Origin: Acidimicrobiia bacterium | GTDB lineage: Bacteria > Actinomycetota > Acidimicrobiia > Acidimicrobiales > Poriferisodalaceae | Length of the DNA: 61,230 bases | Assembly (NCBI GenBank): GCA_022824805.1 | Contig: JAJDZE010000147.1 | Coordinates: 1-61,230, forward strand | Direction of reading: 5' to 3' | Part shown: in pieces, positions 1-61,230 of the stretch | How the letters are laid out: each line of letters starts with the position of its first letter | Numbering within the stretch: the first letter of the stretch is position 1 | Notes under the pieces: generated by a model | The model's database searches: none | Seen by the model: the letters and a program-made list of their open reading frames with translations, nothing else | What the model was told of the DNA's origin: nothing | Position numbers and translations under genes: made by a program

Positions 1-105
1 CGCCGCCTGCACAGGCGACGACGACGCCACCACCGCCAGCACACCCGCCAACAACGCCGTCGCCACCAGCGACCGCAAACCCACATGCCGCCTCGGGCGC
101 CTCAC
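1..105 (-). CDS. Secreted protein, N-terminus only (runs off left edge)
   Basis: The reverse strand from a GTG at 105 is open to the window edge and encodes 35 residues with a classic Sec signal peptide: a basic n-region (MRRPRRH), a hydrophobic core (LVATALLAGVLAVVA) and a small-residue cleavage site near PVQA-A. A GGAG lies 7 bases before the GTG, and an in-frame TGA at 130-132 limits any upstream extension. The mature protein lies outside the window, so its function cannot be stated. The upstream region holds a G19 tract that may influence expression. Confidence 0.6.
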   Translation of the reverse strand, partial: MRRPRRHVGLRSLVATALLAGVLAVVASSSPVQAA

Positions 106-149
106 AGCAGCGCTCCGACACGCGAAACGTCACAAACGCAATCTACGAC

Positions 150-168
150 GGGGGGGGGGGGGGGGGGG
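150..168. repeat. G19 homopolymer
   Basis: Nineteen consecutive G residues, 45 to 63 bases upstream of the GTG start of the reverse-strand secreted-protein gene, so poly-C in that gene's sense. Tracts of this length are slippage-prone, and at promoter distance they can act as expression switches in other bacteria. An assembly or read-quality artefact is the main alternative. Confidence 0.9.
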
Positions 169-304
169 ATTAAGCACACATCCGGCGCTCCGATCCACAA
201 GACAACCGTGCACGGAATGATACACCAACCATCCACACCGTCAACGGACGATTATCGAGAGCCGAAACCGCCAGCTATCGACCGACCGGCGGCGGCTCGG
301 CCGG

Positions 305-1801
305 CTAGAGCTCGAGCAACGCGTTCTCGATGACCTCGGTGAGCGCGGGGTGGATGTAGAACTGCTCGCGGGCCATCTGGTCGACGGTCTGGCCGAAGGT
401 CATGCCCTGGATGAGCTGCTGGATCAGGGTGGACGCCTGGGGGCCGATGATGTGGGCACCGAGCAGCTCGCGGGTCTCGGCATGCGCTATGAGCTTGGCG
501 AAGCTGGCGGTGTCTTCCATCGCCCAGCCGTACGCCGTGTGGCCGAAGGGCTTGTTGCCCACTGAAATCGGCAGACCTGCCGCGCGGGCAGCTCGCTCGG
601 TGAGGCCGACCGACGCGACCTGCGGGTGGGAGAACACCGCATGGGGAACCAAGTGCTCCCGGACGGTGCGCATGGGGCCGTCGGCCTGGCCCTCGGCCAC
701 CAGCAGGTTGTGCCTGAGCGCCCGCACCTGCGCGTTGGCGAGATGCTTGAGCTGAGTCTCGCTCGACAGGTCGCCGAAGGCCCACACGCCGGCCGCCGAG
801 GTACGGAAGAACTCATCCGTCAGCACACGGCCGTCGTCGTCGTCGACCCCTGCGAGATCGAGGGCGAGCTGATCGCCGTTGGGCACTCGCCCGGTGGCCA
901 CCAGCAGCACATCGGCGGTTGCCGATTCGGCACGCCCGCCACGATCGAACTCGACCGTGTAGGAGTTGCCTTGAGCACTGGGCGAGCCATCGGCGGCGCA
1001 CACAAACTCAGCGGCGCCGCTGCGCACTGTGCTGCCGGTCGCGGCACCGCCGCGCACCGCATCACGAGTCGCGGCGCCGCCGCGCACGGAGGTCACCGTC
1101 GCGCCGAGGCGCAGGTCGAAGTGGCGCTGCGCTGCTGTCGTGAAGGCCGCAGACACATCGTCGTCCTCGGCCCGCAGCAACCGCTCTCCCCGATTGATGA
1201 CCGTGACCTTGGTGCCCAGCGCCGAGAACACGTAGCCCAGCTCGCAGGCGATATACCCGCCGCCCAGCACGATCATCGATTCGGGCAGCGAATCCAGCCG
1301 CATCACCGTGTCGGAGGTGTGGAACGGCACGGTGCCCAGCCCGCGGTAGGGCGGCAAGAATGCCCGAGCGCCTGCGCCGAGCACCACGTGCCGACCTGAC
1401 ACCGATTCGGTGCTGCCGTCGGTCATGCGCACCGCCAGGCGTCGGTCGCTCACGAAACGGGCATCACCCTCGAACACGGTGATGTTGGGGCATTCGGCAC
1501 CGAAGCGGTAGTCGCGCCCCCCGCCGGCGATGGGGTCGATGCGGCCGAAGACACGATCCCGGATGGCAGGCCAGTCGGCGCTGTCAAAGCGGGCGGCGAT
1601 GCCGTAGTCGCCTGCCGTCGCGATGGTATCGGCCACATCGGCCGCGTAGACGAACATCTTGGAGGGAATGCAGCCCACGTTCAGGCAGGTGCCGCCGAAC
1701 GTGCCGCGTTCGACGATCGCAATCGACCAGTCGTCGAACTCGGGACCCGGAATGGAATTGGCCGAGCCGGTGCCGACGATGACCAGGTCGAAATCCGCCA
1801 T
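305..1801 (-). CDS. mtr: Mycothione reductase
   Basis: 498 aa flavoprotein disulfide reductase that would reduce mycothiol disulfide with NADPH in the cytosol. An N-terminal FAD motif (VGTGSAN) is followed by the redox pair GGTCLNVGCIPSKM (Cys39/Cys44), an NAD(P)-binding GGGYIACELG, the FAD motif AFGD, and the C-terminal catalytic HPALTE near residue 484. The MFVYAA after the redox motif is typical of mycobacterial Mtr rather than lipoamide dehydrogenase. The ATG at 1801 shares one base with the stop of the upstream esterase (TGATG), so the two are probably co-translated. Oddity: about 35 extra residues near 232-267 made of imperfect RGGAAT/RSGAAE repeats, making it longer than the roughly 460 aa usual for the family. 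Confidence 0.88.
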   Translation of the reverse strand: MADFDLVIVGTGSANSIPGPEFDDWSIAIVERGTFGGTCLNVGCIPSKMFVYAADVADTIATAGDYGIAARFDSADWPAIRDRVFGRIDPIAGGGRDYRFGAECPNITVFEGDARFVSDRRLAVRMTDGSTESVSGRHVVLGAGARAFLPPYRGLGTVPFHTSDTVMRLDSLPESMIVLGGGYIACELGYVFSALGTKVTVINRGERLLRAEDDDVSAAFTTAAQRHFDLRLGATVTSVRGGAATRDAVRGGAATGSTVRSGAAEFVCAADGSPSAQGNSYTVEFDRGGRAESATADVLLVATGRVPNGDQLALDLAGVDDDDGRVLTDEFFRTSAAGVWAFGDLSSETQLKHLANAQVRALRHNLLVAEGQADGPMRTVREHLVPHAVFSHPQVASVGLTERAARAAGLPISVGNKPFGHTAYGWAMEDTASFAKLIAHAETRELLGAHIIGPQASTLIQQLIQGMTFGQTVDQMAREQFYIHPALTEVIENALLEL

Positions 1802-3105
1802 CACACCAGCGCCTGGTACACGAGAGCCTTCAGCTCCGGGCGGATCGGGTGAACGCTGGAGGGCAGCAGCTGCGTCAGGAAGACGAGGGTGATGTCTTCG
1901 GCCGGATCCACCCAGAACGCCGTCGATGCAGCCCCTCCCCAAGCGAACTCGCCCTTGCTGGAGACGACCTTGGCCTTGGCAGGATCGAGCACGACCGAGA
2001 AGCCCAGGCCGAAGCCGACACCGTCGAAGGCCGCCTCGGAGAACAAGGCCCGGCCGCACTCGGTGAGGTCGGTGCCGCCCGGCAGGTGATTGCTGGCCAT
2101 GAACTCGAGAGTTCGCCGGCCGATGACGCGGGCGCCGTCCAGCTCGCCGCCGTTGCGCAGCATCTGGGTGAAGCGGTGATAATCGCCCATGGTCGATACC
2201 AGGCCGCCGCCGCCCGAGAGGATCTTGGGCAGCCCCAGGTAAGCCGAGGTGCGCGGGTCATCCATCAGCGTGCGCGCCAAGCCCGGGTCGTCGGGCCGGT
2301 ATGGCGGGGGCGTCGGCCCCGTGTTGCCCGCTGCCTCGCGCGCCGTCAGCGTGGCCGTCGTGTAGTTGGCCGCAAAGCGCTCGACGTCGGCGGGAGGCAC
2401 CTGGAAGCCGGTGTCGGTCATGCCGAGCGGCCCGGTGACGTGGTCGACGAGGTACTCGTCGAGCGACTGACCCGAGACAACCTCGACGACACGGCCCAGC
2501 ACGTCGGTGGAGTAGCTGTAGTTCCACTCCGTGCCCGGATCGAACAGCAGCGGGAGCGATGCAAGCGCTTCGCAGGTTTCCTCGAGGTTGCCGGGCGCAC
2601 CCCAGTTGAAGCCGTTGGCCCGGTACAGCGCGTCGACCTCGTTAGCGAAGTGAAAGTCGTAGGTGAGGCCAGAGGTGTGGGTCAGCAGGCTGTGGACGGT
2701 GACTTCGCTCGCCGGTTCTCGTGTCTGGTACTGCATCACGTTGCCGCCGGCGAAGACGCGTGCATTCGCGAACTCACCGATCCAACGCGAGACCGGATCC
2801 TTCAACTGCAAGAACCCTTGCTCGTACAGCTGCATCGCGGCGATGGACACGATGGGCTTGGTCATCGAGTAGATGCGATAGATGGTGTCGGCGGTGACGG
2901 GCAGCGACCGCTCGCAGTCTCGCTGGCCGTAGCGGTGCGTGTACGCGACCTTCCCGCCGCGCGTCAGCAGCACCGACACACCCGGGAGGCGCCCGTCGTC
3001 GACGTAGCGGTCGAGATGGGCAGCGATCCGCTCCAGCCGGCGCGCATCGAAGCCCGCCTCAGCCGGCTCGACGTCCGGTTCGATGTCTGGCCGGGTCGAT
3101 CCCAT
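1801..3105 (-). CDS. Serine hydrolase, family VIII esterase / beta-lactamase fold
   Basis: 434 aa. The nucleophile motif SMTK (S80-x-x-K83), a Tyr motif WNYSYS near residue 196 followed by DVLG, and a C-terminal WGG box mark the class C beta-lactamase-like family VIII esterases (EstB type), which hydrolyse esters rather than beta-lactams. No signal peptide is visible at the chosen start, so it is probably cytosolic. The ATG at 3105 is preceded by GGAGGA at good spacing; a longer open frame upstream lacks this support. It sits directly upstream of mtr. The substrate cannot be told from sequence. Confidence 0.85.
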   Translation of the reverse strand: MGSTRPDIEPDVEPAEAGFDARRLERIAAHLDRYVDDGRLPGVSVLLTRGGKVAYTHRYGQRDCERSLPVTADTIYRIYSMTKPIVSIAAMQLYEQGFLQLKDPVSRWIGEFANARVFAGGNVMQYQTREPASEVTVHSLLTHTSGLTYDFHFANEVDALYRANGFNWGAPGNLEETCEALASLPLLFDPGTEWNYSYSTDVLGRVVEVVSGQSLDEYLVDHVTGPLGMTDTGFQVPPADVERFAANYTTATLTAREAAGNTGPTPPPYRPDDPGLARTLMDDPRTSAYLGLPKILSGGGGLVSTMGDYHRFTQMLRNGGELDGARVIGRRTLEFMASNHLPGGTDLTECGRALFSEAAFDGVGFGLGFSVVLDPAKAKVVSSKGEFAWGGAASTAFWVDPAEDITLVFLTQLLPSSVHPIRPELKALVYQALV

Positions 3106-3437
3106 CGCTGTCCTCCGATGCTCGCTCGCCGCAGGCACGCAGGCTAGGGCGCAGGTGCCTGCCGGTCTCGTGGGCGCAGCATGCCAGTCCGTCCCGCAGT
3201 CACATGCATGCCCGAGGGCTGCTGGGGGCCTGCGACAGCACCCAAACTGGCCACACCCGGAATGACGGCCAGAAACGGATTCCCAAACTACACAGAAATA
3301 GTGCAAATAAGTTGAGAATAATGCTCTTGACATGGGTTGTGGGCACGCGACTAGAGTGCCGCAATCCTGTCGGATGCTTGGCGACGACATCAGGGCTTCC
3401 GGCATCCAGCGATGCAGCGAAGGGTGAAGCGCCTGTG
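3106..3437. other. Intergenic region between divergent genes
   Basis: 332 bases with the esterase reading left and a small gene reading right. The stretch 3270-3330 is unusually AT-rich for this genome and contains the promoter at 3327-3357. I see no RNA gene, repeat or additional convincing coding region. Confidence 0.6.
3327..3357 (+). promoter_or_regulatory. Sigma-70-like promoter
   Basis: A perfect TTGACA (3327-3332) is followed after 19 bases by TAGAGT (3352-3357), in an AT-rich stretch. It would drive the small gene starting at 3438. The spacer is 1 to 2 bases longer than ideal. Confidence 0.5.
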
Positions 3438-3821
3438 ATGACCGCACATGAATTCTGTTTGTTTGTCGAAGGCGCCGACCGCAGCGCTGCATCGACGGTC
3501 GACCGGCTGAAGCGCGCCGGCTACACACATCCCGCAGCCACCGCGGACTCGGGCATTCAAGGACTCGTCTTCTCACGTCGAGCGGAATGCCTCGCAGAAG
3601 CGGCCGCCGCCGCGGCAGCGGAGACCGAGCGCATTCCTGCGGTGTGCATCGCTCGCGACGTGCGCAGCGGAGCGGTGGCGGTGTTCGATCCGCATTCGCT
3701 GGAGTTCACAGCCGCACACGAGGTCGCCGCACCCGCCGGTCCCGCCGACGCCCCGCGCACGCACGCTCCGGGCCAGGCGGGCCACTCGCAGCACCGGAGC
3801 TCGACCGCTGCGGCGAGCTAG
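3438..3821 (+). CDS. Small hypothetical protein
   Basis: 127 aa, family not recognised. The N-terminal half (MTAHEFCLFVEGADRS, then VDRLKRAGYTHPA) looks like a small alpha/beta domain. It has an Ala-rich helix (AECLAEAAAAAAAETER), then a strand-like IPAVCIARD and a low-complexity Pro/Ala/His tail. The ATG at 3438 (or the adjacent GTG at 3435) fits the promoter at 3327-3357. The stop is 8 bases before a copy of the dispersed palindromic repeat. Confidence 0.5.
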   Translation: MTAHEFCLFVEGADRSAASTVDRLKRAGYTHPAATADSGIQGLVFSRRAECLAEAAAAAAAETERIPAVCIARDVRSGAVAVFDPHSLEFTAAHEVAAPAGPADAPRTHAPGQAGHSQHRSSTAAAS

Positions 3822-3829
3822 CCCATCGG

Positions 3830-3864
3830 CGCTCACGGGCCGCTCGGACCCAGGGCTCAGCCCC
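3830..3864 (-). repeat. Dispersed palindromic repeat, copy A
   Basis: Shares CGCTCACGGGCCGCTCGG and GGGCTCAG with copies near 10.7, 48.1 and 59.5 kb. The shortest copy, lying between two genes. The core can fold as CGGGCC-GCTCG-GGNCCC, with one mismatch here. Confidence 0.7.
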
Positions 3865-3870
3865 TAGAGT
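3865..3870 (+). promoter_or_regulatory. Leaderless -10 box for the histidine phosphatase
   Basis: TAGAGT ends 6 bases before the GTG at 3877, putting the transcription start on or next to the start codon. It decides GTG 3877 over the ATGs at 3883 and 3901. Confidence 0.5.
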
Positions 3871-3876
3871 CCACCG

Positions 3877-4581
3877 GTGTGGATGTCGGCAGCAGGCGAC
3901 ATGGCTGACGAGCGACTGCTCTCGAGGCTGCTGATCATCCGGCACGGAGAATCCGTCGCCATGGCCGAGGGAATCGTCGGCGGACCCCAAGGCTGCCGGG
4001 GCCTCACCGACCGGGGCCGCGCCCAGGCAGCGGCACTGCGAGACCGGTTCGCGGCGGGCAACGAGCCCGAGGTGGATGTCGTCTACTCGTCGCCGCTGCC
4101 TCGTGCCCGCGAGACCACCGACATCGTGCTGCCCGCACTCGGCAGCGGGCGCGAGCGCGGGAGTCTCGACGTGCAGATCCACGACGACTTCGAGGAGATG
4201 CGGCTCGGGCCTGCCGACGGCATGACGTGGGAGGCGGCACGCGAGCGCTTCGGGTTCATCCAGCCGACGGACCAGCCGTACGCGCCCGTGGTGGAGGGCG
4301 GTGAGAGCCGTGCGGGCTTCCGCCACCGGGTGGCACAGGCGCTCAGCGACATCGCTGCAGCCCATGAGGACAAGACGATCTTCGTGGGGTGCCACGGCGG
4401 CATCGCCTCTGCGGCCATGGCGATGGCTTTCGGCATCCCGCCCAGCCATCGCGGTGTCGGCGTGGTCACCTCGGTGACCGCCATCACCGAGCTGGAACTG
4501 CTCGAGTTCAACGGCCGGCGCCTCTGGCAGGTGCGGCGGTTCAACGACGCCGCCCATCTCGCCGCCGTCGAAGCAGCCTGA
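3877..4581 (+). CDS. Histidine phosphatase family protein (phosphoglycerate mutase-like)
   Basis: 234 aa. The catalytic RHGES (His23) opens the domain, YSSPLPRARETT carries the second Arg, EEMRLGPADG provides the acid region, and VGCHGGIASAA carries the second catalytic His. These define histidine phosphatase branch 1; the substrate could be a phospho-sugar or another phosphoester and cannot be assigned. Translation probably starts leaderless at GTG 3877. Confidence 0.85.
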   Translation: MWMSAAGDMADERLLSRLLIIRHGESVAMAEGIVGGPQGCRGLTDRGRAQAAALRDRFAAGNEPEVDVVYSSPLPRARETTDIVLPALGSGRERGSLDVQIHDDFEEMRLGPADGMTWEAARERFGFIQPTDQPYAPVVEGGESRAGFRHRVAQALSDIAAAHEDKTIFVGCHGGIASAAMAMAFGIPPSHRGVGVVTSVTAITELELLEFNGRRLWQVRRFNDAAHLAAVEAA

Positions 4582-4665
4582 CGCCCAGCGGTCGCGGCGC
4601 TCTGCACAGCCTCTAACTTGGCGCACAGTCAGCAGGCTGCGGGCTGCGGGAATCTGGAGGACCAG

Positions 4666-5712
4666 ATGCTGGTCGAGCGAATCGAAGCGAAATGGATCGA
4701 CGCGTTCTCGTCGGTCTTCGAGATGTGCGGCGTCGAACCGCCCCAGACCGCAGCGATCCTGTCGGAGAGCCAGAGCAGAGCCGTGAACGTGAACCTGGCC
4801 GAACTGGCACTGGACCGGCTGGGCACACCGCCGGTCCACGTCGTGGTGCCCACGCCTCGCCAGTCGGCGCCGGTACCGGTGCGGTCGACGGGCGCTTCCG
4901 ATGCCATCGCCGGCTCAGCGGCAGTGCTCGCAGCGCTCGGAGCGGTGGACTTCGTCGTCGACTGCACCGTGGAAGGGCTGCTGCACGCTCCCGAACTCCC
5001 CAAGATCCTGGGCGAGGGAGCCCGGATCCTGATGGTGTCCAATGAGCACCCCGAAGCCCTCGAGCGTCTCTCGCCAGAGCCGGACCTCGAGCCGAGAGTG
5101 AAGGTCGGCATCAAGAAACTGATCGCAGCTTCGCAGATGCATGTCACCTCGGCCGCAGGCACCGATCTGCACGTCGATGTCAGCGAGGCGCCGTGCGGCG
5201 GCGGCTGGGGCTACACCGCCCGGCCGGGCACGATCAGCCACTGGCCCGGCGGGCTCTGCTTGGCCTTCCCCAAGGCCAACACCGTGAACGGCACGATCGT
5301 GATGGACCGTGGCGACATGAACCTCACCTTCAAGCGGTACATCGAGTCGCCGGTCACGCTGAGAATCGAGAACGACTACGTCGTCGACGTCGAGGGCGTC
5401 GGCACCGACGCAGCGCTGTTCCGCAGCTACACCGATGCGTGGGGCGACCGCGAGGCGTACGCGGCCAGCCACGTGGGCTGGGGCATGAACCCAGCAGCGA
5501 GGTGGGACACCCTGTCGATGTACGACCGGAGCCAGACCAACGGCACCGAGCAGCGGGCCTTCGCCGGTAACTTCCTCTACTCGACGGGCGCCAACGAGCA
5601 CGCCGGGCGCCACACGCTGGGGCACTTCGACCTGCCCATGCGCAATCACAGCGTGCTGCTCGACGGGGAAGCAGTAGTGATCGAAGGCGCACTGCAGGGT
5701 GAGTTGGCCTGA
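4666..5712 (+). CDS. 2,5-dihydroxypyridine 5,6-dioxygenase-like protein (NicX family)
   Basis: 348 aa, resembling NicX, the Fe(II) extradiol-type enzyme that opens 2,5-dihydroxypyridine in nicotinate breakdown and belongs to the aminopeptidase-T-like fold. The C-terminal half matches closely: SHVGWGMNPAARW, RAFAGNFLYSTG and HTLGHFDLPMRN carry the His/Asp metal ligands. The start at 4666 has GGAGG five bases upstream; a TTG at 4618 is less likely. It heads a run of same-strand catabolic genes. No other nicotinate gene is visible, so a different ring or amide substrate is possible. Confidence 0.7.
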   Translation: MLVERIEAKWIDAFSSVFEMCGVEPPQTAAILSESQSRAVNVNLAELALDRLGTPPVHVVVPTPRQSAPVPVRSTGASDAIAGSAAVLAALGAVDFVVDCTVEGLLHAPELPKILGEGARILMVSNEHPEALERLSPEPDLEPRVKVGIKKLIAASQMHVTSAAGTDLHVDVSEAPCGGGWGYTARPGTISHWPGGLCLAFPKANTVNGTIVMDRGDMNLTFKRYIESPVTLRIENDYVVDVEGVGTDAALFRSYTDAWGDREAYAASHVGWGMNPAARWDTLSMYDRSQTNGTEQRAFAGNFLYSTGANEHAGRHTLGHFDLPMRNHSVLLDGEAVVIEGALQGELA

Positions 5713-5757
5713 GCTGGCTAACCCGCAGCGGGCGCCCGCCGAGGTGAGGCTCGCAGC

Positions 5758-7359
5758 ATGAGCGATCCCGGGCCGCTGTCCGCGGGAGCCGATCTTGCGG
5801 CGCGTGTCGAGCGGTGGGCCGATCGGCAGCCGACCGCGACCGCCGTCGCGTTCGAAGGCGTCGAGCACACCTACCGCGCATTCGCAGACCAGATCGCCGC
5901 GACGGTCGGCTGGCTGGCCGGCGCCGGCGTGGGCGAGGGCGACCGTGTGGCGTGGCTCGGCCCGAACCGGCCGGCCGCGCTGCGGCTGATGCTCGGATGC
6001 TCTTGGCTCGGCGCCATCTACTTGCCCTTGAACTCGCGTCTGGCGCCGCCCGAGCACCAGTGGATCCTCGACCACGCCGAACCTCGCCTGCTGGTAGTCG
6101 ATTCGACCTTCGAGCGGCATGCCGCATCGATCGGTGCGGGGTGCGAGATACGGGCGCTGCCTGACGAGCCCGAGTGCCCCAATGCCCCGAGTGCTCCCCC
6201 GCCACGTCGGGGCACCCCCGCCCATCCGGTGCTGCTGGCTTACACCTCGGGCACCACGGGACATCCCAAGGGCGCAGTGCTGGACCAGGCAGCGATGGCC
6301 GCGAACGCCGTCAACTCCACCCACGCTCATGACCTCACGAGCCGCGACCGGGTGCTCACCACGATCCCGTTGTTCCACGTCGGCGGGCTGAACATCCAGA
6401 CCCTCCCTGCTCTGCTGGGTGGGGCGGCCGCGCTCATCGAGCGGGCTTTCGATCCCGGGCAGTTCCTCGACGACGTGGAGCAGTGGCAGCCGACCTGGAC
6501 CGTGCTGGTGCCCGCTGCACTCACCGCTGTCGCCGCCCACCCGCGTTTCGCCACCGCCGACCTCGGATCGCTGCACGGGATCATGACCGGGTCGTCTCCC
6601 GTGCCGGCGGCTGCCACCCGGCCCTTCTTCGACCGGGGTGTGCCGGTCGGGCAGATTTACGGATCCACCGAGACCGCCCCGATCGCGGTGCACCTGCGCT
6701 GCGACGAAGCAGCGTCCCACCCAGGTTCGTGCGGCAAGCCTTCGACTATGTGCGAGGTGCGCATCGTCTCCGATTCCGGAGGGGACGCGGCGCCGGACGA
6801 GCGCGGCGAGCTGTGGGTGCGGGGGCCGAGCGTTCTGCGGGAGTACTGGCGCGACCCCGAGGCCACTGCTGAAGCGCTGCGCTACGGGTGGTTCCGCACC
6901 GGCGATGTCGGCCACGCCGACGACAAGGGCTGGATCTTCATCGACGACCGGCGCAAGGACATGATCATCTCGGGCGGCGAGAACATCTATCCAGCGGAGC
7001 TCGAGGAGATCCTCGCCCGCAGCGACCTCGTCGCCGAAGCAACCGTCGTGGGCGTGCCCGACGAGCGATGGGGTGAGGTTCCTGTGATCGTCGCCGTCCG
7101 GCCGAACGCGCCGCCGCAACTGCTTGACCGGCTTGCCGATGCCCGAGCTCACGGCACCGGCGCTGACGACAGCACGCTCGCAGCTGAGCTCCTGCGCATC
7201 TTCGAGGGGAAGCTCGCTCGCTTCAAGCATCCCAAGGCCGTCGTCTGGTTCGACGAACTGCCGCGCACGGCCCTGGGCAAGGTGCGCAAGCACGAGGTAC
7301 AGGCAATGCTGGCCGAACGCCGAACGGATGCGCCCGACGACGGGAGGATCGAACGATGA
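5758..7359 (+). CDS. AMP-dependent acyl-CoA synthetase / ligase
   Basis: 533 aa class I adenylate-forming enzyme that would activate a carboxylic acid to its CoA thioester using ATP. The motifs appear in order: YTSGTTGHPKGAVL (A3), YGSTETAP (A5), WFRTGDVGHADDKGW (A7), DRRKDMIISGGENIYP (A8) and PRTALGKVRKHEV with the catalytic Lys (A10). Length is standard. It follows the NicX-like gene by 45 bases, and its stop overlaps the next start (ATGA at 7356), so the genes form an operon. The acid substrate is unknown. Confidence 0.88.
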   Translation: MSDPGPLSAGADLAARVERWADRQPTATAVAFEGVEHTYRAFADQIAATVGWLAGAGVGEGDRVAWLGPNRPAALRLMLGCSWLGAIYLPLNSRLAPPEHQWILDHAEPRLLVVDSTFERHAASIGAGCEIRALPDEPECPNAPSAPPPRRGTPAHPVLLAYTSGTTGHPKGAVLDQAAMAANAVNSTHAHDLTSRDRVLTTIPLFHVGGLNIQTLPALLGGAAALIERAFDPGQFLDDVEQWQPTWTVLVPAALTAVAAHPRFATADLGSLHGIMTGSSPVPAAATRPFFDRGVPVGQIYGSTETAPIAVHLRCDEAASHPGSCGKPSTMCEVRIVSDSGGDAAPDERGELWVRGPSVLREYWRDPEATAEALRYGWFRTGDVGHADDKGWIFIDDRRKDMIISGGENIYPAELEEILARSDLVAEATVVGVPDERWGEVPVIVAVRPNAPPQLLDRLADARAHGTGADDSTLAAELLRIFEGKLARFKHPKAVVWFDELPRTALGKVRKHEVQAMLAERRTDAPDDGRIER

Positions 7360-8312
7360 CCGACGACCCCGGGAACCGGCCGCCGGAGCCGCCCGCAGCG
7401 CACGCCGTTGCGCCGCCGCATGAGCCCAACACGGGGCCGATTGATGTCGCATTCATCGGGCTCGGCGTCATGGGATTCCCGATGGCGGGCCACCTGGCGG
7501 CGGGCCACCGCGTGGCTGTCTTCAACCGGACCGCGAGCGTCGCGCAGCGCTGGTCGGGCGAGCATCAGGGTCGGGTGGCGGCAACGCCGGCAGACGCAGC
7601 CGACGGCGCCGGCGTCGTGTTCATGTGCGTCGGCGCCGACGACGACGTGCGCGCGGTGACCTATGGCGACGATGGAGCGCTCGGCGCGATGAGCGAGGGC
7701 GCGATCCTCGTCGACCACACCACCGCCTCGGCCGACCTGGCCCGCGAGCTGGACGCAGCCTGTGCCGAGCGAGGGATCGGCTTCGTCGACGCACCCGTGT
7801 CGGGCGGTGAGGCGGGTGCGCAGAACGGCGTGCTGACCGTCATGTGCGGCGGCGCTGCCGAGCACTTCGAGCGGGCGCAACCGGTGATGGACTGCTACGC
7901 GCGGGCGGTCACGCTGATCGGCCCCGCCGGCGCGGGACAGCTCACCAAGATGGTCAACCAGATCTGCATTGCCGGCCTCGTCCAGGCACTGTCGGAGGGG
8001 CTCGAGTTCGGTCGCCGGGCCGGTCTCGATCTCGACGCCGTGCTCGACACCATCTCGCAGGGGGCTGCGGGGTCGTGGCAGATGTCCAACCGCGGCACAA
8101 CGATGGCCGCCGACGAGTTCGACTTCGGTTTTGCCGTGGACTGGATGCGCAAGGACCTCGGCATCGTGCTGGCAGAGGCGCAGCGCAACGGTGCTCCCCT
8201 GCCGGTCACCGCCGTCGTCGACCAGTTCTACAAGCGCATTCAGGAGCTCGGCGGCGGCCGCTGGGACACCTCCAGCCTCATCGCCCTGCTGCGGCCCCTC
8301 GAATCGCGCTGA
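7356..8312 (+). CDS. NAD(P)-dependent beta-hydroxyacid dehydrogenase (HIBADH family)
   Basis: 318 aa. After a Pro-rich N-terminus comes the dinucleotide motif FIGLGVMGFPMAGHL, then the substrate motif DAPVSGGEAGAQNGVLTVMCGG and the catalytic Lys in GQLTKMVNQ. Family members oxidise 3-hydroxyisobutyrate, tartronate semialdehyde or related acids. Coupling to the acyl-CoA ligase through a 4-base overlap suggests the two act in one pathway. The exact substrate is not determinable here. Confidence 0.85.
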   Translation: MTDDPGNRPPEPPAAHAVAPPHEPNTGPIDVAFIGLGVMGFPMAGHLAAGHRVAVFNRTASVAQRWSGEHQGRVAATPADAADGAGVVFMCVGADDDVRAVTYGDDGALGAMSEGAILVDHTTASADLARELDAACAERGIGFVDAPVSGGEAGAQNGVLTVMCGGAAEHFERAQPVMDCYARAVTLIGPAGAGQLTKMVNQICIAGLVQALSEGLEFGRRAGLDLDAVLDTISQGAAGSWQMSNRGTTMAADEFDFGFAVDWMRKDLGIVLAEAQRNGAPLPVTAVVDQFYKRIQELGGGRWDTSSLIALLRPLESR

Positions 8313-8348
8313 CGCTGCACGGCTCGAACGGTGTCGGTGTGCGGCCGG

Positions 8349-8354
8349 TACCGT
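8349..8354 (+). promoter_or_regulatory. Leaderless -10 box for the aminotransferase
   Basis: TACCGT, 8 bases before the GTG at 8363; no Shine-Dalgarno is visible. Confidence 0.4.
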
Positions 8355-8362
8355 GCGGGCCC

Positions 8363-9445
8363 GTGACCCACAGCGACCGCATCCTGATGGGGCCGGGACC
8401 ATCCAATCCCTACCCCGAAGTCATCGAAGCCTTCACCCGCCCCGTGCTGGGCCACCTCGATCCCGAGTTCATCGCCCTGCTGGACGAGATCAATGAACGG
8501 CTGCGCTCGGTCTGGCAGACCCAGAACCTGCTGACCTTCCCCGTCAGCGCCACCGGCTCGGCAGGCATGGAAGCTGCGTTCTGCAACTTCGTCGAACCCG
8601 GCGACACGGTGGTCATCGGCGTCAACGGAGTGTTCGGCACGCGCATGTGCGATGTGGCAGCACGGTGCGGTGCCGACGTGGTGGCAGTGAACGAGGACTG
8701 GGGCCGCGCCATCGACCCGCAGCGGCTGATCGACGCCCACCCGTCGCCGAAGCTCATCGCTGTCGTGCATGCGGAGACGTCCACCGGCGTCCGCAACGAC
8801 ATCGCTCCGCTCGGCCAAGGCAAGGGCGATGCGCTGCTGCTCGTCGACTGCGTCACCTCGCTGGGGGGCCTCGACGTCGACATCGACGGCTGGGCCGTCG
8901 ACATCGCCTACAGCGGCACGCAGAAATGCCTCGGCGTGCCCCCGGGCCTCGCGCCGCTCACGGTCAGCGAGCGGGCACTGGAATCGCTCGTCGAGCGGCC
9001 CCAGAGCTGGTACCTCGACCTGAACATGATCCGGGCGTACGTCGTGGGCGAGGGCGCCCGCGCCTATCACCACACCGCGCCGATCTCGATGCTCTATGCG
9101 CTGCACGCCGGACTCGGCGCTGTGCTCGACGAGGGGCTGCAGAACGCGTGGGCCCGCCATCAGGCCTGCGGCGACGAGCTGCATGCGCGCCTGCCCGAGC
9201 TCGGCTTCGAGCTGTGGGCTCAGGAGGGCCACCGCCTGCCCGAGCTCACCACCGTCACGCTGCCCGACGGCCTCGACGACGCTGCCGGGCGCCGTGGGCT
9301 GCTCGAGCGCTACGGCATCGAGGTGGGCGGCGGGCTCGGGCCCGTCGCCGGCAAGGTGTGGCGCATCGGCTGCATGGGGCACACGGCCCGGATGCGCAAC
9401 GTCAGGATGCTGCTGGGAGCGCTCGAAGAGCTGGTGAGCGGCTGA
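8363..9445 (+). CDS. Class V PLP aminotransferase (alanine/serine-glyoxylate type)
   Basis: 360 aa. It starts with MGPGPSNPYPEV, the hallmark of alanine-glyoxylate / serine-pyruvate aminotransferases; VDCVTSLGG holds the Asp that contacts the PLP pyridine nitrogen, and YSGTQKCLGVPPGLAP carries the Schiff-base Lys. GTG 8363 follows a TANNNT box by 8 bases. It lies 50 bases after the dehydrogenase gene. With the tartronate-semialdehyde/HIBADH-type neighbour it could serve glyoxylate or small amino acid turnover (inference). Confidence 0.85.
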   Translation: MTHSDRILMGPGPSNPYPEVIEAFTRPVLGHLDPEFIALLDEINERLRSVWQTQNLLTFPVSATGSAGMEAAFCNFVEPGDTVVIGVNGVFGTRMCDVAARCGADVVAVNEDWGRAIDPQRLIDAHPSPKLIAVVHAETSTGVRNDIAPLGQGKGDALLLVDCVTSLGGLDVDIDGWAVDIAYSGTQKCLGVPPGLAPLTVSERALESLVERPQSWYLDLNMIRAYVVGEGARAYHHTAPISMLYALHAGLGAVLDEGLQNAWARHQACGDELHARLPELGFELWAQEGHRLPELTTVTLPDGLDDAAGRRGLLERYGIEVGGGLGPVAGKVWRIGCMGHTARMRNVRMLLGALEELVSG

Positions 9446-9478
9446 GCGCCCGGCGGGCGGATGGGGCGCGATGCCCGC

Positions 9479-10657
9479 TCAAGGCGTCGGGTGCAGCGGC
9501 AGCAGTTCCTGGCCCAGCGCAGCCCGGTAGGTGTTGTGGAAGTGATGCAGCGCCGGCTCGTTGCGCCCGAACACGACATGTTCGAGCGCCCCGCTGTTGG
9601 CTGAACGCTGCTGGCTGGCGCTCATCACGTAGTCCTCGTCGCGGATGACGTTGCCGAATGCCCGCGACGCCTCGGCCATGAAGTCGAACTCGGCGTCGTC
9701 GTGTGCGATGCCGGGCCGCAGGTAGAAGGAGATCTGGCTGGTGTGGCGGCCGGGCTCGGTCGGATGGGGGTAGGCCCGCACCAGGAACAGCACCTCACGC
9801 GACGGGATCAGCTGCACGTTCGGGAACAGCCAGTACACCGGCAGTCCGTAGCGGGTGATGTCCCACTCCGACGGCGGCCGCTCACGTGCGTCCTCGATGG
9901 AGCGGCGGCACAGGATCAGCCGGTGATGGCGCCCGAACTCGTCGTAGCACTGCACGTTGCCGTAGAAGTCATTCGACAGCGTGTCGGAGTGCAGCACGGG
10001 GAAGTGGTAGGTCTCGCCGAACGTGTCCATGGCGAGCTTCCAGTTGCAGCCCACCTCGTAGGTGTCACAGCCCAGCCAACCCAGCTTGCCGAAGTCCCAC
10101 CCGGCGATGTCGGCGGTGAGCTCGTCGCCCAGCAGCGCATCGGGGTCGAGCGTGCCGCCGGGCTGCGGGTGCACCCACAGCAGGCCGTGACGCTCGACCG
10201 CCGGCAGCTCCACCAGCCCCAGGTCGTCGCGGTCGAGCTCGCCGAAGTGATCAGACTTGGGCAGGCCCACCAGCACGCCGTCGGCGTCGTAGGTCCAGTT
10301 GTGGAACGGGCAGGCGAATCGGCGCTTGCGCCCGCGCGGCTCGGTCTCGATGACCACGCCGCGATGGCGGCAGGCGTTCACGAACGCCCGGAACCGGCCG
10401 CTGGGCGACCGCACCAGCAGCATCGGCGTGCCCAGATCGTCCTGGGTCATGAACGAGCCGGCCTCGGGCAGGTCGCCCGACAGCCCCACCATCTGGGGGT
10501 GGGTGTCGAAGAACTCCCGCCGCTCGATCTGTGCGAGCGCGCGGTCGGTATAGGAGGACGTGGGGTTGTAGCGCACACCGCCGGCATCCACGTTGGTGCC
10601 CGAGTCGAGCCGTGCCAGCAGCGTCTTGACGTGGCTGATCTGTTCGGCGTGCTCCAT
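9479..10657 (-). CDS. Rieske aromatic ring-hydroxylating oxygenase, alpha subunit
   Basis: 392 aa. The Rieske [2Fe-2S] ligands are C96-x-H98 and C116-x2-H119 (ACRHRG, CPFHNW). The catalytic domain has NWKLAMDTFGETYHFPVLH with the two His ligands of the mononuclear iron. Such enzymes dihydroxylate rings or demethylate using electrons from a reductase; no ferredoxin or reductase partner lies next to it. It is convergent with the aminotransferase and 66 bases after the enoyl-CoA hydratase gene, with a dispersed repeat between them. The substrate is unknown. Confidence 0.85.
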   Translation of the reverse strand: MEHAEQISHVKTLLARLDSGTNVDAGGVRYNPTSSYTDRALAQIERREFFDTHPQMVGLSGDLPEAGSFMTQDDLGTPMLLVRSPSGRFRAFVNACRHRGVVIETEPRGRKRRFACPFHNWTYDADGVLVGLPKSDHFGELDRDDLGLVELPAVERHGLLWVHPQPGGTLDPDALLGDELTADIAGWDFGKLGWLGCDTYEVGCNWKLAMDTFGETYHFPVLHSDTLSNDFYGNVQCYDEFGRHHRLILCRRSIEDARERPPSEWDITRYGLPVYWLFPNVQLIPSREVLFLVRAYPHPTEPGRHTSQISFYLRPGIAHDDAEFDFMAEASRAFGNVIRDEDYVMSASQQRSANSGALEHVVFGRNEPALHHFHNTYRAALGQELLPLHPTP

Positions 10658-10672
10658 GGCGGCAGTATGCCA

Positions 10673-10731
10673 TTCGCTCGCTGTCGCTCACGGGCCTCTC
10701 GGGCCACGGCTTCGCCTGCCGGCTCAGCCTC
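10673..10731 (-). repeat. Dispersed palindromic repeat, copy B
   Basis: Contains TCGCTCACGGGCC, CTCGGGCCACGGCTTCGCC and GGCTCAGCCTC, matching parts of the 48-kb copies. It overlaps the last codons of the upstream enoyl-CoA hydratase and supplies its TGA (10724-10726). Confidence 0.7.
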
Positions 10732-11605
10732 TGAGCCAGTCGTTGAACTCGGGCTGCCGCTTGGACAGGAAGGCCGAGACGCCCTCGGCAGCGTCGGGCA
10801 GGTGGTCGGTGATTGCTGTCTTGGAGGCGATCTCGTCGAGGGACTGTTCCCACGTCATCTCCGCAGCCAGCAGGATCGACCGCTTGAGCATGCGCATGGC
10901 CACCTGCGGACCGTCGGCCAGCTCGGCTGCAAGCTCGGCGGCCGCAGCGGGCAGCTCTTCGTCGTCGACCACCTCGTGCACCAGGCCGAGCTCGTGCGCG
11001 GTGTCGGCATCCACGATCCGCTTGCGCATCATGAAATCGGTCGCCCTGGCCACGCCGAGGTGCTGCACCAGCAGCCACTGGCCGCCCTCGTCGGGCAGCA
11101 GCCCGAAGCGAAGCGTCGCCGATCCCATGCGAGCCGATCGGGCCGCGATCCGGAAGTCGCACGCGAGAGCGAAGCTGAAGCCCGTCTGGATGGCAAAGCC
11201 ATTGATGGCCGCGACTGTCAGCTTGTCGAGACGGCGCACCGCGGTGTTGACGGCTTGGGAGATCGTCCGCAGGCTGTTATAGGTGCCCGCAGCGTTGTGG
11301 TGCCCGCCGAAGATCTCCGGCATCGACGAGGGACGCTCGGCCTCGTAGCCGCCGAGGTCGTCGCCGGCCCAGAATGCACGCCCTTGTCCGGTGAACACCA
11401 CGACCCGCACAGCGTCGTCCATCTGGGCTTGGGTGATCAGCTCGATCAGATCGCGCTTCATCGAGTGGGTCGAGGCGTTCATCGACTCGGGCCGGTTGAA
11501 CGTCACCGTCAGCACCCCGTCTGGCCCCAGCGCCTGCTCGAATCCGAAGTACTCGGTGTCGAGGTAGCGGGCTTGCTCGCTTGGCCGGGCTTGTTCGCTT
11601 GACAT
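10724..11605 (-). CDS. Enoyl-CoA hydratase/isomerase family protein
   Basis: 293 aa crotonase fold. FTGQGRAFWAGDDLGGYE forms part of the oxyanion region, and AAINGFAIQTGFSFALACDFRIAA is the second conserved block; RFGLLPDEGGQWLLVQHLG carries the position of a catalytic acid. The C-terminal helix ends in FNDWLRG. The usual AxGGG signature is altered (IQTGFS), so hydratase versus isomerase or ligase activity is open. The gene ends inside a dispersed repeat that provides its stop codon. Confidence 0.82.
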   Translation of the reverse strand: MSSEQARPSEQARYLDTEYFGFEQALGPDGVLTVTFNRPESMNASTHSMKRDLIELITQAQMDDAVRVVVFTGQGRAFWAGDDLGGYEAERPSSMPEIFGGHHNAAGTYNSLRTISQAVNTAVRRLDKLTVAAINGFAIQTGFSFALACDFRIAARSARMGSATLRFGLLPDEGGQWLLVQHLGVARATDFMMRKRIVDADTAHELGLVHEVVDDEELPAAAAELAAELADGPQVAMRMLKRSILLAAEMTWEQSLDEIASKTAITDHLPDAAEGVSAFLSKRQPEFNDWLRG

Positions 11606-11699
11606 GGTTCGTTCCCCCTGCGCCAGGTGATCCGCTCCGAGGCGGGTCGCATGCTGAACCTAGTGAACAGGCGGACCGATGCGCCGATCTGCCGCTCGG

Positions 11700-11705
11700 T
11701 ACGCT
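11700..11705 (+). promoter_or_regulatory. Leaderless -10 box
   Basis: TACGCT, 7 bases before GTG 11713; it sets the start of the small hypothetical gene. Confidence 0.45.
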
Positions 11706-11712
11706 GCCCGCC

Positions 11713-12108
11713 GTGGCTCCTGACACCGGCGGCGCAGGCGAGGCGGCGCTCGCGCCCATCGCCCCGTTCGCTCCGTTCGACGGCGTGCTCATGCTGCGGC
11801 TCGACACCGAGACGCCTGCGGGCGACCGCACCTACTACGTCACACCGTTCGTCACCGACGGCGGCCGGCTGTTCGTGTTCGATGAACCGGGCGACCGGAG
11901 CGATGCCCTCGAGGAACTGCTCGTGGGCAATCGCACGACGATCAGCTCCGCCTCCACCGGCGAGCTGAGCATCGGCGCCGTCGGGCGCTACCCGTCGTCG
12001 GAGGAGGAGGCGTGGGCGCGTGACGCCTGCTCGGCGCGCTTCTTCTACGACCAGGCCTTGCAAGACCTGGCCCAGCTCGGCGGGCTGGTGACGCTGCACC
12101 CCGCCTGA
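11713..12108 (+). CDS. Hypothetical protein
   Basis: 131 aa, no family recognised. After an Ala/Pro-rich N-terminus it reads as alternating strands (GVLMLRLDTET, TYYVTPFVTDGGRLFVFDEP) and ends with helices around ACSARFFYDQALQDLAQLGG. It is acidic, with no signal peptide or membrane segment. It is divergent from the enoyl-CoA hydratase gene and followed after 29 bases by the LLM oxidoreductase, which has its own promoter box. Confidence 0.6.
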   Translation: MAPDTGGAGEAALAPIAPFAPFDGVLMLRLDTETPAGDRTYYVTPFVTDGGRLFVFDEPGDRSDALEELLVGNRTTISSASTGELSIGAVGRYPSSEEEAWARDACSARFFYDQALQDLAQLGGLVTLHPA

Positions 12109-12124
12109 GCCTCCACTAGCGACC

Positions 12125-12130
12125 TAGGGT
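12125..12130 (+). promoter_or_regulatory. Leaderless -10 box for the LLM oxidoreductase
   Basis: TAGGGT, 7 bases before GTG 12138. Confidence 0.5.
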
Positions 12131-12137
12131 TCCGGGC

Positions 12138-13208
12138 GTGCGCACAGCGATTCAGTTCGGGGGACCCGCATCAGGCAAGCGGCGTGACTGGGATTCCCAA
12201 GTCGACTTCTTGCGGGAGGCGGAACGCCTCGGAGTGGACATCGTCTGGTCAGCAGAGGCCTGGGGAATGGACGGCGTCAGCACGCTGGCCTATGTCGCTG
12301 CCGTTACCGAGCGCGTACAGCTCGGCACCGGAATCTTGCAGGTTTCCGCACGCGCACCGGTGATGACGGCAATGACCGCGCTCTCGATGGCCGCCATGAC
12401 CGGCGACCGGTTCATCCTGGGGCTCGGCGTCAGCGGCCCTCAAGTGGTCGAGGGGCTGCACGGCGTGCGCTTCGGCGATCCGCTGGGGCGGCTGCGCGAG
12501 ACCGTCGACATCTGCCGCCAAGCCTTCGCCGGCGAGAAGATCAGCTATGAGGGGCGTCACCATGTGCTCCCCCTGCCCGGCGGGCAGGGCAAGTCGCTGC
12601 GGCTGGCTCAGCCCTCGAACGATGCCATCGAGATCTGGCTCGCGACCCTCGGCCCCCGCTCGCTGCACTACACCGGCGAGGCTGCCGACGGCTGGGTGGG
12701 CACCTGCTTCGTGCCGAGCCGCCCCGAAGTCACCTGGGGCCAGGTGCTTGAAGGCGCCGACGCAGCCGGACGTCCTGCCGGAGCGGTGGCCTGCCAAGCC
12801 GGCGGTGCCGTCGAGTTCGGGGACGATCTCGACGCTCTGATCGAGCCGCGGCGACCGGGCTTGGCGTTCACGCTGGGCGCCATGGGATCGGCCACCACCA
12901 ACTTCTACAACGACGCCTACCGCCGGGCGGGCTTCGCCGAAGAGTGCCGCCACGTTCAGCGCCTGTGGCTCGACGGCGACCGCGCCGGCGCAGCGGCCGC
13001 GGTGCCGGACCGTCTCGTCACCGAGACCAACTTCTTGGGCACCCACGAACAGGTCACCGACCAGGTGCGGGCGTATCGAGACGCCGGCGTGGACGTGCTG
13101 CGCCTGCAACCCGAAGGGCCCACCGCCGCAGCCCGGCTGGACACGCTGGCGGCGATGATCGACATCGTCGGGGACGTCAACGCCGAGCCCGCCAACGAAT
13201 CGTCCTAG
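12138..13208 (+). CDS. LLM-class F420/flavin-dependent oxidoreductase
   Basis: 356 aa bacterial-luciferase-like TIM barrel. The N-terminal strand MRTAIQFGG, the helix [21 protein letters not shown], the block [22 protein letters not shown] and [21 protein letters not shown] are typical of actinobacterial F420-dependent enzymes of this class. It would transfer hydride between F420H2 (or FMNH2) and an unknown substrate. The C-terminal [21 protein letters not shown] is the usual closing motif. It starts leaderless at GTG 12138. Confidence 0.85.
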
Positions 13209-13260
13209 CTGCTCCGCCCACCCCAGCAGCAAGCGACCTGTTCTGGGCCGGCCATGTCAC

Positions 13261-13266
13261 TACCGT
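13261..13266 (+). promoter_or_regulatory. Leaderless -10 box for msrB
   Basis: TACCGT, 7 bases before ATG 13274. Confidence 0.5.
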
Positions 13267-13273
13267 GGTGCCC

Positions 13274-13696
13274 ATGGCTGGACAATCCGAGACAGGGCGC
13301 GCTGTCACGTTCACCGAATCGGAACTGCGGGAGCGACTCACGCCGATGCAGTACCACGTCACACAAGAGGCGGGAACCGAGCGTCCGTTCACGGGCGAAA
13401 CCTGGGACAACCACGACAGCGGCGCATATCACTGCGTGGTCTGCGGCGCCGAGCTGTTCGACTCGGAGACGAAGTTCGAGAGCGGTTCGGGCTGGCCCAG
13501 CTTCACCCAGCCGGTTTCCGGCGAGGCAGTGGACACTGAGGTCGATCGCTCGTACGGAATGGTCCGCACCGAGGTCATGTGCAAGGCCTGCGGGGCGCAC
13601 CTCGGCCACGTGTTCCCGGACGGTCCCCGTCCGACCGGAGACCGGTTCTGCATGAACTCGGCATCGCTGCAGTTCGCGCCCGCCGACGACGACTGA
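13274..13696 (+). CDS. msrB: Peptide-methionine (R)-S-oxide reductase MsrB
   Basis: 140 aa, full length. Two zinc CxxC pairs (CVVC, CKAC), the [11 protein letters not shown] motif, [12 protein letters not shown] and the catalytic Cys in [12 protein letters not shown] are all present. It repairs methionine-R-sulfoxide in proteins. The active residue is Cys, encoded normally. It is monocistronic with its own TANNNT box and convergent with the merR gene. Confidence 0.93.
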
Positions 13697-13713
13697 GGAC
13701 GTGTCGGTCTGAG

Positions 13714-13730
13714 GCCGGCCCAGCGCCGGC
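13714..13730. terminator. Candidate bidirectional terminator
   Basis: GCCGGC-CCAGC-GCCGGC forms a 6-bp GC stem with a 5-base loop between the convergent msrB and merR genes. It has no U-tract, which is common in GC-rich actinobacteria. Confidence 0.4.
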
Positions 13731-13741
13731 TCGCTCGGCCG

Positions 13742-14329
13742 TCAGTCCAAGTCGAGGCTGAGCTGGGTGGCGATCGGCTCGTCGGGGAATAGCTTCACGA
13801 CGTCCGCATCGAGCTCGCGTCGCACGCCCGCCACTGCCACCACGGTCATCATCGCCGCCTGCCCCTCACGCATCAGGCTCAGGACCTCGTCGTCGTCGAC
13901 GTGGAGCACGTCGCTGCCGCTGATGACGATGTTGGCCGAGCCCACCTCGCCGCCGAGCTGCTCTCTCACGTAACCGAAAGCCCGGGCGATGGACTTCAGG
14001 TCATTGCCGGCATCGCGCATCTTCTTCGCGATCTTCAGCTCGACGAGGTCGTTGTAGGAGTAGCGGCGCCGCGAACCGCTGCCCGCCGCGTCCGCGACGG
14101 ACGGCTTGACCAGTCCTTTGCGGGCCCAGTGATCGAGCTGGCGGTAGGTGATGCCGACCAGCTCGGCGGTCTGCGGGCCTGCGAATCCCTCGACAATGGC
14201 ACATGCCATCTCGGGCGCGGTCTCGGCGGACACGTCGGCGCTCGCCGAGGTGGCGGCAGGCTGTGACGGCGCGTCGGCTTCTTGCGACGTCGTCAGCACA
14301 GGGTCGGAAGCTGGTTGCTGGCCGGCCAT
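13742..14329 (-). CDS. MerR-family regulator (Rv1830-like)
   Basis: 195 aa. An Ala/Ser-rich N-terminal tail is followed by a MerR winged helix: TAELVGITYRQLDHWARKGLVKPS, then RRRYSYNDLVELKIAKKMRDAG. A C-terminal domain (VRRELDADVVKLF) follows. AGGAGA precedes ATG 14329. Gene order with DUF151, a second MerR, FHA and gcvH matches the mycobacterial Rv1826-Rv1830 block, where this gene is a MerR regulator. The effector is unknown. Confidence 0.85.
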   Translation of the reverse strand: MAGQQPASDPVLTTSQEADAPSQPAATSASADVSAETAPEMACAIVEGFAGPQTAELVGITYRQLDHWARKGLVKPSVADAAGSGSRRRYSYNDLVELKIAKKMRDAGNDLKSIARAFGYVREQLGGEVGSANIVISGSDVLHVDDDEVLSLMREGQAAMMTVVAVAGVRRELDADVVKLFPDEPIATQLSLDLD

Positions 14330-14503
14330 CGGTGTCTCCTCTCCTGCGTGGGTCACACGCGGCAAATCACACTCTGCGAACTACCGAGCTGTGATCTGTG
14401 CCCTCACCAAGCGTACGGTGACCGGTCACGCCAGCGCAAGGGGCGCCTCAGGACGAGTAGCGAACCATCGATCGGGCCGCAGCGACGATCGAGCCGCGGC
14501 GCC

Positions 14504-15028
14504 TCACTCTTTGTCGCCTGCCTCCGCCGCAGGTCCGAAGTCGTCGGGCTGGACGTCGTCCAAGAATTGCTTGAACTCGTCGAGGAGCTCATCGGGGTCG
14601 ACATCGTCGGGAGTATCCGCGGGGAGCTCGATGATCTGCCCCGCTTCGTCCAGCACCGACTCGCTGGCGAAGATGGGCGTGTCGGCCCGCACGGCCAGTG
14701 CGACGGCATCGCTCGGCCGGGCAGAGATCGTGTGGGTGTCCGAGCCGATGGTGACCTCCATCTCGGCGAAGAAGGTGCGATCGCGCAGGTCGGTGACTGT
14801 CACCTTGACGAGCGTCGCGCCCAGAACGTCCAGCATGGCGGCCATCAGGTCGTGCGTAAGGGGCCTCGGCACGCGAATCTGCTCGATGCCGCGGTAGATC
14901 GCCTGCGCCTCGGGGGTGTCGATCACCACCGGCAGCACTCGCCGGGAACCGCCGGTCTCGCGCAGCAGCAAGAGGGGGCTCTGCGAGGGCATCTCCACCT
15001 GCACGCCAAGGAGCTCCATCTCAACCAT
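14504..15028 (-). CDS. Bifunctional nuclease family protein (DUF151)
   Basis: 174 aa. LLGVQVEMPSQSPLLLLRE opens the DUF151 fold, and RVLPVVIDTPEAQAI and ISARPSDAVALAVRADTPIF are its conserved blocks. An acidic C-terminal tail (DDVDPDELLDEF, then DDVQPDDF) follows. Some DUF151 proteins have nuclease activity; the role in actinobacteria is uncertain. ATG 15028 is 7 bases after a reverse-strand TAGTGT. It is the Rv1829 equivalent by order. Confidence 0.85.
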   Translation of the reverse strand: MVEMELLGVQVEMPSQSPLLLLRETGGSRRVLPVVIDTPEAQAIYRGIEQIRVPRPLTHDLMAAMLDVLGATLVKVTVTDLRDRTFFAEMEVTIGSDTHTISARPSDAVALAVRADTPIFASESVLDEAGQIIELPADTPDDVDPDELLDEFKQFLDDVQPDDFGPAAEAGDKE

Positions 15029-15035
15029 GCCTCGC

Positions 15036-15041
15036 ACACTA
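15036..15041 (-). promoter_or_regulatory. Leaderless -10 box for the DUF151 gene
   Basis: TAGTGT on the reverse strand, 7 bases before ATG 15028; chosen over an ATG three codons upstream. Confidence 0.5.
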
Positions 15042-15082
15042 CTTCGGCCCTTGCCAGGGACGAACCGGGGAAGGCTCTGGCA

Positions 15083-15916
15083 CTAGCGACGGTATCGGCG
15101 CAACGCCTCCCCCATCACCACCGACCGCAAGCGCTCGCAGAGCGCGACCAGGCGGCTCATCGAGCGCTGCGCGTCGAGGTCTGCCGATGCGCCGCCGGCA
15201 TGGAGGATCGGCTGGATGCCCTGCTCGAACATGGAGGCATCGCGTGCCGCGGCATTGCGGATGACACGAAGGTGGCGGGCCTGCAGACCGTAAGTGGCGA
15301 ACTCTCGCGAGATGCGCGCAATGAGCAGTGCGCTGCTGCCATAGCGGGGCTCGGGCGGCTCCAGCCCCAGCGAAGCCTGCACTGGGCTGGCCTGTGCTGC
15401 GCCGGGCTGTGGCGGCAGCAGTCGCGCCGCGTCGTCATCGGCGAGCGGCACCAGCAGCCCGAAATCGGTGAGCTCGGCGATCTCGTCAAGGGTGAGCCCG
15501 GTCTCGGCGCTCAGGTCGGCTGCGCTGTAGCTGCGGGTGTCGTCGCCCGCCGCATGACTGCCAGTTTCTTCAGACCCAGGCGCTGTCTCAGCGGCGGTTG
15601 GCAACTCGACGGGCTCGGCGACGCCGATGCCCCAGATGTCAGCCAGATGTTCGCCCCGATCGATGCGCTCGCCGATGATGCTGAGCGGCAGGTACTGATC
15701 TCGTTGACGGGTGAGGATCCAGCGCAGCACTTCGATGTCGTGGTGCCCGAAGCTGCGGTATCCCCCCGGCGTACGCGCCGGCGAGACGAGCTTGCGATCT
15801 TCGAGGAACCGGATCTTGGAATCGGTCAGATCGCTGAACTCGGGCCGCAGCAGCGCAACGACTTCGCCGATCGACAGTCGTGCTCCGGGTGAGGAAGGCT
15901 CGACCCCGGCGTTCAC
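15083..15916 (-). CDS. ftsR: MerR-family regulator (FtsR/Rv1828-like)
   Basis: 277 aa. RLSIGEVVALLRPEFSDL and SKIRFLEDRKLVSPARTPGGYR form the MerR DNA-binding domain; the C-terminal region (REFATYGLQARHLRVIRNAA) matches the Rv1828 group. The Corynebacterium homologue FtsR activates ftsZ. A variable Ala/Gly/Ser linker sits mid-protein. ATG 15916 overlaps the stop of the FHA gene (ATGA), so the two are coupled. Confidence 0.8.
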   Translation of the reverse strand: MNAGVEPSSPGARLSIGEVVALLRPEFSDLTDSKIRFLEDRKLVSPARTPGGYRSFGHHDIEVLRWILTRQRDQYLPLSIIGERIDRGEHLADIWGIGVAEPVELPTAAETAPGSEETGSHAAGDDTRSYSAADLSAETGLTLDEIAELTDFGLLVPLADDDAARLLPPQPGAAQASPVQASLGLEPPEPRYGSSALLIARISREFATYGLQARHLRVIRNAAARDASMFEQGIQPILHAGGASADLDAQRSMSRLVALCERLRSVVMGEALRRYRR

Positions 15917-16365
15917 AGCCCGACCGAGGCAACCAGGTACAGCAGTTTGAACTTGCCCACCTGCAGCTCGTCGCCGCTGTGCAAGATGACCTCGCCATCG
16001 GTGCGGACGCCATTGATGTATGTGCCGTTCAGCGAGCCCACGTCGTACAGGATGTGCCCCCCCTGTCCAAGCTCGAGCACCACATGGCGGCGTGACACGG
16101 TGATGTCGTCGAGGAACACATCGCTGTCAGGGTGGCGACCCACGGTGACCCGGTCGCCGGCGAGCTCGAACCGGGTCCCCGATCGGTGCCCAGAAGTGAC
16201 CACGAGTTCCGCCTGGCCGCTGTACGGCGGCACCTCGGTGACGCCGACAGGCGTGAGCACTTCGGTGGGGGCATCGGCCGCAGAGTCCAGGCGCGCCCCG
16301 CAATTGGAACAGAACCGGGCGTCATCGGCGCTCGACTGCCCACACACGGCGCAGATGACGGCCAT
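15913..16365 (-). CDS. FHA-domain protein with N-terminal zinc ribbon (GarA-like)
   Basis: 150 aa. A zinc ribbon (CAVC...CSNC, residues ~5-20) precedes an FHA domain with VTVGRHPDSDVFLDD, VSRRH and SLNGTYING, which bind phosphothreonine. Position next to gcvH and the merR pair matches mycobacterial GarA (Rv1827), a kinase-controlled switch of glutamate and 2-oxoglutarate enzymes. The mycobacterial ETTS phospho-motif is absent; PTEVLTP is the nearest Thr-containing segment. Start 16365 is 5 bases after the gcvH stop. Confidence 0.85.
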   Translation of the reverse strand: MAVICAVCGQSSADDARFCSNCGARLDSAADAPTEVLTPVGVTEVPPYSGQAELVVTSGHRSGTRFELAGDRVTVGRHPDSDVFLDDITVSRRHVVLELGQGGHILYDVGSLNGTYINGVRTDGEVILHSGDELQVGKFKLLYLVASVGL

Positions 16366-16370
16366 GACGA

Positions 16371-16772
16371 TCAGATGTCCTCGGCGATCAGCGCGGCATA
16401 GCCATCGGCATCGAGCAGCGCCTCCATCTCCGCAGACGCTTGAGCCGCGTCGTCGGTCGGGGCGATGACGCAGATCCACCCGTCGCCGTACGGCGATTCG
16501 TTGACCAGCTGCGGCTCATCTTCGAGGGTGACATTCACCTCGACGACCTCGCCCGAGACCGGGGCAAAGATGTCTGAGACCGACTTGGTCGACTCGATTT
16601 CGCACATTGGCTCATCGGCGGTGACCTGAGCACCGATCTCGGGCAACTCCACATACACGACATCACCGAGCGCATCCTGTGCGAAATCGGTGATGCCCAC
16701 CTGCACCCCGCCATCGGCAGGGCGCACCCATTCGTGATCGCTCGAGTAGCGAAGCTCAGCGGGAATCTCCAT
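16371..16772 (-). CDS. gcvH: Glycine cleavage system H protein
   Basis: 133 aa lipoyl carrier that shuttles the aminomethyl group between the P, T and L proteins. [12 protein letters not shown] opens the domain and the lipoylated Lys lies in [32 protein letters not shown] is the usual C-terminal block. P and T proteins are not in the window. A leaderless start at ATG 16772 is supported by TAGGTT seven bases upstream. Confidence 0.92.
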
Positions 16773-16779
16773 GCTCGCG

Positions 16780-16785
16780 AACCTA
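16780..16785 (-). promoter_or_regulatory. Leaderless -10 box for gcvH
   Basis: TAGGTT on the reverse strand, 7 bases before ATG 16772; it probably drives gcvH, the FHA gene and the overlapping merR. Confidence 0.5.
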
Positions 16786-16809
16786 CCGGATAGCTGTCAC
16801 ACCGATAGC

Positions 16810-17424
16810 TCAGCCCCCGGCGCTGCCGGCGCGCCCCTCACGCACTGCATCGAAGGCCTGGGGGATGTAGCCCACCGCCGACCAGTAGTGGATCGGCAGG
16901 CCGACCGTCACGAAGATCCATGCCGCGACGCGGAAGGCATCCGCCGCGCCGATGTGACTGTCTGCTGCGAGGAACATCGGCACCGCGAACATCATGAGAA
17001 ACGTTCCGGTCTTGCCCCACCAGGTCACGTCGATCTTGCGAGCGCCGAGGGCCCCAAGCACCAAAGCGGCCACGGCAACCGCTGCTTCGCGCAACAGCGC
17101 CAGCACCGCGATCCACAGCGGCAGCGAGCCGTCGGCGATCATCACCACGAGCGCGACCAGCAGCAGCAGCCGATCAGCCGTGGGGTCCAGGATCTTGCCG
17201 AGCTCGGAGACCTGGTTGAAGCGACGCGCCACCCAGCCGTCGACCCAGTCGGTGGCACCCAGAGCGCCGAGCAGCAATGCCGCGGCCCAGCGGTCCTCGG
17301 CGCCGAATACCAGCCACACGAACCACGGCAGGCAGCACAGACGAGCCAAGCTGATCAGGTTCGGCACGGTGAACGGCCGCCATCCGACCTCGGGGACCGA
17401 CGACGCATCGGAGGCCTCGCTCAC
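16810..17424 (-). CDS. CDP-alcohol phosphatidyltransferase (PgsA family)
   Basis: 204 aa membrane enzyme that joins a CDP-lipid to an alcohol such as glycerol 3-phosphate. The signature DWVDGWVARRFNQVSELGKILDPTADR matches D-x2-D-G-x2-A-R-x8-G-x3-D-x3-D (quoted here in overlapping parts: DWVDGWVARR and GKILDPTADR). Several hydrophobic segments follow. It corresponds to mycobacterial pgsA2 (Rv1822) in order. The GTG at 17424 is preferred over GTG 17433 because the -10 box overlaps the latter. Confidence 0.85.
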   Translation of the reverse strand: MSEASDASSVPEVGWRPFTVPNLISLARLCCLPWFVWLVFGAEDRWAAALLLGALGATDWVDGWVARRFNQVSELGKILDPTADRLLLLVALVVMIADGSLPLWIAVLALLREAAVAVAALVLGALGARKIDVTWWGKTGTFLMMFAVPMFLAADSHIGAADAFRVAAWIFVTVGLPIHYWSAVGYIPQAFDAVREGRAGSAGG

Positions 17425-17431
17425 GCGGCTC

Positions 17432-17437
17432 ACAGTA
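17432..17437 (-). promoter_or_regulatory. Leaderless -10 box for pgsA-like gene
   Basis: TACTGT on the reverse strand, 7 bases before GTG 17424. Confidence 0.5.
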
Positions 17438-17454
17438 CCGAGATGCCGTCGGCT

Positions 17455-17460
17455 TAGGCT
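17455..17460 (+). promoter_or_regulatory. Leaderless -10 box for the HIT gene
   Basis: TAGGCT, 6 bases before ATG 17467. Confidence 0.45.
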
Positions 17461-17466
17461 GCGCGC

Positions 17467-17865
17467 ATGAGCACGATCTTCACGCGGATCATCGAGGGCG
17501 AGCTGCCCGGGACGTTCGTGTGGCGCGACGACCGTTGCGTCGCGTTCCTGTCCATCAATCCGCTGTCACCGGGTCACACGCTGGTGGTGCCGATCGCCGA
17601 GATCGACCACTGGCTGGACGTCCCGGCTGACCTTCAGGCGCACCTGTTCGATGTGTCCAGACGCATCGGGGAAGCTCAGATGCGCGCCCTGAGGCCCGAA
17701 CGCATCGGGCTGGTAGTCGCCGGCTTCGAGGTGCCTCACTGCCACATTCATGTGTGCCCGGTGAACTCGATGGCCGACATGAACTTTGCCCGGCCCCTGC
17801 CGATGGCCTCGGCCGAGGAGCTGAGCGGGCCCGCCGAAGCCATCCGCGCCGAGCTGGACGGCTGA
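17467..17865 (+). CDS. HIT-family nucleotide-binding protein
   Basis: 132 aa. FTRIIEGELPG is the HIT N-terminus, and PLSPGHTLVVPIAEIDHW and the triad VPHCHIHVCP (H-x-H-x-H) are conserved. HIT proteins hydrolyse AMP conjugates or dinucleoside polyphosphates. It is divergent from pgsA, with a short shared promoter region. Confidence 0.88.
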   Translation: MSTIFTRIIEGELPGTFVWRDDRCVAFLSINPLSPGHTLVVPIAEIDHWLDVPADLQAHLFDVSRRIGEAQMRALRPERIGLVVAGFEVPHCHIHVCPVNSMADMNFARPLPMASAEELSGPAEAIRAELDG

Positions 17866-17888
17866 GCCCGCCCGCTCGCAGCGCAGGG

Positions 17889-18653
17889 CTAGAAGAGCCG
17901 ACCAGGCGCCGCTTCAGTTGCATCTGCGGGTTCGATGAGACTGGCATCGCTGTTGCGAACATTGCCCACCTCTCGACCCACCCGGTGCGAACGCAGGATG
18001 CCCTCATCCGCGGGCACGCACATGGCCGACAGCACCTCGACATCGTCGTTGGCCGAGTCGAGCCACGCTTCCCACTGCCAGCGTTCCAGCAGCACCGGCA
18101 TGCGGTCGTGAATCGGCGTCATGAAGCTGTTCGCGGCGGTGGTCAGCACAGTTGCCGAGTGAAGGGCCTGACGTGGACCGCCCGAGGCATCTGCGTTCGC
18201 TCCGTCGGCTGCATCGCCGCTTGAAGGCGGCGACCAGCGTTCCCACAGGCCCGCCATGGCGAGCATTGCGCCGTCGGTACGGGTGATGTAGTGCGGCAGC
18301 GGCCGGCCGTCACGGCTCGTCCCTGTCGGCATCTTGGGCCACTCGTAGAAGCCGTCGGCCGGGACGATGCAGCGGCGCCGTGTGAACGCATCACGGAACG
18401 AGTTCTTCGTCGCCGCGGTCTCAGACCGGGCATTGAACAGCGGCGAGCCCTTCGTAGAGTCGGCTGACCAGGCCGGCACGAGGCCCCACCGGAACGTCTC
18501 GATCCTGCGGGCATCATCGTTGCCCACCACGGCCACGATGTCGGCAGTGGGTGCCACGTTGTAGCTGCGGGGTGCATCGAAAGCCGGCAGCGGGGTGTCG
18601 AAGTGCGCCGCGATCTGTTCAAGACTGGCCGATGCGACGAACCTCCCGCACAT
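17889..18653 (-). CDS. HMCES/YedK-like SOS response-associated protein
   Basis: 254 aa. The initiator Met is followed by catalytic Cys2 (MCGRF), with the Asn in SYNVAPT, Glu in DGFYEWPK and His in PIHDRMPVLL. HMCES proteins form a thiazolidine crosslink with abasic sites in single-stranded DNA to shield them. A stretch near the middle (SSGDAADGANADASGG) is an inserted flexible loop. ATG 18653 follows a TACGCT box by 6 bases. It is convergent with the HIT gene. Confidence 0.9.
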   Translation of the reverse strand: MCGRFVASASLEQIAAHFDTPLPAFDAPRSYNVAPTADIVAVVGNDDARRIETFRWGLVPAWSADSTKGSPLFNARSETAATKNSFRDAFTRRRCIVPADGFYEWPKMPTGTSRDGRPLPHYITRTDGAMLAMAGLWERWSPPSSGDAADGANADASGGPRQALHSATVLTTAANSFMTPIHDRMPVLLERWQWEAWLDSANDDVEVLSAMCVPADEGILRSHRVGREVGNVRNSDASLIEPADATEAAPGRLF

Positions 18654-18659
18654 GTCCCG

Positions 18660-18665
18660 AGCGTA
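18660..18665 (-). promoter_or_regulatory. Leaderless -10 box for the HMCES gene
   Basis: TACGCT on the reverse strand, 6 bases before ATG 18653. Confidence 0.5.
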
Positions 18666-18677
18666 GAACGCCTGAGA

Positions 18678-18911
18678 TCAGCTGCCCGCTTCGAATTCGG
18701 AGCGAGGCACTCCCGATTGGCGGATGATCGACAGCAGTGTGCCGGTGCGCAATTCGCGGTGCATCGGAACCGGCACGGTGATCGTGCCGTCGGGGCCAGA
18801 CTTCTGCATCGCGAGATGACTGCCTCGCCGTCGGACCTCGGCAAAGCCATGAGCCGACAGGATGCGGCACACGTCGTGACCGGACAGAACGCGCAACCTA
18901 CCCAACGGCAA
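18678..18911 (-). CDS. hicA: HicA-like mRNA interferase toxin
   Basis: 77 aa. The short dsRBD-like HicA fold is clear: SGHDVCRILSAHGFAEVRR, then the catalytic His in RGSHLAM, GTITVPVPMHRELRTGTLLSIIRQ. It cleaves mRNA when free of HicB. Its start overlaps the end of hicB by 14 bases. The order hicB-hicA is the reverse of the E. coli arrangement. Confidence 0.85.
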   Translation of the reverse strand: MPLGRLRVLSGHDVCRILSAHGFAEVRRRGSHLAMQKSGPDGTITVPVPMHRELRTGTLLSIIRQSGVPRSEFEAGS

Positions 18912-19119
18912 CCTCGATCTGCGTCACATAGACCTCGCCTCGCGAGCGCCGCCGGACCTCTTCGGTGGATGCGGTCTCAAAGAACAACGCGAGTGCTTCA
19001 GCGAGATTCTCGCGTGCCTCCGCCACAGTTGCGGCCTGGCTGGCGACGTCCACTTCGGGGCAGAGCGCTACATAGCCATCTCCGTCTCGTTCGACGATCG
19101 CCGTCAAGAGCCTGTTCAT
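18898..19119 (-). CDS. hicB: HicB-like antitoxin
   Basis: 73 aa. The partly degraded RNase-H fold of HicB is seen in AIVERDGDGYVALCPEVDVASQ and TVAEARENLAEALALFFE. There is no obvious C-terminal DNA-binding domain, so autoregulation may rest elsewhere. GGGAGG lies upstream of ATG 19119. It precedes hicA and shares a transcript with it. Confidence 0.85.
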   Translation of the reverse strand: MNRLLTAIVERDGDGYVALCPEVDVASQAATVAEARENLAEALALFFETASTEEVRRRSRGEVYVTQIEVAVG

Positions 19120-19233
19120 CTCTCGCCTCCCGGCACTGTTGTCAGATCCACAGCATGTCCAAGTCCAGAATATGCCCGCAGATGGTCAAGGCCGACAGCT
19201 TCGACGATTGTCCGATGCTCCTCGACTCCCACA

Positions 19234-19353
19234 CGTCGGCATGCTGCCCTACCGGCTTGACGCCCGCACGGAGTCCTGCCTCGTAAGCGTTCGCTGACTC
19301 AGTCGACATGGCGGCGCTTCGGCCCGCATGCGGAAGGAGAGCCTTCAGCGTTA
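19234..19353 (+). repeat. Left direct repeat of the defence island
   Basis: About 120 bases matching 27409-27528 at roughly 101 of 120 positions in an ungapped hand alignment. It begins CGTCGGCATGCTG and runs past a TGACTCAG. The same orientation as the right copy. Confidence 0.8.
19235..19297 (+). pseudogene. hipA 3'-end remnant
   Basis: Twenty codons plus TGA encode VGMLPYRLDARTESC then LVSVR, against VGMLLDRLDTRTKSC then LASVR at the C-terminus of the intact hipA at 27472. No hipA-like sequence continues upstream in frame. It is a decayed or truncated second hipA copy, or the target-site duplicate of an insertion. Confidence 0.65.
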
Positions 19354-19409
19354 CGATGCACATGAAAATAATTTGAAATTCATGAATTATCATTGAATGA
19401 TCTCTGATC

Positions 19410-19610
19410 GTGGGATTTGTCGACGATCTCTGGACGCTGCTGTTGTCCGACGACGAAGCCGAAGAACAGGAAGCGCTCGACCGGCTGCTCGCTGACGAAG
19501 CGGCAACGGAGACTGCGCTGGCGACGTTCTTCGTCGACGAGTCGGACTCTCAACTGCCGCAGCCTCGCACAGGCGCCCCAGAAGCCGCCCCCGATCAAGG
19601 ACCGAGGTGA
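19410..19610 (+). CDS. Small acidic hypothetical protein
   Basis: 66 aa with 17 Asp/Glu, three Arg and no Lys. The N-terminal 45 residues (VDDLWTLLLSDDEAEEQEAL and on) look helical and the tail is Pro-rich. GTG 19410 lies just after an AT-rich patch that includes the palindrome AATTCATGAATT. It sits immediately upstream of the restriction-modification gene. No family recognised; a DNA-mimic role is only a guess from charge. Confidence 0.4.
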   Translation: MGFVDDLWTLLLSDDEAEEQEALDRLLADEAATETALATFFVDESDSQLPQPRTGAPEAAPDQGPR

Positions 19611-19710
19611 GGTGCTGCGCCCGGCGCGCCCCGTGATGGGACTCCCGACCCAATCCTCGCGGCCATCCGTAGACCGCTTGGTGGATTCCGTCCCCTGGCA
19701 TCGGCACCGG

Positions 19711-19716
19711 TACTGT
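19711..19716 (+). promoter_or_regulatory. Leaderless -10 box for the restriction locus
   Basis: TACTGT, 7 bases before ATG 19724, which opens a 12-codon leader rather than the main gene. No good -35 is visible. Confidence 0.45.
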
Positions 19717-19723
19717 TCGCGTC

Positions 19724-19762
19724 ATGTTCCGAGCGCTGCACTGTCCGGCAGTCAGCCGATGA
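19724..19762 (+). CDS. 12-codon leader peptide
   Basis: ATG at 19724 encodes MFRALHCPAVSR and a TGA at 19760-19762 that overlaps the ATG (19759) of the restriction gene as ATGA. With a leaderless -10 box just upstream and no Shine-Dalgarno before 19759, the main gene is probably translated by coupling from this leader. Confidence 0.45.
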   Translation: MFRALHCPAVSR

Positions 19763-22700
19763 CGACGAATTCGGCACCGTTCGACCTCGTGACGCTGCTG
19801 ACCGATCGGTACCCATCGCCGACTGCACGCGGCAGCGCATTCGAGCGCCTGATGCAGCAAGCCTTCCGGCAGCACCCCGACGTGTACGGGCCTCAACGCT
19901 TCAAGCAAATATGGCGTTGGATGGAGTGGCCCGAGCGGGTCGAACGCGGATACGGCGCCGATGCAGGCATCGACCTCGTTGCCGAGCAGACCGAAGAAGC
20001 CGGCGGGGGCCTGTGCGCCATCCAGACCAAGGCATATACCTCCCGGCGCATCGATAGGCCCGCTGTCGACTCGTTCATCTCCGAGTCTGACAGCGACGAT
20101 TTCTCCGCGCGGCTGCTGGTGTTGACGGCGCCCCTCACGGATCACGCCCGCAGGGCAGTCGAGAAGGCGGTGCCGCGCTGCGAAGTGCTGCACCGCAGCG
20201 ACCTCGAGTCGTGGCCCGTCAACTGGGACGAGTGCCTCGACCACCCGGCCGAGTTGCGCTTCACGCCCCAGCCGCGCCATACGCCCAAGCCGTTTCAGGT
20301 CGAGGCGATAGCGAAGGTGCTCGACGGGCTCGCCGCGGGAGACCGCGGACGGCTCATTCTGCCCTGCGGAACGGGCAAGTCGGTCGTCTCGCTGTGGATT
20401 GCCGAACAGCAGGCCGGCGTCGGCGGGCGGGTCCTGTACTTGGTGCCCTCAATCGCTCTGATGAACCAGACGATGCGCGAATGGGCACGCCAGCGAAATC
20501 CCGACATTGCGCATCGTTACATCGGCGTGTGCTCCGATACCCGCGCCGGACACGCGGCCGAGGATTCGCCATTGGCCGAGCTGGCAATGCCGGTCACCAC
20601 CGATCCGCAGCGCATCGCAGCGCAGCTAGCCATGAGCGATTCGGAGGCGATGACCGTCGTGTTCTGCACCTACCAGTCGCTCAGCCTCATCGCTGACGCG
20701 CAGGCTGGAGACGAGTCGGGCACCCGGGTACCCCCCTTCGATCTCGTGCTCTGCGACGAGGCACACCGCACCACCGGCATCGAGGACACGAAGACGCCGA
20801 AGAAGGCCAAGGCCGACAGTCGGACGATCACCCCGTACTCCTTCATTCACAACCCGGAGCGCGTGCGTGCCCACAAGCGCCTCTATATGACGGCGACACC
20901 TCGCGTCTACACCGAGGCAGCCAGGCGCCGAGCCAACGAGCACGAGCGCGACTTCGACGTCTTCTCCATGGACGACCCGAGCATCTACGGTCCTGAGCTG
21001 TACCGCATGTCGTTCGGCGACGCGGTCGAGGGCGGCCACCTCACCGACTACAAGGTGCTGGTCATCGCGGTGGCCGAGAACCCGGTGCTCGATGCATTCG
21101 ACAGCATCGTGATCGACGACGATCGGCCATTCAGCATCCACGAAGCAGTCCGCTTTGCCGGATGCTGGGACGGCTTGGCCGATCCCACCACCACCGCTGC
21201 TGAGGGCCGCATCACGGGCGCCGTCAACCCGCACGACGCTGCCCAGCGAGTCATCGCCTTCACCAACCGAATCCGCAACTCCCAACTGGTGGAGAGGTAC
21301 TGGAACCCCGTCGTCGAGGCGGTGGCTGCCGCGGTGCATGGTCGGACAGCGGCTGGCGATAAGGCCGAACTGCTCGGCTGCGACGTACGCCACGTCGACG
21401 GCTCGAAGAACGCGCTCGAACGAGCCGACACGATCGCATGGCTGCGACAAGGCGACGCCGACGGCGCCTGCCGCATCGTGACCAACGCCCGCTGCCTCAC
21501 CGAGGGCATCGACGTGCCGGCATTGGACGCCGTGATCTTCCTCGAACCGAAGCAGTCACAGATCGATGTCATACAGGCCGTCGGCCGCGTGATGCGGCGC
21601 GCCGAGCACAAAGATGTCGGCTACGTGATCCTGCCGGTGGTGGTTCCCTCCGGCGCAAGCCTGCTCGACGACCAGGTGCTGTCTGGCTCCGACTTCAAGG
21701 CCGTTTGGAAGGTCCTCAAGGCCCTGCGCTCGCACGACGAACGCCTAGACGTCGCGATCAACACAGCCGACCTGACAGGACGGCTGCCCATCAGCATCCT
21801 GCCGAGCGGCGTATGCAGCACATGCGGCCGGGCCGACGCCGAGTGTGACTGCGAGCAGGATGGCAACGGCGACATCGACGGCAAGGTAACCCAGCAGCGT
21901 CTGCCCTTCGAGCACGCCATTGCGTCACGGCTGGTGGCCGCCTGCGGGGATCGCCAGTACTGGGATCGCTGGGGACGTGAAGTAGCTCGGATCACCGGCA
22001 CCATCACTGAGCATGTGCGAACCACTGTCGGCGCAGACACCGACTTGGCTGCCAAGTTCGAGCGCTTCGGCGACCAGATGGAAGCCACCATCGGCGGGAG
22101 CCTGCCGTCGGGCGACCTTGCGGTGCTCGTAGCCCAGCACGTGGTCACGATGCCGGTCTTCGATGCGCTGTTCGCAGGCAGCGGTTTCGCTGACCGCAAC
22201 CCGATCTCTGCTGCGCTGAACGAACTGCTCGACGAGTTCAAGGCTGCCGACATCCGGCTTCGTGACGAGACGGTCGCATTGGACCGGTTCTACGACAGCG
22301 TCCGCAACCGTCTCTCTGGTGCGGCCGACTCCGATGCTCGGCTCAAGATCATGCTGGAGGTGTACGAGTCGTTCTTCAAAGAGGCGATGCCCGCCGAGAT
22401 CACTCGACTGGGGATCGTCTACACGCCTGTGGAACTCGTGGATTTCATGCTGCGGTCGGTCGACGCTGTGCTGCGCCAGGAGTTCGGACGCGGATTGACC
22501 TCGAAGGATGTCCATATCTTGGACCCCTTCACAGGCACGGGCACGTTCATCAACCGTCTGCTCACCCAGAACAACAGCGCCGGCGAGCCGCTGATCGCAG
22601 ACGAAGACTTGGAGCGCAAGTTCGTCAACACGCACAACCCGCTGGTGCCGGGCGGCAGCGTCCAAGAGATCCACGCCAACGAGATCGTGCTCCTCGCCTA

Positions 22701-24117
22701 CTACTTGGCCGCCATCAAGATCGAAGAGGGCTACCGGGACCGCACTGGCAGCTACGAGCCATTCAGCGGCATCGTGCTGACTGACACGTTCTCCCACGAC
22801 CCCGCAAGCCTGCCCGGAACGGGAACGATCGGCTACAACTCCGCGCGCGCCCGACAGCAAAACGAACTCCCCATACAAGTCATCATCGGCAACCCCCCGT
22901 GGTCGGCCGGCCAAAAGTCAGCGGGCGACGACAACCCGAACGTCGAGCACCCCCACATCGAGCAGCGCGTGCGCGACACCTACGGCCGCAGGCACCGCGA
23001 AGTCACCGGCCGCGGCGCCGGGCCGTCCTCGGGAAACCTGTACGTGGAGGCATTCCGCTGGGCGTGCGACCGCCTCGACACCCCAGAAGGCACTGGGGAT
23101 CGCCCTGGCGTCATCGCCATGGTGCATCCGAACTCGCTCTCGAATGCACCCTCGCTGGCAGGAATGCGTGCGTCGTTGCGAGACGAGTTCACCGACATCT
23201 ACGTCGTGAATCTGCTCGGCGACGCAATGAAGTCAGGCGATGACCGGCAACGTGAAGGCCAAAGCGCTTTCGGCCAAGGCTCTCGCAACGGCGTGCAGCT
23301 CACCGTGCTCGTTCGCAACCCGAGCAGGGGCCAAGGTGCAGCCACGCTGCATTACGCCGAAGCGCCCGAATACTCGACTCGTGACGCAAAGTTCGCTTGG
23401 CTCGCGGGCCTCGCCGACGTCACCGGCGACCAGTTCCAAACGGTGCCCGTCAATGACGCCCACGACTGGGTCAACCTCACCGACGACTCCTTCTCAGAGC
23501 TGCTGCCCGTTCTGACGGTCGGCCGGGAATCGTCGAGCGAAGCCGCCATCACCGAGCAGAGCGCCCTCGGTGCCAAGACGAACTGTGACGCCTACGTCTA
23601 TGCGTTCAGCCGGGAAGCGCTCTCAACCAAGGTGGCCGCACTGATTGAAGCCTACGAACGCGCACGTCAAGCCGTGGAACAGGGTGCATCCTTCGAGAGC
23701 ATCACCGCGAACGATGACCTCGAGACCATCAAGTGGACACATACCTTGAAGAGTTCGCTCAAGCGCAACCTCGAGATCGAATTCGACGAGAGCCGCATTC
23801 GCGAGGTGCTGTATCGGCCGTTCACCAAGCTCTGGCTCTATGAGGACCATCGCATCATTTCTCAAGCGAGGGCCACAAGTGACCTGTTCCCGCCGACCGA
23901 ATCTGCTAGGGACGCTACCGACCGACCGACCGACCGACCGACCGACCGACCGACCGACCGACCGACCGACCGACCGACCGACCGACCGACCGGGATCTGC
24001 ATCGCAGCGCCGAACAACCGGGCCGTCTTCGGAACACTGGCGACCGATTGCGTCGTCGACCTCTGCGCCTTCGGCACCAACCAGCCCGCCCGGGCCATCC
24101 CACGACGACGATCCTGA
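19759..24117 (+). CDS. Type ISP-like restriction-modification enzyme (helicase-nuclease-methylase), tail in frame 1
   Basis: 1452 aa single-chain enzyme. An Mrr-like PD-(D/E)xK nuclease (D72, QTK at 89-91) is followed by an SF2 helicase/translocase with GTGKS (204-208), DEAH (333-336), MTATPRV and QAVGRVMRR. Then comes an N6-adenine methyltransferase with DPFTGTGTF (~922) and NPPW (~1045), and a target-recognition region. It would methylate one DNA site and cleave unmodified DNA after translocation. At ~1387 an (ACCG)19 tract encodes (TDRP)6, then tail copy 1 ends at 24117. The family's last ~250 residues are encoded separately at 24343. An open frame back to 19417 is rejected as non-homologous. 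Confidence 0.85.
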   Translation: MTTNSAPFDLVTLLTDRYPSPTARGSAFERLMQQAFRQHPDVYGPQRFKQIWRWMEWPERVERGYGADAGIDLVAEQTEEAGGGLCAIQTKAYTSRRIDRPAVDSFISESDSDDFSARLLVLTAPLTDHARRAVEKAVPRCEVLHRSDLESWPVNWDECLDHPAELRFTPQPRHTPKPFQVEAIAKVLDGLAAGDRGRLILPCGTGKSVVSLWIAEQQAGVGGRVLYLVPSIALMNQTMREWARQRNPDIAHRYIGVCSDTRAGHAAEDSPLAELAMPVTTDPQRIAAQLAMSDSEAMTVVFCTYQSLSLIADAQAGDESGTRVPPFDLVLCDEAHRTTGIEDTKTPKKAKADSRTITPYSFIHNPERVRAHKRLYMTATPRVYTEAARRRANEHERDFDVFSMDDPSIYGPELYRMSFGDAVEGGHLTDYKVLVIAVAENPVLDAFDSIVIDDDRPFSIHEAVRFAGCWDGLADPTTTAAEGRITGAVNPHDAAQRVIAFTNRIRNSQLVERYWNPVVEAVAAAVHGRTAAGDKAELLGCDVRHVDGSKNALERADTIAWLRQGDADGACRIVTNARCLTEGIDVPALDAVIFLEPKQSQIDVIQAVGRVMRRAEHKDVGYVILPVVVPSGASLLDDQVLSGSDFKAVWKVLKALRSHDERLDVAINTADLTGRLPISILPSGVCSTCGRADAECDCEQDGNGDIDGKVTQQRLPFEHAIASRLVAACGDRQYWDRWGREVARITGTITEHVRTTVGADTDLAAKFERFGDQMEATIGGSLPSGDLAVLVAQHVVTMPVFDALFAGSGFADRNPISAALNELLDEFKAADIRLRDETVALDRFYDSVRNRLSGAADSDARLKIMLEVYESFFKEAMPAEITRLGIVYTPVELVDFMLRSVDAVLRQEFGRGLTSKDVHILDPFTGTGTFINRLLTQNNSAGEPLIADEDLERKFVNTHNPLVPGGSVQEIHANEIVLLAYYLAAIKIEEGYRDRTGSYEPFSGIVLTDTFSHDPASLPGTGTIGYNSARARQQNELPIQVIIGNPPWSAGQKSAGDDNPNVEHPHIEQRVRDTYGRRHREVTGRGAGPSSGNLYVEAFRWACDRLDTPEGTGDRPGVIAMVHPNSLSNAPSLAGMRASLRDEFTDIYVVNLLGDAMKSGDDRQREGQSAFGQGSRNGVQLTVLVRNPSRGQGAATLHYAEAPEYSTRDAKFAWLAGLADVTGDQFQTVPVNDAHDWVNLTDDSFSELLPVLTVGRESSSEAAITEQSALGAKTNCDAYVYAFSREALSTKVAALIEAYERARQAVEQGASFESITANDDLETIKWTHTLKSSLKRNLEIEFDESRIREVLYRPFTKLWLYEDHRIISQARATSDLFPPTESARDATDRPTDRPTDRPTDRPTDRPTDRPTGICIAAPNNRAVFGTLATDCVVDLCAFGTNQPARAIPRRRS
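23917..23992 (+). repeat. (ACCG)19 tetranucleotide repeat inside the restriction gene
   Basis: 76 bases, 19 perfect units, read as TDRP repeats in every frame, so no frame contains a stop. Gain or loss of one unit shifts the downstream frame by one base. It is positioned between the body of the enzyme and three alternative tails. Confidence 0.95.
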
Positions 24118-24346
24118 TCTCTGGGGCCTCGAACATGACCTTCCAAGCACTAGCGACGGACACCATGCCCGACATCGCGGCGATCAAGGGATCTCAGCAG
24201 ACGCGCGCACTGCCGCGACAGAGGCGATCCTCTTGAGCACGCCGTCCACCCGAACGACCTTTGCTGCGCTAGCCACACAGACGCTGCCGGACTTGCACGC
24301 CTTGGACCCGGCAGGACGCGCATTCCCGCGGAAGCGACAGCCATGA
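23994..24346 (+). repeat. Three tandem 116-bp tail cassettes, one per reading frame
   Basis: Copies begin at 23994, 24110 and 24226 (each starting GATC), spaced exactly 116 bases. In frames 1, 3 and 2 respectively they encode FGTLATDCVVDLCAF...RAIPRRRS, FQALATDTMPDIAAI...RALPRQR and FAALATQTLPDLHAL...RAFPRKRQP, with stops at 24117, 24236 and 24346. All match the family motif F-x-x-L-x-T-D-x-x-P-D-L near the end of Type ISP enzymes. Confidence 0.85.
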
Positions 24347-25182
24347 CTGAAACGCTCGATCTGCGAATGCCCGGCGACGATCAAGTGGCCGACACGGACA
24401 ACGTCAGTGACTGGGCATTGGAGCAGTTCCAAGCCAAATACGGCTCCGACATCTCCAAGGACGACATCTGGGAATACCTGTACGGCGTGATGCACTCGCC
24501 GGAATGGCGCGTCGACTACCGCCACGATCTTCAGCGCAACCTGCCGCGCATCCCGCTGGCCGACGATTTCGAACCGTTCCGGGCAGCTGGGCGCAAGCTG
24601 ATGGACCTCCACATCGGTTACGAAACCGTCGACGAATATCCAGTGCAGTGCCTCGTGGATAGTGAGCCGGACGAAGGCGACGCCGACGGCAGCGCCTACC
24701 GGATCGAGAGCCGGATGCGCTGGGGCAAGCGCTCTGACGGCAGCGAAGACCGCACTGTGCTCTTGGTCAACAGCAGGTGCCGCCTCGTCGGCATTCCAGT
24801 CGAGACCGCGCACTACACAGTGTCGGGGCGCACCCCGCTGCAATGGGCCATCGACAGCCTGCGCGTCAAGCACGACAAAGCGTCGGGCATCATCGACGAT
24901 CCCAACGGCTGGCGCGACTGGGCAGACGAGCCGTTCAACCTCATTCGCCACCTGCGCCGTCTCGTCACGGTGAGCTACGAATCGGCCGTCATCATCGCCT
25001 GGCTGCCCACCTCGCGGCCCGGCGAGTCACACCTGTACGAGCCGGGTCCCGTCACGCTCGCCGACATCATCGAATCGCAGGGCAAGGCACCACCGCTCGA
25101 AGACCCCACCGGCATCATCTACACCGACGAAGAATTCGTCGCGCACCTAGAGTCTCTTGCCGACGAACCGCCCGTCGGGTGA
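24343..25182 (+). CDS. Detached C-terminal domain of the Type ISP enzyme
   Basis: 279 aa. ALEQFQAKYGSDISKDDIW, EYLYGVMHSPEWRVDYRHDL and LPRIPLADDFEPFRAAGRKL match the extreme C-terminus of Type ISP restriction enzymes (LlaGI/LlaBIII group), where it belongs to the target-recognition region. Here it is a separate gene whose ATG overlaps (ATGA) the stop of tail cassette 3 only. In the present tract length the upstream protein stops 225 bases earlier, so coupling would be lost. It may supply DNA specificity in trans. Confidence 0.8.
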   Translation: MTETLDLRMPGDDQVADTDNVSDWALEQFQAKYGSDISKDDIWEYLYGVMHSPEWRVDYRHDLQRNLPRIPLADDFEPFRAAGRKLMDLHIGYETVDEYPVQCLVDSEPDEGDADGSAYRIESRMRWGKRSDGSEDRTVLLVNSRCRLVGIPVETAHYTVSGRTPLQWAIDSLRVKHDKASGIIDDPNGWRDWADEPFNLIRHLRRLVTVSYESAVIIAWLPTSRPGESHLYEPGPVTLADIIESQGKAPPLEDPTGIIYTDEEFVAHLESLADEPPVG

Positions 25183-25263
25183 CGGCCGGGCATCCGACCG
25201 CACGCGGCCGACAACTTTGGCGCATGACTGGGAAGCCAGGCGCCACTTCGTCACGTTCACCAT

Positions 25264-25563
25264 ATGCCGACACACCCAGAAGACAAAGCCTTCCTCCACG
25301 ACCATCGCCGGCTCTCCAGAGCGCAGCGGCGCCATCTGCGTCACGTGCTCAGCCTGATGGTCGGGGATCTGCGGCGGATGGAGTCTGGAACGGCCACATG
25401 GTTTCGCGATGGACTCGTCCGCAAGCTGCGAGGCGTTCAGGCACGCCACGAGTTGCGCTGGGCAGAGGATGGCCGCGCCGTATTCTCGTTCGGCGCCCCG
25501 CACCGGCCCGGTCACAGGCACATTCATTGGCACCGCTGCGGCACCCACGACATCCTGCCGTGA
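25264..25563 (+). CDS. Small basic protein, possible RelE/ParE-like toxin
   Basis: 99 aa. The order GDLRRM...TWFRDGLVRKLRGVQARHELRWAEDGRAVFSF (seen in parts) and HIHWHRCGTHDIL recalls the RelE/ParE sheet-and-helix pattern (RxLRG-x-x-x-x-ELRW ... HDI). Rich in His and Arg. No antitoxin-like gene is adjacent, and no Shine-Dalgarno is visible. It lies between the restriction fragment and hipB in the island. Assignment is tentative. Confidence 0.4.
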   Translation: MPTHPEDKAFLHDHRRLSRAQRRHLRHVLSLMVGDLRRMESGTATWFRDGLVRKLRGVQARHELRWAEDGRAVFSFGAPHRPGHRHIHWHRCGTHDILP

Positions 25564-25622
25564 GTTCACTGCTCGCCGTCGAGTTCCGAGCGAGGCTGTG
25601 CTCATTGTCCCGAGACACCGTG

Positions 25623-25678
25623 TGCATTCGTTCGAATGCAGCCGGAGCGATCTAGCAATGTGCATTGGATACGATGCA
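25623..25678 (+). promoter_or_regulatory. Twin operator palindromes upstream of hipB
   Basis: TGCATTCGTTCGAATGCA (25623-25640) and TGCATTGGATACGATGCA (25661-25678) are two 18-bp inverted repeats with TGCAT half-sites, centred 38 bases apart. A TAGAGT (25694-25699) follows as a possible -10. The spacing is what a HipB dimer pair would need for autorepression. Confidence 0.55.
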
Positions 25679-25715
25679 CGCGCAGCAAAGACGTAGAGTG
25701 CACTCAGTCGGCTGC

Positions 25716-26195
25716 ATGATGTATCGAAGCCGTTACGGTTCGGGCACGGACGAGCGCAGCGCCCGAACGCCCACAGCATGGTCCACGATGATGCCCGAGT
25801 CGACGAATCCGAAACCTGCAACGACGCCTGACAGCGATCAAGCCGGAGAGTCCAGCACGCCGTGCGGCGGTGGGCGGCAACGACCTTCCCTTGACGTCTA
25901 CACGGTCGAGGGGATCGGCGTGGCCGTGGCACAGCTGCGGCAAGCGGCAGGACTCACCCAGACGGAGTTCGGGGAGATGGTCGGCGCGTCGCGGCCCTGG
26001 GTATCCGATCTCGAGCGCGGGAACCTGCGGGGCGGTCAACTCGACACCGTGCTGGCATGCATCCGTGCACTGGGGTACCGAATTGTGCTGGAGGACATCG
26101 ACACCAAGCCCTCGAAGCTCGACGATCTCAAGAACGCCATGCGCATCGGACCGCTTGCACGCAGGCCCGCGGCCGCGTCTGACTCGCCGCAATGA
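25716..26195 (+). CDS. hipB: HipB-like XRE-family antitoxin/regulator
   Basis: 159 aa from ATG 25716. After a long polar N-terminus the helix-turn-helix reads VAVAQLRQAAGLTQTEFGE then MVGASRPWVSDLERG, followed by LACIRALGYRIVLEDID. It would bind the twin palindromes upstream and neutralise HipA. Starts at 25788 or 25791 would give a more usual HipB length and cannot be excluded. Its stop overlaps hipA (ATGA). Confidence 0.85.
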   Translation: MMYRSRYGSGTDERSARTPTAWSTMMPESTNPKPATTPDSDQAGESSTPCGGGRQRPSLDVYTVEGIGVAVAQLRQAAGLTQTEFGEMVGASRPWVSDLERGNLRGGQLDTVLACIRALGYRIVLEDIDTKPSKLDDLKNAMRIGPLARRPAAASDSPQ

Positions 26196-27472
26196 CAGCT
26201 CGACTCGCGGTCCTGCTGGACGGCCAGATCGTCGGCACGGTCGACGCCGGCCGTGCCAGTCGCAACGATGCATTCGTCTACAGCGATCGTTGGCTCGACC
26301 AGGGCGACAGCGCGATGCCGCTCTCGCTCAGCATGCCGCTGAACCGCCGTCGCCACCCGGCGAGCATCATCAGGACATGGCTCGAAGGCTTGCTGCCCGA
26401 CGATGCCGAACTGCTGCGGCACTGGCAACGAGTCACCGGCGCAGCCTCCACCGATCCCTTCGATCTCCTGGCGACGCCGATGGGTCTTGACTGTGCCGGC
26501 GCCGTACAGGTCTGCCCCGAGAGCGACGTCGACACTGCGCTGGCGCGCGGCGGGGGTATGCAGCGGCTCAGCGACAACGAGGTGGCGCGTCAGCTGAGCG
26601 AAATGCGGCAGCTCACGCATCTCGGATCCGACGGCGCCGTGCCCGGCTACTTCAGCCTCGCTGGGGCGCAGGCCAAGGTCGCGCTCCGCAGGCACCGCGG
26701 AGCGTGGCACCAGCCGCACGGCACTGCCGCCACTACGCACATTCTCAAGCCTGCGGTGTTCATGACACAGCATCAGGCTGTCATCGAGCACCTCTCCATG
26801 GCGGCAGCGAGTCGGCTGGGGTTCCCCACAGCGAACACCAAAATCGCTGTCTACGGAGGCTGCGACACGGTGATCGTGAAACGCTATGACCGCCGACGCA
26901 TCGGCGATCGACTGCTGCGGCTGCACCAAGAAGACCTGTGCCAAGCGCTCGGTCTCGCACCGACGCTGCGATACGAGCAGCACGGCGGGCCGTCGCTGAC
27001 ACACATCGTGTCACTGCTGCGCCAGCACTCGACCTCGCCTGACGAAGATGTGGCCGACCTCACCGACGCATTGGCCTATCAGTGGATCATCGGCGCGCCC
27101 GACGGCCATGCCAAGAACTTCAGCCTGATGCTCGACGCCTCGGAAGTGCGCCTAGCCCCCATGTACGACGTGTGCTCCGTGCTGCCCTACTTGGACCGGG
27201 ATGAGCCGGTCGGACATGCGTTCGCCATCGGCGGCAGTCACGCGGTCACGCCTGATGAGGCACCGACGCGCTGGACCCGATTCGCGGAGGACATCGACAT
27301 ACGCGCAGACCTGCTGCTCAACCGCATCCGCGACATCGCCGCGGCCGTCCGAAGCGCTTTCGCGGACGAGGCCGCTTTGCTGCCAGGAGAGCTTGCCGCT
27401 TCCCCCCGCGTCGGCATGCTGCTCGACCGGCTTGACACCCGCACGAAGTCCTGCCTGGCAAGCGTTCGCTGA
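26192..27472 (+). CDS. hipA: HipA-like serine/threonine kinase toxin
   Basis: 426 aa. The HipA N-domain (LAVLLDGQIVGTV) is followed by SLAGAQAKVAL (nucleotide loop), ILKPAVF with the Lys, VIVKRYDRR, HQEDLCQALG, the catalytic IGAPDGHAKNFS and the metal-binding Asp in LAPMYDVCSV. HipA toxins phosphorylate targets such as aminoacyl-tRNA synthetases and induce dormancy. Its last ~20 codons and 3' flank match the left border repeat of the island. Confidence 0.9.
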   Translation: MTARLAVLLDGQIVGTVDAGRASRNDAFVYSDRWLDQGDSAMPLSLSMPLNRRRHPASIIRTWLEGLLPDDAELLRHWQRVTGAASTDPFDLLATPMGLDCAGAVQVCPESDVDTALARGGGMQRLSDNEVARQLSEMRQLTHLGSDGAVPGYFSLAGAQAKVALRRHRGAWHQPHGTAATTHILKPAVFMTQHQAVIEHLSMAAASRLGFPTANTKIAVYGGCDTVIVKRYDRRRIGDRLLRLHQEDLCQALGLAPTLRYEQHGGPSLTHIVSLLRQHSTSPDEDVADLTDALAYQWIIGAPDGHAKNFSLMLDASEVRLAPMYDVCSVLPYLDRDEPVGHAFAIGGSHAVTPDEAPTRWTRFAEDIDIRADLLLNRIRDIAAAVRSAFADEAALLPGELAASPRVGMLLDRLDTRTKSCLASVR

Positions 27473-27528
27473 CTCAGCCGGCGTGGCCGTGCTTCGGCCC
27501 ACACGCGGGCGGTGAGCCTTGAGCGTGG
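27409..27528 (+). repeat. Right direct repeat of the defence island
   Basis: Covers the 3' end of hipA and 56 bases beyond the stop; about 84% identical by eye to 19234-19353. The similarity stops abruptly near 27530. Confidence 0.8.
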
Positions 27529-27559
27529 TCTCGGGACAGTACTGCGACCGTGCTTCGGC

Positions 27560-29242
27560 TCAGACGTAGGTGGAGCCCTTCATGCCGCCGCGGTCTTGGC
27601 GGATCTCGACGTTGACCAGTGCCGGCAGGCCTGAGTCGAAGGCTCGCTGCAGCGCAGGTGCGATCTGGTCGGGCTCGGTGACGTGCTCGCCATGGCCGCC
27701 CATGGCCTCGACCACCTTGTCGTAGCGGGTGTAGCTGAGCTCGGTGGCCACCACCCGGTCCTGGCCGTAGAGGCCGGCCTGCGGGCGCAGCATCTGGCCC
27801 CACGCAGCGTCGTTGCCGACCACACCCACGATGGGCAGCCCGAATCGCACGGCAGTGTCGTACTCGAAACCGTTGAGCCCGAACGAGCCGTCGCCGTAGA
27901 CGATGAGGACCCGCTTGTCCGGGTGTGCCTTCTGCGCTGCGAGGGCGAACGGCATCCCGACGCCGAGCGTTCCGAGCGGGCCAGGGTCCATCCAGGTGCC
28001 GCGCCGGGGCACCCGGATCACCTTGGAGGCCTGCGCCACGATGTCGCCGCCGTCGCCGATCACGATCATGTCGTCGGTGACGGCGTCGGCGATCTCGCGG
28101 CACAGCCGCAGCGGGTCGATCGGCACCTCGTCGCTGTTGAACTCGGCGCTGCGGCCCTCGTCCAGCTCGACTTCGCGCTTGCGCAGTGACGCAAGCTGTG
28201 CACTGGCGTCCACGGTCACGCCGGTTGCCTTAAACACGTCGAGCAGCGCATCGAAGTTGGCGCCCAGGTTGCCGACGAGACTGACGTCGGCGGGACGGTT
28301 CTGGCCGATGAGGGTCTCGTCGAGGTCGAGCTGCACGATGCGTGCGTCGGCCGGGATGGCGCGGCCGAACTTCATGCGGAAGTCGAGCGGCGTGCCGGCC
28401 AGGATCACCACATCAGCCGCTTCGAGTGCTTCCTTGCGGGTGAGCGAGAGGAACGACGGGTGATCCCACGAGATCTCCCCGCGCGCCATGCCGTTCACGT
28501 AGCACGGCACGGACGTGGCATCCAGGAATGCCGCCAACGCATCGCCGCCTTCGCTCCATTTCAGCGCCGTGCCCGCCATCACGACGGGCCGCTCCGCTGA
28601 CGCGATCAACTGGGCTGCCTCCTCCACCAGCGGGGCTGCAGCGGCCGCGGCCACCCGGTAGTCGCGGAACCGGGGCACCTCGACAGCGTCGAGATCGACC
28701 GTCCCATGCAGGATGTCCATGGGTATCTCCAAGAAGGCCGGCCCGGGCACACCACTGAGTGCCGTGCGCACGGCCAGCTCGATGTACTCGGCGATGCGGC
28801 GGGTCTCGCCGCACGCACCCGACCACTTCGTCACCGGCCGCATGAGCGACACATGGTCCATCTCCTGCAGCGAGCCACGGCCGGCATGCCTGAACGGCCC
28901 TTGGCCGCCGAAGACCAGGATCGGCGAATTGGCCCGCCAGGCATTCGCGACGCCGGTGACGCCGTCGGTCACGCCGGGACCCGCGGTGAGAATGGCCACG
29001 CCGACCTTGCCGGGGTGCAGGCGGGCCCATGCGTCGGCGGCGTGCGTCGCGGCTTGCTCATGGCGGACGTCGACCACCTCGATGCCCTCATCGAGGCAGC
29101 CGTCGTAGATGCCCATGACGTGCCCGCCCGACAGGGTGAACACGCACTCCACCCCGGCCGCGGCCAACGCCTTCGCGGCGAGCTTGCCGCCGTGGGTCTC
29201 GGTGGCCGTCACGCCTAGCGCTCGCCGTTCCTTGCCGCTCAT
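27560..29242 (-). CDS. Thiamine diphosphate-dependent enzyme (acetolactate synthase-like)
   Basis: 560 aa with the three ThDP domains. The catalytic Glu lies in VRHEQAATHAADAWAR, the central domain has VVMAGTALKWS, and the ThDP site is GDGGDIVAQASK then VYGDGSFGLNGFEYDTAVRF, with GDGS-x-N type metal binding. Related enzymes are acetolactate synthase, oxalyl-CoA decarboxylase and sulfoacetaldehyde acetyltransferase. No regulatory subunit is adjacent, so classic IlvB is less likely. GGAGG precedes ATG 29242; the ATG at 29272 lacks this. Confidence 0.8.
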   Translation of the reverse strand: MSGKERRALGVTATETHGGKLAAKALAAAGVECVFTLSGGHVMGIYDGCLDEGIEVVDVRHEQAATHAADAWARLHPGKVGVAILTAGPGVTDGVTGVANAWRANSPILVFGGQGPFRHAGRGSLQEMDHVSLMRPVTKWSGACGETRRIAEYIELAVRTALSGVPGPAFLEIPMDILHGTVDLDAVEVPRFRDYRVAAAAAAPLVEEAAQLIASAERPVVMAGTALKWSEGGDALAAFLDATSVPCYVNGMARGEISWDHPSFLSLTRKEALEAADVVILAGTPLDFRMKFGRAIPADARIVQLDLDETLIGQNRPADVSLVGNLGANFDALLDVFKATGVTVDASAQLASLRKREVELDEGRSAEFNSDEVPIDPLRLCREIADAVTDDMIVIGDGGDIVAQASKVIRVPRRGTWMDPGPLGTLGVGMPFALAAQKAHPDKRVLIVYGDGSFGLNGFEYDTAVRFGLPIVGVVGNDAAWGQMLRPQAGLYGQDRVVATELSYTRYDKVVEAMGGHGEHVTEPDQIAPALQRAFDSGLPALVNVEIRQDRGGMKGSTYV

Positions 29243-29363
29243 CTGGGACCTCCGCAACAAATCCTGCCGCAAGAGCTTGGCACGCGGCCTACGGTTGCGC
29301 CGCGGCGCCCAGCCGCCTATCGCCCGCCGAGCGCGGTGCCTCTCATGCTGTCAGCCCCCTTCG

Positions 29364-29496
29364 GGACCGGCAGGCGCGAAGAGCCGCACCAGCGAACCGG
29401 TGCGGCTCCGAGCGACCCGAAGGCCAAGGGCCGAGAGATGGTTCTCCGCCGTGCCCTTGAGACGCCCGGCGTCGGGTTCGATTCCCGATCGGTCCA
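29364..29496 (+). other. tRNA-like 5'/3' pairing of unknown nature
   Basis: A T-arm (TCGGG-TTCGATT-CCCGA) is followed directly by TCGGTCC and A, and the 7 bases pair with GGACCGG at 29364-29370 to make an acceptor stem. At 133 bases the unit is too long for a normal tRNA, and I find no valid anticodon arm. It could be a decayed tRNA or a structured RNA. Confidence 0.25.
29381..29408 (-). terminator. Candidate terminator downstream of leuS
   Basis: A perfect 10-bp stem GAGCCGCACC / GGTGCGGCTC with an 8-base loop, about 100 bases past the leuS stop. TTCG follows on the reverse strand, without a true U-tract. Confidence 0.45.
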
Positions 29497-29505
29497 CTGT
29501 CCAGC

Positions 29506-32394
29506 CTACCCCAGCACGAAGTTCACGAGTTTGCCGGGGACCGTGATGACGCGCTGGATGTCTGCGCCGGCGGTGAGCTGGGCAATGCGCTCGTCGGCCT
29601 TGGCTGCGGCTTCGAGATCGGCCGGCGAGACGCCGGCTTCGACCGTGATCCGGCTGCGGACCTTGCCGTTCACCTGGACCGGCACCTCGATCACCTCCGA
29701 CGCCAGCATCGCCGGATCGGCCTGAGGGAACGGCGCGTAGACGACCGTGGTCGTGTTGCCCAGCTTCGACCACAGCTCCTCGGCCAAGTGCGGCACCAAC
29801 GGCGCCAGCAGGCGCACCAGCACGTCAGCGACCGAACGGGGCGTGGTGCCGCCCCGCCGGGTGAGCTCGTTGTTCAGCTCGGTGATGCGCGCGATCGCCG
29901 AGTTGAACCGCAGGTCGGACATGGCATCTCTGACCGCCGCAACAGTGCGATGCACCATGCGCTCGAGGTCGGCGTCGGGCTCGATGTCGGCGACCGTGAG
30001 CTCGCCGGTCTGCTCGTCGATCAGGCGCCGCCACACGCGCTGCAGCAGCCGGTGCGAGCCGATCACCGAATGTGTCTCCCACGGGCGGCCCTGGTCGAGC
30101 GGCCCCATGAACATCTCGTAGGTCCTCAGCGTGTCGGCCCCGTACGCGCTGTAGATGTCGTCGGGCGTGACCGCGTTGCGCAGCGACTTGCCCATCTTGC
30201 CGAAGTGACGGGTGACCTCGGCATCGCCCCAGAAGAACTTGCCGTCGCGCTCGACCACCTCAGACGCTTCCACGTACACGCCCCGGCTGTCCTGGTACGC
30301 CGCCGCCTGGATATAGCCCTGGTTGTAGAGCCGGCCGAACGGCTCGGGGCCGCTGACGTGGCCCAGGTCGTACAGCACCTTGTGCCAGAAACGGGCATAC
30401 AGCAGGTGCAGCACGGCGTGCTCCACGCCGCCGACATAGAGGTCGACACCGCCGACCCCGCCGTCGGGGTCAGCCATCCAGAATCGTTCCACCTCGGGAT
30501 CCACCAGAGCGTCGTCGTTGGCGGGATCGAGGTAGCGCAGGTAGTACCAGCACGATCCGGCCCACTGAGGCATCGTGCTCAGCTCACGGCGGTACGTGCG
30601 CTCGCCGTCGCCCAGGTCGTAGGCGGCGGTGGCCCACTCGGTGGCGCGGCCGAGCGGCGGCTCGGGTTCTGACGACTCGTCGAGCGCCCGGGGCGCCCAG
30701 TCGATGAGCTCGGGCAGCTCCACGGGCAGCTCGCTCTCGGGCACCGCCAAGGGCAGTCCTGTCTCGTCGAACACGATCGGGAACGGCTCGCCCCAGTAGC
30801 GCTGCCGGCTGAACAGCCAGTCCCGCAGCTTGTAGGTCACGGTGCGGCGGCCGCAGTCCCGCTCTTCCAGCCAGCCGCAGATGGCGTCGATGGCGTCGTC
30901 CTTGCCCAGGCCGTTCAGGAAGTCGCTGTTGATAGCCGGTCCGGGACCGTCGTAGGCCTCGCCGTCGAAATCCGGCGGCGGCTGCACCGTGCGCATGATC
31001 GGGAGCCCGAACTGGACGGAGAAGTCCCAGTCGCGCTGGTCCTCCCCCGGCACCGACATGACCGCGCCCGTGCCGTAGTCGATCAGCACGTAGTCGGCCA
31101 CGAACACCGGCACCGGCGCCCCGGTGGTGGGCACGCGGCAGTTCGCTCCAAGCCATACGCCGGTCTTGTCGCGCTCGGTCTGGCGCTGCAAGTCGGTCAT
31201 CGCTGCTGCTTGTGCCCGGTATGCGTGGAGGGCCTCGCGGGGCGTGGCGGCGCCTCCGGTCCAGCGCGGATCGGTATCTGGCGGCCACTCGTCGGCGACC
31301 ATCTCGTCGACGAGCGGGTGCTCGGGCGCCAGCAGCATCGCCGTCGTCCCGTAGATCGTGTCGGGACGGGTGGTGAACACCTCGATGGACGGGCCAGAAC
31401 TGCCGGGCTCGGCATCGGTCGCGAAGCTGATGTATGCACCTTCGCTTCGGCCGATCCAGTTGCGCTGCATGAGCTTGACGCTCTCGAACCAGTCGACCCG
31501 GTCGAGGTCGGCCAGCAGCCGGTCGGCATACGCCGTGATGCGCATCATCCACTGCTTCATCGGGCGGCGGAAGACCGGATGGTTGCCCCGGTCGGACCGT
31601 CCCTCGTTGGTGACCTCCTCATTGGCCAGCACCGTTCCCAGCGCAGGGCACCAGTTGACCGGTGCTTCGCCCAAGTAGGCCAGGCGGTGCTCGTCGAGCT
31701 CGGTACGCCGCTCGACGTCGCTCATCTCGGCCCACGCAGCGCCGCTGGTGGTGGCCTTCTGCCCGTTCTCGAACAGCTCGATCAACTCCGCGATGGGCCG
31801 GGCCCGCTGCGCATCGGTGTCGTACCAGGAATTGAAGATCTGCAGGAAGATCCACTGCGTCCAGCGGTAGTACTCGACATCGGTCGTGGCCAGCGAACGC
31901 TGGTCGTCGTGCCCGAGCCCCAGTCGGGCCAGCTGGCGCGACATGTTGGCGATGTTGCGCTCGGTGTTGACGCGGGGGTGCTCGCCGGTCTGGCGGGCAT
32001 GCTCCTCGGCAGGCAGGCCGAATGCGTCGTAGCCCATCGGGTGCAGCACCACGTAGCCGCACATGCGCTTGAAACGCGCATACACGTCGGTGCCGATGTA
32101 GCCCAGCGGGTGCCCCACATGCAGGCCCGAACCCGACGGGTACGGGAACATGTCCATGATGAAGAGCTTGTTCCTGCCGGCCGCCGGATCCGCCGACGCG
32201 CCGCTGAGCACCGGCCCTCGTTCGGCCGAAGCCATTGGACGCAGGGGTGTTCGGTAGGTGCCCTCGGCCCTCCACCGCTCCTGCCAGCGCAGCTCGATCT
32301 CGCTCGCCATCTCGGCGTTGTAGCGATACGGAGGAAGCTCGCTCCCCTCAGCTGAGTGCGCGACAACGACATCGGCCGATGAGGGGGGATTCAT
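29506..32394 (-). CDS. leuS: Leucyl-tRNA synthetase
   Basis: 962 aa class Ia synthetase charging tRNA-Leu. The HIGH-type motif is in PYPSGSGLHVGHPLGY, the CP1 editing domain spans the middle (VFTTRPDTIYGTTAM) and the KMSKS-type motif is FGKMGKSLRN. Length fits the long actinobacterial form. It is divergent from the methylmalonyl-CoA mutase genes. Confidence 0.95.
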   Translation of the reverse strand: MNPPSSADVVVAHSAEGSELPPYRYNAEMASEIELRWQERWRAEGTYRTPLRPMASAERGPVLSGASADPAAGRNKLFIMDMFPYPSGSGLHVGHPLGYIGTDVYARFKRMCGYVVLHPMGYDAFGLPAEEHARQTGEHPRVNTERNIANMSRQLARLGLGHDDQRSLATTDVEYYRWTQWIFLQIFNSWYDTDAQRARPIAELIELFENGQKATTSGAAWAEMSDVERRTELDEHRLAYLGEAPVNWCPALGTVLANEEVTNEGRSDRGNHPVFRRPMKQWMMRITAYADRLLADLDRVDWFESVKLMQRNWIGRSEGAYISFATDAEPGSSGPSIEVFTTRPDTIYGTTAMLLAPEHPLVDEMVADEWPPDTDPRWTGGAATPREALHAYRAQAAAMTDLQRQTERDKTGVWLGANCRVPTTGAPVPVFVADYVLIDYGTGAVMSVPGEDQRDWDFSVQFGLPIMRTVQPPPDFDGEAYDGPGPAINSDFLNGLGKDDAIDAICGWLEERDCGRRTVTYKLRDWLFSRQRYWGEPFPIVFDETGLPLAVPESELPVELPELIDWAPRALDESSEPEPPLGRATEWATAAYDLGDGERTYRRELSTMPQWAGSCWYYLRYLDPANDDALVDPEVERFWMADPDGGVGGVDLYVGGVEHAVLHLLYARFWHKVLYDLGHVSGPEPFGRLYNQGYIQAAAYQDSRGVYVEASEVVERDGKFFWGDAEVTRHFGKMGKSLRNAVTPDDIYSAYGADTLRTYEMFMGPLDQGRPWETHSVIGSHRLLQRVWRRLIDEQTGELTVADIEPDADLERMVHRTVAAVRDAMSDLRFNSAIARITELNNELTRRGGTTPRSVADVLVRLLAPLVPHLAEELWSKLGNTTTVVYAPFPQADPAMLASEVIEVPVQVNGKVRSRITVEAGVSPADLEAAAKADERIAQLTAGADIQRVITVPGKLVNFVLG

Positions 32395-32476
32395 GCGGGA
32401 AAGGATGCCACGGTCACCCGCAGATCACTAAGAGAGAGCCACGGGAGAACCACATTCCCGTCCAGAAGGTGACCGC

Positions 32477-32482
32477 TACCCT
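32477..32482 (+). promoter_or_regulatory. Leaderless -10 box for mutA
   Basis: TACCCT, 7 bases before GTG 32490; decides this start over a longer open frame. Confidence 0.5.
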
Positions 32483-32489
32483 GCGGACC

Positions 32490-34037
32490 GTGGCCGAGGC
32501 ACCTCCATCGCAGCACCTCACCGCGCTCGGCGATCCCGGCTTCGCGGATGTTTCCGAGAGCGACTGGGAGGCCGCGGCGCAAGGCGCGCTGCGGGGCGAG
32601 CCGCTGTCGTCGCTCCGCACGACGCTGCTCGACGGCATCGAGACCGCCCCGCTGTACACCGCGCATCGACACGGCACCGAGGCTGATCCGTCGGGCTTGC
32701 CCGGCAGCGCACCGTTCACCCGCGGCGCCACCGCCGCGAGCGGCGCACAGGGCTGGGAGGTGCGCCAGATCCACGACGTGCGACTCGCGGGCACCCCAGA
32801 CGCGGTCGCTGTGGACACGACATCGGGCGTGGATGCCGTCACGGTCGCCCGAGGCTGGGACGCCGACGGTGACGCTGCTGCGCTCGCCGGGGGTATCGGC
32901 CATGCGGCCGGTGCCGGCGTGACGATCCACCTGCAGTCCGGCACATCGCCCGCGCACGCCGCGGCACTGCTCGATGTCCTTGGCCGTCACGGTCCAGAAC
33001 TCGCAGGCCTGCGCTCGTGGTTCGGCCTCGACCCGATCGCGGCGTGCGCCAGCGGTTGGCGCTGGGCCGATCCCGGTGACGGCGCCGCGCTCGACTCCTA
33101 CATGTGCAGCGCAGCGCGCAGCGCCGCGGGGATCGCACAACTCTCGCCTGGCGCCGTGCCGCTGGAGGCTGACGGATCGGTCTTCGCCGATGCAGGCGCG
33201 AGCGACGCCACCGAGCTGGCTGCGATGCTCGCTACCGGGGTGGCCTGGCTGCGAGTGCTCTGCGACAGCGCCGACGGACCGGGGCTCGACCCGGCGGCGG
33301 CTGCCCGCCTGCTGGGCTTCACGCTGTCCGCAGGGCCCGACGCATTCCTGGTCACCGCCAAGTGCCGGGCGCTGCGGATGTGCTGGACCCGTGTGCTGGG
33401 CGCCTGCGGGGTCGACGGCGCCGGCGACCAGGGACCGCCGATGCGGATACACGCAGTCACCACGACGGCCGTGCTGAGCGCTGTTGATCCGTGGGTGAAC
33501 ATGCTGCGCGCCACCACGGCATCGTTCGGTGCGGCAAACGGCGGTGTCGACGCCATCACCGTCCGGCCCTTTGACGCCGTCAGCACCGGTCAGGCGTCCA
33601 GCAGCCTGGGATGGCGTGTCGCCGCCAACACGCAGCTGATCCTTCGCCACGAGAGCCGCATGGGATCAGTCATCGATCCCGCCGGGGGAAGCTGGTATCT
33701 CGAAGACCTGACGCGCAAGCTGGCGCACGCAGCCTGGGACCGTTTTCGAGAGATCGAAGCGACGGGCGGGATATGCGCCGCGATGGCCGGCGGCGACCTC
33801 GAGGCATCAATCGCCGACGAACGAAGGCTGCGCGACGAGCAGATCGCGGCGGGCCAGCACGTGATCGTGGGCGTGACTGACTTCGTCGACACCCAGGCCG
33901 AGCGGGCTACGGGGGCGGGCAGCTCCGCCGGCGCGACGGCCGGCACGCCAGCGGCAGGGCTGGGCGTGCACCGCTGGGCAGCGCCCTATGAGGCTGGAAT
34001 GAATGACGAAGATGTGACGGGAGATGCAGGGTCATGA
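32490..34037 (+). CDS. mutA: Methylmalonyl-CoA mutase, small (beta) subunit
   Basis: 515 aa non-catalytic partner of MutB. It keeps the TIM-barrel half ([35 protein letters not shown] seen in parts, [29 protein letters not shown]), but the C-terminal B12-binding motif is absent. The heterodimer interconverts methylmalonyl-CoA and succinyl-CoA, linking propionate metabolism to the TCA cycle. Stop and mutB start overlap (ATGA at 34034). Confidence 0.9.
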
Positions 34038-36355
34038 GCATCATCGGCGACTTCTCGAACCTCCAGCTCGACGACACCGGGCCCGAACGCGGCGGCCCGA
34101 ACGGCGCGGGCGGCCCCGGATCTTCGGCACTGCCCGGAGAGTCGGCACGAGCAGAATGGGCCGAGCGATTCGCCTCTGAGACCGGCCGCGCCCCGGCGCC
34201 CAGCACCACGCCCGAAGGCATCGACATCGCGCCGCTGTACGTCGCTGCGGACCTCGACGACCTGTACGACAGCGAACCAGGCGCCAGCGGGAACGGCCTC
34301 GCAGGGCGCACGTACCTCGACGGCTACCCCGGCTTCGCCCCGTATCTGCGCGGCCCGTACCCGACGATGTACACGAACCAGCCGTGGACCATCCGCCAGT
34401 ACGCCGGCTTCTCCACTGCCGAGGACTCCAACGCGTTCTACCGGCGCAACCTGGCAGCGGGGCAGCGCGGCCTGTCGGTTGCCTTTGACCTTGCTACTCA
34501 CCGGGGCTACGACTCGGACCACCCCAGGGTGAGCTCAGACGTGGGCATGGCAGGCGTCGCCATCGACTCGATCCTCGACATGCGCACGCTGTTCGACGGC
34601 ATCCCGCTCGACGCCATGAGCGTTTCGATGACCATGAACGGCGCCGTGCTGCCGGTGCTGGCGCTCTATGTGGTGGCCGCAGAGGAGCAGGGGGTTGCTC
34701 CCGCCCAGCTGACCGGGACCATCCAGAACGACATCCTCAAGGAGTTCATGGTCCGCAACACCTACATCTACCCGCCTCAGCCCTCCATGCGGATCATCAG
34801 CGACATCTTCGAGTTCACCTCCGCCGAAATGCCTCGCTACAACTCGATCTCGATCTCGGGCTATCACATGCAGGAAGCCGGGGCGACCGCCGATCTCGAG
34901 CTGGGCTACACGCTGGCCGACGGCTTGGAGTACCTGCGCTGCGGCATCGGCGCCGGCATGGGCATCGACGATTTCGCCCCGCGCCTGAGCTTCTTCTGGG
35001 GCATCGGCATGGACTTCTTCATGGAAGTCGCCAAGCTGCGGGCCGCCCGGCTGCTGTGGGCCAAGCTGGTCGCCGGCTTCGAGCCCGACAATCCGCGATC
35101 GCTGTCGCTGCGGACGCACTGCCAGACCTCGGGCTGGTCGCTCACGGCCCAGGATCCGTACAACAACGTGGTGCGCACCTGCATCGAGGCCATGGCCGCC
35201 GTCGACGGCCACACCCAGAGCCTGCACACAAACGCTTTCGACGAGGCGCTGGCGTTGCCGAGCGACTTCAGCGCCCGCATCGCCCGCAACACGCAGCTGT
35301 TCCTGCAGCACGAAGCCGGCGCTACCCGGGTCATCGACCCGTGGGGCGGGAGCTACTACGTGGAGCGGCTCACCGCCGAGCTGGCTCAGCGAGCCGCCGC
35401 GCACATCGAAGAAGTCGAGAAGCTCGGCGGCATGGCACGCGCCATCGAGGCCGGCATCCCCAAGATGCGCATCGAAGAAGCCGCCGCCCGCACCCAGGCG
35501 CGGATAGAAGCCGGGCAGCGGACGGTGGTCGGTGTGAACCGCTACCAGTCTGAGCTGGACAACGAGGTCGACATCCTGCGGGTCGACAACGCCGAGGTGC
35601 GCACCGCCCAGCTTGCGAAGCTGGACCGCCTGCGGGCCGAACGAGACGCCGATGCGGTTCGCCACTCGCTGGACAAGCTGCGTGCGGTGGCCCGCAGCGG
35701 TGAGGGCAACCTTCTGGCTGCATCCGTCGACGCGGCGCGCTGCCATGCCACCGTGGGAGAGATCAGCGCTGCGATGGAGGATGCCTTCGGGCGGCACACT
35801 GCCCAGATACGCACGATCAGCGGCGTGTACGGGAGCGAGATGGCTGGCGACAGTTCGGGCGACGATGGCGCCGTCTCGGGCGACCGCAGCAGCCATCCGA
35901 TGGCGGCAGCCGTCGATGCCGTGCGCAACCGGGTTGCCGCGTTCGGGGAGCAGACCGGGCGGCGGCCCCGCATCCTCATCGCGAAGATGGGCCAGGACGG
36001 CCACGACCGGGGCCAGAAAGTGGTGGCCACGGCCTATGCGGATCTCGGTTTCGACGTCGACATCGGCCCGCTGTTCAGCACGCCCGCCGAGACGGCCCGC
36101 CAAGCCGTCGAGAACGACGTCCATGTCGTCGGCGCCTCGTCGCTCGCCGCGGGCCACTTGACGCTGGTGCCGGCGCTGCGGGACGCGCTGGCAGATCTCG
36201 GCCGGCCCGACATCCTGATCGTGGTGGGCGGCGTCATCCCTGTGCAGGACTTCGACGCGCTGCGCACGGCCGGCGCAGCCGCGATCTACCCGCCAGGCAC
36301 CGTCATTGCCGAAGCAGCTGCTGAGATGCTGGACCTGCTCGAGCGGGCCGGCTAG
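34034..36355 (+). CDS. mutB: Methylmalonyl-CoA mutase, large (alpha) subunit
   Basis: 773 aa. The substrate-binding N-terminus has [18 protein letters not shown] and [12 protein letters not shown]; the barrel contains [20 protein letters not shown]. The C-terminal cobalamin domain has [15 protein letters not shown], with the D-x-H-x-x-G His ligand of the cobalt. It catalyses the adenosylcobalamin radical rearrangement. It is coupled to mutA, with meaB 700 bases downstream. Confidence 0.95.
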
Positions 36356-36362
36356 CACTCCA

Positions 36363-36383
36363 CCACCGCTGGCTCAGCGGTGG
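36363..36383. terminator. Bidirectional terminator between mutB and the PH-domain gene
   Basis: CCACCGCT-GGCTC-AGCGGTGG is a perfect 8-bp stem with a 5-base loop between convergent genes; it overlaps the stop of the reverse-strand gene. No U-tract. Confidence 0.55.
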
Positions 36384-36955
36384 CGACGCCCCACGTTGCG
36401 GACCTTCTTCTTGGCCCGAGAAGAGCGGTACGCGGTGCTGGAAGCCGCTCGCATGCCGCGCGGCGCAGCGGCGAGCCGTGCATCGGCGTCTTCCAGGTGG
36501 TTGTGGTAGCGGCGGTGCACCCACAGCTTCTCGTCGCCGACGACGATCTGCCCCCACGCCGAGCCGCGGATGTCGAACGGCGCTGTGCGCTCGATGCGGT
36601 CGAGCAGCTCGACCGGCTTGGCGGGCCTCAGCGCCCGGGTGCGCATGACCACGATGTCGGCATCGGTCAGCGCGAGCAGGCGGTAACGCGACATCGTCAG
36701 CACCGCCGCTGTCGCGAAAAATGTCGTGGAGATCAGGCTGACCTGCACCCACGGCAGGTCCACCGTCAGCACGATGCCTGCCAGCGCCGCCACACCGATC
36801 ACCAGCAAGGAGAAGGGGTGCAGCCCGCCCTGCGCCGGCACGAGTGCGTGCAGGTGGTCGCCTTGGTTCAGGTACTGCTCGGCGAGGTGAGACCGATCCC
36901 CCGTGCGCATCCGCTTCAGCAAACCCACCGAGACATTCTGCCCGAAATGGGGCAC
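36374..36955 (-). CDS. Membrane protein with PH-like (bPH2/DUF304) domain
   Basis: 193 aa. Two adjacent transmembrane segments (PFSLLVIGVAALAGIVLTV and VSLISTTFFATAAVLTM) are followed by YRLLALTDADIVVMRTRALRP and a PH-like sheet (ERTAPFDIRGSAWGQIVVG), then a very basic C-terminus (RSSRAKKKVRNVGRRHR). Function unknown. Start GTG 36955 has no clear ribosome site; ATG 36910 is an alternative. Confidence 0.7.
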   Translation of the reverse strand: MPHFGQNVSVGLLKRMRTGDRSHLAEQYLNQGDHLHALVPAQGGLHPFSLLVIGVAALAGIVLTVDLPWVQVSLISTTFFATAAVLTMSRYRLLALTDADIVVMRTRALRPAKPVELLDRIERTAPFDIRGSAWGQIVVGDEKLWVHRRYHNHLEDADARLAAAPRGMRAASSTAYRSSRAKKKVRNVGRRHR

Positions 36956-37040
36956 AGTCCGAACGAGACAGCCGCCTGAGGGAGACAGCCCGACAGATGA
37001 ACGGGCTCAGCAGCCGGCAGGCCGCCACCGCGGCTCCCGG

Positions 37041-37046
37041 TACCTT
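37041..37046 (+). promoter_or_regulatory. Leaderless -10 box for meaB
   Basis: TACCTT, 7 bases before ATG 37054. Confidence 0.5.
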
Positions 37047-37053
37047 GCTCCTG

Positions 37054-38040
37054 ATGGCCCGAGTCGATGTCGCTGAACTTGCCGCCGACGTGCGTGCCTG
37101 CGACCGCGCTGCCATCGGCCGGGCGATCACGCTGGTCGAATCTCGCCGCCCTGCCGATGCAGAGTCGGCACAAGCCCTGCTCGGCCGACTGCTGCCCCAC
37201 AGCGGCGGAGCGCATCGCGTCGGCATCACCGGCGTGCCCGGTGTGGGCAAGAGCACGCTCATCGAAACGCTCGGCACCACGCTGACAGGGCGAGGGCACC
37301 ATGTGGCGGTACTGGCCGTCGACCCCACCTCGGCGCTGCACGGCGGCTCCATCCTGGGCGACAAGACCCGCATGACGGCCCTGGCAAATGACCCGGCGGC
37401 CTTTGTGCGACCGTCCCCGACGTCAGGCGAGCTCGGCGGCGTGACCAGAGTGACCCGCGAGACGATCCTGGTGCTCGAAGCGGCAGGTTTCGACATCGTG
37501 CTCGTGGAGACCGTGGGCGTCGGCCAGTCAGAGACCGCCGTGGCCGACATGGTCGACTTCTTCATCGTGCTCATGCTGGCCGGCGCCGGCGACGACCTGC
37601 AGGGCATCAAGAAGGGCATCCTCGAGATCGCGGATCTGATCGCGGTCAACAAGGCCGACGGAGACAACGTCGAGCGGTCCGCCAACGCGGCACGCGACTA
37701 CCAGCTGGCGCTGCACATGACCCAGCCCGCCTCGCCGACGTGGACCCCCCCGGTGATCACCTGCTCAGGCCTGACCGCAGACGGCCTCGAGACGCTGTGG
37801 GACCATGTGGCCGAGCACCGTCGGCTCATGGTGGCATCGGGCGAGCTGGCAGCCCGCCGGGCGGACCAGCGGGTGCGCTGGATGCGCGCGATGCTCACCG
37901 AGCGCATGCGCGCACGGCTGGCGACGCGTGCTCAAGACCTGCTGGCCGATCTCGAAGACAAAGTGCGAGCCGACCGTCTGACGCCAACCGCTGCGGCGGA
38001 CCAGCTGATGGCAGCCTTCGACGCAACGACGGAGGCCTAG
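37054..38040 (+). CDS. meaB: Methylmalonyl-CoA mutase-associated GTPase MeaB
   Basis: 328 aa G3E-type P-loop GTPase. GVPGVGKSTLIETLG is the Walker A, ETVGVGQSE the switch II region and NKADGD the base-recognition motif. A C-terminal helical dimerisation arm follows. It gates cofactor loading and protects the mutase. Genes for mutA/mutB lie just upstream on the same strand, separated by the reverse PH-domain gene. Confidence 0.93.
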   Translation: MARVDVAELAADVRACDRAAIGRAITLVESRRPADAESAQALLGRLLPHSGGAHRVGITGVPGVGKSTLIETLGTTLTGRGHHVAVLAVDPTSALHGGSILGDKTRMTALANDPAAFVRPSPTSGELGGVTRVTRETILVLEAAGFDIVLVETVGVGQSETAVADMVDFFIVLMLAGAGDDLQGIKKGILEIADLIAVNKADGDNVERSANAARDYQLALHMTQPASPTWTPPVITCSGLTADGLETLWDHVAEHRRLMVASGELAARRADQRVRWMRAMLTERMRARLATRAQDLLADLEDKVRADRLTPTAAADQLMAAFDATTEA

Positions 38041-38048
38041 CGAGGCGT

Positions 38049-38103
38049 TCTCGTCGAAGGCGACCTCGCCTAGAAGTCCTCGTCGAAGGCGACCTCGCCT
38101 TCG
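38049..38103. repeat. Tandem duplication of the nrdB 3' end
   Basis: CTCGTCGAAGGCGACCTCGC occurs at 38050-38069 and again at 38083-38102, period 33. The second copy encodes the last residues of NrdB (GEVAFDEDF); the first lies beyond the stop. Confidence 0.85.
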
Positions 38104-39182
38104 ATGCCCACCTGGTAGCTGGCGACCGTGCGCTCGAAGAAATTCGTGAGTTCCTGCACGTCCTGCAGTTCCATGAACGAGAAGGGATTCTTCGAGTCGT
38201 ACTCCTTGGCGAGACCGAGCTGGGCGAGCCGCTGGTCGGCCACGAACTCCAGATACGCCCGGGTGTCGGTCACCGACATCCCCGCCACGCCTCCGGACAG
38301 CACATCGTGCGCGAACTGCGTCTCGACGTCGACCGCCTCGGTGATCATCTGCCGGATCCGGTCAGCGAGATCCTGGTCGAACAGCTCGGGTTCCTCGGCC
38401 CGGATCGTGCGGACCACCTCGAAGGCGAAGTTCATGTGCGCCGACTCGTCCCGGAACACCCAATTCGTGCCGGCCGCCAGCCCGTTCAGCAGGCCCTTCG
38501 ACCGCAGGAAATACACGTAGGCAAAGGCTGCGAAAAAGAAGAGCCCCTCGATGCACGCAGCGAAACAGATGAGGTTCAGCACGAAGGCCTTGCGGTGCTC
38601 CGCGGCGGAGAGCCGGTCGAGCGACCACACGCTGTCCATCCAGCGGAAGCAGAAATCTGCCTTGGCGGCAATCGAGGGAATGTTCTCGATGGCTGAGAAC
38701 GCCGCAGACCGCTCGCTCAGGTCCGGGATGTAGTGGTCGAGCAGCGTCAGGTAGAACTGCACGTGCAGCGCTTCCTCGTAGAGCTGCCGGCTCAGGTACA
38801 TGCGAGCTTCGGGGCTGTTGATGTGCTGGTAGAGGTTCAGCACCAAGTTGTTGGCGACGATCGAGTCGCCGGTGGCGAAGAACGCCACCAGCCGGTTGAT
38901 GAGGTGCCGCTCGGCGGGCGCCAGCTTGCGGTTGAGGTCGACGATGTCGTCGGAGAAATCGATCTCCTCCACCGTCCACGTGTTGCGGATGGCGTCGCGG
39001 TACATGTCGAAGAACTGCGGGTACCGCATCGGCCGCAGCGTCAGCTCGAAGCCAGGGTCGAGGATGCTGCCGCTGCGGACGCCGGTTTCGACGCCCGGGT
39101 CGGCCTGCGATCGGCCGTCTGGAAGCGGCAGGGTCGGAAGCGGCTCGGGCGTGAATTCGGGCGCTGTCTGCACGAGTGCCAT
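38070..39182 (-). CDS. nrdB: Class Ia ribonucleotide reductase, beta subunit
   Basis: 370 aa diiron protein. LYEEALHVQFY contains Glu-x2-His and the radical Tyr four residues after the His, as in E. coli NrdB; NWVFRDESAHMNFAFEV supplies the second ExxH. The C-terminal peptide (EGEVAFDEDF) would dock on NrdA. AGAGGA precedes ATG 39182, 50 bases after nrdA. Confidence 0.93.
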   Translation of the reverse strand: MALVQTAPEFTPEPLPTLPLPDGRSQADPGVETGVRSGSILDPGFELTLRPMRYPQFFDMYRDAIRNTWTVEEIDFSDDIVDLNRKLAPAERHLINRLVAFFATGDSIVANNLVLNLYQHINSPEARMYLSRQLYEEALHVQFYLTLLDHYIPDLSERSAAFSAIENIPSIAAKADFCFRWMDSVWSLDRLSAAEHRKAFVLNLICFAACIEGLFFFAAFAYVYFLRSKGLLNGLAAGTNWVFRDESAHMNFAFEVVRTIRAEEPELFDQDLADRIRQMITEAVDVETQFAHDVLSGGVAGMSVTDTRAYLEFVADQRLAQLGLAKEYDSKNPFSFMELQDVQELTNFFERTVASYQVGIEGEVAFDEDF

Positions 39183-39232
39183 GGGGATCCTCTGTCTGTG
39201 TCAGGTGGTTCGGCCGGGCAGCTCGCGCCGGC

Positions 39233-41683
39233 TCATTCGCAGGCTTCGCAGGTTTCTGGGTTCTCCAGCGAGCACGCCACGGCCTCGGCGGCGGCTGGGT
39301 CGGGCATGGTCGAGACGGTCGCCTGCATGGCAGCGGCGCCGTTGGGCTGGCGCCCGTTGCTGCCCGATGCGGTGTCGGTGGTGGTCTGGTTGATGCGGGT
39401 GGCCGGGCGGGAGCGCAGGTAGTAGGTGGTCTTCAGGCCCGATTTCCAGGCGTGCATGTACATGGAGGACAGCTTCCCGATGTTGGGGCTCTCCATGAAC
39501 AGGTTCAGCGACTGGCTCTGGTCGACGAAGGCGCCGCGCGCTGCGGCCATGTCGATGAGCGCCCGCTGTGGCAGCTCCCACGCCGTGCGGTACACCGAGC
39601 GGAGGTCGTCGGGGATCTCCGCGATGTTCTGCACGGAGCCCTCGGCCATCTTGATCTTGTTGGCCATCGCCTCGCTCCACAGGCCGCGCTGTTGCAGCTC
39701 GCGCACCAGGTAGCGATTGATCTGCATGAACTCGCCCGAGAGCGTCTCGCGCTTGAACAGGTTCGACACCTGCGGCTCGATGCACTCGTAGCAGCCGGCG
39801 ATGGACGCGATGGTGGCTGTGGGCGCAACCGCCACCAGCAGCGAGTTGCGCAGGCCGTGCTGGCCGATCCGCTCTCGCAGCTCTGCCCAGCGCTGGGGCT
39901 GGGACGGCTCGACACCCCACAGATCGAACTGCAGCTGCCCCGCTGCCGCGCGGGTGTCGCCGAACGCCGCATGGGGCCCGTGCTTGCGAGCCAGCTCGCA
40001 GCTCGACCAAACCGCCCAGTAATAGATCTCCTCGGCGATCCGGGCCGCAGTCTCGACCGCCTCGGGCGAGTCGAAGTCGAGGCCGAGTTGGAAGAACACG
40101 TCCTGCAGGCCCATGACGCCGAGCCCGACGGGACGCCAGCGCTCATTCGACCGGGCGGCCTCGGGCGTCGGGTAGTAGTTGATGTCGATGACGCGGTCCA
40201 AGTAGGGCACCGCTGTGCGCACGACCTCGCCCAGTGCCTCGTAGTCAACCCCTCCATCCCGCACGAACTTGGCGAGATTGACCGAGCCGAGATTGCAGAC
40301 CGCCGTCTCGGCGTCGCTGGTGACCTCGAGGATTTCCGTGCACAGGTTCGACAGGTGGATCACGTTGCCGGGCTCGCCGGTCTGGTTGGACTTGGCGTTC
40401 GAGGCGTCCTTGAAGGTCATCCAGCCGTTGCCGGTCTGGGCAAGCGTGCGCATCATGCGGCTGTACAGCTCACGGGCTGACACCTGCCGCTCGTACAAGC
40501 CCGCCGCCTCGGCTTCGCGATACGCATCGGTGAACTCGTCGCCGTACAGATCGGTGAGATGGGGCACCTGCTTGGGATCGAACAGCGACCATTGCCAGTC
40601 GTTCTCGACCCGGCGCATGAACTCGTCGGGCACCCAGTTCGCCAGATTCAGGTTGTGGGTGCGCCGGGCATGGTCGCCGGTGGAATCCTTCAGTTCCAGG
40701 AACTCCTCGATGTCGGCGTGCCACGACTCGAGGTACACGCATGCTGCACCCTTGCGCCGGCCGCCTTGGTTCACCGCCGCCACCGACGAGTCGAGCGTCT
40801 TGAGCCACGGCACGATGCCATTCGACAAGCCGTTGGTGCCGCTGATCAGCGAGCCACGCGACCGCACCCGGTGCCAGCCCACCCCGATGCCGCCGGCGAA
40901 CTTCGACAGCTTGGCGATGTCGGAATAACGGTCGTAGATGCCTTCGAGCGAATCGGTGGGGCTGTCGAGCAGGTAGCACGACGACATCTGCGGGTGGGCC
41001 GTGCCCGAGTTGAACAGCGTGGGCGACGACGGCATGTAGCGCAGGCTGGAGATGAGCTCGTAGAACGAGATGGCCTCTTCGGCCGTCTGCGACAGGCCGC
41101 AGGCCACCCGCAGCAGGAAGTACTGCGGCGTCTCGATAACCGTGCGGCGCTCCGGGTGCCGCAGCAGGTAGCGGTCGTAGACGGTACGAAGCCCGAAGAA
41201 CTCGAAGCCGCCGTTGCGCTCCGGCAGGACGGCATCGTTGAGCTTGCGGGCATTGGCAGCCACGAATGCCACCACATCGGGGTGGATGAGCCCGCACTCG
41301 CCGCCCTCGGAGATGGACTGGCTGAACGAGTAGATGTTCTGGTTCTGGACTTCCTTGTCGATGTAGGTGGCCAGCAAGCGAGCGGCCAGCTTGGAGTAAT
41401 TCGGCTCCTCAGAGATCAGCGCTGCGGCCGTGCGAATCGACAGCTCGTCGAGCTCGGTGGTGGTAGCGCCGTCGTGGAGGCCCGAGATGGTGCGCGTCGC
41501 AACCCGCATGGGGTCGACGCCGGCCAGCTCGGTGGCGCAGCGCTCGACGGCGCGGACGATCTTGTTGACATCCACGGCCTGCATGGAGCCGTCGCGCTTC
41601 TGCACGCGCATGCCGGGGATGTCCTGGCCCGGCTGCGCGGCCTCGTCCGTCGGCGACGGAGGCGCTGCCTCGGTGACGCTCAT
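39233..41683 (-). CDS. nrdA: Class I ribonucleotide reductase, alpha subunit
   Basis: 816 aa. An N-terminal ATP cone (VQKRDGSMQAVDVNKIVRAV) is followed by MSSCYLLD with a redox Cys, the NLCTEI radical Cys, and EGSVQNIAEI; the C-terminal CEACE supplies the shuttle Cys pair. It reduces ribonucleoside diphosphates to deoxy forms. ATG 41683 is chosen because the domain begins soon after it; the frame stays open upstream to 41824 without homology. Confidence 0.95.
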   Translation of the reverse strand: MSVTEAAPPSPTDEAAQPGQDIPGMRVQKRDGSMQAVDVNKIVRAVERCATELAGVDPMRVATRTISGLHDGATTTELDELSIRTAAALISEEPNYSKLAARLLATYIDKEVQNQNIYSFSQSISEGGECGLIHPDVVAFVAANARKLNDAVLPERNGGFEFFGLRTVYDRYLLRHPERRTVIETPQYFLLRVACGLSQTAEEAISFYELISSLRYMPSSPTLFNSGTAHPQMSSCYLLDSPTDSLEGIYDRYSDIAKLSKFAGGIGVGWHRVRSRGSLISGTNGLSNGIVPWLKTLDSSVAAVNQGGRRKGAACVYLESWHADIEEFLELKDSTGDHARRTHNLNLANWVPDEFMRRVENDWQWSLFDPKQVPHLTDLYGDEFTDAYREAEAAGLYERQVSARELYSRMMRTLAQTGNGWMTFKDASNAKSNQTGEPGNVIHLSNLCTEILEVTSDAETAVCNLGSVNLAKFVRDGGVDYEALGEVVRTAVPYLDRVIDINYYPTPEAARSNERWRPVGLGVMGLQDVFFQLGLDFDSPEAVETAARIAEEIYYWAVWSSCELARKHGPHAAFGDTRAAAGQLQFDLWGVEPSQPQRWAELRERIGQHGLRNSLLVAVAPTATIASIAGCYECIEPQVSNLFKRETLSGEFMQINRYLVRELQQRGLWSEAMANKIKMAEGSVQNIAEIPDDLRSVYRTAWELPQRALIDMAAARGAFVDQSQSLNLFMESPNIGKLSSMYMHAWKSGLKTTYYLRSRPATRINQTTTDTASGSNGRQPNGAAAMQATVSTMPDPAAAEAVACSLENPETCEACE

Positions 41684-42064
41684 CTCAGGCCGTCCGATCG
41701 CCCGAGACCGTCCATGTCTGTGGTGCGGACTGCCATTTCCACGAATCTCTCGCTCCCCGCAGCCTGTGCCGTATGCGGCCCGGCTGCCATCCATCCGGCG
41801 AAAATGACACCGGTGTAATTCCACGGATGTGAGGAACAGTTATAGCGCATCGGCCGCAGCATCGGCTTACTCAACCGGAACTGCGGGAATTCCGACCGGC
41901 GGACCGCGCGCCCCCAGTGCGGCGGGCCTCGCCCCGGCGGCTGCGCAGCGAGGGTGGGCGAGTGCCCAAACCCTTGCAGGCGCTGGACATCCGGCTAGGC
42001 GGTGGCGGCCGGCGGCACCCCGGCAACCAGTCCCCGCTCGCGCCGGAGGTGCCACACTTCTGCT
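41684..42064. other. Intergenic region upstream of nrdA and the reductase gene
   Basis: 381 bases between divergent genes. It contains the perfect palindrome ACACCGGTGT (41807-41816), 124 bases upstream of the nrdA start, which could be an operator. I looked for NrdR boxes and for a cobalamin riboswitch and see neither. No convincing coding region. Confidence 0.5.
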
Positions 42065-43303
42065 GTGCCAAATACACCCAATCGCATCGTCATCGTCGGT
42101 GCGTCGCTGGCGGGCGCGCGCGCTGCGCACAGCGTGCGCGCTGCGGGTCATGACGGGCCGCTGACGCTCATCGGCGCCGAGCCCCATCTCCCCTACGACC
42201 GGCCCCCGCTGTCGAAGGAATTCCTGACCGGCGAGGGCGACCCCAGCTCGCTGGCCCTCGACCCAGACGGCGCCTACGACGAGCTCGGCGTGGAGGTCAT
42301 GCTGAGCACTCACGCCGTGGGGCTCGACACCGACGCCCGCACCATCGCAGTGGCCCCAGCGGCAGGCGGCAGTGCCGAGACGGTGCCGTTCGACGGCCTC
42401 GTCATTGCCACCGGCGCAGCGGCGCGGTCGTTGCCTGGCACCGAGGGTGTCAGGGGCGTGCACACGCTGCGGACGCTCGACGACGCGGCGGCGATCCGTG
42501 AAGGTCTCGTCGCAGGTGCACGAGTTGCGGTGGTAGGCGGAGGCTTCATCGGCGCCGAAACAGCAGCCTCGGCCAGGGCCCGCGGCTGCGAGGTCACCGT
42601 GATCGAGGCGGCCCGCGCACCGCTGGTGCGCGGACTCGGCGCGGAGATGGGCACGCGGGTCGGCGCGCTGCACGGCCACAACGGTGTGGAACTGCGGCTG
42701 GGCGTCGGCGTGGACGGCGTGCTGGGAACCGACCGGGTGGAAGCAGTTGCCATGGCAGACGGCAGCCGGATCCCCGCCGACCTGGTGGTGGTGGGCATCG
42801 GGGTCGTGCCGAACACGGCTTGGCTGGACGGCTCGGGACTGCAGATCGACAACGGCGTGGTCTGCGACGAAACGCTGTGCTGCGGCCCCCCGGGCATCTA
42901 TGCGGTGGGCGACGTGGCGCGTGCGCCCAATGGCTGGCTGGGGCCGTTGGAGGGCTCGGCGCCGGTTCGGGTAGAGCACTGGACAGCAGCAGTCGAGCAC
43001 GGCATGGCAGTGGGCCGCAACCTGGTGGCCCCCGCGGAGGCTCAGCCCTACAACTCGGTGCCATTTGTCTGGTCGGATCAATATGACGCTCGCATCCAGA
43101 TCGCCGGGCATCCCGACGCCGACGACGACGTGGAGGTGCTGGTCGGCTCAGGCCGTTCCTTCCTGGCCGGATACCGGCGCAACGGCCGTCTGAGTGCAGT
43201 CATGGCGCTCGACGCGATCAGGCCCTTCGTGCGCTTCCGCCGGCTCTTGGCCTCGCACCCTTCGTGGGACGAGGCACTGGAACTGGCGGCCACTCTGAAC
43301 TGA
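42065..43303 (+). CDS. FAD-dependent ferredoxin reductase-like oxidoreductase
   Basis: 412 aa. IVIVGASLAGARAAHSVR binds FAD, YDRPPLSKEFL is the family hallmark, VAVVGGGFIGAETAASARARG binds NAD(P)H and GIYAVGDVA closes the FAD site. This group reduces ferredoxins or rubredoxins that feed P450s or Rieske oxygenases. It could serve the Rieske oxygenase elsewhere in the window, but nothing links them directly. GTG 42065 is the likeliest start. Confidence 0.88.
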   Translation: MPNTPNRIVIVGASLAGARAAHSVRAAGHDGPLTLIGAEPHLPYDRPPLSKEFLTGEGDPSSLALDPDGAYDELGVEVMLSTHAVGLDTDARTIAVAPAAGGSAETVPFDGLVIATGAAARSLPGTEGVRGVHTLRTLDDAAAIREGLVAGARVAVVGGGFIGAETAASARARGCEVTVIEAARAPLVRGLGAEMGTRVGALHGHNGVELRLGVGVDGVLGTDRVEAVAMADGSRIPADLVVVGIGVVPNTAWLDGSGLQIDNGVVCDETLCCGPPGIYAVGDVARAPNGWLGPLEGSAPVRVEHWTAAVEHGMAVGRNLVAPAEAQPYNSVPFVWSDQYDARIQIAGHPDADDDVEVLVGSGRSFLAGYRRNGRLSAVMALDAIRPFVRFRRLLASHPSWDEALELAATLN

Positions 43304-43339
43304 TGAGCGTTTGAGCGCGGCCCGAACTGCGCGCAGTGC

Positions 43340-43711
43340 TCAGGTGACGGTCTGATCTACCTCGTCACGCTCGGCATAGAAGCTCATCAGACCGGCGATC
43401 TCGGCCATCTCGGGGATCGGATCGGGATAGGTCCACACGACGTCGTCGTGACTCTGACCGTTGACTGCTACTGACCAGTAGCTGGCATCGCCCTTCCACG
43501 GTCAATGAGTAGACAGCACAGTCGGGTGCAGCAACTCCATCTTCACGTCGGAAACCGGCAGGTAGTGGCGGGGCGGCAGCCGTCCCTCGGTCAGCACTAC
43601 CGCGGCGGTCGAATCGGCCACAACCACGCCATCCACCCGAACGGTGACCCGTCGTGACTCAGGCGCGATCGCGATCTCGGGCTTGCGATGCTCAGTCGCT
43701 GTCTCGCTCAT
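43340..43711 (-). CDS. DUF427 protein with in-frame UGA (candidate selenoprotein)
   Basis: 123 residues if UGA is read through. The N-terminal part (VRVDGVVVADSTAAVVLTE, LPPRHYLPVSDVKMELL) and C-terminal part (PWKGDASYWSV, DDVVWTYPDPIPEMAEIAG) together make one normal DUF427 domain in a single frame. The TGA at 43502-43504 (codon 70) replaces the conserved Cys of the TxCPWKG motif. A hairpin with GGUC loop follows 25 bases later. GGAGG precedes ATG 43711. Either selenocysteine is inserted or a very recent nonsense mutation truncates the protein at 69 residues. DUF427 biochemistry is poorly known. Confidence 0.75.
43467..43504 (-). other. UGA plus SECIS-like hairpin
   Basis: On the reverse strand TGA (43504-43502) is followed after 19 bases by GCTACT-GGTC-AGTAGC (43482-43467): a perfect 6-bp stem with a GGUC loop whose first G is 26 bases after the UGA. 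The 3' arm uses the codons TCA GTA GCA, three A-ending codons in a row in a gene set dominated by G/C-ending ones. Confidence 0.55.
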
Positions 43712-43816
43712 CTGGGCTCCCCTCCGCCGGCAGCGAGTCGCTGCTGGCCACATCATGGCACCACGCTCACTGACCGTGAGGCGTTCGCGGCCCCAGGCGC
43801 CCTGATCGGGCGCGGA

Positions 43817-44425
43817 TCAGTTGATGATCTTGAGGCCGAGCAGTTCGCACAGATAGGGATGCCGGCTGCGGATGCGGTCCTCCACTGCGTCCATCCTCGT
43901 GTCGTCGTTCAGCGCCTGCAGCAGCAGGAGCTCGAATGCCGGGAGCTCGAGGCTGCCGCCGACCCGCTCGAGGAAGCCGATCACCGCGGCGGCCCCGGAT
44001 CGCTCCTGGAATCGCCGCAGGGCCGCGTCGTCGGTGCGCATGATCTCGCACGAGCTGAAATAGATGATCCGTCCGCCGGCCCGTCCGTTGAGCTCGTCGG
44101 CGAGCTCGGAGAGGGTCACCTTGGTGGCGCCGCTCAGCCAGAGCTCTCCGGGTTTGCCGTGAAATCCGAAGTGCCCGATCTGATAGTCGCGGTAGCGCTG
44201 CTGGGTCCATTTGCGGACGTAGTAGAAGAGCTCGGTCGCGGTGCCGATGTCGCGCCGGATGAACTTCAGGCCGCTGAGCTCGCGGACGGTCTGCAGGAGC
44301 GTGGCCACGCCGAACTGCTGACGGAGATCTGCATCGGAGTCATCGCCTTCAAATGCGAAGACTCCCGTGGCGAGCCGCCGTGACGCCCTTGCGTCCGGAG
44401 CAACCGCTGGCACACCCTTTGCCAT
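43817..44425 (-). CDS. DUF6642-like, caspase-like/CHAT-type protein
   Basis: 202 aa. The core reads IGHFGFHGKPGELWLSG, then LADELNGRAGGRIIYFSSCEIM: a His-Gly after a strand and a Cys after a second strand, the arrangement of the caspase/CHAT catalytic dyad. The N-terminus (VFAFEGDDSDADLRQQFGV) and FIRRDIGTATELFYYVRKWT match what I remember of DUF6642, a family of unknown function. ATG 44425 lies only 14 bases after the 3' end of tRNA-Pro. A protease role is inference. Confidence 0.65.
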   Translation of the reverse strand: MAKGVPAVAPDARASRRLATGVFAFEGDDSDADLRQQFGVATLLQTVRELSGLKFIRRDIGTATELFYYVRKWTQQRYRDYQIGHFGFHGKPGELWLSGATKVTLSELADELNGRAGGRIIYFSSCEIMRTDDAALRRFQERSGAAAVIGFLERVGGSLELPAFELLLLQALNDDTRMDAVEDRIRSRHPYLCELLGLKIIN

Positions 44426-44439
44426 GACAAACCCCACTG

Positions 44440-44517
44440 TGGTCGGGCTGAGAGGATTTGAACCTCCGACCCCTGGTCCCCCAGACCAGTGCGCTAACCA
44501 GACTGCGCCACAGCCCG
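44440..44517 (-). tRNA. tRNA-Pro(GGG)
   Basis: Acceptor CGGGCTG/CAGCCCG, a D-arm with GGTT, anticodon stem CTGGT/ACCAG with loop CTGGGGG (anticodon GGG), T-arm with GGTTCAAATCC, discriminator A and an encoded CCA. All arms pair. Confidence 0.95.
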
Positions 44518-44570
44518 TTCCGCAGGCACGATACCGGCTGGGTTGAATGGACAGTCCAACGACGAGCCGC

Positions 44571-44816
44571 TCAGCCGATGACGCCGGCGAACCACTGAAT
44601 GAGCCACACGACGCCTTCGACCGCACGCCAGCCCAAGTACACGGTCGCCATGATGACGACGAGCCAGAAGTGCCACGGCGCCCCGGCTCGCCGCTGTTGG
44701 GGCTGGTCGGCTTCGCTGCTCCGACGCCTGCCGGTCTGGGCAGAGTCGTCTGGGAGCGGGCGACGATTCTGCCGCTGGGCGTTCGAGGCCGCTGCGCGCC
44801 TGGACAGCGGATTCAC
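44571..44816 (-). CDS. Small single-span membrane protein
   Basis: 81 aa. A basic, Gln/Arg-rich N-terminal 45 residues precede a hydrophobic stretch WHFWLVVIMATVYLGW and a second amphipathic segment VVWLIQWFAGVIG. GTG 44816 overlaps the der stop (GTGA), so it is the last gene of the der transcript. No family recognised. Confidence 0.6.
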   Translation of the reverse strand: MNPLSRRAAASNAQRQNRRPLPDDSAQTGRRRSSEADQPQQRRAGAPWHFWLVVIMATVYLGWRAVEGVVWLIQWFAGVIG

Positions 44817-46234
44817 CGTCGGCGCACTCGCAGTTTGAGGGGCGTGCGGGCCAAGCCCAGCTCCTCGCGCAAGCGGCGCTCGAGGTATCGCAGGTAGGTG
44901 GCCGGGAGTTCCCGGTTGGCAAACAGCGTGAACGTCGGCGGCTGTGTTGCGGCCTGGGTGGCGTACAGCACCCGTGCTCCGCCGGGCGCCGGCTGTGCGG
45001 ACTGCGCGAGCTGGACGATCTCGTTCACCTTGGCGGTCGGCGCTCTCGACTCGTACGCCTCCATCGCGGCGGAGACGGCCGGCACCAGCCGATGCACGCC
45101 CCGTCCCGTCAGCGCGCTGATGCGCAACACGGGTGATTCGCCGACGAAGTGCAGGCGACGCGCCAGCTCTCCCAAGACGCGCTCACGGTGCTCGGCATCC
45201 AGCGTCTCCCACTTGTTGAGCAGCACCACGATCGGGCAGCCGGCGGCGTCGATGCGCTCAGCGAGTCGCTGGTCCTGGGCCGTCACGCCTTCGGCGGCGT
45301 CGATGACCAGCAGCGACACGTCGCAAGCATCGATGGCCCGCAGCGCCCGCAAGTTGGCGTAGTACTCGGTATCCGCGTCGACGCGGGCCTTGCGCCGCAT
45401 GCCGGCGGTGTCCACGAACCGCACCGGGCCTGCCTCGGTTTCCACGAGAGTGTCGATGCTGTCGCGGGTCGTGCCGGGCCGGTCGTGGACGACCGACCGC
45501 TCGTCGCCGATGAGCCGGTTGAACAGCGTGGATTTTCCGACATTGGGCCGGCCCACGATGGCCACCCCGGGCGCCACCGCTTCACCCTCGACAGGGTCCT
45601 CGACCGCGTCGGGGATGCCGGGGCTGTCGGAATCGTCGGAATCGTCGTCGACACCGTCGGCGGGGATGCCGGCGCTGCGGGAGCCGCCGGCGCTGCGGGC
45701 AACCGACGGTTCAGCTGCGCTGGCCCGTGCATCCGCGCCGAGCATCTCATGCACCTGATCCAGCAGATCGCCGACGTTGCGGCCGTGCAGGGCAGACACG
45801 GCCCGGGCTTCGCCGAGCCCCAGGCGGTTGAACTCCCAGCGGCCGTCGTCACGGGCCCCGCTGTCGGCCTTGTTGGCAACCACCAGCGTCGGCCGGCCGC
45901 TGCGGCGCAGCATGGCGGCGATCCGGGCGTCGGGTTCGGTGATGCCCACGGTCACGTCGACCACCAGCAGCAAGACGTCGGCGTCGGCCATGGCCCGCTC
46001 GCTCTGGGAGGACACCTTGCCGTCGAGCGTGTCGCCGTCGGCGGACCACCCGCCGGTGTCCACCACGAGGAAAGGGTGCCCGCGCCAAGCGGCTTCGGCT
46101 GCCTTGCGGTCACGCGTCACGCCGGGCTCGGGTGCCACCACCGCTTCGCGGCGGCCGACGAGCCGGTTGAACAGCGTGGACTTGCCCACGTTGGGCCGAC
46201 CCACGATGCCGACGACGGGCAGTCCGGCGCTCAT
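44813..46234 (-). CDS. der: Ribosome biogenesis GTPase Der (EngA)
   Basis: 473 aa with two tandem G domains and a KH-like C-terminus. Both domains start GRPNVGKSTLFNRL; G3 motifs are DTGGW and DTAGM, and G4 motifs are NKAD and NKWE. An acidic Ser/Asp linker (DDDSDDSDSPG) joins them. It acts in 50S subunit maturation. Its ATG overlaps the stop of the radical-SAM gene (ATGA). Confidence 0.95.
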   Translation of the reverse strand: MSAGLPVVGIVGRPNVGKSTLFNRLVGRREAVVAPEPGVTRDRKAAEAAWRGHPFLVVDTGGWSADGDTLDGKVSSQSERAMADADVLLLVVDVTVGITEPDARIAAMLRRSGRPTLVVANKADSGARDDGRWEFNRLGLGEARAVSALHGRNVGDLLDQVHEMLGADARASAAEPSVARSAGGSRSAGIPADGVDDDSDDSDSPGIPDAVEDPVEGEAVAPGVAIVGRPNVGKSTLFNRLIGDERSVVHDRPGTTRDSIDTLVETEAGPVRFVDTAGMRRKARVDADTEYYANLRALRAIDACDVSLLVIDAAEGVTAQDQRLAERIDAAGCPIVVLLNKWETLDAEHRERVLGELARRLHFVGESPVLRISALTGRGVHRLVPAVSAAMEAYESRAPTAKVNEIVQLAQSAQPAPGGARVLYATQAATQPPTFTLFANRELPATYLRYLERRLREELGLARTPLKLRVRRR

Positions 46235-48009
46235 TGCGAGACTCCTGCTGTGTGCGATTCCGTGCTGCCTGCGGGAATCGTGCGGCTTGGCGATGCAGCG
46301 CCGCTCGGCCGAGGCGCAGCGGGATGCGCCGCAGCCGACTGGGCTGCTGCGGCCTCGTCGAGCAGTTCGCGCAGGGCGCTGCCGTTCGTCGGGACGACCT
46401 CGACCGGCCGGGGCAGATCAGCGGGTGTCATGCCGTCGAGGAACTTCCCTCCCGACAGGCACACATCGGGCAGCAGGTAGCGATGCTCGGCCGGCTCGGT
46501 GGCCAACGCGGCGGCGATGTCCGCTCCGGCGAGCAGACCGGTCACGCCGATGTTGCCGCCGAAGAACCGGTTGGGCACTTCGACGACCCGCGCCCCGGGC
46601 ACTCCCGCTGCCGTGCTGTGTCGTCGGCTGCCTTGCCGGGACATGGCATCGGCGCGCCACTGCTTCACCAGCGGCGTCAGCACGGCAGCGCCGTAGGTGC
46701 CCGTCAGGATCCCGATGGGATGGTTGGCCGGATCACCGTCTGTCGGGCGCGCTGTTGTGGAAGGGCCCCGACCGGGTGATGTCCGCAGCGTCACGGCCAC
46801 GGGTTTCGGCGCCGGCGTCGACCCGAGACTGAGCGGCAGCCCGTCGAGGTTGATCTCACCGCTGCGGTTCGCGCCGTGGCCGGGAACTCGCACGGCCCGG
46901 TAGCCCTGCGCAGGGGCACCGTCGACCCACGAAAAGAAACCCGCAGCCGGTGCGCGCTGCCTGACGCCTCCGTCGGATCCGCGGTCATCAACGCCGAGTC
47001 CGGTGTCGCAGCCGTCGAGCCCGCTGCGACCGCCAATCGTCCCCTCGCCGGCCGCCCAGAATTCCTCGGAGAACGCCTGCGCCATGCCGATGCCGTCCTC
47101 GTGCATCGGGAAGTCGCCGTAGGTCTCGGCCGCAGGAAAGGGTCGGCCTGCGAGCAGGTAGTACTCATCCGCTGCGAACACCAGCCGGCGGCCGAGCACG
47201 TCCAGACAACGCTGCTGCCATTCCTCGCAGATGTCCACGACAACCGCAGCCTCCGCGGCAGTGTGCGGGCGCATGGCCGGCTCTCGCTGGTGGGAGCTGA
47301 CCCCCAGCGGCACCACCGCGAGCGTCGCCAGCGACGGGTAGCGGTCGAGCACGCCTGCCAGCGTGTCGGCCAGCACAGCCCCGTCGTTCACGCCCGGGCA
47401 CACCACGACCTGCCCGTGAACCTCGATGCCCCCATCGAGCAGCGCGCTCAGCCATCGCAGGCTCGTGGCACCGCGCGGGTTGCGGAGCATCCGGGCCCGC
47501 ACCCCGGGGTCAGCGGCATGAATCGACACATACAGCGGCGACAGGCGCTCATCGAGCACCCGTTCGAGGTCCAGCTCGGTGAAGCGGGTGAGCGTGGTGA
47601 AGTTCCCGTACAGGAACGACAGCCGGTAGTCGTCATCTTTGAGGTAGAGGCTGCGGCGCAGCCCTGGGGGCAACTGGTAGATGAAACAGAACTCGCAGTG
47701 GTTGTCACAGGTCTGCACCCGGTCGAAGATCGCGGCATGCACCTCGGCGCCGAGCGGGACGCCGGCGTCCTTGGTGATGTCCATGGCGATCTCGTGCCCG
47801 TCTCGCCGCACCGCCAGCGTGGGATCGGCCTCGTCGAGCAGCAGCTGCCAGGCGATCACGTCGGTCGGAGCGACACCGGAGATCGACAGCACCTCGTCGC
47901 CGGGCGCCAGCCCGGCGATCTCGGCCGCCGAGCCGGGCTCCACCGCCACCACAACCGGCCGGTGGCTGGAGGGCGCGCGGACGGGCTCACGTCCTCGTTG
48001 CTCGGCCAT
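46231..48009 (-). CDS. PDZ and radical-SAM protein (DUF512 / TIGR03279 family)
   Basis: 592 aa. An N-terminal PDZ-like part (GSAAEIAGLAPGDEVLSISG) precedes the unusual radical-SAM cluster motif CDNHCEFCFIYQLP and GNFTTLTRFTELDLERV. The DUF512 domain follows, with a long low-complexity insert (GGRSGLDGCDTGLGVDDRG). A Ser/Ala/Pro-rich tail ends it. Biochemical function is not known for the family. It starts at ATG 48009 directly after a double copy of the dispersed repeat. Confidence 0.85.
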   Translation of the reverse strand: MAEQRGREPVRAPSSHRPVVVAVEPGSAAEIAGLAPGDEVLSISGVAPTDVIAWQLLLDEADPTLAVRRDGHEIAMDITKDAGVPLGAEVHAAIFDRVQTCDNHCEFCFIYQLPPGLRRSLYLKDDDYRLSFLYGNFTTLTRFTELDLERVLDERLSPLYVSIHAADPGVRARMLRNPRGATSLRWLSALLDGGIEVHGQVVVCPGVNDGAVLADTLAGVLDRYPSLATLAVVPLGVSSHQREPAMRPHTAAEAAVVVDICEEWQQRCLDVLGRRLVFAADEYYLLAGRPFPAAETYGDFPMHEDGIGMAQAFSEEFWAAGEGTIGGRSGLDGCDTGLGVDDRGSDGGVRQRAPAAGFFSWVDGAPAQGYRAVRVPGHGANRSGEINLDGLPLSLGSTPAPKPVAVTLRTSPGRGPSTTARPTDGDPANHPIGILTGTYGAAVLTPLVKQWRADAMSRQGSRRHSTAAGVPGARVVEVPNRFFGGNIGVTGLLAGADIAAALATEPAEHRYLLPDVCLSGGKFLDGMTPADLPRPVEVVPTNGSALRELLDEAAAAQSAAAHPAAPRPSGAASPSRTIPAGSTESHTAGVSQ

Positions 48010-48012
48010 CTA

Positions 48013-48124
48013 TTCCCGCTCTTGTTCGCTTCGCTCACGGGCCGCTCGGGCCACGGCTTCGCCCTGTGCTTCCCGCTCTAGCTCGCCTCGCTCTCGGGCC
48101 GCTCGGGCGCGCGGGCTCAGCCTC
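48013..48124 (-). repeat. Dispersed palindromic repeat, copies C1 and C2 in tandem
   Basis: Two adjacent units read on the reverse strand as RARAARERGELERE and AVARAARERSEQERE, the second ending in a TAG just before the radical-SAM ATG. They fill the space between the divergent ispH and radical-SAM genes. Confidence 0.8.
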
Positions 48125-48158
48125 ATGGGTTCAGGATAGGAAGCTCGTGCTCGGTCGG

Positions 48159-48164
48159 TAGCGT
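48159..48164 (+). promoter_or_regulatory. Leaderless -10 box for ispH
   Basis: TAGCGT, 7 bases before GTG 48172. Confidence 0.5.
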
Positions 48165-48171
48165 CACAGCC

Positions 48172-49215
48172 GTGGCTGTGGACCAGGTGCTGCTCGCAGC
48201 GCCTCGCGGCTTCTGCGCCGGCGTCGAGATGGCCATCAAGGCGCTCGCCTGGCTGGTTCGCTCGTTCCCGCCGCCGGTCTACTGCTACCACGAGATCGTC
48301 CACAACCGCCTCGTGGTGGATCGCTTCGAGCGACTCGGCGTGGTCTTCGTCGACGACGTGGCCGACGTGCCGCCCGGTCGGCCGCTCATGCTCTCAGCGC
48401 ACGGCTCGGCGCCCGAGGTGGTGGAGCAGGCCCGCCGGCGCGGCGGCTACGTGGTGGACGCCGTCTGCCCCCTGGTCACCAAGGTGCACCACGAGGTTCG
48501 CGTGCGTGCCGGCAAGGGCTACCAGGTGGTCTACGTGGGGCACGAAGGCCACGACGAAGCCGTCGGGACGATGGCCGTGGCACCAGACGCCATCTCGCTG
48601 GTCTCCGAGCCAGCCGACGTCGACACGCTCGACGACACCGGGGCGCCGGTGGCGGTGCTGGCCCAGACCACGCTCAGCCACCGTGACTGGGTCGATGTGG
48701 CCGACGCCGCCAAGGCACGCTTCGGCGACGTGTGGATGGCGGGGCGCTCGGACCTCTGCTTCGCCACCACCAACCGCCAGAGTGCCCTTGAGCGGATCGC
48801 GTCCGACTGCGATGCGGTGGTGGTCATCGGGTCGGCGAACTCCTCCAACACGATGGCGCTCGCCAAGGTGGCTGTCGAGTCGGGCTGCGAGCGCGTGCTG
48901 CGCGTGAACGCTGCCGCCGAACTGCCAGACGACCTGCGGGGCACCGTCGGGGTCACCGCTGGAGCGTCCGCGCCCGAGGAGCTCGTGGATGCCGTGATCG
49001 GACGGCTCGCACCGGCTCAGGGCACCACCGAGGTCACGATCACCGACGAGGACGAGTACTTCCCCCCGCCGCGAGAGCTGCGCGACCTGCTCGACGCCAT
49101 GCAAGCGGCCGTTCATGCCAGCCTCGCCGTGCCCCCCGGAGCACGACTGGGCGCGGCAGACAGGACGACAGCGGCGAGCGGCGTTCTCGCAGGACTCGTT
49201 GCCACGGAGCACTGA
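48172..49215 (+). CDS. ispH: 4-hydroxy-3-methylbut-2-enyl diphosphate reductase
   Basis: 347 aa, last enzyme of the MEP isoprenoid pathway. The three Cys of its [4Fe-4S] cluster are in PRGFCAGV, DAVCPLVTKVH and SDLCFATTNRQ; the catalytic Glu lies in VLAQTTLSH/TNRQ context. It starts leaderless at GTG 48172 and is convergent with plsC. Confidence 0.95.
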   Translation: MAVDQVLLAAPRGFCAGVEMAIKALAWLVRSFPPPVYCYHEIVHNRLVVDRFERLGVVFVDDVADVPPGRPLMLSAHGSAPEVVEQARRRGGYVVDAVCPLVTKVHHEVRVRAGKGYQVVYVGHEGHDEAVGTMAVAPDAISLVSEPADVDTLDDTGAPVAVLAQTTLSHRDWVDVADAAKARFGDVWMAGRSDLCFATTNRQSALERIASDCDAVVVIGSANSSNTMALAKVAVESGCERVLRVNAAAELPDDLRGTVGVTAGASAPEELVDAVIGRLAPAQGTTEVTITDEDEYFPPPRELRDLLDAMQAAVHASLAVPPGARLGAADRTTAASGVLAGLVATEH

Positions 49216-49230
49216 AGCGACGCAGAGTTC

Positions 49231-49926
49231 TCAGCGCAGGTTGGGGGTGCCGACCTCGGCTTGGGCCTGGTCGTAGAGCTCCTGGATGCGCTCGCGCAGC
49301 TCCTCGGTGAGCTCGCGTATCGCTCGTCGTGATGCCCGGCCGCTCGGCCCCAGCGGCGGTGGGGCCATCGGCTCGCCGACGATGAACTTGATGCGGCGGG
49401 GGTACATGAACTTGGCGCCTCGCGGCATGGCTGCGGCGGTTCCGCCGATGCCGACGGGCACGATCGGGACCTGCGCCCGCGCCGCCAGGTACACCGGTCC
49501 GTCCATGAGCGGCAGCACGCGCGGGCCGTCCTTGCGCTCACCCTCGCCGAACATCACCACCGGGCCGTCGCCATGGGTCAGGGCATCCAGCGCCGTGCGC
49601 AACGCTGCCCGATCGGGTGCGTCGCGGTTCACCGGGAAGCAGCCGATCGTGGTGAACAGCCAGCCCGCAAAGCGGTACTTCCACATCGAGTCCTTGCCCA
49701 TGACCCGCATCCGCGCAGGAATCGCCGCGTGAATCGGCGTGTCGATGTAGCTGCGATGGTTGGGCACCCACACGCACGGGCCGTCCGGCAGGTTGGCCAG
49801 CCCATCGACCGAGATGCGATTCCACGCCCGGAAGACGCCCCAGATCGCATACTTCATGATCCTGTAGACGGCCATGTTGAGCGGTCCGTCGCGCAGGTCT
49901 GTCACGGGCCCGTGGGGTCCGCTCAT
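49231..49926 (-). CDS. plsC: 1-acyl-sn-glycerol-3-phosphate acyltransferase
   Basis: 231 aa. The acyltransferase boxes are NHRSYIDTP (H-x4-D variant) and FGEGERKDG, then VPVGIGGTAAAMPRG. It transfers an acyl group to lysophosphatidic acid at the membrane. ATG 49926 overlaps the aroA-cmk stop (ATGA). A short basic C-terminus follows. Confidence 0.88.
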   Translation of the reverse strand: MSGPHGPVTDLRDGPLNMAVYRIMKYAIWGVFRAWNRISVDGLANLPDGPCVWVPNHRSYIDTPIHAAIPARMRVMGKDSMWKYRFAGWLFTTIGCFPVNRDAPDRAALRTALDALTHGDGPVVMFGEGERKDGPRVLPLMDGPVYLAARAQVPIVPVGIGGTAAAMPRGAKFMYPRRIKFIVGEPMAPPPLGPSGRASRRAIRELTEELRERIQELYDQAQAEVGTPNLR

Positions 49927-52013
49927 CGACCCTGGACCGAGCTGGGGCGCGTCGGGGCCTCGAGCCCGGCTGCACGGCGGTACAGCTCCGCGATCGTCTC
50001 GACGGCCTCATCGGAAGACATCTCGCTCGTATCGACAATGACCGCTCGGGGTGCCACCCGCAGCGGCGAGTCGGCCCGGCCAGAGTCGAGCCGGTCCCGC
50101 TCGCTCAGCTCCGCAGCCAGTGCTGCGACAGCTCCGTCGTCGTGACTCGCATCGTCGACGCCGCCCGCCGAGTCGGCCTGCTGGGCGAGGCGACGGCGGG
50201 CGCGCTCCGCAGGCGCAGCAGTGAGGAACACCTTCAGCAACGCGTCAGGGAACACCACGCTGCCGATGTCGCGGCCCTCCATCACCCCCCCGCCGACGAG
50301 GCTCGCCCAGTCGCGCTGGCGTCTGGTCAGCACCCACCGCACCTGCGGGTTGGCAGCGACGACGCTGACGTTGCGATCCACCTCTGCGCTGCGGATCGCC
50401 GCCGTGGCATCGGCGCCGTTCACGGTCACGTGCTGGGCGTCGCTCACGGTGGAAATCCCGATATCGGCATTGCGGGCAATGCTCGCTACCGCTGAGAGGT
50501 CGCCGAGATCGACTCCAGCTTGCAAGGCCGCCCACGCCACCGCCCGGTACATCGCGCCCGTGTCGAGGTAGTCCATCTCGAGCTCGCCGGCGACTGCTCG
50601 AGCCACGCTGGACTTGCCGGATGCGGCTGGACCGTCGATCGCGATCACCGCTACCTGCGGCGCCGGGACTGGTTGCGGCGAGCCCCGCAGAGCCTCAATG
50701 ACATCGAAGAAGTCGGGGAACGTCTTGGCGACGCAGTCGGGATCGTCGATGTCGATCCCGGCCACGCGCAGTCCCATCAGGGACATCGCCATCGCCATCC
50801 GGTGATCGCCGTGACAGTCCACCAAGCCTGCCCGGAGCCCGAAGGGATTCGCGCGCACGGTGATGCCGTCGTGCTCGGCCACCGCGTCGACACCGCGCTT
50901 GACGAGCTCGGTCGCTGTGTTGACGATGCGGTCGGTCTCCTTGCGACGGATGAAGCCGATGCCGCCGATGGAGGTGGCGCCTTCGGCGAACGCTGCCACC
51001 GCTGCCAGTGTCTGAGCCGTGTCGGAGAAGTCGCGCAGGTCGAATGAGCCTGCCTGCAGCGTTCCGCTCGGCGGCGCGCCGACCGCGATCGCATCGTCGC
51101 TGACCGTGACGTCCGCACCCATCTCGCCGAGGACCTCGGCGAATCGCACGTCGCCCTGGATGCTGTGGCTGCCGAGCCCTTCGACACGCACCTCGCCGCC
51201 GCACAGCGCAGCCGCAGCCCAGACGTAGCTCGCGGCAGAGGCGTCCGGCTCGATCACGTAGTCGGCGGCCCGGTAGCGGCCTTCGGTCACCACGAAGCTG
51301 TCAGCACTCGGGATGGTGACGTTCGCACCGAAGGCCTCCATGACCGCCACTGTCATGTCGATGTACGGCCGGCTGACGGCATCGAATTCGGAATCGATCT
51401 CCACATGAATGCCGCCGCGCAGAGGACCGGCGAGCAGCAGGCCGCTCGCATACTGGCTGGAAGCGTCGGCTCGGATTCGTATGTGGCGCAGCAGGGCGCT
51501 CGCGTCGTCGAGGGCCTCCGACGACACATCTACCGGCAGGCAGCCGTGCTCGCCGAGTTCGTGCACCTGGGCACCCAGCGAGCGCTGCGCCGCGAGCAGG
51601 TCGTCCTGCGGGCGCGCACGCAGCTGCGGGTCGCCGTCGAGCAGCCAGCGGCCGCCGAGGGCTGCGACCACGGGCAGGATGAAGCGGGCCGTGGTGCCCG
51701 AGGAGCGCGCGTGCACCATGACCGGCTCATCTGGCGCATCATGGGAGACCGAGAGCCGGCCGCCGATGCCATCGATGACAAGCCGACGCTTGCCGCGATT
51801 CACCCGCACGACTGCACCGATGGCAGTGACCGCTTCGATCATTGCTTCGGTGTCGTCCGCGAACAGGACGCCGTCGAGCGTGCTGCGCCCCTCGGCCAAG
51901 GCCGCGCACAGCAAGGCCCTGTTGGTGATGCTCTTGGAACCCGGCAGCAGCGCTGTTCCCGACGCACCGTTGGTGAAAGGGTCGATGACCCCGATGACCC
52001 GCCCGGCGCTCAT
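49923..52013 (-). CDS. aroA-cmk: EPSP synthase-cytidylate kinase fusion
   Basis: 696 aa. Residues ~1-435 are AroA: LLPGSKSITNRALLCAALA, SSGTTARFILPV, FIRRKETDRI and GDHRMAMAMSLMG. Residues ~450-690 are Cmk: AIDGPAASGKSSVARAVA, MDYLDTGAMYRA and GRDIGSVVFPDA. The first half makes 5-enolpyruvylshikimate 3-phosphate, the second phosphorylates CMP. No stop or restart lies between them. It is coupled to tyrA upstream and plsC downstream by 4-base overlaps. Confidence 0.93.
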   Translation of the reverse strand: MSAGRVIGVIDPFTNGASGTALLPGSKSITNRALLCAALAEGRSTLDGVLFADDTEAMIEAVTAIGAVVRVNRGKRRLVIDGIGGRLSVSHDAPDEPVMVHARSSGTTARFILPVVAALGGRWLLDGDPQLRARPQDDLLAAQRSLGAQVHELGEHGCLPVDVSSEALDDASALLRHIRIRADASSQYASGLLLAGPLRGGIHVEIDSEFDAVSRPYIDMTVAVMEAFGANVTIPSADSFVVTEGRYRAADYVIEPDASAASYVWAAAALCGGEVRVEGLGSHSIQGDVRFAEVLGEMGADVTVSDDAIAVGAPPSGTLQAGSFDLRDFSDTAQTLAAVAAFAEGATSIGGIGFIRRKETDRIVNTATELVKRGVDAVAEHDGITVRANPFGLRAGLVDCHGDHRMAMAMSLMGLRVAGIDIDDPDCVAKTFPDFFDVIEALRGSPQPVPAPQVAVIAIDGPAASGKSSVARAVAGELEMDYLDTGAMYRAVAWAALQAGVDLGDLSAVASIARNADIGISTVSDAQHVTVNGADATAAIRSAEVDRNVSVVAANPQVRWVLTRRQRDWASLVGGGVMEGRDIGSVVFPDALLKVFLTAAPAERARRRLAQQADSAGGVDDASHDDGAVAALAAELSERDRLDSGRADSPLRVAPRAVIVDTSEMSSDEAVETIAELYRRAAGLEAPTRPSSVQGR

Positions 52014-53152
52014 GCCAGATCGCGCGTGGTGGGGTGGTAGCCCTGCCCGGCCAAAGCGGCGAGAAAGCGCTGCGCCTCGGTGCGTGCCACCACGAGCACC
52101 AGCACGCCTTCGGCGCCCTCGGGTGAGTGGGCCACCTCGATGTCGGCCACGTTCACGTCGCAGTCTGCAGCGAGCATGGTGATGGCTGCGATCTGGCCCT
52201 TGCGGTCGGGGATCGGCACTCGCACTTCCAGCAGCTCCTGAGGCCGCACATAGCGCGAGGGCAGGTTGGTGCGGGCGCGCCGTGCCTGGGTGAGCACGGC
52301 TCGCAGGCCCTCGCGGTCCGCTCCCGCCACTGCCTCGCGCATCTGCGTCAGTCGCCCGGACAGTTCGTCGAGCACGCTCACGATGGCATCGCGGTTCTCG
52401 CCGCAGATGTCCAGCCAGATGCCCGGGTGGCCTGCGGCAATCCGGGTCATGTCCCGGAAACCGCCCGCAGCCAGGCGCAGCAGCGGCGCGTCATCGAGGG
52501 CTCGATCGTCGGCGAGGCACATCAGCGACGCGGCGGCGAGGTGCGGCACATGGCTCACCACCGCAACGAGGGCGTCGTGCCGTTCGGGCGTCATGGTCAC
52601 GACGTCAGACCCGAAGCCGACCAGCACTGCCTGACAGGCGCGCAGGGAGCTGTCGTCGGTGGCTTCAGTCGGCGTCAGTGCCCATACCGCGCCTGCGAAC
52701 ATGTCGGGGTTGGCGCCTTCGATGCCGTCTTGTTCCGAGCCGGCCATCGGATGGCCCGGCACGAAGCGAGCATCGGCGATCGCCTGGGCGACCGGCGTCT
52801 TGACGCTGCCGGTGTCGGTCACCACAGCGCCCGCAGCAGCAGTGTCGGCGAGTGCGATCGCGACCTGCTCGGCCAGCATCGCCGCGGGCACGGCCACCAC
52901 ACAGAACGTTGCCTCCGGGTCGGTGCCCACGGCATCGAGACAGCCGAGCTCGAGTGCCCGCTGCGCGTGACCGCCGACAGCGTCCCGCCCCGTCACATGC
53001 CATCCCGACTTGCGCAGTGCCGCTGCGACGGATCCGCCGATCAGGCCCGTGCCCACTACCTGGGCGCGGCCCGCGGGGGCGTTGGCGCGCGGCAGAGCTG
53101 CTGCGCCGGCAGGCGACGGCGACTTCGTTGTCTCAGCGGGACTCGAGACCAC
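52010..53152 (-). CDS. tyrA: Prephenate dehydrogenase
   Basis: 380 aa. VVGTGLIGGSVAAALRKSGWHV binds NAD, FVPGHPMAGSEQDGIEGA is the substrate motif and SHVPHLAAASLM follows. A C-terminal ACT-like domain (VRVPIPDRKGQIAAITMLA) could sense tyrosine. It makes 4-hydroxyphenylpyruvate. GTG 53152 follows a reverse TACCCT by 7 bases. It heads a tyrA/aroA-cmk/plsC unit. Confidence 0.9.
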   Translation of the reverse strand: MVSSPAETTKSPSPAGAAALPRANAPAGRAQVVGTGLIGGSVAAALRKSGWHVTGRDAVGGHAQRALELGCLDAVGTDPEATFCVVAVPAAMLAEQVAIALADTAAAGAVVTDTGSVKTPVAQAIADARFVPGHPMAGSEQDGIEGANPDMFAGAVWALTPTEATDDSSLRACQAVLVGFGSDVVTMTPERHDALVAVVSHVPHLAAASLMCLADDRALDDAPLLRLAAGGFRDMTRIAAGHPGIWLDICGENRDAIVSVLDELSGRLTQMREAVAGADREGLRAVLTQARRARTNLPSRYVRPQELLEVRVPIPDRKGQIAAITMLAADCDVNVADIEVAHSPEGAEGVLVLVVARTEAQRFLAALAGQGYHPTTRDLA

Positions 53153-53159
53153 GCATCGA

Positions 53160-53165
53160 AGGGTA
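53160..53165 (-). promoter_or_regulatory. Leaderless -10 box for tyrA
   Basis: TACCCT on the reverse strand, 7 bases before GTG 53152. Confidence 0.5.
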
Positions 53166-53224
53166 CCGATGGCTCTGATCGTCGCCGGTTTGGGTCGGCG
53201 AGATGCCTGCCGCGCCCCGGCGGC

Positions 53225-56200
53225 TCAGTCGGGCGGCGTCAGCTCGGCGACATGGGCGGCCAGCTCCGACCGGAATGTCTCTACCGTGGCCATCTTGACG
53301 TCCTCGTAGCCGCGGACCAGCTCGGCGAGCCCGGCGATGGCTACCGCCTGTTCGTAACGGGCTGCACCCGCATCTCGTTCCAGCGCTTCGAGCGCCGCGT
53401 CGAGTGCTGCCCGGTACTCGCCGGGCAGCTCCCGCTCCGTCCGGCGGACCTCGGTATGGCCGAACGGATCGCACCATCGGCCCCGGAGCCGCTTGCCACG
53501 CGCCAGCAGCGCGAATACAGGCCGCCACGCCGTCGAGAACCGGATCTTGCCGGTGCGCCCGAGTGCACGCAGCAGCGGCGGGTGCAGGCGCCATGACACC
53601 GTGCCTCCGACCGACGCCGCCACGTCCCGCGCCGCAGCGATCGCCTCGGGATCGGTCATGAGCCGGGCCACCTCGTACTCGTCCTTGTAGGCCATCAGCT
53701 TGAAGTGCCCAGCCGCGGCGGCGGCTGTCAACCGGCCGGTGCCGTCGCCCGCGGCCTGATCTGCGCTCGCCACGCGTGCGACTGCGTCGAGGAAGCTCGC
53801 TGCCAGCTCCTCGGACTGGTAGGCGCACAGCTCGGCTGTGTACCGGCGCAGCGCCACGCGCAGCTCGTCGGCTTCTCCCGCTGCTGCCCCGCGGGCGGGC
53901 CCGCCGGTCAATTCGTCGATACGGGCCGCCAGCCGATCGGGTACCGCGATGTCACGGCCGGCGCCGTCGGCGCTGTCGAAATCGGTGCCGTCGGCGCTGG
54001 TCGCTTGCGAGTCCGCTGCGCCGGCGCGGTGCCGTGCCGCGGCTGCGGTCACCGCCGCCGGATCGCAGATCATCGCTCGGCCCCAGCGGAACGCAGCGAG
54101 ATTCTGGGCGACGGCGACGCCATTCAGCTCGATGGCTGCCTCCACGCTCGCCGGTGTGATCGGCAGCGCGCCCGCCTGGACAGCCATGCCCACGACGAAC
54201 ACGTTTGCCGCCACGGCCGAGCCGCAGAGCGCAGTCACGAGCGAAGCCACGTCTGCCCAGTGCTGCCTGCCGTCGACCGTGACCGCAGCCACCCGCTCGA
54301 GCAGTTCGGAGGTCGCGGGCAGAGCGATAGTCGGATCGGCGACCATGGCACCGGTCGGCGTCGGCGACGTCGACCCGACGACCATCGTGCGGGTCGGATC
54401 GGCCACATCGAGGCCCGCTGCCGATGCCGCCACGAGCAGATCGAACGCCACGATGACGTCGGCCTGGCCGCTGCCGAGACGCGCTGTGGCCGGCCCGCCG
54501 ATCCGCTTCAACCGCAGGTCGCCGACGACGGTGCCCGCCTTCTGCGACAGCCCGATCTGATCGAGGCCCCGCACTTCGAACCCGTCGAACATCGCTGCGG
54601 TGCCGAGCACCTGGTTCACCGTCACCACACCGGTGCCGCCGATCCCGCACATGCGCACCGACACCTGGTCGGGGCCGACGAGCGGCACCGGATCGGGCAG
54701 CTCGCCGGGCGGCTCGGGCCGGGCGGCTCGGGCGGCGCCATCGCTGCGGGCGGCCGATTGCGTGCGCCGCAGCGGCGCCAGCATCTCGCGGACAGCAGTG
54801 CGCAATGGCCCGGGCTCAGTGACCGTCATGAACGACGGGCAGTCGCCGTCGAGGCACGAATAGTCGAGGTTGCACGACGTCTGATCGATGCGTGTCTTGC
54901 GGCCGAAGAACGTGTCGACGGGCTGCACCGACAGGCAGTTGCTCTTGGCGCCGCAGTCGCCGCAGCCCTCGCAGATTCGTTCGTTGATCACTACTCGCTG
55001 TGCCGGCGCGGGCTGCGTGCCGCGCTTGCGTGCCCGCCGCGCTTCGGCCGCGCACTGCTGATCGTGGATCAGCACCGTCACGCCCTCGATGCCGGCGAGC
55101 AGCTCTTGGGCCTCGATCAGGCGGTCGCGATGCCACACTTCGACACTGGCAGGCAGTGCACGGCCGCTATAGGCGGCGGGATCGTCGGTGGTGATGAGCA
55201 CCCTGGCCACACCTGCGGCCAGCAGCCCGGCCGCCACATCGGGCACCTCGAGCTGCCCGGCCGGATCCTGCCCGCCCGTCATGGCGACAGCCCGGTTCCA
55301 CAGCAGCTTGTAGGTGATGTTGGCGCCCGAGGCCACCGCGCCGGCGATTGCCAGCTGACCGCTGTGGAAATAGGTGCCGTCGCCCAGGTTCTGGAAGATG
55401 TGCTGCGTCTCGACGAAAGGCGACATGCCGATCCACTGCGTGCCTTCCTGGCCCATGCACGTCAAGCTCACGATGTCGCCGACCCGTTCGGGATCCATGA
55501 ACAGCGCCATGGTGTGACAGCCGATCCCGGCGCCCACCACGGCGCCGTCGGGCACCTCAGTGGAGCGATTGTGCGGGCAGCCCGAGCAGAAGTACGGCGA
55601 ACGGCTCTGCCCGGGCGCCAGTGCCAGCTCGATGCGCACGCGCTCGGGCTGGCGCTGCACCAGCCGGTCGCCGATGCGAGCCTCCAACCTCGCGCGCAGC
55701 GGCTCGATCAGCTCATCGGCGGTCAGGGCGCCGTACGAGCTGAGCAGCATCTGGTCGCGCTCGTCTGTCTTGCCGACGATGCGGGGATGGTGCGACTGGT
55801 TGTAGAGGGCGTCCTTGAGCAGCGATTCGATGTTGGGGCTCTTCTCTTCGATCACGAAGATCTCCGTGACCCCGCGGGCGAAATGCCGGGCCCTCTCGGC
55901 GCTGAACGGGATCGGCATGCCCATCCGCACCAGCCGGACACCGGCATCGCTGATCGACTCGTCGCTGTCGAGGCCCAGCCGCCGCAACGCCTCGCGAACC
56001 TCGCGGTACGTGATTCCTGACGCCACGATCGCGATCCAGGCATCCGGCGGATCCACCGTGGCATCGTTCAAGCGATTCGCCGCCGCGTATGCGATCGCCA
56101 GCTCGTAGCGGACCTCGACGATCTCACGCTCGATGTCGACCGTGTGGGGCGTGAGCAGGTAGCCGTCGGGCCGGTGGCGGTACGGCTCGCCACCGACGAG

Positions 56201-56872
56201 GGGGATGACCGGGTGGAACCTGTCGGGATCAAGCAGGACCGTCGCGGCACCGTCTGCCACATCTGCCACGATCTTGAGGCCCGTCCACAGCCCCGTCGTC
56301 CGGGACATGGCAATGGCATGGCGACCCAGATCGAGCGCTTCGGCGGGCGTGCCCGGGTAGAGCACCGGGATGTGCAGGTCGGCCATCGACCCCGCCGAGC
56401 TCGACGGGATCGTGGAACTCTTGGCCGCAGGGTCGTCGCCGGCAATGGCGACTGCACCGCCGCGAGGATCGGCGCCTGCGAAGACCGCGTGGCGCAGCGC
56501 ATCAGTGGCGCGGTCGACACCGGGTGCCTTGCCGTACCACAAGCCCACGACGCCGTCGTAGGTGGCATCGGGACGAGTGGCGGCGAGCTGGCTGCCCATG
56601 ACAGCGGTCGCAGCCTGATCCTCGTTGACCGCCGGCGAGTGAACGACCGGCAGGTCTGTCGCGCTGCGGGCAGCTTCGATGGCGGCGTCATAGCCGCCGA
56701 GGGGCGAGCCTGGGTAGCCCGACACGAACGCCGCCGTGCGCAGACCGGCGCGTCGGTCGGCTCGCAGCTGTTCGATCGGCAGGCGAGCCAGCGCTTGCAG
56801 CCCGGTCATGAACGTGGTGCCGCTGTCGTCGGTGTAGCGACCCGACAGCCGGTACGTCTCAGCGAGGCTCAT
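53225..56872 (-). CDS. Fused indolepyruvate:ferredoxin oxidoreductase
   Basis: 1215 aa joining alpha and beta/gamma parts. GYPGSPLGGYDAAIEAAR opens the pyrimidine domain, CSGCPHNRSTEVPDGAV and GAGIGCHTMALFMDPERV form the ThDP site, INERICEGCGDCGAKSNC binds the Fe-S cluster and MCGIGGTGVVTVNQVLG is the gamma-type domain. It decarboxylates aryl or branched 2-oxo acids to acyl-CoA with ferredoxin. A GGGAG at the right distance supports ATG 56872; an open frame back to 57112 is Arg/Thr repeats only. Neighbouring tyrA suggests a link to aromatic amino acids. Confidence 0.88.
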   Translation of the reverse strand: MSLAETYRLSGRYTDDSGTTFMTGLQALARLPIEQLRADRRAGLRTAAFVSGYPGSPLGGYDAAIEAARSATDLPVVHSPAVNEDQAATAVMGSQLAATRPDATYDGVVGLWYGKAPGVDRATDALRHAVFAGADPRGGAVAIAGDDPAAKSSTIPSSSAGSMADLHIPVLYPGTPAEALDLGRHAIAMSRTTGLWTGLKIVADVADGAATVLLDPDRFHPVIPLVGGEPYRHRPDGYLLTPHTVDIEREIVEVRYELAIAYAAANRLNDATVDPPDAWIAIVASGITYREVREALRRLGLDSDESISDAGVRLVRMGMPIPFSAERARHFARGVTEIFVIEEKSPNIESLLKDALYNQSHHPRIVGKTDERDQMLLSSYGALTADELIEPLRARLEARIGDRLVQRQPERVRIELALAPGQSRSPYFCSGCPHNRSTEVPDGAVVGAGIGCHTMALFMDPERVGDIVSLTCMGQEGTQWIGMSPFVETQHIFQNLGDGTYFHSGQLAIAGAVASGANITYKLLWNRAVAMTGGQDPAGQLEVPDVAAGLLAAGVARVLITTDDPAAYSGRALPASVEVWHRDRLIEAQELLAGIEGVTVLIHDQQCAAEARRARKRGTQPAPAQRVVINERICEGCGDCGAKSNCLSVQPVDTFFGRKTRIDQTSCNLDYSCLDGDCPSFMTVTEPGPLRTAVREMLAPLRRTQSAARSDGAARAARPEPPGELPDPVPLVGPDQVSVRMCGIGGTGVVTVNQVLGTAAMFDGFEVRGLDQIGLSQKAGTVVGDLRLKRIGGPATARLGSGQADVIVAFDLLVAASAAGLDVADPTRTMVVGSTSPTPTGAMVADPTIALPATSELLERVAAVTVDGRQHWADVASLVTALCGSAVAANVFVVGMAVQAGALPITPASVEAAIELNGVAVAQNLAAFRWGRAMICDPAAVTAAAARHRAGAADSQATSADGTDFDSADGAGRDIAVPDRLAARIDELTGGPARGAAAGEADELRVALRRYTAELCAYQSEELAASFLDAVARVASADQAAGDGTGRLTAAAAAGHFKLMAYKDEYEVARLMTDPEAIAAARDVAASVGGTVSWRLHPPLLRALGRTGKIRFSTAWRPVFALLARGKRLRGRWCDPFGHTEVRRTERELPGEYRAALDAALEALERDAGAARYEQAVAIAGLAELVRGYEDVKMATVETFRSELAAHVAELTPPD

Positions 56873-57018
56873 CTGCATGCTCCCATGTGCTGGCAACGGT
56901 TCGGTTCGGGCCTGCCAAAGGTCGTCCGTGCGCCACACCCATTGTGGCCGCTGCCTGCGACACGGCGAGTACGCCGAACAGCACCTCGCGCCGCCTGCGA
57001 CGCAGCGCACTGCTGCGC

Positions 57019-57060
57019 GAGTGCGTGTGCGAATGCGTGTGCGTGTGCGAATGCGTGTGC
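57019..57060. repeat. Short tandem repeats of GCGAATGCGTGT
   Basis: Units GCGAGTGCGTGT, GCGAATGCGTGT, a half unit GCGTGT and GCGAATGCGTGT run head to tail in the gap between rluB and the oxidoreductase gene, about 145-190 bases upstream of the latter's start. Confidence 0.8.
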
Positions 57061-57141
57061 TCGCTGCGGCAGCGGCAGAACCTTGGGCGACCAGCGATCC
57101 AGCCGGTCGCAACGGTGCAGGGTCTCCTGCCGGTTTCGCAG

Positions 57142-57927
57142 CTATGGCGTCTGTGTCGAACGGCTCGAGACTGCGGCGGCTCGGTGCAATGCACGCACTT
57201 CGTCTGCGGTGAGCTGCCGGTGCTCACCGGGCCGCAACGCGGGGTCGGTCAGCGGGCCGATGCGGGTGCGCACCAGCCGTAACACCGAATGACCCACTGC
57301 GTCGCACATCCGCCGGACCTGGCGGTTGCGGCCTTCGTGTATCGCGATGCGCAGCACCGACGGCTGGGGCATCGAGACCACCGCAGGTGCTGTGGGCCCA
57401 TCGTCGAGCTCGATACCGGCACGCAGCCGCGCCAGCACCCCGCGTGCCGGCACCCCTTCCACGTGAACGAGGTACTCCTTGGGGACTCCCCACGACGGAT
57501 GCGTCAGCCGGTGCGTCAGCTCGCCGTCGTTGGTCACGATGATCAGCCCCTCGGAGTCGGCGTCGAGCCGACCGACCGGGTAGACGCGCACCGCTGCGGG
57601 CACCAGATCGGTCACACAGCGCCTGCCCCGGTCGTCTGAAGCCGAACTGAGCACGCCGCGGGGCTTGTTCAGGAGGTAGTGGACCATCGCCGCGTCCCAG
57701 GTGACGACTGCACCGTCGACCTCGATCCGGTCTGCCGGTACCGCGCGGTCGCCGACCCCGGCAGTCATGCCGTTGACGGTGACGCGTCCGGCAGCGATCA
57801 GCTCCTCGCACCTGCGACGGCTGGCCACGCCAGCACGAGCCATCACCTTGTGCAGTCGCTCAGCGCTGTCCTGCTCGCCGTCGGGCAAGGCTGCGGCGCC
57901 GTGGTCCGGCGTGCCTGCGGGTGTCAC
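57142..57927 (-). CDS. rluB: 23S rRNA pseudouridine synthase RluB family
   Basis: 261 aa. An S4 domain (RLHKVMARAGVASRRRCEEL, IAAGRVTVNG) precedes the catalytic motif GRLDADSEGLIIVTNDG and the C-terminal EGRNRQVRRMCDAVGH. Asp in GRLDADS is the nucleophile. It isomerises a uridine in 23S rRNA. GTG 57927 is 5 bases after the scpB stop. Confidence 0.92.
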   Translation of the reverse strand: MTPAGTPDHGAAALPDGEQDSAERLHKVMARAGVASRRRCEELIAAGRVTVNGMTAGVGDRAVPADRIEVDGAVVTWDAAMVHYLLNKPRGVLSSASDDRGRRCVTDLVPAAVRVYPVGRLDADSEGLIIVTNDGELTHRLTHPSWGVPKEYLVHVEGVPARGVLARLRAGIELDDGPTAPAVVSMPQPSVLRIAIHEGRNRQVRRMCDAVGHSVLRLVRTRIGPLTDPALRPGEHRQLTADEVRALHRAAAVSSRSTQTP

Positions 57928-57932
57928 ATCGG

Positions 57933-58802
57933 CTAGCCGTGGTGGGGCACAGCGAGACGGTCCATGGCTTCGACCGCCTCAGGGTCGACGCGCAGCTCCG
58001 CCAACGACGGCAGGTCGTCGAGGCTGTCGAGGCTCAGCCGTTCCAGGAAGGTCGCCGTCGTTCCGAGCAGGGCGGCATTGCCCGGGCCCGGATCGCGAGC
58101 GACCTCCGCGATGTAGCCCTGGTCTGCCAGCGTGCGGACGACGCCGTCGGCGTTCACGCCCCGGATGGCGCTGATCTGAGCTCGCGAGATCGGCTGTTTG
58201 TACGCCACCACCGCCAGGGTCTCCATCGCCGCGGCGGACAGGCGGGCTGACCGGCGACTCCCTACGAAGCGCTCGACGTATTCCGCGACCGCTGCGGCTG
58301 TCTGCAACTGGTAGCCGCCAGCGACTTGCATCAGGGCGAAACCCCGCTCGGCTCTCGCATATTCCCGGGCGAGCTCGTTGCAGATCGCCCCGACCGCTGC
58401 CGTGGGCGCGCCAGTGACCATGGCCAGCACTTCGACCGGCACCGGCTCGGTCGCCACCATGAGCACCGCCTCGACCGCCGCGTACAGCTCGTGGTGATCG
58501 AATGCGCGCAGCTCGTCGAGCAGCCCCTCGTCCGCCCCGATGGCCGCAGCCGCCGCCGGGGTGTCACTGGCGATATCACCAGAGCCGTTCGCCGTCTCCG
58601 ATGCGCTGTTGACGGTGCCACTGTCGGCGGGAATCGACGGATGGGCCGGCGGGCGAGTCGGGGCGTGCGCAGGGGATCCCGACGCCGGCGGGCCATCAGA
58701 TTGCTCCGCTGGCGCAGCCGGAGGCTCGGCAACGGTGCGCCCGTCATCGCTGACGAGTCGCAGACCGCGCGCGGAACTGACTGGCGGGTGCTTGCCGCTC
58801 AC
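57933..58802 (-). CDS. scpB: Segregation and condensation protein B
   Basis: 289 aa. A long Pro/Ser/Ala-rich N-terminal extension (~95 residues) precedes the double winged helix (AAVEAVLMVATEPVPVEVLA, METLAVVAYKQPISRAQISAIRG). ScpB dimers bind ScpA within the SMC condensin. GTG 58802 overlaps the scpA stop (GTGA). Confidence 0.92.
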   Translation of the reverse strand: MSGKHPPVSSARGLRLVSDDGRTVAEPPAAPAEQSDGPPASGSPAHAPTRPPAHPSIPADSGTVNSASETANGSGDIASDTPAAAAAIGADEGLLDELRAFDHHELYAAVEAVLMVATEPVPVEVLAMVTGAPTAAVGAICNELAREYARAERGFALMQVAGGYQLQTAAAVAEYVERFVGSRRSARLSAAAMETLAVVAYKQPISRAQISAIRGVNADGVVRTLADQGYIAEVARDPGPGNAALLGTTATFLERLSLDSLDDLPSLAELRVDPEAVEAMDRLAVPHHG

Positions 58803-59665
58803 GCAGCGTCTTCCCCGTAGCCGCCGGCCGTTGCCGGCAAAGTTGCCCCGTCGCCGATCCACTCCACTCCGATGTCGCCGAAGCGCTCGGCTTGGGTCAG
58901 CTCAACGAGGCCCGACCCGAACAGTTCGAGCACCGCCAAGAAGTACACGACCACCACGATGCGCTCTGTGAAGTCGCACGTGAGCTCCCGGAAGGTCGCT
59001 GGACCCGCCGATGCGATCTGCTCGACGATCTTCGCCGCCGCCTCGTCCACCGTGATGCCGGCGGCCCTCAGGTGACTCACGTCGACTCGTGGCACGGGCC
59101 GCGGCGCGAGCGCCCGTTCCATCGCTGCGGCCAGATCATCTCGAGATGCTCCAGCGAGCAGATCCGGCGCAAACACCAGGAAGCGCTCAGGGGGGCCCGC
59201 AGTGCGGGGCCATTGCAGCGACGCTGCGTCCCAGCGCTCGCGCAGCAGCCTCGCGGCTGCGCCGAACGTGCGCCCCTCGACCAGACGGGCCAGTGAGGCA
59301 TCGCGCAGGCCGTAGGCCGCCAGCTCCTCCTCGAGATCCAATTCGACCGGCGGGGCCGGCAGCAGCCGGCGCGACTTCAGCTCGATCAGCGTCGCTGCCA
59401 GCAGGGCGAATTCGCTGGCGGCGTCAATGTCGATCCTGCCGTCGGAAGCAGCGTGGCCGATTGTTTCCCGCTCCTGTTCGCTCCGCTCACGGGCCGCTCG
59501 GGCCCGGGGCTCAGCCTCTGGGCTCACAGCGGCCATGACGGCGACGAAGTCGTCGACGAGGCGCGTCAGTGACACGTCCCAGATGTCGACCTCTTGGGAG
59601 ACGACCAGCTTCACCAGCACGTCGAGCGGACCCGCGAAGGCCTCGGTGCGAACCTCGTGAGTCAC
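58799..59665 (-). CDS. scpA: Segregation and condensation protein A, with repeat insertion
   Basis: 288 aa kleisin of the SMC complex. FAGPLDVLVKLVVSQEVDIWDVSL is the N-domain signature and SEFALLAATLIELKSRRLLP follows. Between them, after FVAVMAAVSPE, lies EPRARAARERSEQERE, encoded by a dispersed repeat (copy D) inserted in frame. The C-terminal winged helix is ERIVVVVYFLAVLELF. GTG 59665 follows TACCTT by 8 bases. Confidence 0.92.
   Translation of the reverse strand: MTHEVRTEAFAGPLDVLVKLVVSQEVDIWDVSLTRLVDDFVAVMAAVSPEAEPRARAARERSEQERETIGHAASDGRIDIDAASEFALLAATLIELKSRRLLPAPPVELDLEEELAAYGLRDASLARLVEGRTFGAAARLLRERWDAASLQWPRTAGPPERFLVFAPDLLAGASRDDLAAAMERALAPRPVPRVDVSHLRAAGITVDEAAAKIVEQIASAGPATFRELTCDFTERIVVVVYFLAVLELFGSGLVELTQAERFGDIGVEWIGDGATLPATAGGYGEDAA
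59465..59518 (-). repeat. Dispersed palindromic repeat, copy D, inside scpA
   Basis: 54 bases, exactly 18 codons, inserted in the linker between two conserved ScpA blocks. The core CGGGCC-GCTCG-GGCCCG pairs perfectly. Confidence 0.85.
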
Positions 59666-59673
59666 GCGGCCCG

Positions 59674-59679
59674 AAGGTA
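59674..59679 (-). promoter_or_regulatory. Leaderless -10 box for scpA
   Basis: TACCTT on the reverse strand, 8 bases before GTG 59665. Confidence 0.45.
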
Positions 59680-59737
59680 CCGCGGCGTTCCTGTGCGGCA
59701 CGGGATATTTGCAGGACTGTCACGAATGGCGTTCCGG

Positions 59738-59743
59738 TACCGT
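59738..59743 (+). promoter_or_regulatory. Leaderless -10 box for trpS
   Basis: TACCGT, 8 bases before ATG 59752, divergent from the scpA box 59 bases away. Confidence 0.45.
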
Positions 59744-59751
59744 CAGGCGCC

Positions 59752-60753
59752 ATGACACGAGTGCTCTCGGGCATCCAGCCCACCGGCGACGTCCACCTCG
59801 GCAACTATCTCGGGGCGCTGCGGCAGTGGGCGATCGACCAGCACGATGCCGACGCCTTCTACTGCGCCGTCGACCTGCATGCCGTTACCGTCCAGCAGGA
59901 TCCGGCCCAGCTGCGCGAGGCCACTTTGGGCACCATGGCCACACTGATCTCGGTCGGCCTCGATCCTGAGGTCTGCACGCTGTTCGTGCAGAGCCACGTG
60001 CCCCAGCACACGGAGCTGTCGTGGCTGCTCGAGTGCACGGTGTCGCTCGGCGAGCTGCGCCGGATGACCCAGTTCAAGGACAAGTCGGCGCGCTCGGAGG
60101 GAGGCGAGATGAGCGGCGACCACGTCTCGGCCGGCCTGTTCACGTATCCGGCGCTGATGGCAGCCGACATCTTGATCTACGACGCCGATCGGGTGCCGGT
60201 CGGCGACGACCAGCGTCAGCATCTCGAACTCACACGCGACGTGGCGCAGCGGTTCAACAGCCGTTACGGCGACACATTCGTGATCCCCGAGGCTGCCATC
60301 CCCACGGTCGGCGCCCGCGTCATGGACCTGCAGAACCCCACGTCGAAGATGTCCAAATCAGCCGAGAGCCCCCAAGGCTCGATCGGCATCTTCGATGATC
60401 ATGCCGACATTGCACGCAAGTTCGCCCGGGCCGTGACCGACTCGGAGTCTGAGGTGCGCTACGACCCCGAGGCGAAGCCGGGTGTGTCGAACCTGCTGTC
60501 GATCCTGGGGGCGGCTACGGGCAGGAGTCCGGCTGAGAGCGCGGCGGGTTACAACCAATACGGAGCGCTCAAGACCGACACTGCGGACGCGGTCATCGCG
60601 ATGCTCGAGCCGATCGCGGCAAAGAAGGCCGAGCTCGACGCAGATCCCGCTGAACTTGCCCGCATCATCGCCGCTGGTGCCGACAAGGCCGAGGCCGTGG
60701 CGTGCGGCACCTTGGCGCGGGCCAAAGAAGCGATGGGCTTCCTGCCCAAGTAG
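59752..60753 (+). CDS. trpS: Tryptophanyl-tRNA synthetase
   Basis: 333 aa class Ic synthetase. SGIQPTGDVHLGNYLGAL carries the HIGH-type motif, VPVGDDQRQHLELTRDVAQRF is the Trp/ATP region and TSKMSKSAES is the KMSKS loop. Length is normal. It is the last complete gene of the window. Confidence 0.95.
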   Translation: MTRVLSGIQPTGDVHLGNYLGALRQWAIDQHDADAFYCAVDLHAVTVQQDPAQLREATLGTMATLISVGLDPEVCTLFVQSHVPQHTELSWLLECTVSLGELRRMTQFKDKSARSEGGEMSGDHVSAGLFTYPALMAADILIYDADRVPVGDDQRQHLELTRDVAQRFNSRYGDTFVIPEAAIPTVGARVMDLQNPTSKMSKSAESPQGSIGIFDDHADIARKFARAVTDSESEVRYDPEAKPGVSNLLSILGAATGRSPAESAAGYNQYGALKTDTADAVIAMLEPIAAKKAELDADPAELARIIAAGADKAEAVACGTLARAKEAMGFLPK

Positions 60754-60831
60754 CCGGGTCGGGTCCTTGACGAGGGCTCGCAAGCGAAGCGGCTCGGGCG
60801 TCAACGCGCCCGTAGCTCGCGGTGCACGCCA

Positions 60832-60934
60832 GAAATTTCCCGAAATTGGTGCGCGCGAGTCACGACGACACCCGCGGAGCGACCGGACGCATCCGCATGT
60901 GCCGGGAAATTCGCCGACATTGGTGCGCGCCAGT
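60832..60934. repeat. Two 29-bp direct repeats upstream of the right-edge gene
   Basis: 60832-60860 and 60906-60934 match at 25 of 29 bases (shared ATTGGTGCGCGC and GAAATT), 74 bases apart. The second lies 37 bases before the start codon at 60972. They could be binding sites for a regulator. Confidence 0.65.
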
Positions 60935-60959
60935 GTTTGTGTTTGTTCGCATACGCGTG

Positions 60960-60965
60960 TATGCT
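60960..60965 (+). promoter_or_regulatory. Leaderless -10 box for the right-edge gene
   Basis: TATGCT, 6 bases before ATG 60972. Confidence 0.5.
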
Positions 60966-60971
60966 CCGTTC

Positions 60972-61230
60972 ATGTTCGGCGATGTCGTGCGAGAACTCGC
61001 TCCCGGCTGCCCAGACCCGCCCGACGCCGACGCGGCCTCGGCACCGCACGCTGACGGGCCCGCATGGCCCAACGATGCGGCGGCATGGCCCGCCGCCGGG
61101 TCCGCATGGCCCAATGATGCGGCAGTGTGGGCGGGCGAGCGGTCGTCGCGGCTCGGCGAGGCGGCGGTTCGGGCGGGTGGCGGCACGGCGGTTTGCGGTG
61201 CCGGCCTGGGGGAGCTGAGCGGCGGCGAGC
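60972..61230 (+). CDS. Hypothetical protein, N-terminus only (runs off right edge)
   Basis: ATG 60972 opens 86 codons with no stop before the window end. MFGDVVRELAPGCPDPPDAD is followed by an Ala/Trp/Pro-rich stretch with two copies of AWPNDAA, then LGEAAVRAGGG. An N-terminus like this occurs ahead of DUF222/HNH endonuclease (13E12-type) domains in related genomes, but no conserved domain is reached here. Confidence 0.5.
   Translation, partial: MFGDVVRELAPGCPDPPDADAASAPHADGPAWPNDAAAWPAAGSAWPNDAAVWAGERSSRLGEAAVRAGGGTAVCGAGLGELSGGE

What the first reader, a model, noticed from the sequence alone, without database searches (positions are those of the whole stretch)
19234..27528. Defence/toxin island bracketed by direct repeats derived from the hipA 3' end
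About 120 bases at 19234-19353 match 27409-27528 (roughly 101 of 120 positions), same orientation. The right copy is the end of intact hipA, the left encodes an isolated hipA C-terminus ending in TGA. The 8.2 kb between them carries the restriction locus, a possible toxin and hipBA. This suggests stepwise growth by insertion or recombination at hipA ends and a possible deletion route.
Basis: partly seen in the sequence, partly recalled or inferred. Interest (0 to 1): 0.75.

Follow-up and report, generated by a model that had tools for sequence, protein, structure and literature searches.

The report
HipA fossil beside frame-switched restriction enzyme
The two matching hipA ends are an intact toxin gene and the decayed stub of another in a defence-gene hotspot, which is ordinary; but the restriction enzyme between them appears able to switch one DNA-reading segment among three alternatives by slippage of a short repeat, which would be new.

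Summary
The repeat is real: 19228-19351 matches 27403-27526 at 105/124 positions; there is no other copy in the genome. It is not an attachment or insertion site. In four congeners and in related genera the flanking SRAP and TPP-enzyme genes sit 25-40 bp apart with no hipA end between them. In this genus the gap is a hotspot where a type ISP restriction gene, hipBA and hicAB occur in different orders. A relative has intact hipBA exactly where the left copy lies, and another keeps a hipA 3' stub where the right copy lies. The left copy has pseudogene-like substitutions: a fossil of a second hipBA. One relative lost most of its island through 9-bp microhomology, not hipA ends. So stepwise growth and loss are supported; targeting of hipA ends and deletion between the repeats are not. 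More interesting is the restriction gene in between. Its (ACCG)19 tract is followed by three tandem homologous segments in three reading frames, aligning with DNA-recognition Loop VI of LlaGI/LlaBIII. Similar arrays occur in 17 of 298 genomes of the order; 56 of 57 tract-free spacings are 2 mod 3. I infer a three-way phase-variable specificity switch.

The parts
17889..18653 (-). SRAP gene (HMCES/YedK family), left edge of the hotspot
   Evidence: Pfam SRAP E 9e-67; adjacent to the TPP-enzyme gene in four congeners and in outgroup genera
18678..19119 (-). hicA toxin (18678-18911) and a small hicB-like partner (18898-19119)
   Evidence: HicA_toxin E 6e-17; the partner has only weak family hits. 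The same pair lies on the TPP side of the island in G004 (80% DNA identity) and elsewhere in G006
19228..19351 (+). left repeat: last 23 codons of a former hipA plus 54 nt downstream; fossil
   Evidence: 105/124 identity to the right copy; coding differences 3,3,2 by codon position, no third-position bias; 16 of 24 three-way singletons on this branch
19410..19610 (+). small acidic leader ORF upstream of the restriction gene; its start survives as a remnant in G001 and G002
   Evidence: translation; DNA alignment 19353-19510 in G001/G002, about 84%
19759..24117 (+). type ISP restriction-modification gene, main part (Mrr nuclease, SF2 ATPase, coupler, methyltransferase, start of specificity domain), presently in frame with cassette 1
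   Evidence: Pfam Mrr_cat_2, ResIII, ISP_coupler, Type_ISP_C; LlaGI E 8e-209, LlaBIII E 2e-207
23917..23992 (+). (ACCG)19 simple sequence repeat, proposed frame switch
   Evidence: relatives have other non-triplet units at the same place (GA, GGAGC)
23995..24117 (+). cassette 1 (ICIAAPNNRAVFGTLATDCVVDLCAFGTNQPARAIPRRRS*), frame of the main ORF
   Evidence: cassette HMM
24111..24233 (+). cassette 2 (ILISGASNMTFQALATDTMPDIAAIKGSQQTRALPRQRRSS), second frame, followed by a stop
   Evidence: open from before the tract
24227..24346 (+). cassette 3 (ILLSTPSTRTTFAALATQTLPDLHALDPAGRAFPRKRQP*), third frame; its stop overlaps the ATG of the next ORF
24343..25182 (+). separate ORF for the remainder of the type ISP specificity domain
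   Evidence: Type_ISP_C positions 162-341, E 2e-45; LlaGI chain 1229-1400
25264..25563 (+). conserved 99-aa ORF that travels with the restriction gene, family unknown
   Evidence: no Pfam/PADLOC/NCBIfam hit; its end is conserved in G004, G005, G007
25665..26195 (+). hipB antitoxin (start codon uncertain)
   Evidence: HTH_31, HTH_37; TIGR03070 couple_hipB E 2e-10, below its cut-off
26192..27472 (+). hipA kinase toxin, intact
   Evidence: HipA_C E 7e-48, Couple_hipA E 5e-19; aligns with E. coli HipA over residues 9-334 including GAQ.K, GA.DGHAKNFS and YD
27403..27526 (+). right repeat: 3' end of intact hipA plus 54 nt
   Evidence: 92% DNA identity over the 281-bp query to the hipA stub beside the TPP gene in G002
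27560..29272 (-). TPP-dependent enzyme gene (acetolactate-synthase-like), right edge of the hotspot
   Evidence: Pfam TPP_enzyme_N/M/C; ortholog in all 11 genomes of the genus

Best explanation
(1) The interval is a defence and toxin-antitoxin hotspot between the SRAP gene and a TPP-enzyme gene, in a genus whose public relatives are uncultured Acidimicrobiia MAGs. Compact modules (type ISP restriction gene with two small ORFs, hipBA, hicAB) enter, change places and decay there. The right copy of the repeat is the 3' end of the intact hipBA; the left copy is the last 124 bp of a second, lost hipBA that occupied the slot between SRAP and the restriction gene. The direct repeat is therefore a by-product of two hipBA occupations. 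The order and dates of events are inferred. (2) The restriction gene between the repeats is proposed to be a three-way phase-variable enzyme. Slippage of the (ACCG)19 tract would shift the reading frame so that one of three tandem homologous segments, each in its own frame and ending in its own stop, is fused to the methyltransferase part; the rest of the specificity domain is a separate ORF. The segments align with the hairpin and DNA-recognition Loop VI of LlaGI/LlaBIII, so the switch would change the target sequence rather than only turn the enzyme on or off. The layout, the frames and coding selection on the segments are shown; slippage in living cells, use of each state and a change of specificity are inferred.
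For: (1) Repeat, 105/124. SRAP and TPP gene 25-40 bp apart, without a hipA end, in G003, G006, G008, G010 and outgroup genera. G004 order SRAP-hipBA-RM-hicAB-TPP; G005 HIT-hipBA-SRAP-RM-TPP; G007 SRAP-RM-TPP; G002 SRAP-[leader ORF start]-[hipA aa 343-426]-TPP; G001 similar remnants. In G001, G002, G005 and G007 only about 43-65 nt separate the SRAP 5' end from the RM upstream region, where the window has 682 bp with hicAB and the hipA stub. Left copy: L-R coding differences 3,3,2 by codon position, 16 L-specific changes against 3 and 5; the TPP gene between the same two species shows 15,8,95. (2) 56 of 57 tract-free cassette spacings are 2 mod 3, against 5:5:3 (2,1,0) where a tract lies between. 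Cassettes open from before their tract 85/89, against 99/178 when the same intervals are read in the other frames; terminal blocks hold exactly three cassettes in 20 of 22 arrays, upstream blocks one or two, pass-through frame open 10/10. Substitutions in cassettes compared within their own frames sum to 16,5,68 at codon positions 1,2,3 over eight pairs. The repeat unit differs between relatives: ACCG, GA, GGAGC, poly-C/G, always non-triplet. Alignment to LlaGI/LlaBIII; Loop VI = LlaGI 1365-1374 from PMC4872093.
Against: (1) No genome carries two complete hipBA modules flanking the restriction gene, so the second occupation is inferred from a 124-bp stub. The stub is nearer to the right copy than to G004's hipA, so it is not a direct descendant of the G004 module. 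A partial tandem duplication of RM-hipBA followed by deletion is not excluded. (2) No reads or strains were available to show variation in tract length or methylation. The arrays are related by descent, so the spacings are not fully independent. The split specificity domain might not assemble, and how the downstream ORF is translated in states 1 and 2 is unknown. The Loop VI assignment rests on a weak local alignment and on approximate conversion of chain numbering.
Confidence: 0.8

Rival explanations
1. Integrative element or genomic island that targets the hipA 3' end, so that the repeats are attachment sites and the 8.2 kb can excise.
For: Same-orientation repeats bracket foreign-looking genes with lower GC, 62-66% against 67-70%; such geometry is typical of islands in gene 3' ends (general knowledge).
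Against: Empty sites lack any hipA end; no recombinase recognised among the proteins searched; 85% identity with a longest identical run of 18 nt; the intact hipBA would itself be inside the excised piece; no other genome holds the pair.
Confidence: 0.05
2. Partial tandem duplication of the RM-hipBA unit, followed by loss of the first RM and most of the first hipBA and arrival of hicAB, left the left copy.
For: The left copy continues 54 nt past the hipA stop with the same spacer as the right copy and then joins RM upstream sequence directly, as a tandem-duplication junction would.
Against: Needs more steps; R and G002 are closer to each other than either is to L, so the duplication would have to predate that species split, yet G001 and G002 show no left stub. 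An independent hipBA insertion carrying its own 3' flank explains the same junction, and G004 shows that this slot is used.
Confidence: 0.25
3. Restriction gene: the three segments are decaying duplicates, and the gene is simply on/off phase-variable or a pseudogene split by frameshifts.
For: The specificity domain is split over two ORFs in every relative examined at this locus; on/off phase variation of restriction genes by repeat tracts is well known.
Against: Each segment is under coding constraint in its own frame, including segments out of frame with the present state; spacing 2 mod 3 in 56 of 57 intervals; 'three after the last tract' in 20 of 22 arrays and 10/10 open pass-through frames.
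Confidence: 0.12

Closest known systems
hipBA type II toxin-antitoxin modules and defence-island hotspots
   Same: hipB upstream of hipA, conserved kinase motifs, clustering with a restriction gene between housekeeping genes, turnover and remnants
   Different: nothing fundamental; the same module family sits in three different slots of one hotspot across sister species
Type ISP restriction-modification enzymes LlaGI / LlaBIII (PDB 5ffj, 4xqk; PMC4872093)
   Same: nuclease, ATPase, coupler, methyltransferase and specificity domain in the same order, E about 1e-208
   Different: the prototypes are single chains with one fixed specificity domain; here the domain is interrupted by a non-triplet repeat tract and three frame-staggered alternative segments, with the remainder on a separate ORF
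C-terminal phase variation (Neisseria gonorrhoeae, Helicobacter canadensis; PMC5320596)
   Same: a repeat tract near the 3' end of a gene changes which C-terminus is read from the three frames
   Different: there the alternative tails of a gene differ in length and are not described as homologous; here all three frames carry homologous, selected segments aligned to a DNA-recognition loop, and longer arrays have several tracts in series
Phase-variable specificity of type I hsdS loci by recombination (PMC7394358, PMC6265443)
   Same: the outcome proposed: one enzyme, several target specificities within a clone
   Different: those loci swap by recombination or inversion between hsdS copies; here by slippage and reading frame within one gene

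Membership tests
hipBA toxin-antitoxin module | HipA kinase fold with P-loop/active-site motifs (GAQ.K, DGHAKN, YD) | tested here: met
   alignment to E. coli HipA; HipA_C and Couple_hipA
hipBA toxin-antitoxin module | HTH antitoxin gene directly upstream, overlapping | tested here: met
   ORF 25665-26195 overlaps hipA at 26192; HTH domains
Integrative element using the hipA 3' end as attachment site | site-specific recombinase in the element | tested here: not met
   no recombinase family among the island ORFs searched
Integrative element using the hipA 3' end as attachment site | empty site retaining one copy of the repeat | tested here: not met
   SRAP and TPP gene adjacent without any hipA end
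Type ISP restriction-modification enzyme | Mrr nuclease, SF2 ATPase, coupler, gamma-type adenine methyltransferase and specificity domain in this order | tested here: met
Type ISP restriction-modification enzyme | all domains on a single polypeptide | tested here: not met
   specificity domain split: Type_ISP_C 4-150 in the main ORF, 162-341 in ORF 24343-25182; same split in relatives. Filed as a type ISP variant, not a canonical member
C-terminal phase variation | non-triplet repeat tract near the 3' end with different tails in the three frames | tested here: met
C-terminal phase variation | tract length varies between cells or strains | not testable with these tools
   no reads or conspecific strains; only species-level differences of tract unit and length

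The most novel reading that the evidence does not exclude
The restriction gene inside the bracketed interval belongs to a class of type ISP enzymes in this bacterial order that choose one of 3, 5 or 7 alternative recognition segments by repeat slippage. Each tract acts as a three-way frame switch: one or two local segments plus a pass-through frame to the next tract, and three segments after the last. This would be a combinatorial frame code for restriction specificity.
Probability: 0.75. Interest if true: 0.88.

Novelty: new variant of a known kind. Interest (0 to 1): 0.6.

Why it matters
The repeats themselves matter little: they show how toxin-antitoxin modules turn over in a hotspot and leave stubs. 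The restriction gene between them matters more. If confirmed, a clone could carry several restriction specificities at once and switch among them by slippage alone, without recombinase or donor gene, changing both phage resistance and genome-wide methylation. It would also be a natural example of exchanging one recognition element of a type ISP enzyme, relevant to the long-standing difficulty of re-engineering restriction specificity (PMC4872093). Methylome sequencing could test it directly.

Tried and rejected
A terminator hairpin in the 54-nt spacer of the repeat: folds are no better than shuffles, z -0.65, -1.09, -0.48, not claimed. Exact 18-mer shared by both copies in viral contigs: no match. 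An integron attC reading: no GTTRRRY core seen by eye in the spacer, dropped. An early reading that the remnants in G001/G002 are the first 31 aa of the restriction protein was corrected: they match the leader ORF 19410-19610 in another frame. Cassette search in a phylum-wide sample of 396 genomes: only the window's own genome matched, so outside this order I have no example. Literature searches for repeat-selected alternative recognition segments found C-terminal phase variation in general but no such restriction system; the library holds open-licence papers only.

Full report
Observation. The direct repeat is exactly as described, 101/120 at the given coordinates, best extent 19228-19351 against 27403-27526, 105/124. 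Only these two copies exist in the genome. The match covers the last 23 codons of hipA with its stop and 54 nt beyond it. It is far outside chance: the next best ungapped match of the left copy in the window is 62/124.

Setting. The window is contig C158 of a 3.69-Mb, 211-contig genome. Its public relatives are Acidimicrobiia MAGs; that they are sponge-associated is my guess from isolate names, not tested. The repeats lie between an SRAP gene and a TPP-enzyme gene. In G003, G006, G008 and G010 and in outgroup genera these two genes are 25-40 bp apart. So the island is an insertion at a site that held no hipA sequence. G009 has a 78-bp spacer that shares a short SRAP-side sequence with island-bearing genomes, possibly a scar.

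Architectures in window orientation. Window: SRAP, hicAB, hipA stub, RM, small ORF, hipBA, TPP. G004: SRAP, hipBA, RM, small ORF, hicAB, TPP. G005 (joined across two contigs): HIT, hipBA, SRAP, RM, TPP. G007 (two contigs): SRAP, RM, small ORF, TPP. G002: SRAP, start of the leader ORF, hipA aa 343-426, TPP. G001: SRAP, leader start, end of small ORF and hipB upstream, a piece of hipA, contig end. The hipA proteins of G004 and G005 are 65% and 69% identical to the window's, whereas other full-length hipA genes in these genomes are about 41% or less, so one hipBA family occupies several slots of one hotspot. hicAB of the window and of G004 are 80% identical in DNA and lie on opposite sides of the restriction gene.

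The left copy. It lies in the slot that holds complete hipBA in G004. Between left and right the coding differences are 3,3,2 at codon positions 1,2,3, and 16 of the 24 three-way singletons fall on the left branch; for the TPP gene between the window and G002 the counts are 15,8,95. It has therefore evolved without visible coding constraint. R and G002 differ by 8 of 124, in line with the species divergence. I read the left copy as the stub of a second hipBA, left where hicAB and earlier deletions removed the rest; independent insertion and partial tandem duplication cannot be separated with present data.

Deletion route. G002 shows a deletion from the leader ORF to inside hipA. Compared with G001 (leader side) and the window (hipA side), the junction is a shared 9-mer, TTCGCCATC. 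Thus loss here went by microhomology. No genome shows the product expected from recombination between the two hipA ends.

The restriction gene. ORF 19759-24117 is a type ISP enzyme whose specificity domain is interrupted by (ACCG)19 at 23917-23992. Behind the tract come three tandem segments of about 39 aa in three frames, period 116 nt, each ending in a stop; the last stop overlaps the start of ORF 24343-25182, which encodes the rest of the domain. G004, G005 and G007 have the same layout with different tract units (GA, GA, GGAGC) and partly different segment order. A segment profile found arrays in 17 of 298 genomes of the order, in seven genera.

Tests of the switch. Of 57 tract-free spacings, 56 are 2 mod 3; with a tract between they are 5:5:3. 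85 of 89 segments are open in their own frame from before their tract, against 99 of 178 for the same intervals read in the other frames. Terminal blocks contain three segments in 20 of 22 arrays; upstream blocks contain one or two, and the third frame is open through to the next tract in 10 of 10 cases. Substitutions between orthologous segments fall mainly on third positions of each segment's own frame (sum 16,5,68 over eight comparisons), including segments not in frame at present. The segments align with LlaGI chain residues about 1178-1215 and LlaBIII about 1332-1376; by approximate conversion this spans the hairpin 1347-1358 and recognition Loop VI 1365-1374 of LlaGI (PMC4872093). The arrays share ancestry, so these counts are not independent trials.

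Judgement. The repeat is ordinary module turnover, interest about 0.25 on its own. The restriction gene raises the interval to 0.6. The nearest precedent is C-terminal phase variation (PMC5320596), hence 'new variant of a known kind'.

Noticed in passing
window 23917-24346: (ACCG)19 tract followed by three homologous segments in three reading frames within the type ISP specificity domain; proposed three-way phase-variable specificity switch.
   Followed up: yes
L173 (G241), L175 (G296), L180 (G121), L183 (G279), L185 (G219), L197 (G179), L182 (G075): Longer arrays with 5 or 7 segments and 2-4 repeat tracts in series: one or two segments per upstream tract, three after the last (G075 shows seven segments, with an eighth partial match), with an open pass-through frame; looks like a hierarchical frame switch.
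   Followed up: yes
L058 end and L059 start (G005): The restriction gene of G005 has inverted dinucleotide tracts (GA)n...(CT)n and a second pair at the contig break; possibly an additional invertible or misassembled segment.
   Followed up: no
window 24343-24346 and cassette junctions: Stops of cassettes overlap the start of the next cassette (NTGA) and the last overlaps ATG of the downstream ORF; possible stop-restart coupling that would keep the downstream ORF translated.
   Followed up: partly
L056 (G002) about 2400 in window orientation and window 27221: 9-bp microhomology TTCGCCATC at the junction of a large island deletion.
   Followed up: yes
window 25264-25563: Conserved 99-aa ORF of unknown family that travels with the restriction gene.
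   Followed up: partly
L052 (G009) 1612-1690 in window orientation: 78-bp SRAP-TPP spacer that shares a short SRAP-side sequence with island-bearing genomes, possibly a deletion scar.
   Followed up: partly

Follow-up and report, generated by a model that had tools for sequence, protein, structure and literature searches.

A tetranucleotide tract as a probable three-way selector of recognition-loop cassettes in a split Type ISP restriction-modification enzyme

In a restriction-modification gene of an Acidimicrobiia genome, we found three mutually homologous cassettes of about 38 amino acids that lie in three different reading frames, each with its own stop, behind a perfect tetranucleotide repeat. 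The three-frame pattern is real and goes far beyond chance, and it recurs with other repeat units in related genomes. We consider it highly probable that the locus acts as a three-way, phase-variable selector of specificity in a split Type ISP enzyme, in which slipped-strand mispairing would swap the recognition loop. The gene lies in a 61,230-nucleotide stretch of DNA (hereafter the window) from a genome of 3.69 Mb that is closest to metagenome-assembled genomes of Acidimicrobiia.

Layout of the locus

The constant Type ISP core (19759-23916, plus strand) contains an Mrr-type nuclease, a ResIII/helicase, the ISP coupler, a gamma methyltransferase and the start of the TRD as far as Loop V. Its ORF is open from 19417, with the ATG at 19759 as the likely start. 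The core matches PF13156, PF04851, PF00271, PF22240 and positions 4-150 of PF18135, is assigned to REase_MTase_IIG by PADLOC (E=0), and aligns by phmmer, across the core, with LlaGI (5ffj, 9e-209) and LlaBIII (4xqk, 2e-207). It runs into a simple sequence repeat on the same strand, the selector tract at 23917-23992, which is a perfect (ACCG)19 and encodes T-D-R-P in every frame, both as originally predicted.

Behind the tract, all on the plus strand, are cassette 1 (23995-24117; alpha class, Loop VI ..DLCAFGTNQPAR..; stop TGA at 24115-24117), cassette 2 (24111-24236; beta class, ..DIAAIKGSQQTR..; stop TGA at 24234-24236) and cassette 3 (24227-24346; delta class, ..DLHALDPAGR..; stop TGA at 24344-24346). 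An HMM of the cassettes matches them in frames 1, 0 and 2, respectively (E=9e-22, 3e-21 and 3e-18), in agreement with the predicted three segments in three frames with stops of their own. The original prediction had also described an exact 116-bp period. The segments do start at 23994, 24110 and 24226, as such a period requires, but they are not a tandem repeat at the DNA level, going unreported by Tandem Repeats Finder; their homology is that of proteins, with 39-51% amino-acid identity between the window cassettes and saturated dS in the alignment that had been proposed as a check. When tract length was varied in silico, the present 19 units led into cassette 1, 20 units (+1) into cassette 2 and 18 units (-1) into cassette 3, each with its tail intact, as expected if tract length chooses the tail.

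The remainder of the specificity domain is found in a separate ORF, which we call the guide ORF (24343-25182, plus strand; PF18135 positions 162-341, E=2e-45). It starts at an ATG that shares bases with the cassette 3 stop (ATGA) and has GGAAG upstream, and its product aligns after the cassette stretch in LlaGI, LlaBIII and DrdV. The Type ISP domain order of nuclease, helicase, coupler and gamma methyltransferase is present in the window core and in five relatives. The C-terminal specificity domain of this type is also present, the core ORF carrying positions 4-150 of PF18135 and the following ORF 162-341. Type ISP enzymes are defined as single polypeptides, and the plasmid relatives are single ORFs, whereas here the specificity domain is spread over two; the window system is thus a split derivative and not a standard member. 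From its domains, it is best called a split, phase-variable Type ISP derivative, with ATP-dependent translocation, m6A methylation and cleavage as predicted activities.

Two further observations concern the region around the guide ORF. Between the window (23600-25200) and its relative L029 (6100-7787), the guide ORF is 92% identical in DNA, and the core end and cassettes only about 75%, a drop that suggests recombination at the junction. Directly 3' of the restriction system, at 25665-27472, lies a hipBA-like pair consisting of a helix-turn-helix ORF and HipA (PF07804/PF13657).

The cassettes and the base-reading loop

In LlaGI, Loop VI (residues 1365-1374) reads target base +3, a G:C pair, using H1368, G1372 and Q1373, and interacts with a hairpin beside it (1347-1358); the equivalent residue of LlaBIII, N1360, reads A:T (PMC4872093). 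A phmmer search with core, cassette 1 and guide combined placed the cassette on the Omega hairpin and Loop VI stretch, the LlaGI/LlaBIII numbering having been verified by H1368/G1372/Q1373, N1327/R1329 and N1360. LlaGI scored 25.7 bits on the cassette profile, against at most 6.4 bits across 600 shuffles, and cassette 3 gave a weak match to positions 117-153 of PF18135 (E=0.024). The tract falls in the loop that connects Loop V to the hairpin. Judging from these alignments, the TRD elements represented by the cassette are the hairpin and Loop VI. The original description of a 'C-terminal tail' was correct in that a C-terminal piece would be swapped and understated what that piece appears to be, namely the Loop VI module with which the specificity domain reads a base, followed by a constant partner ORF. 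Sorted by Loop VI motif, the 94 cassettes of all loci form about ten classes, and the residue that defines the class (C or S, A, H, N or K) occupies the H1368/N1360 column. Any base assigned to a class would follow by analogy with those two enzymes only; on that footing, class zeta (N, as in LlaBIII) would be expected to read A:T, and class gamma (H..GxGQ, as in LlaGI) G:C.

These findings suggest a simple mechanism. Slipped-strand mispairing would alter the number of ACCG units, as we infer from the comparison of relatives described below. Because the unit is 4 nt long, each gain or loss shifts the reading frame, and the shift would join the constant nuclease-helicase-methyltransferase core to one of the three cassettes, which would bring its own version of the Omega hairpin and Loop VI and end at its own stop. 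The guide ORF product, a separate chain, would be the constant partner and would make the recognition domain complete, presumably by pairing with core plus cassette. A change of cassette would most likely mean a different base at target position +3, for restriction and methylation together, and a clone would become a mixture of cells that differ in methylation patterns and phage barriers.

The strongest rival to this mechanism holds that the tails differ in some property other than specificity, such as stability, assembly with the guide chain or the balance of restriction and methylation, and that the target stays the same. We regard it as unlikely. The cassette does carry structural residues as well, in the Omega hairpin and a PR-rich end, but it also holds Loop VI, and the residue that defines its class sits where base +3 is read in both solved enzymes. 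Moreover, the classes are conserved across families and never repeated in one array, as expected of a menu of targets. What counts against a specificity selector is the sequence that comes before the cassette: in states 2 and 3 it is preceded by 39-78 out-of-frame residues, and in the nested arrays of relatives by far more, over 200. An AlphaFold model of core plus cassette 1, built with 14 sequences, was uninformative (mean pLDDT 48.8).

Recurrence, frame logic and selection

Searching with the guide ORF and with the cassette profile, we found the selector layout in further members of the genus and, beyond it, in other genera and families of the class, mostly in metagenome-assembled genomes. 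At least one cassette match occurred in 12 of 395 sampled genomes of the class, from 9 genera, and 11 of these 12 had at least two. A phylum-wide sample of 396 genomes yielded no further arrays outside the class, and no relatives of the guide ORF were found in viral contigs. The tracts vary by locus and include GGAGC12 (L029), GA13 (L035), AG7 (L038), AC14, G11 and G13 together (L032), G14 and G15 (L033), C tracts and others. Long tracts are concentrated in the selector regions, with 41 in 14.6 kb versus 25 in 240 kb elsewhere, and all 41 have units of 1, 2, 4 or 5 nt, with units of 3 or 6 nt absent. The units (ACCG, GGAGC, GA, AC, G, C) are stop-free. Even close relatives differ: the window has ACCG where L029 has GGAGC, although their guide proteins are 95% identical, and AG22 in L030 corresponds to GA13 in L035 between flanks of 85% identity, so that both unit type and number differ between species.

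This variety bears on the idea that programmed ribosomal frameshifting or transcriptional slippage at the tract yields all isoforms at once in each cell, with no heritable switching. Such a process would also keep the frames open, and the G9-G19 tracts of relatives could slip in transcription. The same position is, however, occupied by 4-nt and 5-nt units (ACCG19, GGAGC12), and we know of no polymerase or ribosome that slips by one unit on such repeats. Variation of unit type and number among relatives, together with the lack of 3- and 6-nt units, is what DNA slippage predicts, and we judge expression-level slippage as the sole explanation to be quite improbable. For the G tracts, a hybrid of the two processes is possible.

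The frames themselves follow a strict rule. From one cassette to the next with no tract between, the step is 2 mod 3 in 51 of 51 pairs from about 20 loci. We then counted stops outside the cassettes in codons that the selector requires to be open, using codons in frames already terminated as the control, and found none among the 3857 required-open codons and 71 among the 2566 control codons (Fisher p = 3e-29, a nominal value since related loci are not independent). This count left out four damaged or truncated arrays and scored frames that end in an embedded cassette, a type with a G tract in its own Loop VI, as terminated; with those frames scored as required-open instead, there were 11 stops in 4005 codons versus 64 in 2422. 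Ordinary single-chain relatives have one cassette and no tract, and each of their other frames contains 2-5 stops over 420 bp.

Selection on the window cassettes was estimated from orthologue pairs. In their own frames, cassette 1 against cassette 1 of L029 gave dN 0.077 and dS 0.74, cassette 2 against cassette 2 of L029 gave dN 0.048 and dS 1.04, and cassette 3 against cassette 3 of L031 gave dN 0.095 and dS 1.15; in shifted frames, which were compared only for orthologue pairs of equal length, dN exceeded dS. These estimates show purifying selection on every window cassette when it is read in its own frame, and that includes cassettes 2 and 3, whose protein sequences are conserved although the assembly has them out of frame. 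Within arrays, class repeats numbered 0 where 18.2 were expected (21 arrays, p about 5e-5), a result that speaks for a menu of distinct functions and against tandem duplication in the recent past.

Restriction genes that are switched by repeats are, in most known cases, turned on or off, and two arrays (L034, L083) do contain dead states, as they might if only one tail were real and the other segments were decaying duplicates. We find ordinary on/off switching of this sort very improbable given that dN/dS is about 0.05-0.1 in the own frame even for cassettes now out of frame, that no stops interrupt the required-open codons, and that duplicates would resemble each other whereas arrays never repeat a class. 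Nor is there one preferred cassette, the assembled genomes occupying different tract states. The prediction that one C-terminus replaces another, in place of the gene turning on and off, is well supported by these comparisons, with the same architecture in about 20 related loci, purifying selection on out-of-frame cassettes, and single-chain relatives that lack the tract.

The position of the guide ORF raises a different possibility, that the choice of tail merely couples or uncouples guide translation, since only the stop of cassette 3 overlaps the guide ATG. The last cassette and the guide start do overlap, as ATGA or GTGA, in the window, L030, L031, L035, L038 and L077. In seven loci (L034, L036, L037, L039, L041, L042 and L082), though, the guide ORF precedes the core and the cassettes stand at the end, and the selector is retained everywhere except in L034 and L036, which are partly damaged. 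Nor would homologous, conserved cassettes be needed for coupling. We rejected it as the main function because of these seven loci, and consider it exceedingly improbable.

Nested tracts and known repeat-driven switches

Some relatives have several tracts in one array, with 5, 7 or 8 cassettes. Behind each non-terminal tract, two frames lead into a cassette and the third runs on without a stop to the next tract; behind the last tract, all three frames lead into cassettes. In tract simulations, all cassettes could be reached in the window (3/3), in L032 with its three tracts (7/7) and in L033, L039, L078 and L080 with two tracts each (5/5 each). In L041, from the single-contig genome G089, four tracts are combined with seven cassettes and an additional embedded one, a type also present in L042, L079, L081 and L082. 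A few arrays show damage, including L034, L083 and one of the nine expected ends of L041. Comparing L039 (5761-6363) with L037 (7050-7410), we found that L039 has an additional block, made up of one tract and two cassettes (epsilon, beta), that is absent from L037, between flanks about 92% identical; tree nodes would thus be gained or lost as modules.

We think it likely that chained tracts act as a frame-addressed decision tree, in which n tracts would address about 2n+1 cassettes. Each gene would then be a roughly 2n+1-way heritable switch without a recombinase, selecting one of three to about eight non-redundant DNA-recognition modules and changing restriction and methylation specificity together, and the recognition loop may be largely swappable across the whole class.

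Repeat-driven changes of specificity have been described before. In the H. pylori Type IIG systems Hpy99XIV (JHP1272) and HpyAXVI (HP1353-HP1354), SMRT sequencing showed targets changing from GGWTAA to GGWCNA and from CRTTRA to CRTCNA (PMC3936762). As would be the case in the window, a tract late in the gene, there a homopolymer, decides which copy of a TRD segment is used (PMC3936762), and the alternative segments of the window are homologous, by the Loop VI alignment, to a base-reading part of the TRD. Those switches have two states, with the second segment appended behind the first, a separate on/off tract, a single chain, no nesting and no helicase (PMC3936762). In the window, by contrast, every frame holds one homologous cassette before its stop, so that three mutually exclusive cassettes, or more in nested relatives, are staggered across all frames. 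For the Type I system NgoAV of N. gonorrhoeae, polyG length in hsdS1 shifts specificity from GCAN8TGC to GCAN7STCA by producing a truncated or a fused specificity subunit, which gives two specificities and involves no set of homologous cassettes (PMC9577141).

C-terminal phase variation as a general phenomenon is known from Helicobacter canadensis and N. gonorrhoeae, where a tract near the 3' end makes the C-terminus vary between three frames; the listed tails are mostly short, and homologous conserved modules are undescribed (PMC2823697, PMC5320596). The window gene has the features of that category, as its tract lies inside an ORF, has a unit length that is not a multiple of 3, and is followed in every frame by a product with a different C-terminus. 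Compared with LlaGI and LlaBIII, it shares the domain order and sequence, and its cassette aligns with their Omega hairpin and Loop VI, but these enzymes are single chains with a fixed Loop VI and no tract, whereas in the window the TRD is split and Loop VI appears selectable (PMC4872093).

Invertible hsdS loci and shufflons likewise combine a constant part with several alternative recognition modules and a stochastic choice among them, their DNA being rearranged by recombinases. The window system, in contrast, moves no DNA and needs no recombinase; only the frame changes. The original prediction knew of no described case, which holds for the exclusive multi-cassette and nested forms, for which we found no equal, and not for two-state specificity switches or C-terminal phase variation in general. 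No multi-way, repeat-selected cassette system turned up in the literature searched, a body of work with subscription papers mostly outside it. Given that no described equal was found, what seems new is the combination of mutually exclusive homologous cassettes in all frames with nested tracts.

Descriptions of repeat-driven switches usually concern on/off systems, or at most ones with two states, whereas one gene here appears to store several recognition modules in overlapping frames, addressed by tract length and, in larger arrays, through a tree of tracts. If this is true, it would provide recombinase-free diversification of phage defence and methylation within a clone. About ten interchangeable Loop VI modules would also be available as a natural library, and their base preferences could be determined directly, which would help in decoding and engineering Type ISP and related MmeI-like enzymes. 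Decoding and engineering the specificity of such enzymes has been called an 'unaccomplished challenge' (PMC4872093).

Several additional tracts were observed in these loci. The embedded cassettes have the loop ..DLN.L..GGGG.R.., with G tracts at L041 9214-9222, near L042 8953 (minus strand), at L079 6377 and as the first G tracts of L081 and L082; because such a tract lies inside Loop VI, its length would alter loop length too. In guide-first loci, the guide ORF starts with ATGACC and then a C tract of 9 to 15 (L034 6950-7000, L036 1680-1745, L037 1973-2030, L039 697-750), which would give the guide chain an on/off switch of its own. Runs of G19 or G20 adjoin N-filled stretches in L035 (5895-5993) and L075 (6394-6602) and are probably scaffold or assembly artefacts, with unreliable tract counts. 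Finally, a G19 homopolymer at 150-168 of the window, near the contig end and upstream of the side with the minus-strand ORF 305-2059, is a possible phase-variable site.

Follow-up and report, generated by a model that had tools for sequence, protein, structure and literature searches.

A predicted DUF427 selenoprotein with a SECIS-like element in one genus of Acidimicrobiia

Described systems and the DUF427 locus

MsrB, a methionine sulfoxide reductase with the beta-tent fold, exists in a Sec form in animals. The same fold is shared by DUF427, a domain that is widespread in bacteria and fungi, and no significant sequence similarity was reported between the two (PMC4287342). Among the recently proposed selenoproteins, DUF523, DUF1858 and DUF3179 are families of unknown function that were also predicted by the combined logic of Cys/Sec pairs and a bacterial SECIS (bSECIS) element; they differ from DUF427 in being different domains (PMC13188914). 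The bSECIS model of that study consists of an upper stem of 4-16 bp, an apical loop of 3-9 nt with G at its first two positions, a distance of 16-37 nt from the UGA to the apical loop, and a minimum free energy (MFE) of <= -7.5 kcal/mol.

DUF427 (PF04248) is absent from the most complete inventory that was found, which covers 119 families of prokaryotic selenoproteins (PMC13188914, 2026) and takes in those of Haft and Tolstoy 2025. Additionally, literature searches provided no link of DUF427, PF04248 or COG2343 with selenoproteins, the co-mentions being unrelated; candidates that are supplementary-only or unpublished, for instance from the 2026 groundwater study to which PMC13188914 refers, are outside the scope of these searches. 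The inventory and the text searches thus agree with the preliminary description of this DNA, according to which DUF427 is not known as a selenoprotein family. No description of the function of DUF427 was found in the retrieved papers either.

The locus described here is located in a stretch of 61,230 nucleotides from an Acidimicrobiia bacterium, referred to below as the window. The DUF427 gene lies on the minus strand (43711-43340), a strand that the preliminary description had left unstated. Its frame starts with an ATG at 43711, contains an in-frame TGA at 43504-43502, which corresponds to residue 70, and terminates with a TGA at 43342-43340, encoding 123 residues if read through. The features of the locus are as follows.

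43340..43711, minus strand: predicted DUF427 (PF04248) selenoprotein gene; profile match across the TGA, orthologue frames intact
43502..43504, minus strand: in-frame TGA, predicted to be read as selenocysteine, at the invariant Cys position of the family
43467..43482, minus strand: SECIS-like hairpin GCTACT-GGTC-AGTAGC, invariant in 10 species; GGU-type loops also in SelD and formate dehydrogenase of the same genus
43466..43501, minus strand: putative SECIS region, codons +1 to +12 past the TGA, with frozen synonymous sites
43340..43342, minus strand: terminal stop TGA; some orthologues end in TAA or TAG
43714..43730, minus strand: GGAGGGGAG, a purine-rich stretch resembling a ribosome-binding site, upstream of the ATG, proposed from the sequence

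The PF04248 profile spans the TGA over its full length (positions 1-93/93), with 116 bits on the DNA containing the one TGA. When Cys was placed at residue 70, the score was 121.9 bits (again 1-93/93), compared with a curated cut-off of 22.1. The earlier proposal that the DUF427 domain continues in frame across the TGA is therefore upheld at 116 and 122 bits. No model of NCBIfam matched the protein. As judged from the gene, a complete DUF427 protein is encoded only if the TGA is read through.

In the AlphaFold model of the protein (mean pLDDT 94.1), residue 70 lies where one strand ends and the chain turns into the next. A stop at the TGA would, on this model, leave a product that breaks off midway through the beta-tent fold, after residue 69. 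Structure comparison with 3djm, a Cys-type DUF427 structure, gave a Z of 19.9 and an rmsd of 1.4 over 113 aligned residues, in line with the published beta-tent assignment (PMC4287342). A more distant likeness was observed to Mis18/yippee (Z 9.5), and the resemblance to RIG-I and cereblon-like domains was weaker. The comparison returned no hit to MsrB, a result that does not exclude a likeness. Relative to Cys-type DUF427 (PF04248, 3djm), the protein shows the same fold, a whole-domain profile match and all invariant residues except the Cys, whereas it differs by the predicted Sec at that invariant position and by a SECIS-like hairpin with rare A-ending codons in its gene.

Residue 70 among homologues and the frame beyond the TGA

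In the family motif TxCPxKG, residue 70 corresponds to the Cys. This column is invariant in an alignment of 62 sequences, in which the Sec rows were translated as Cys, and the preliminary description, which had placed the TGA at the conserved Cys of TxCPWKG, is confirmed on this point. Every Cys-type locus inspected has TGC or TGT at the position, and the product of the gene in the window is devoid of any Cys.

The nine near relatives recovered from 84,980 scanned species genomes all carry the TGA, and a survey of the source family identified it in 10 of the 11 species of the genus itself. The two surveys overlap, with 9 of the 10 distinct sequences common to both. Within the family survey, no in-frame stop was observed at DUF427 in the other genera, and the sibling genera keep Cys. 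Furthermore, TGA occurred only in this genus among the matches listed in a survey of the order (298 genomes), and a strict THUPWKG DNA pattern, searched for Sec forms outside the genus in 396 genomes of the phylum, returned only the window's own match. In the eleventh assembly of the genus (G268), the whole 4-kb neighbourhood, including der, gives only fragments of doubtful similarity. Since the neighbouring der and the entire region are gone together with DUF427, this case most likely represents a missing region of the assembly and not a Cys form.

The exchange of Cys and UGA, for which an alignment of homologues had been suggested earlier, is therefore present, with TGA in ten species of the genus and TGC or TGT in more distant relatives. 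The close relatives all combine TGA with an identical hairpin, the opposite of the TGC/TGT codons and unconserved hairpin that would have spoken against the proposal. In the tree, all Sec forms are grouped in one clade (support 100/95), and its sister comprises Cys orthologues of the same family (fork 92/87). The best reading of these sequences is that the putative Sec form arose once, by a Cys-to-Sec replacement within one Sec-decoding acidimicrobial genus.

The frame after the TGA is free of indels across the ten species, whose pairwise protein identity is 78-96%, and in 9 of the 10 it closes with its own stop at codon 54 after the TGA. Variable columns after the SECIS region are distributed over the three codon positions as 10/7/25 (third-position excess p=4e-4), compared with 21/20/21 beyond the stop; the sequence downstream of the TGA is therefore under coding constraint. 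These observations bear on the possibility that the TGA is a nonsense mutation by which a Cys gene is decaying, or an assembly error. The data are metagenome-assembled genomes, in which errors of this kind may be suspected, but the same TGA is found in all ten species, the codons that follow it are under purifying selection, and synonymous sites are frozen. Because the downstream frame is conserved, we exclude a pseudogene or sequencing error for practical purposes and consider this explanation very improbable.

In one relative (L022:5414-5513), the terminal stop of DUF427 is lost and the frame runs on for 33 codons.

In other bacterial lineages, UGA is known to have been reassigned throughout the genome, for example to Trp, Gly or Cys. 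For this genome the probability of such a reassignment is negligible, and it is excluded because TGA serves as a stop in the same window: four neighbouring genes terminate with TGA. Additionally, the terminal stop of DUF427 is TGA, TAA or TAG among the relatives.

The SECIS-like hairpin and the Sec machinery

The hairpin GCUACU-GGUC-AGUAGC contains six Watson-Crick pairs and a 4-nt loop. The perfect 6-bp stem with its GGUC loop was found at 43467-43482 as announced in the preliminary description, and the distance from the TGA to the loop is exactly 25 nt, a spacing placed there within the range usual for bacterial SECIS elements. Stem (6 bp), loop length (4 nt), loop sequence (GGUC) and spacing all agree with the bSECIS model, in which the latter ranges from 16 to 37 nt (PMC13188914). 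The hairpin sequence is found once in the whole window and is identical in 10 of 10 species. No covariation was seen in the hairpin across the ten species, because the element is invariant.

Selection on RNA structure had been suggested from the A-ending codons of the 3' arm (TCA GTA GCA). These codons are indeed atypical, representing 2.6% of the Ser, 1.3% of the Val and 15% of the Ala codons in the neighbouring genes. The suggestion is strengthened by the frozen synonymous sites: in the 12 codons after the TGA, only one of ten amino-acid-invariant degenerate codons varies, whereas in the rest of the gene 41 of 57 do (Fisher p=3.6e-4). Furthermore, when synonymous codons were randomised, 0.14% of trials contained a 6-bp Watson-Crick stem capped by GGU, and 0.005% reproduced the hairpin exactly. 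The encoded residues SYWS dictate in part the sequence of the 5' arm and of some of the loop, and chance hairpins were observed in 14 of 99 Cys homologues.

The MFE is -5.8 to -7.3 kcal/mol for the bare hairpin and -13.4 to -14.9 kcal/mol for the 47-48 nt element, a value that depends on the stretch taken. Support for the hairpin based on energy was considered and rejected, as the 47-nt stretch is not more stable than its shuffles (z = -0.69). With a fold energy that is unremarkable in this comparison, the case for a SECIS rests on conservation and not on stability.

The genome encodes the components of Sec decoding that the preliminary description had proposed to look for. A tRNA-Sec (66 bits; ARAGORN SeC, anticodon tca), SelB (268 bits) and SelD (340 bits) were identified, and a SelA-like gene adjoins selB; SelA was called from this position and from its sequence, without a profile search. 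The absence of the machinery, which would have weighed against Sec decoding, is thus not observed. Across the genus, tRNA-Sec is present in 11 of 11 genomes, SelD with an in-frame TGA in 11 of 11, and formate dehydrogenase with an in-frame TGA in 10 of 11. The host's own SelD and formate dehydrogenase each carry an in-frame UGA.

These two genes provide the closest comparison for the DUF427 element. In both, as in DUF427, a stem comes after the in-frame TGA and carries an apical loop of the GGU type, which is GGUCU in formate dehydrogenase and GGUUC, GGUCU or GGUCC in SelD (GGUYN, Y = C or U). By the same count, the distance from UGA to loop is 18 nt in formate dehydrogenase and 32 nt in SelD, compared with 25 nt in DUF427. 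In contrast to DUF427, both belong to already known selenoprotein families, and their proteins are unrelated to it. The GGU-type apical motif common to the three genes is presumably read by the SelB of these organisms. SelB also scored over the cut-off in sibling genera of the family, where DUF427 retains its Cys, so the proposed replacement would have occurred inside a lineage that was already decoding Sec.

Plain readthrough of the UGA by a near-cognate tRNA (e.g. tRNA-Trp), stimulated by the hairpin, would yield a short and an extended protein without selenium. The C directly after the UGA and the stem-loop that follows are compatible with such a process, but it leaves the position of the UGA at the exact invariant Cys unexplained, and the truncated product would end in the middle of the beta-tent fold. 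The complete Sec machinery in the genome and the match of the loop motif to two known selenoprotein genes of the same genus also argue against readthrough, which we regard as unlikely. Sec decoding of the UGA, by which the DUF427 gene would encode a selenoprotein, is the preferred interpretation, with an estimated probability of about 0.94. On the basis of the sequences, DUF427 is best read as a genuine new selenoprotein family.

Three further observations were made on the known selenoprotein genes. The selD gene of the genus (L018:1-933, at the start of contig C36 in the host's own genome) has its in-frame TGA within GAGUACK, and two strong stems lie in succession after this TGA, of which the second bears the GGUYN loop. 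For the formate dehydrogenase alpha subunit of the same genome (L187, C45:5400-7262), a separate open frame ~2.5 kb away gives the match to the N-terminal 50 positions of the profile, and the gene appears to be split or rearranged. In the formate dehydrogenase of one species (L186, G315:C285:8532-10538), a TAG is located besides the TGA within the match.

Neighbourhood, proposed mechanism and significance

The gene order Der/tRNA-Pro/DUF427/FAD reductase/RNR is kept in 10 of 10 species. Der and tRNA-Pro are located upstream of DUF427, and a convergent FAD/NAD(P)H reductase with Reductase_C, encoded on the opposite strand, is followed by a class II RNR. At the Cys orthologues of sibling genera, the Der, tRNA-Pro, reductase and RNR neighbours were not found within about 1.5 kb. 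A function for DUF427 based on an operon was considered and dropped for these two reasons, the opposite strand of the reductase and the lack of these neighbours at the Cys orthologues, and no functional link is claimed. A DUF6642 gene (43817-44626, minus strand) lies between tRNA-Pro and DUF427 in the window and in two relatives (L020 and L021). In the other seven species it is absent or represented only by tRNA-overlapping fragments, which suggests an insertion beside the tRNA.

Given a UGA at the Cys site, coding constraint on the codons beyond it, a conserved element and the Sec machinery in the genome, we infer Sec insertion, SelB binding and a redox function as follows. SelB carrying Sec-tRNA(Sec) would recognise the hairpin 25 nt past the UGA, and selenocysteine would be inserted at residue 70 without termination. 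Sec70 would take the place of the invariant Cys at the turn between two beta-tent strands, where it is probably a more reactive nucleophile or redox residue within a one-Sec mechanism. Given that the product contains no Cys, a catalytic cycle, if there is one, would use a single Sec together with an external reductant.

A redox role of residue 70 seems fairly likely. With a somewhat smaller lean in its favour, DUF427 as a whole may be a family of redox or thiol-chemistry enzymes in which the single invariant Cys is catalytic. The Sec form would then be a catalytic upgrade in one acidimicrobial genus, built on a beta-tent and not on the usual thioredoxin-like scaffold, with one Sec and no resolving Cys.

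A gene caller for which UGA is always a stop would end this gene, and likewise its orthologues, at residue 69. At the predicted level, DUF427 enlarges the prokaryotic selenoproteome in Actinomycetota by one family. When Sec takes the place of Cys in nature, this is strong circumstantial evidence for a reactive, usually redox-active, residue. The replacement would therefore single out a residue for mutation and a chemistry for assays in the whole DUF427 family, and, as no description of the function of this family was found, the finding gains further value by indicating its likely active residue.
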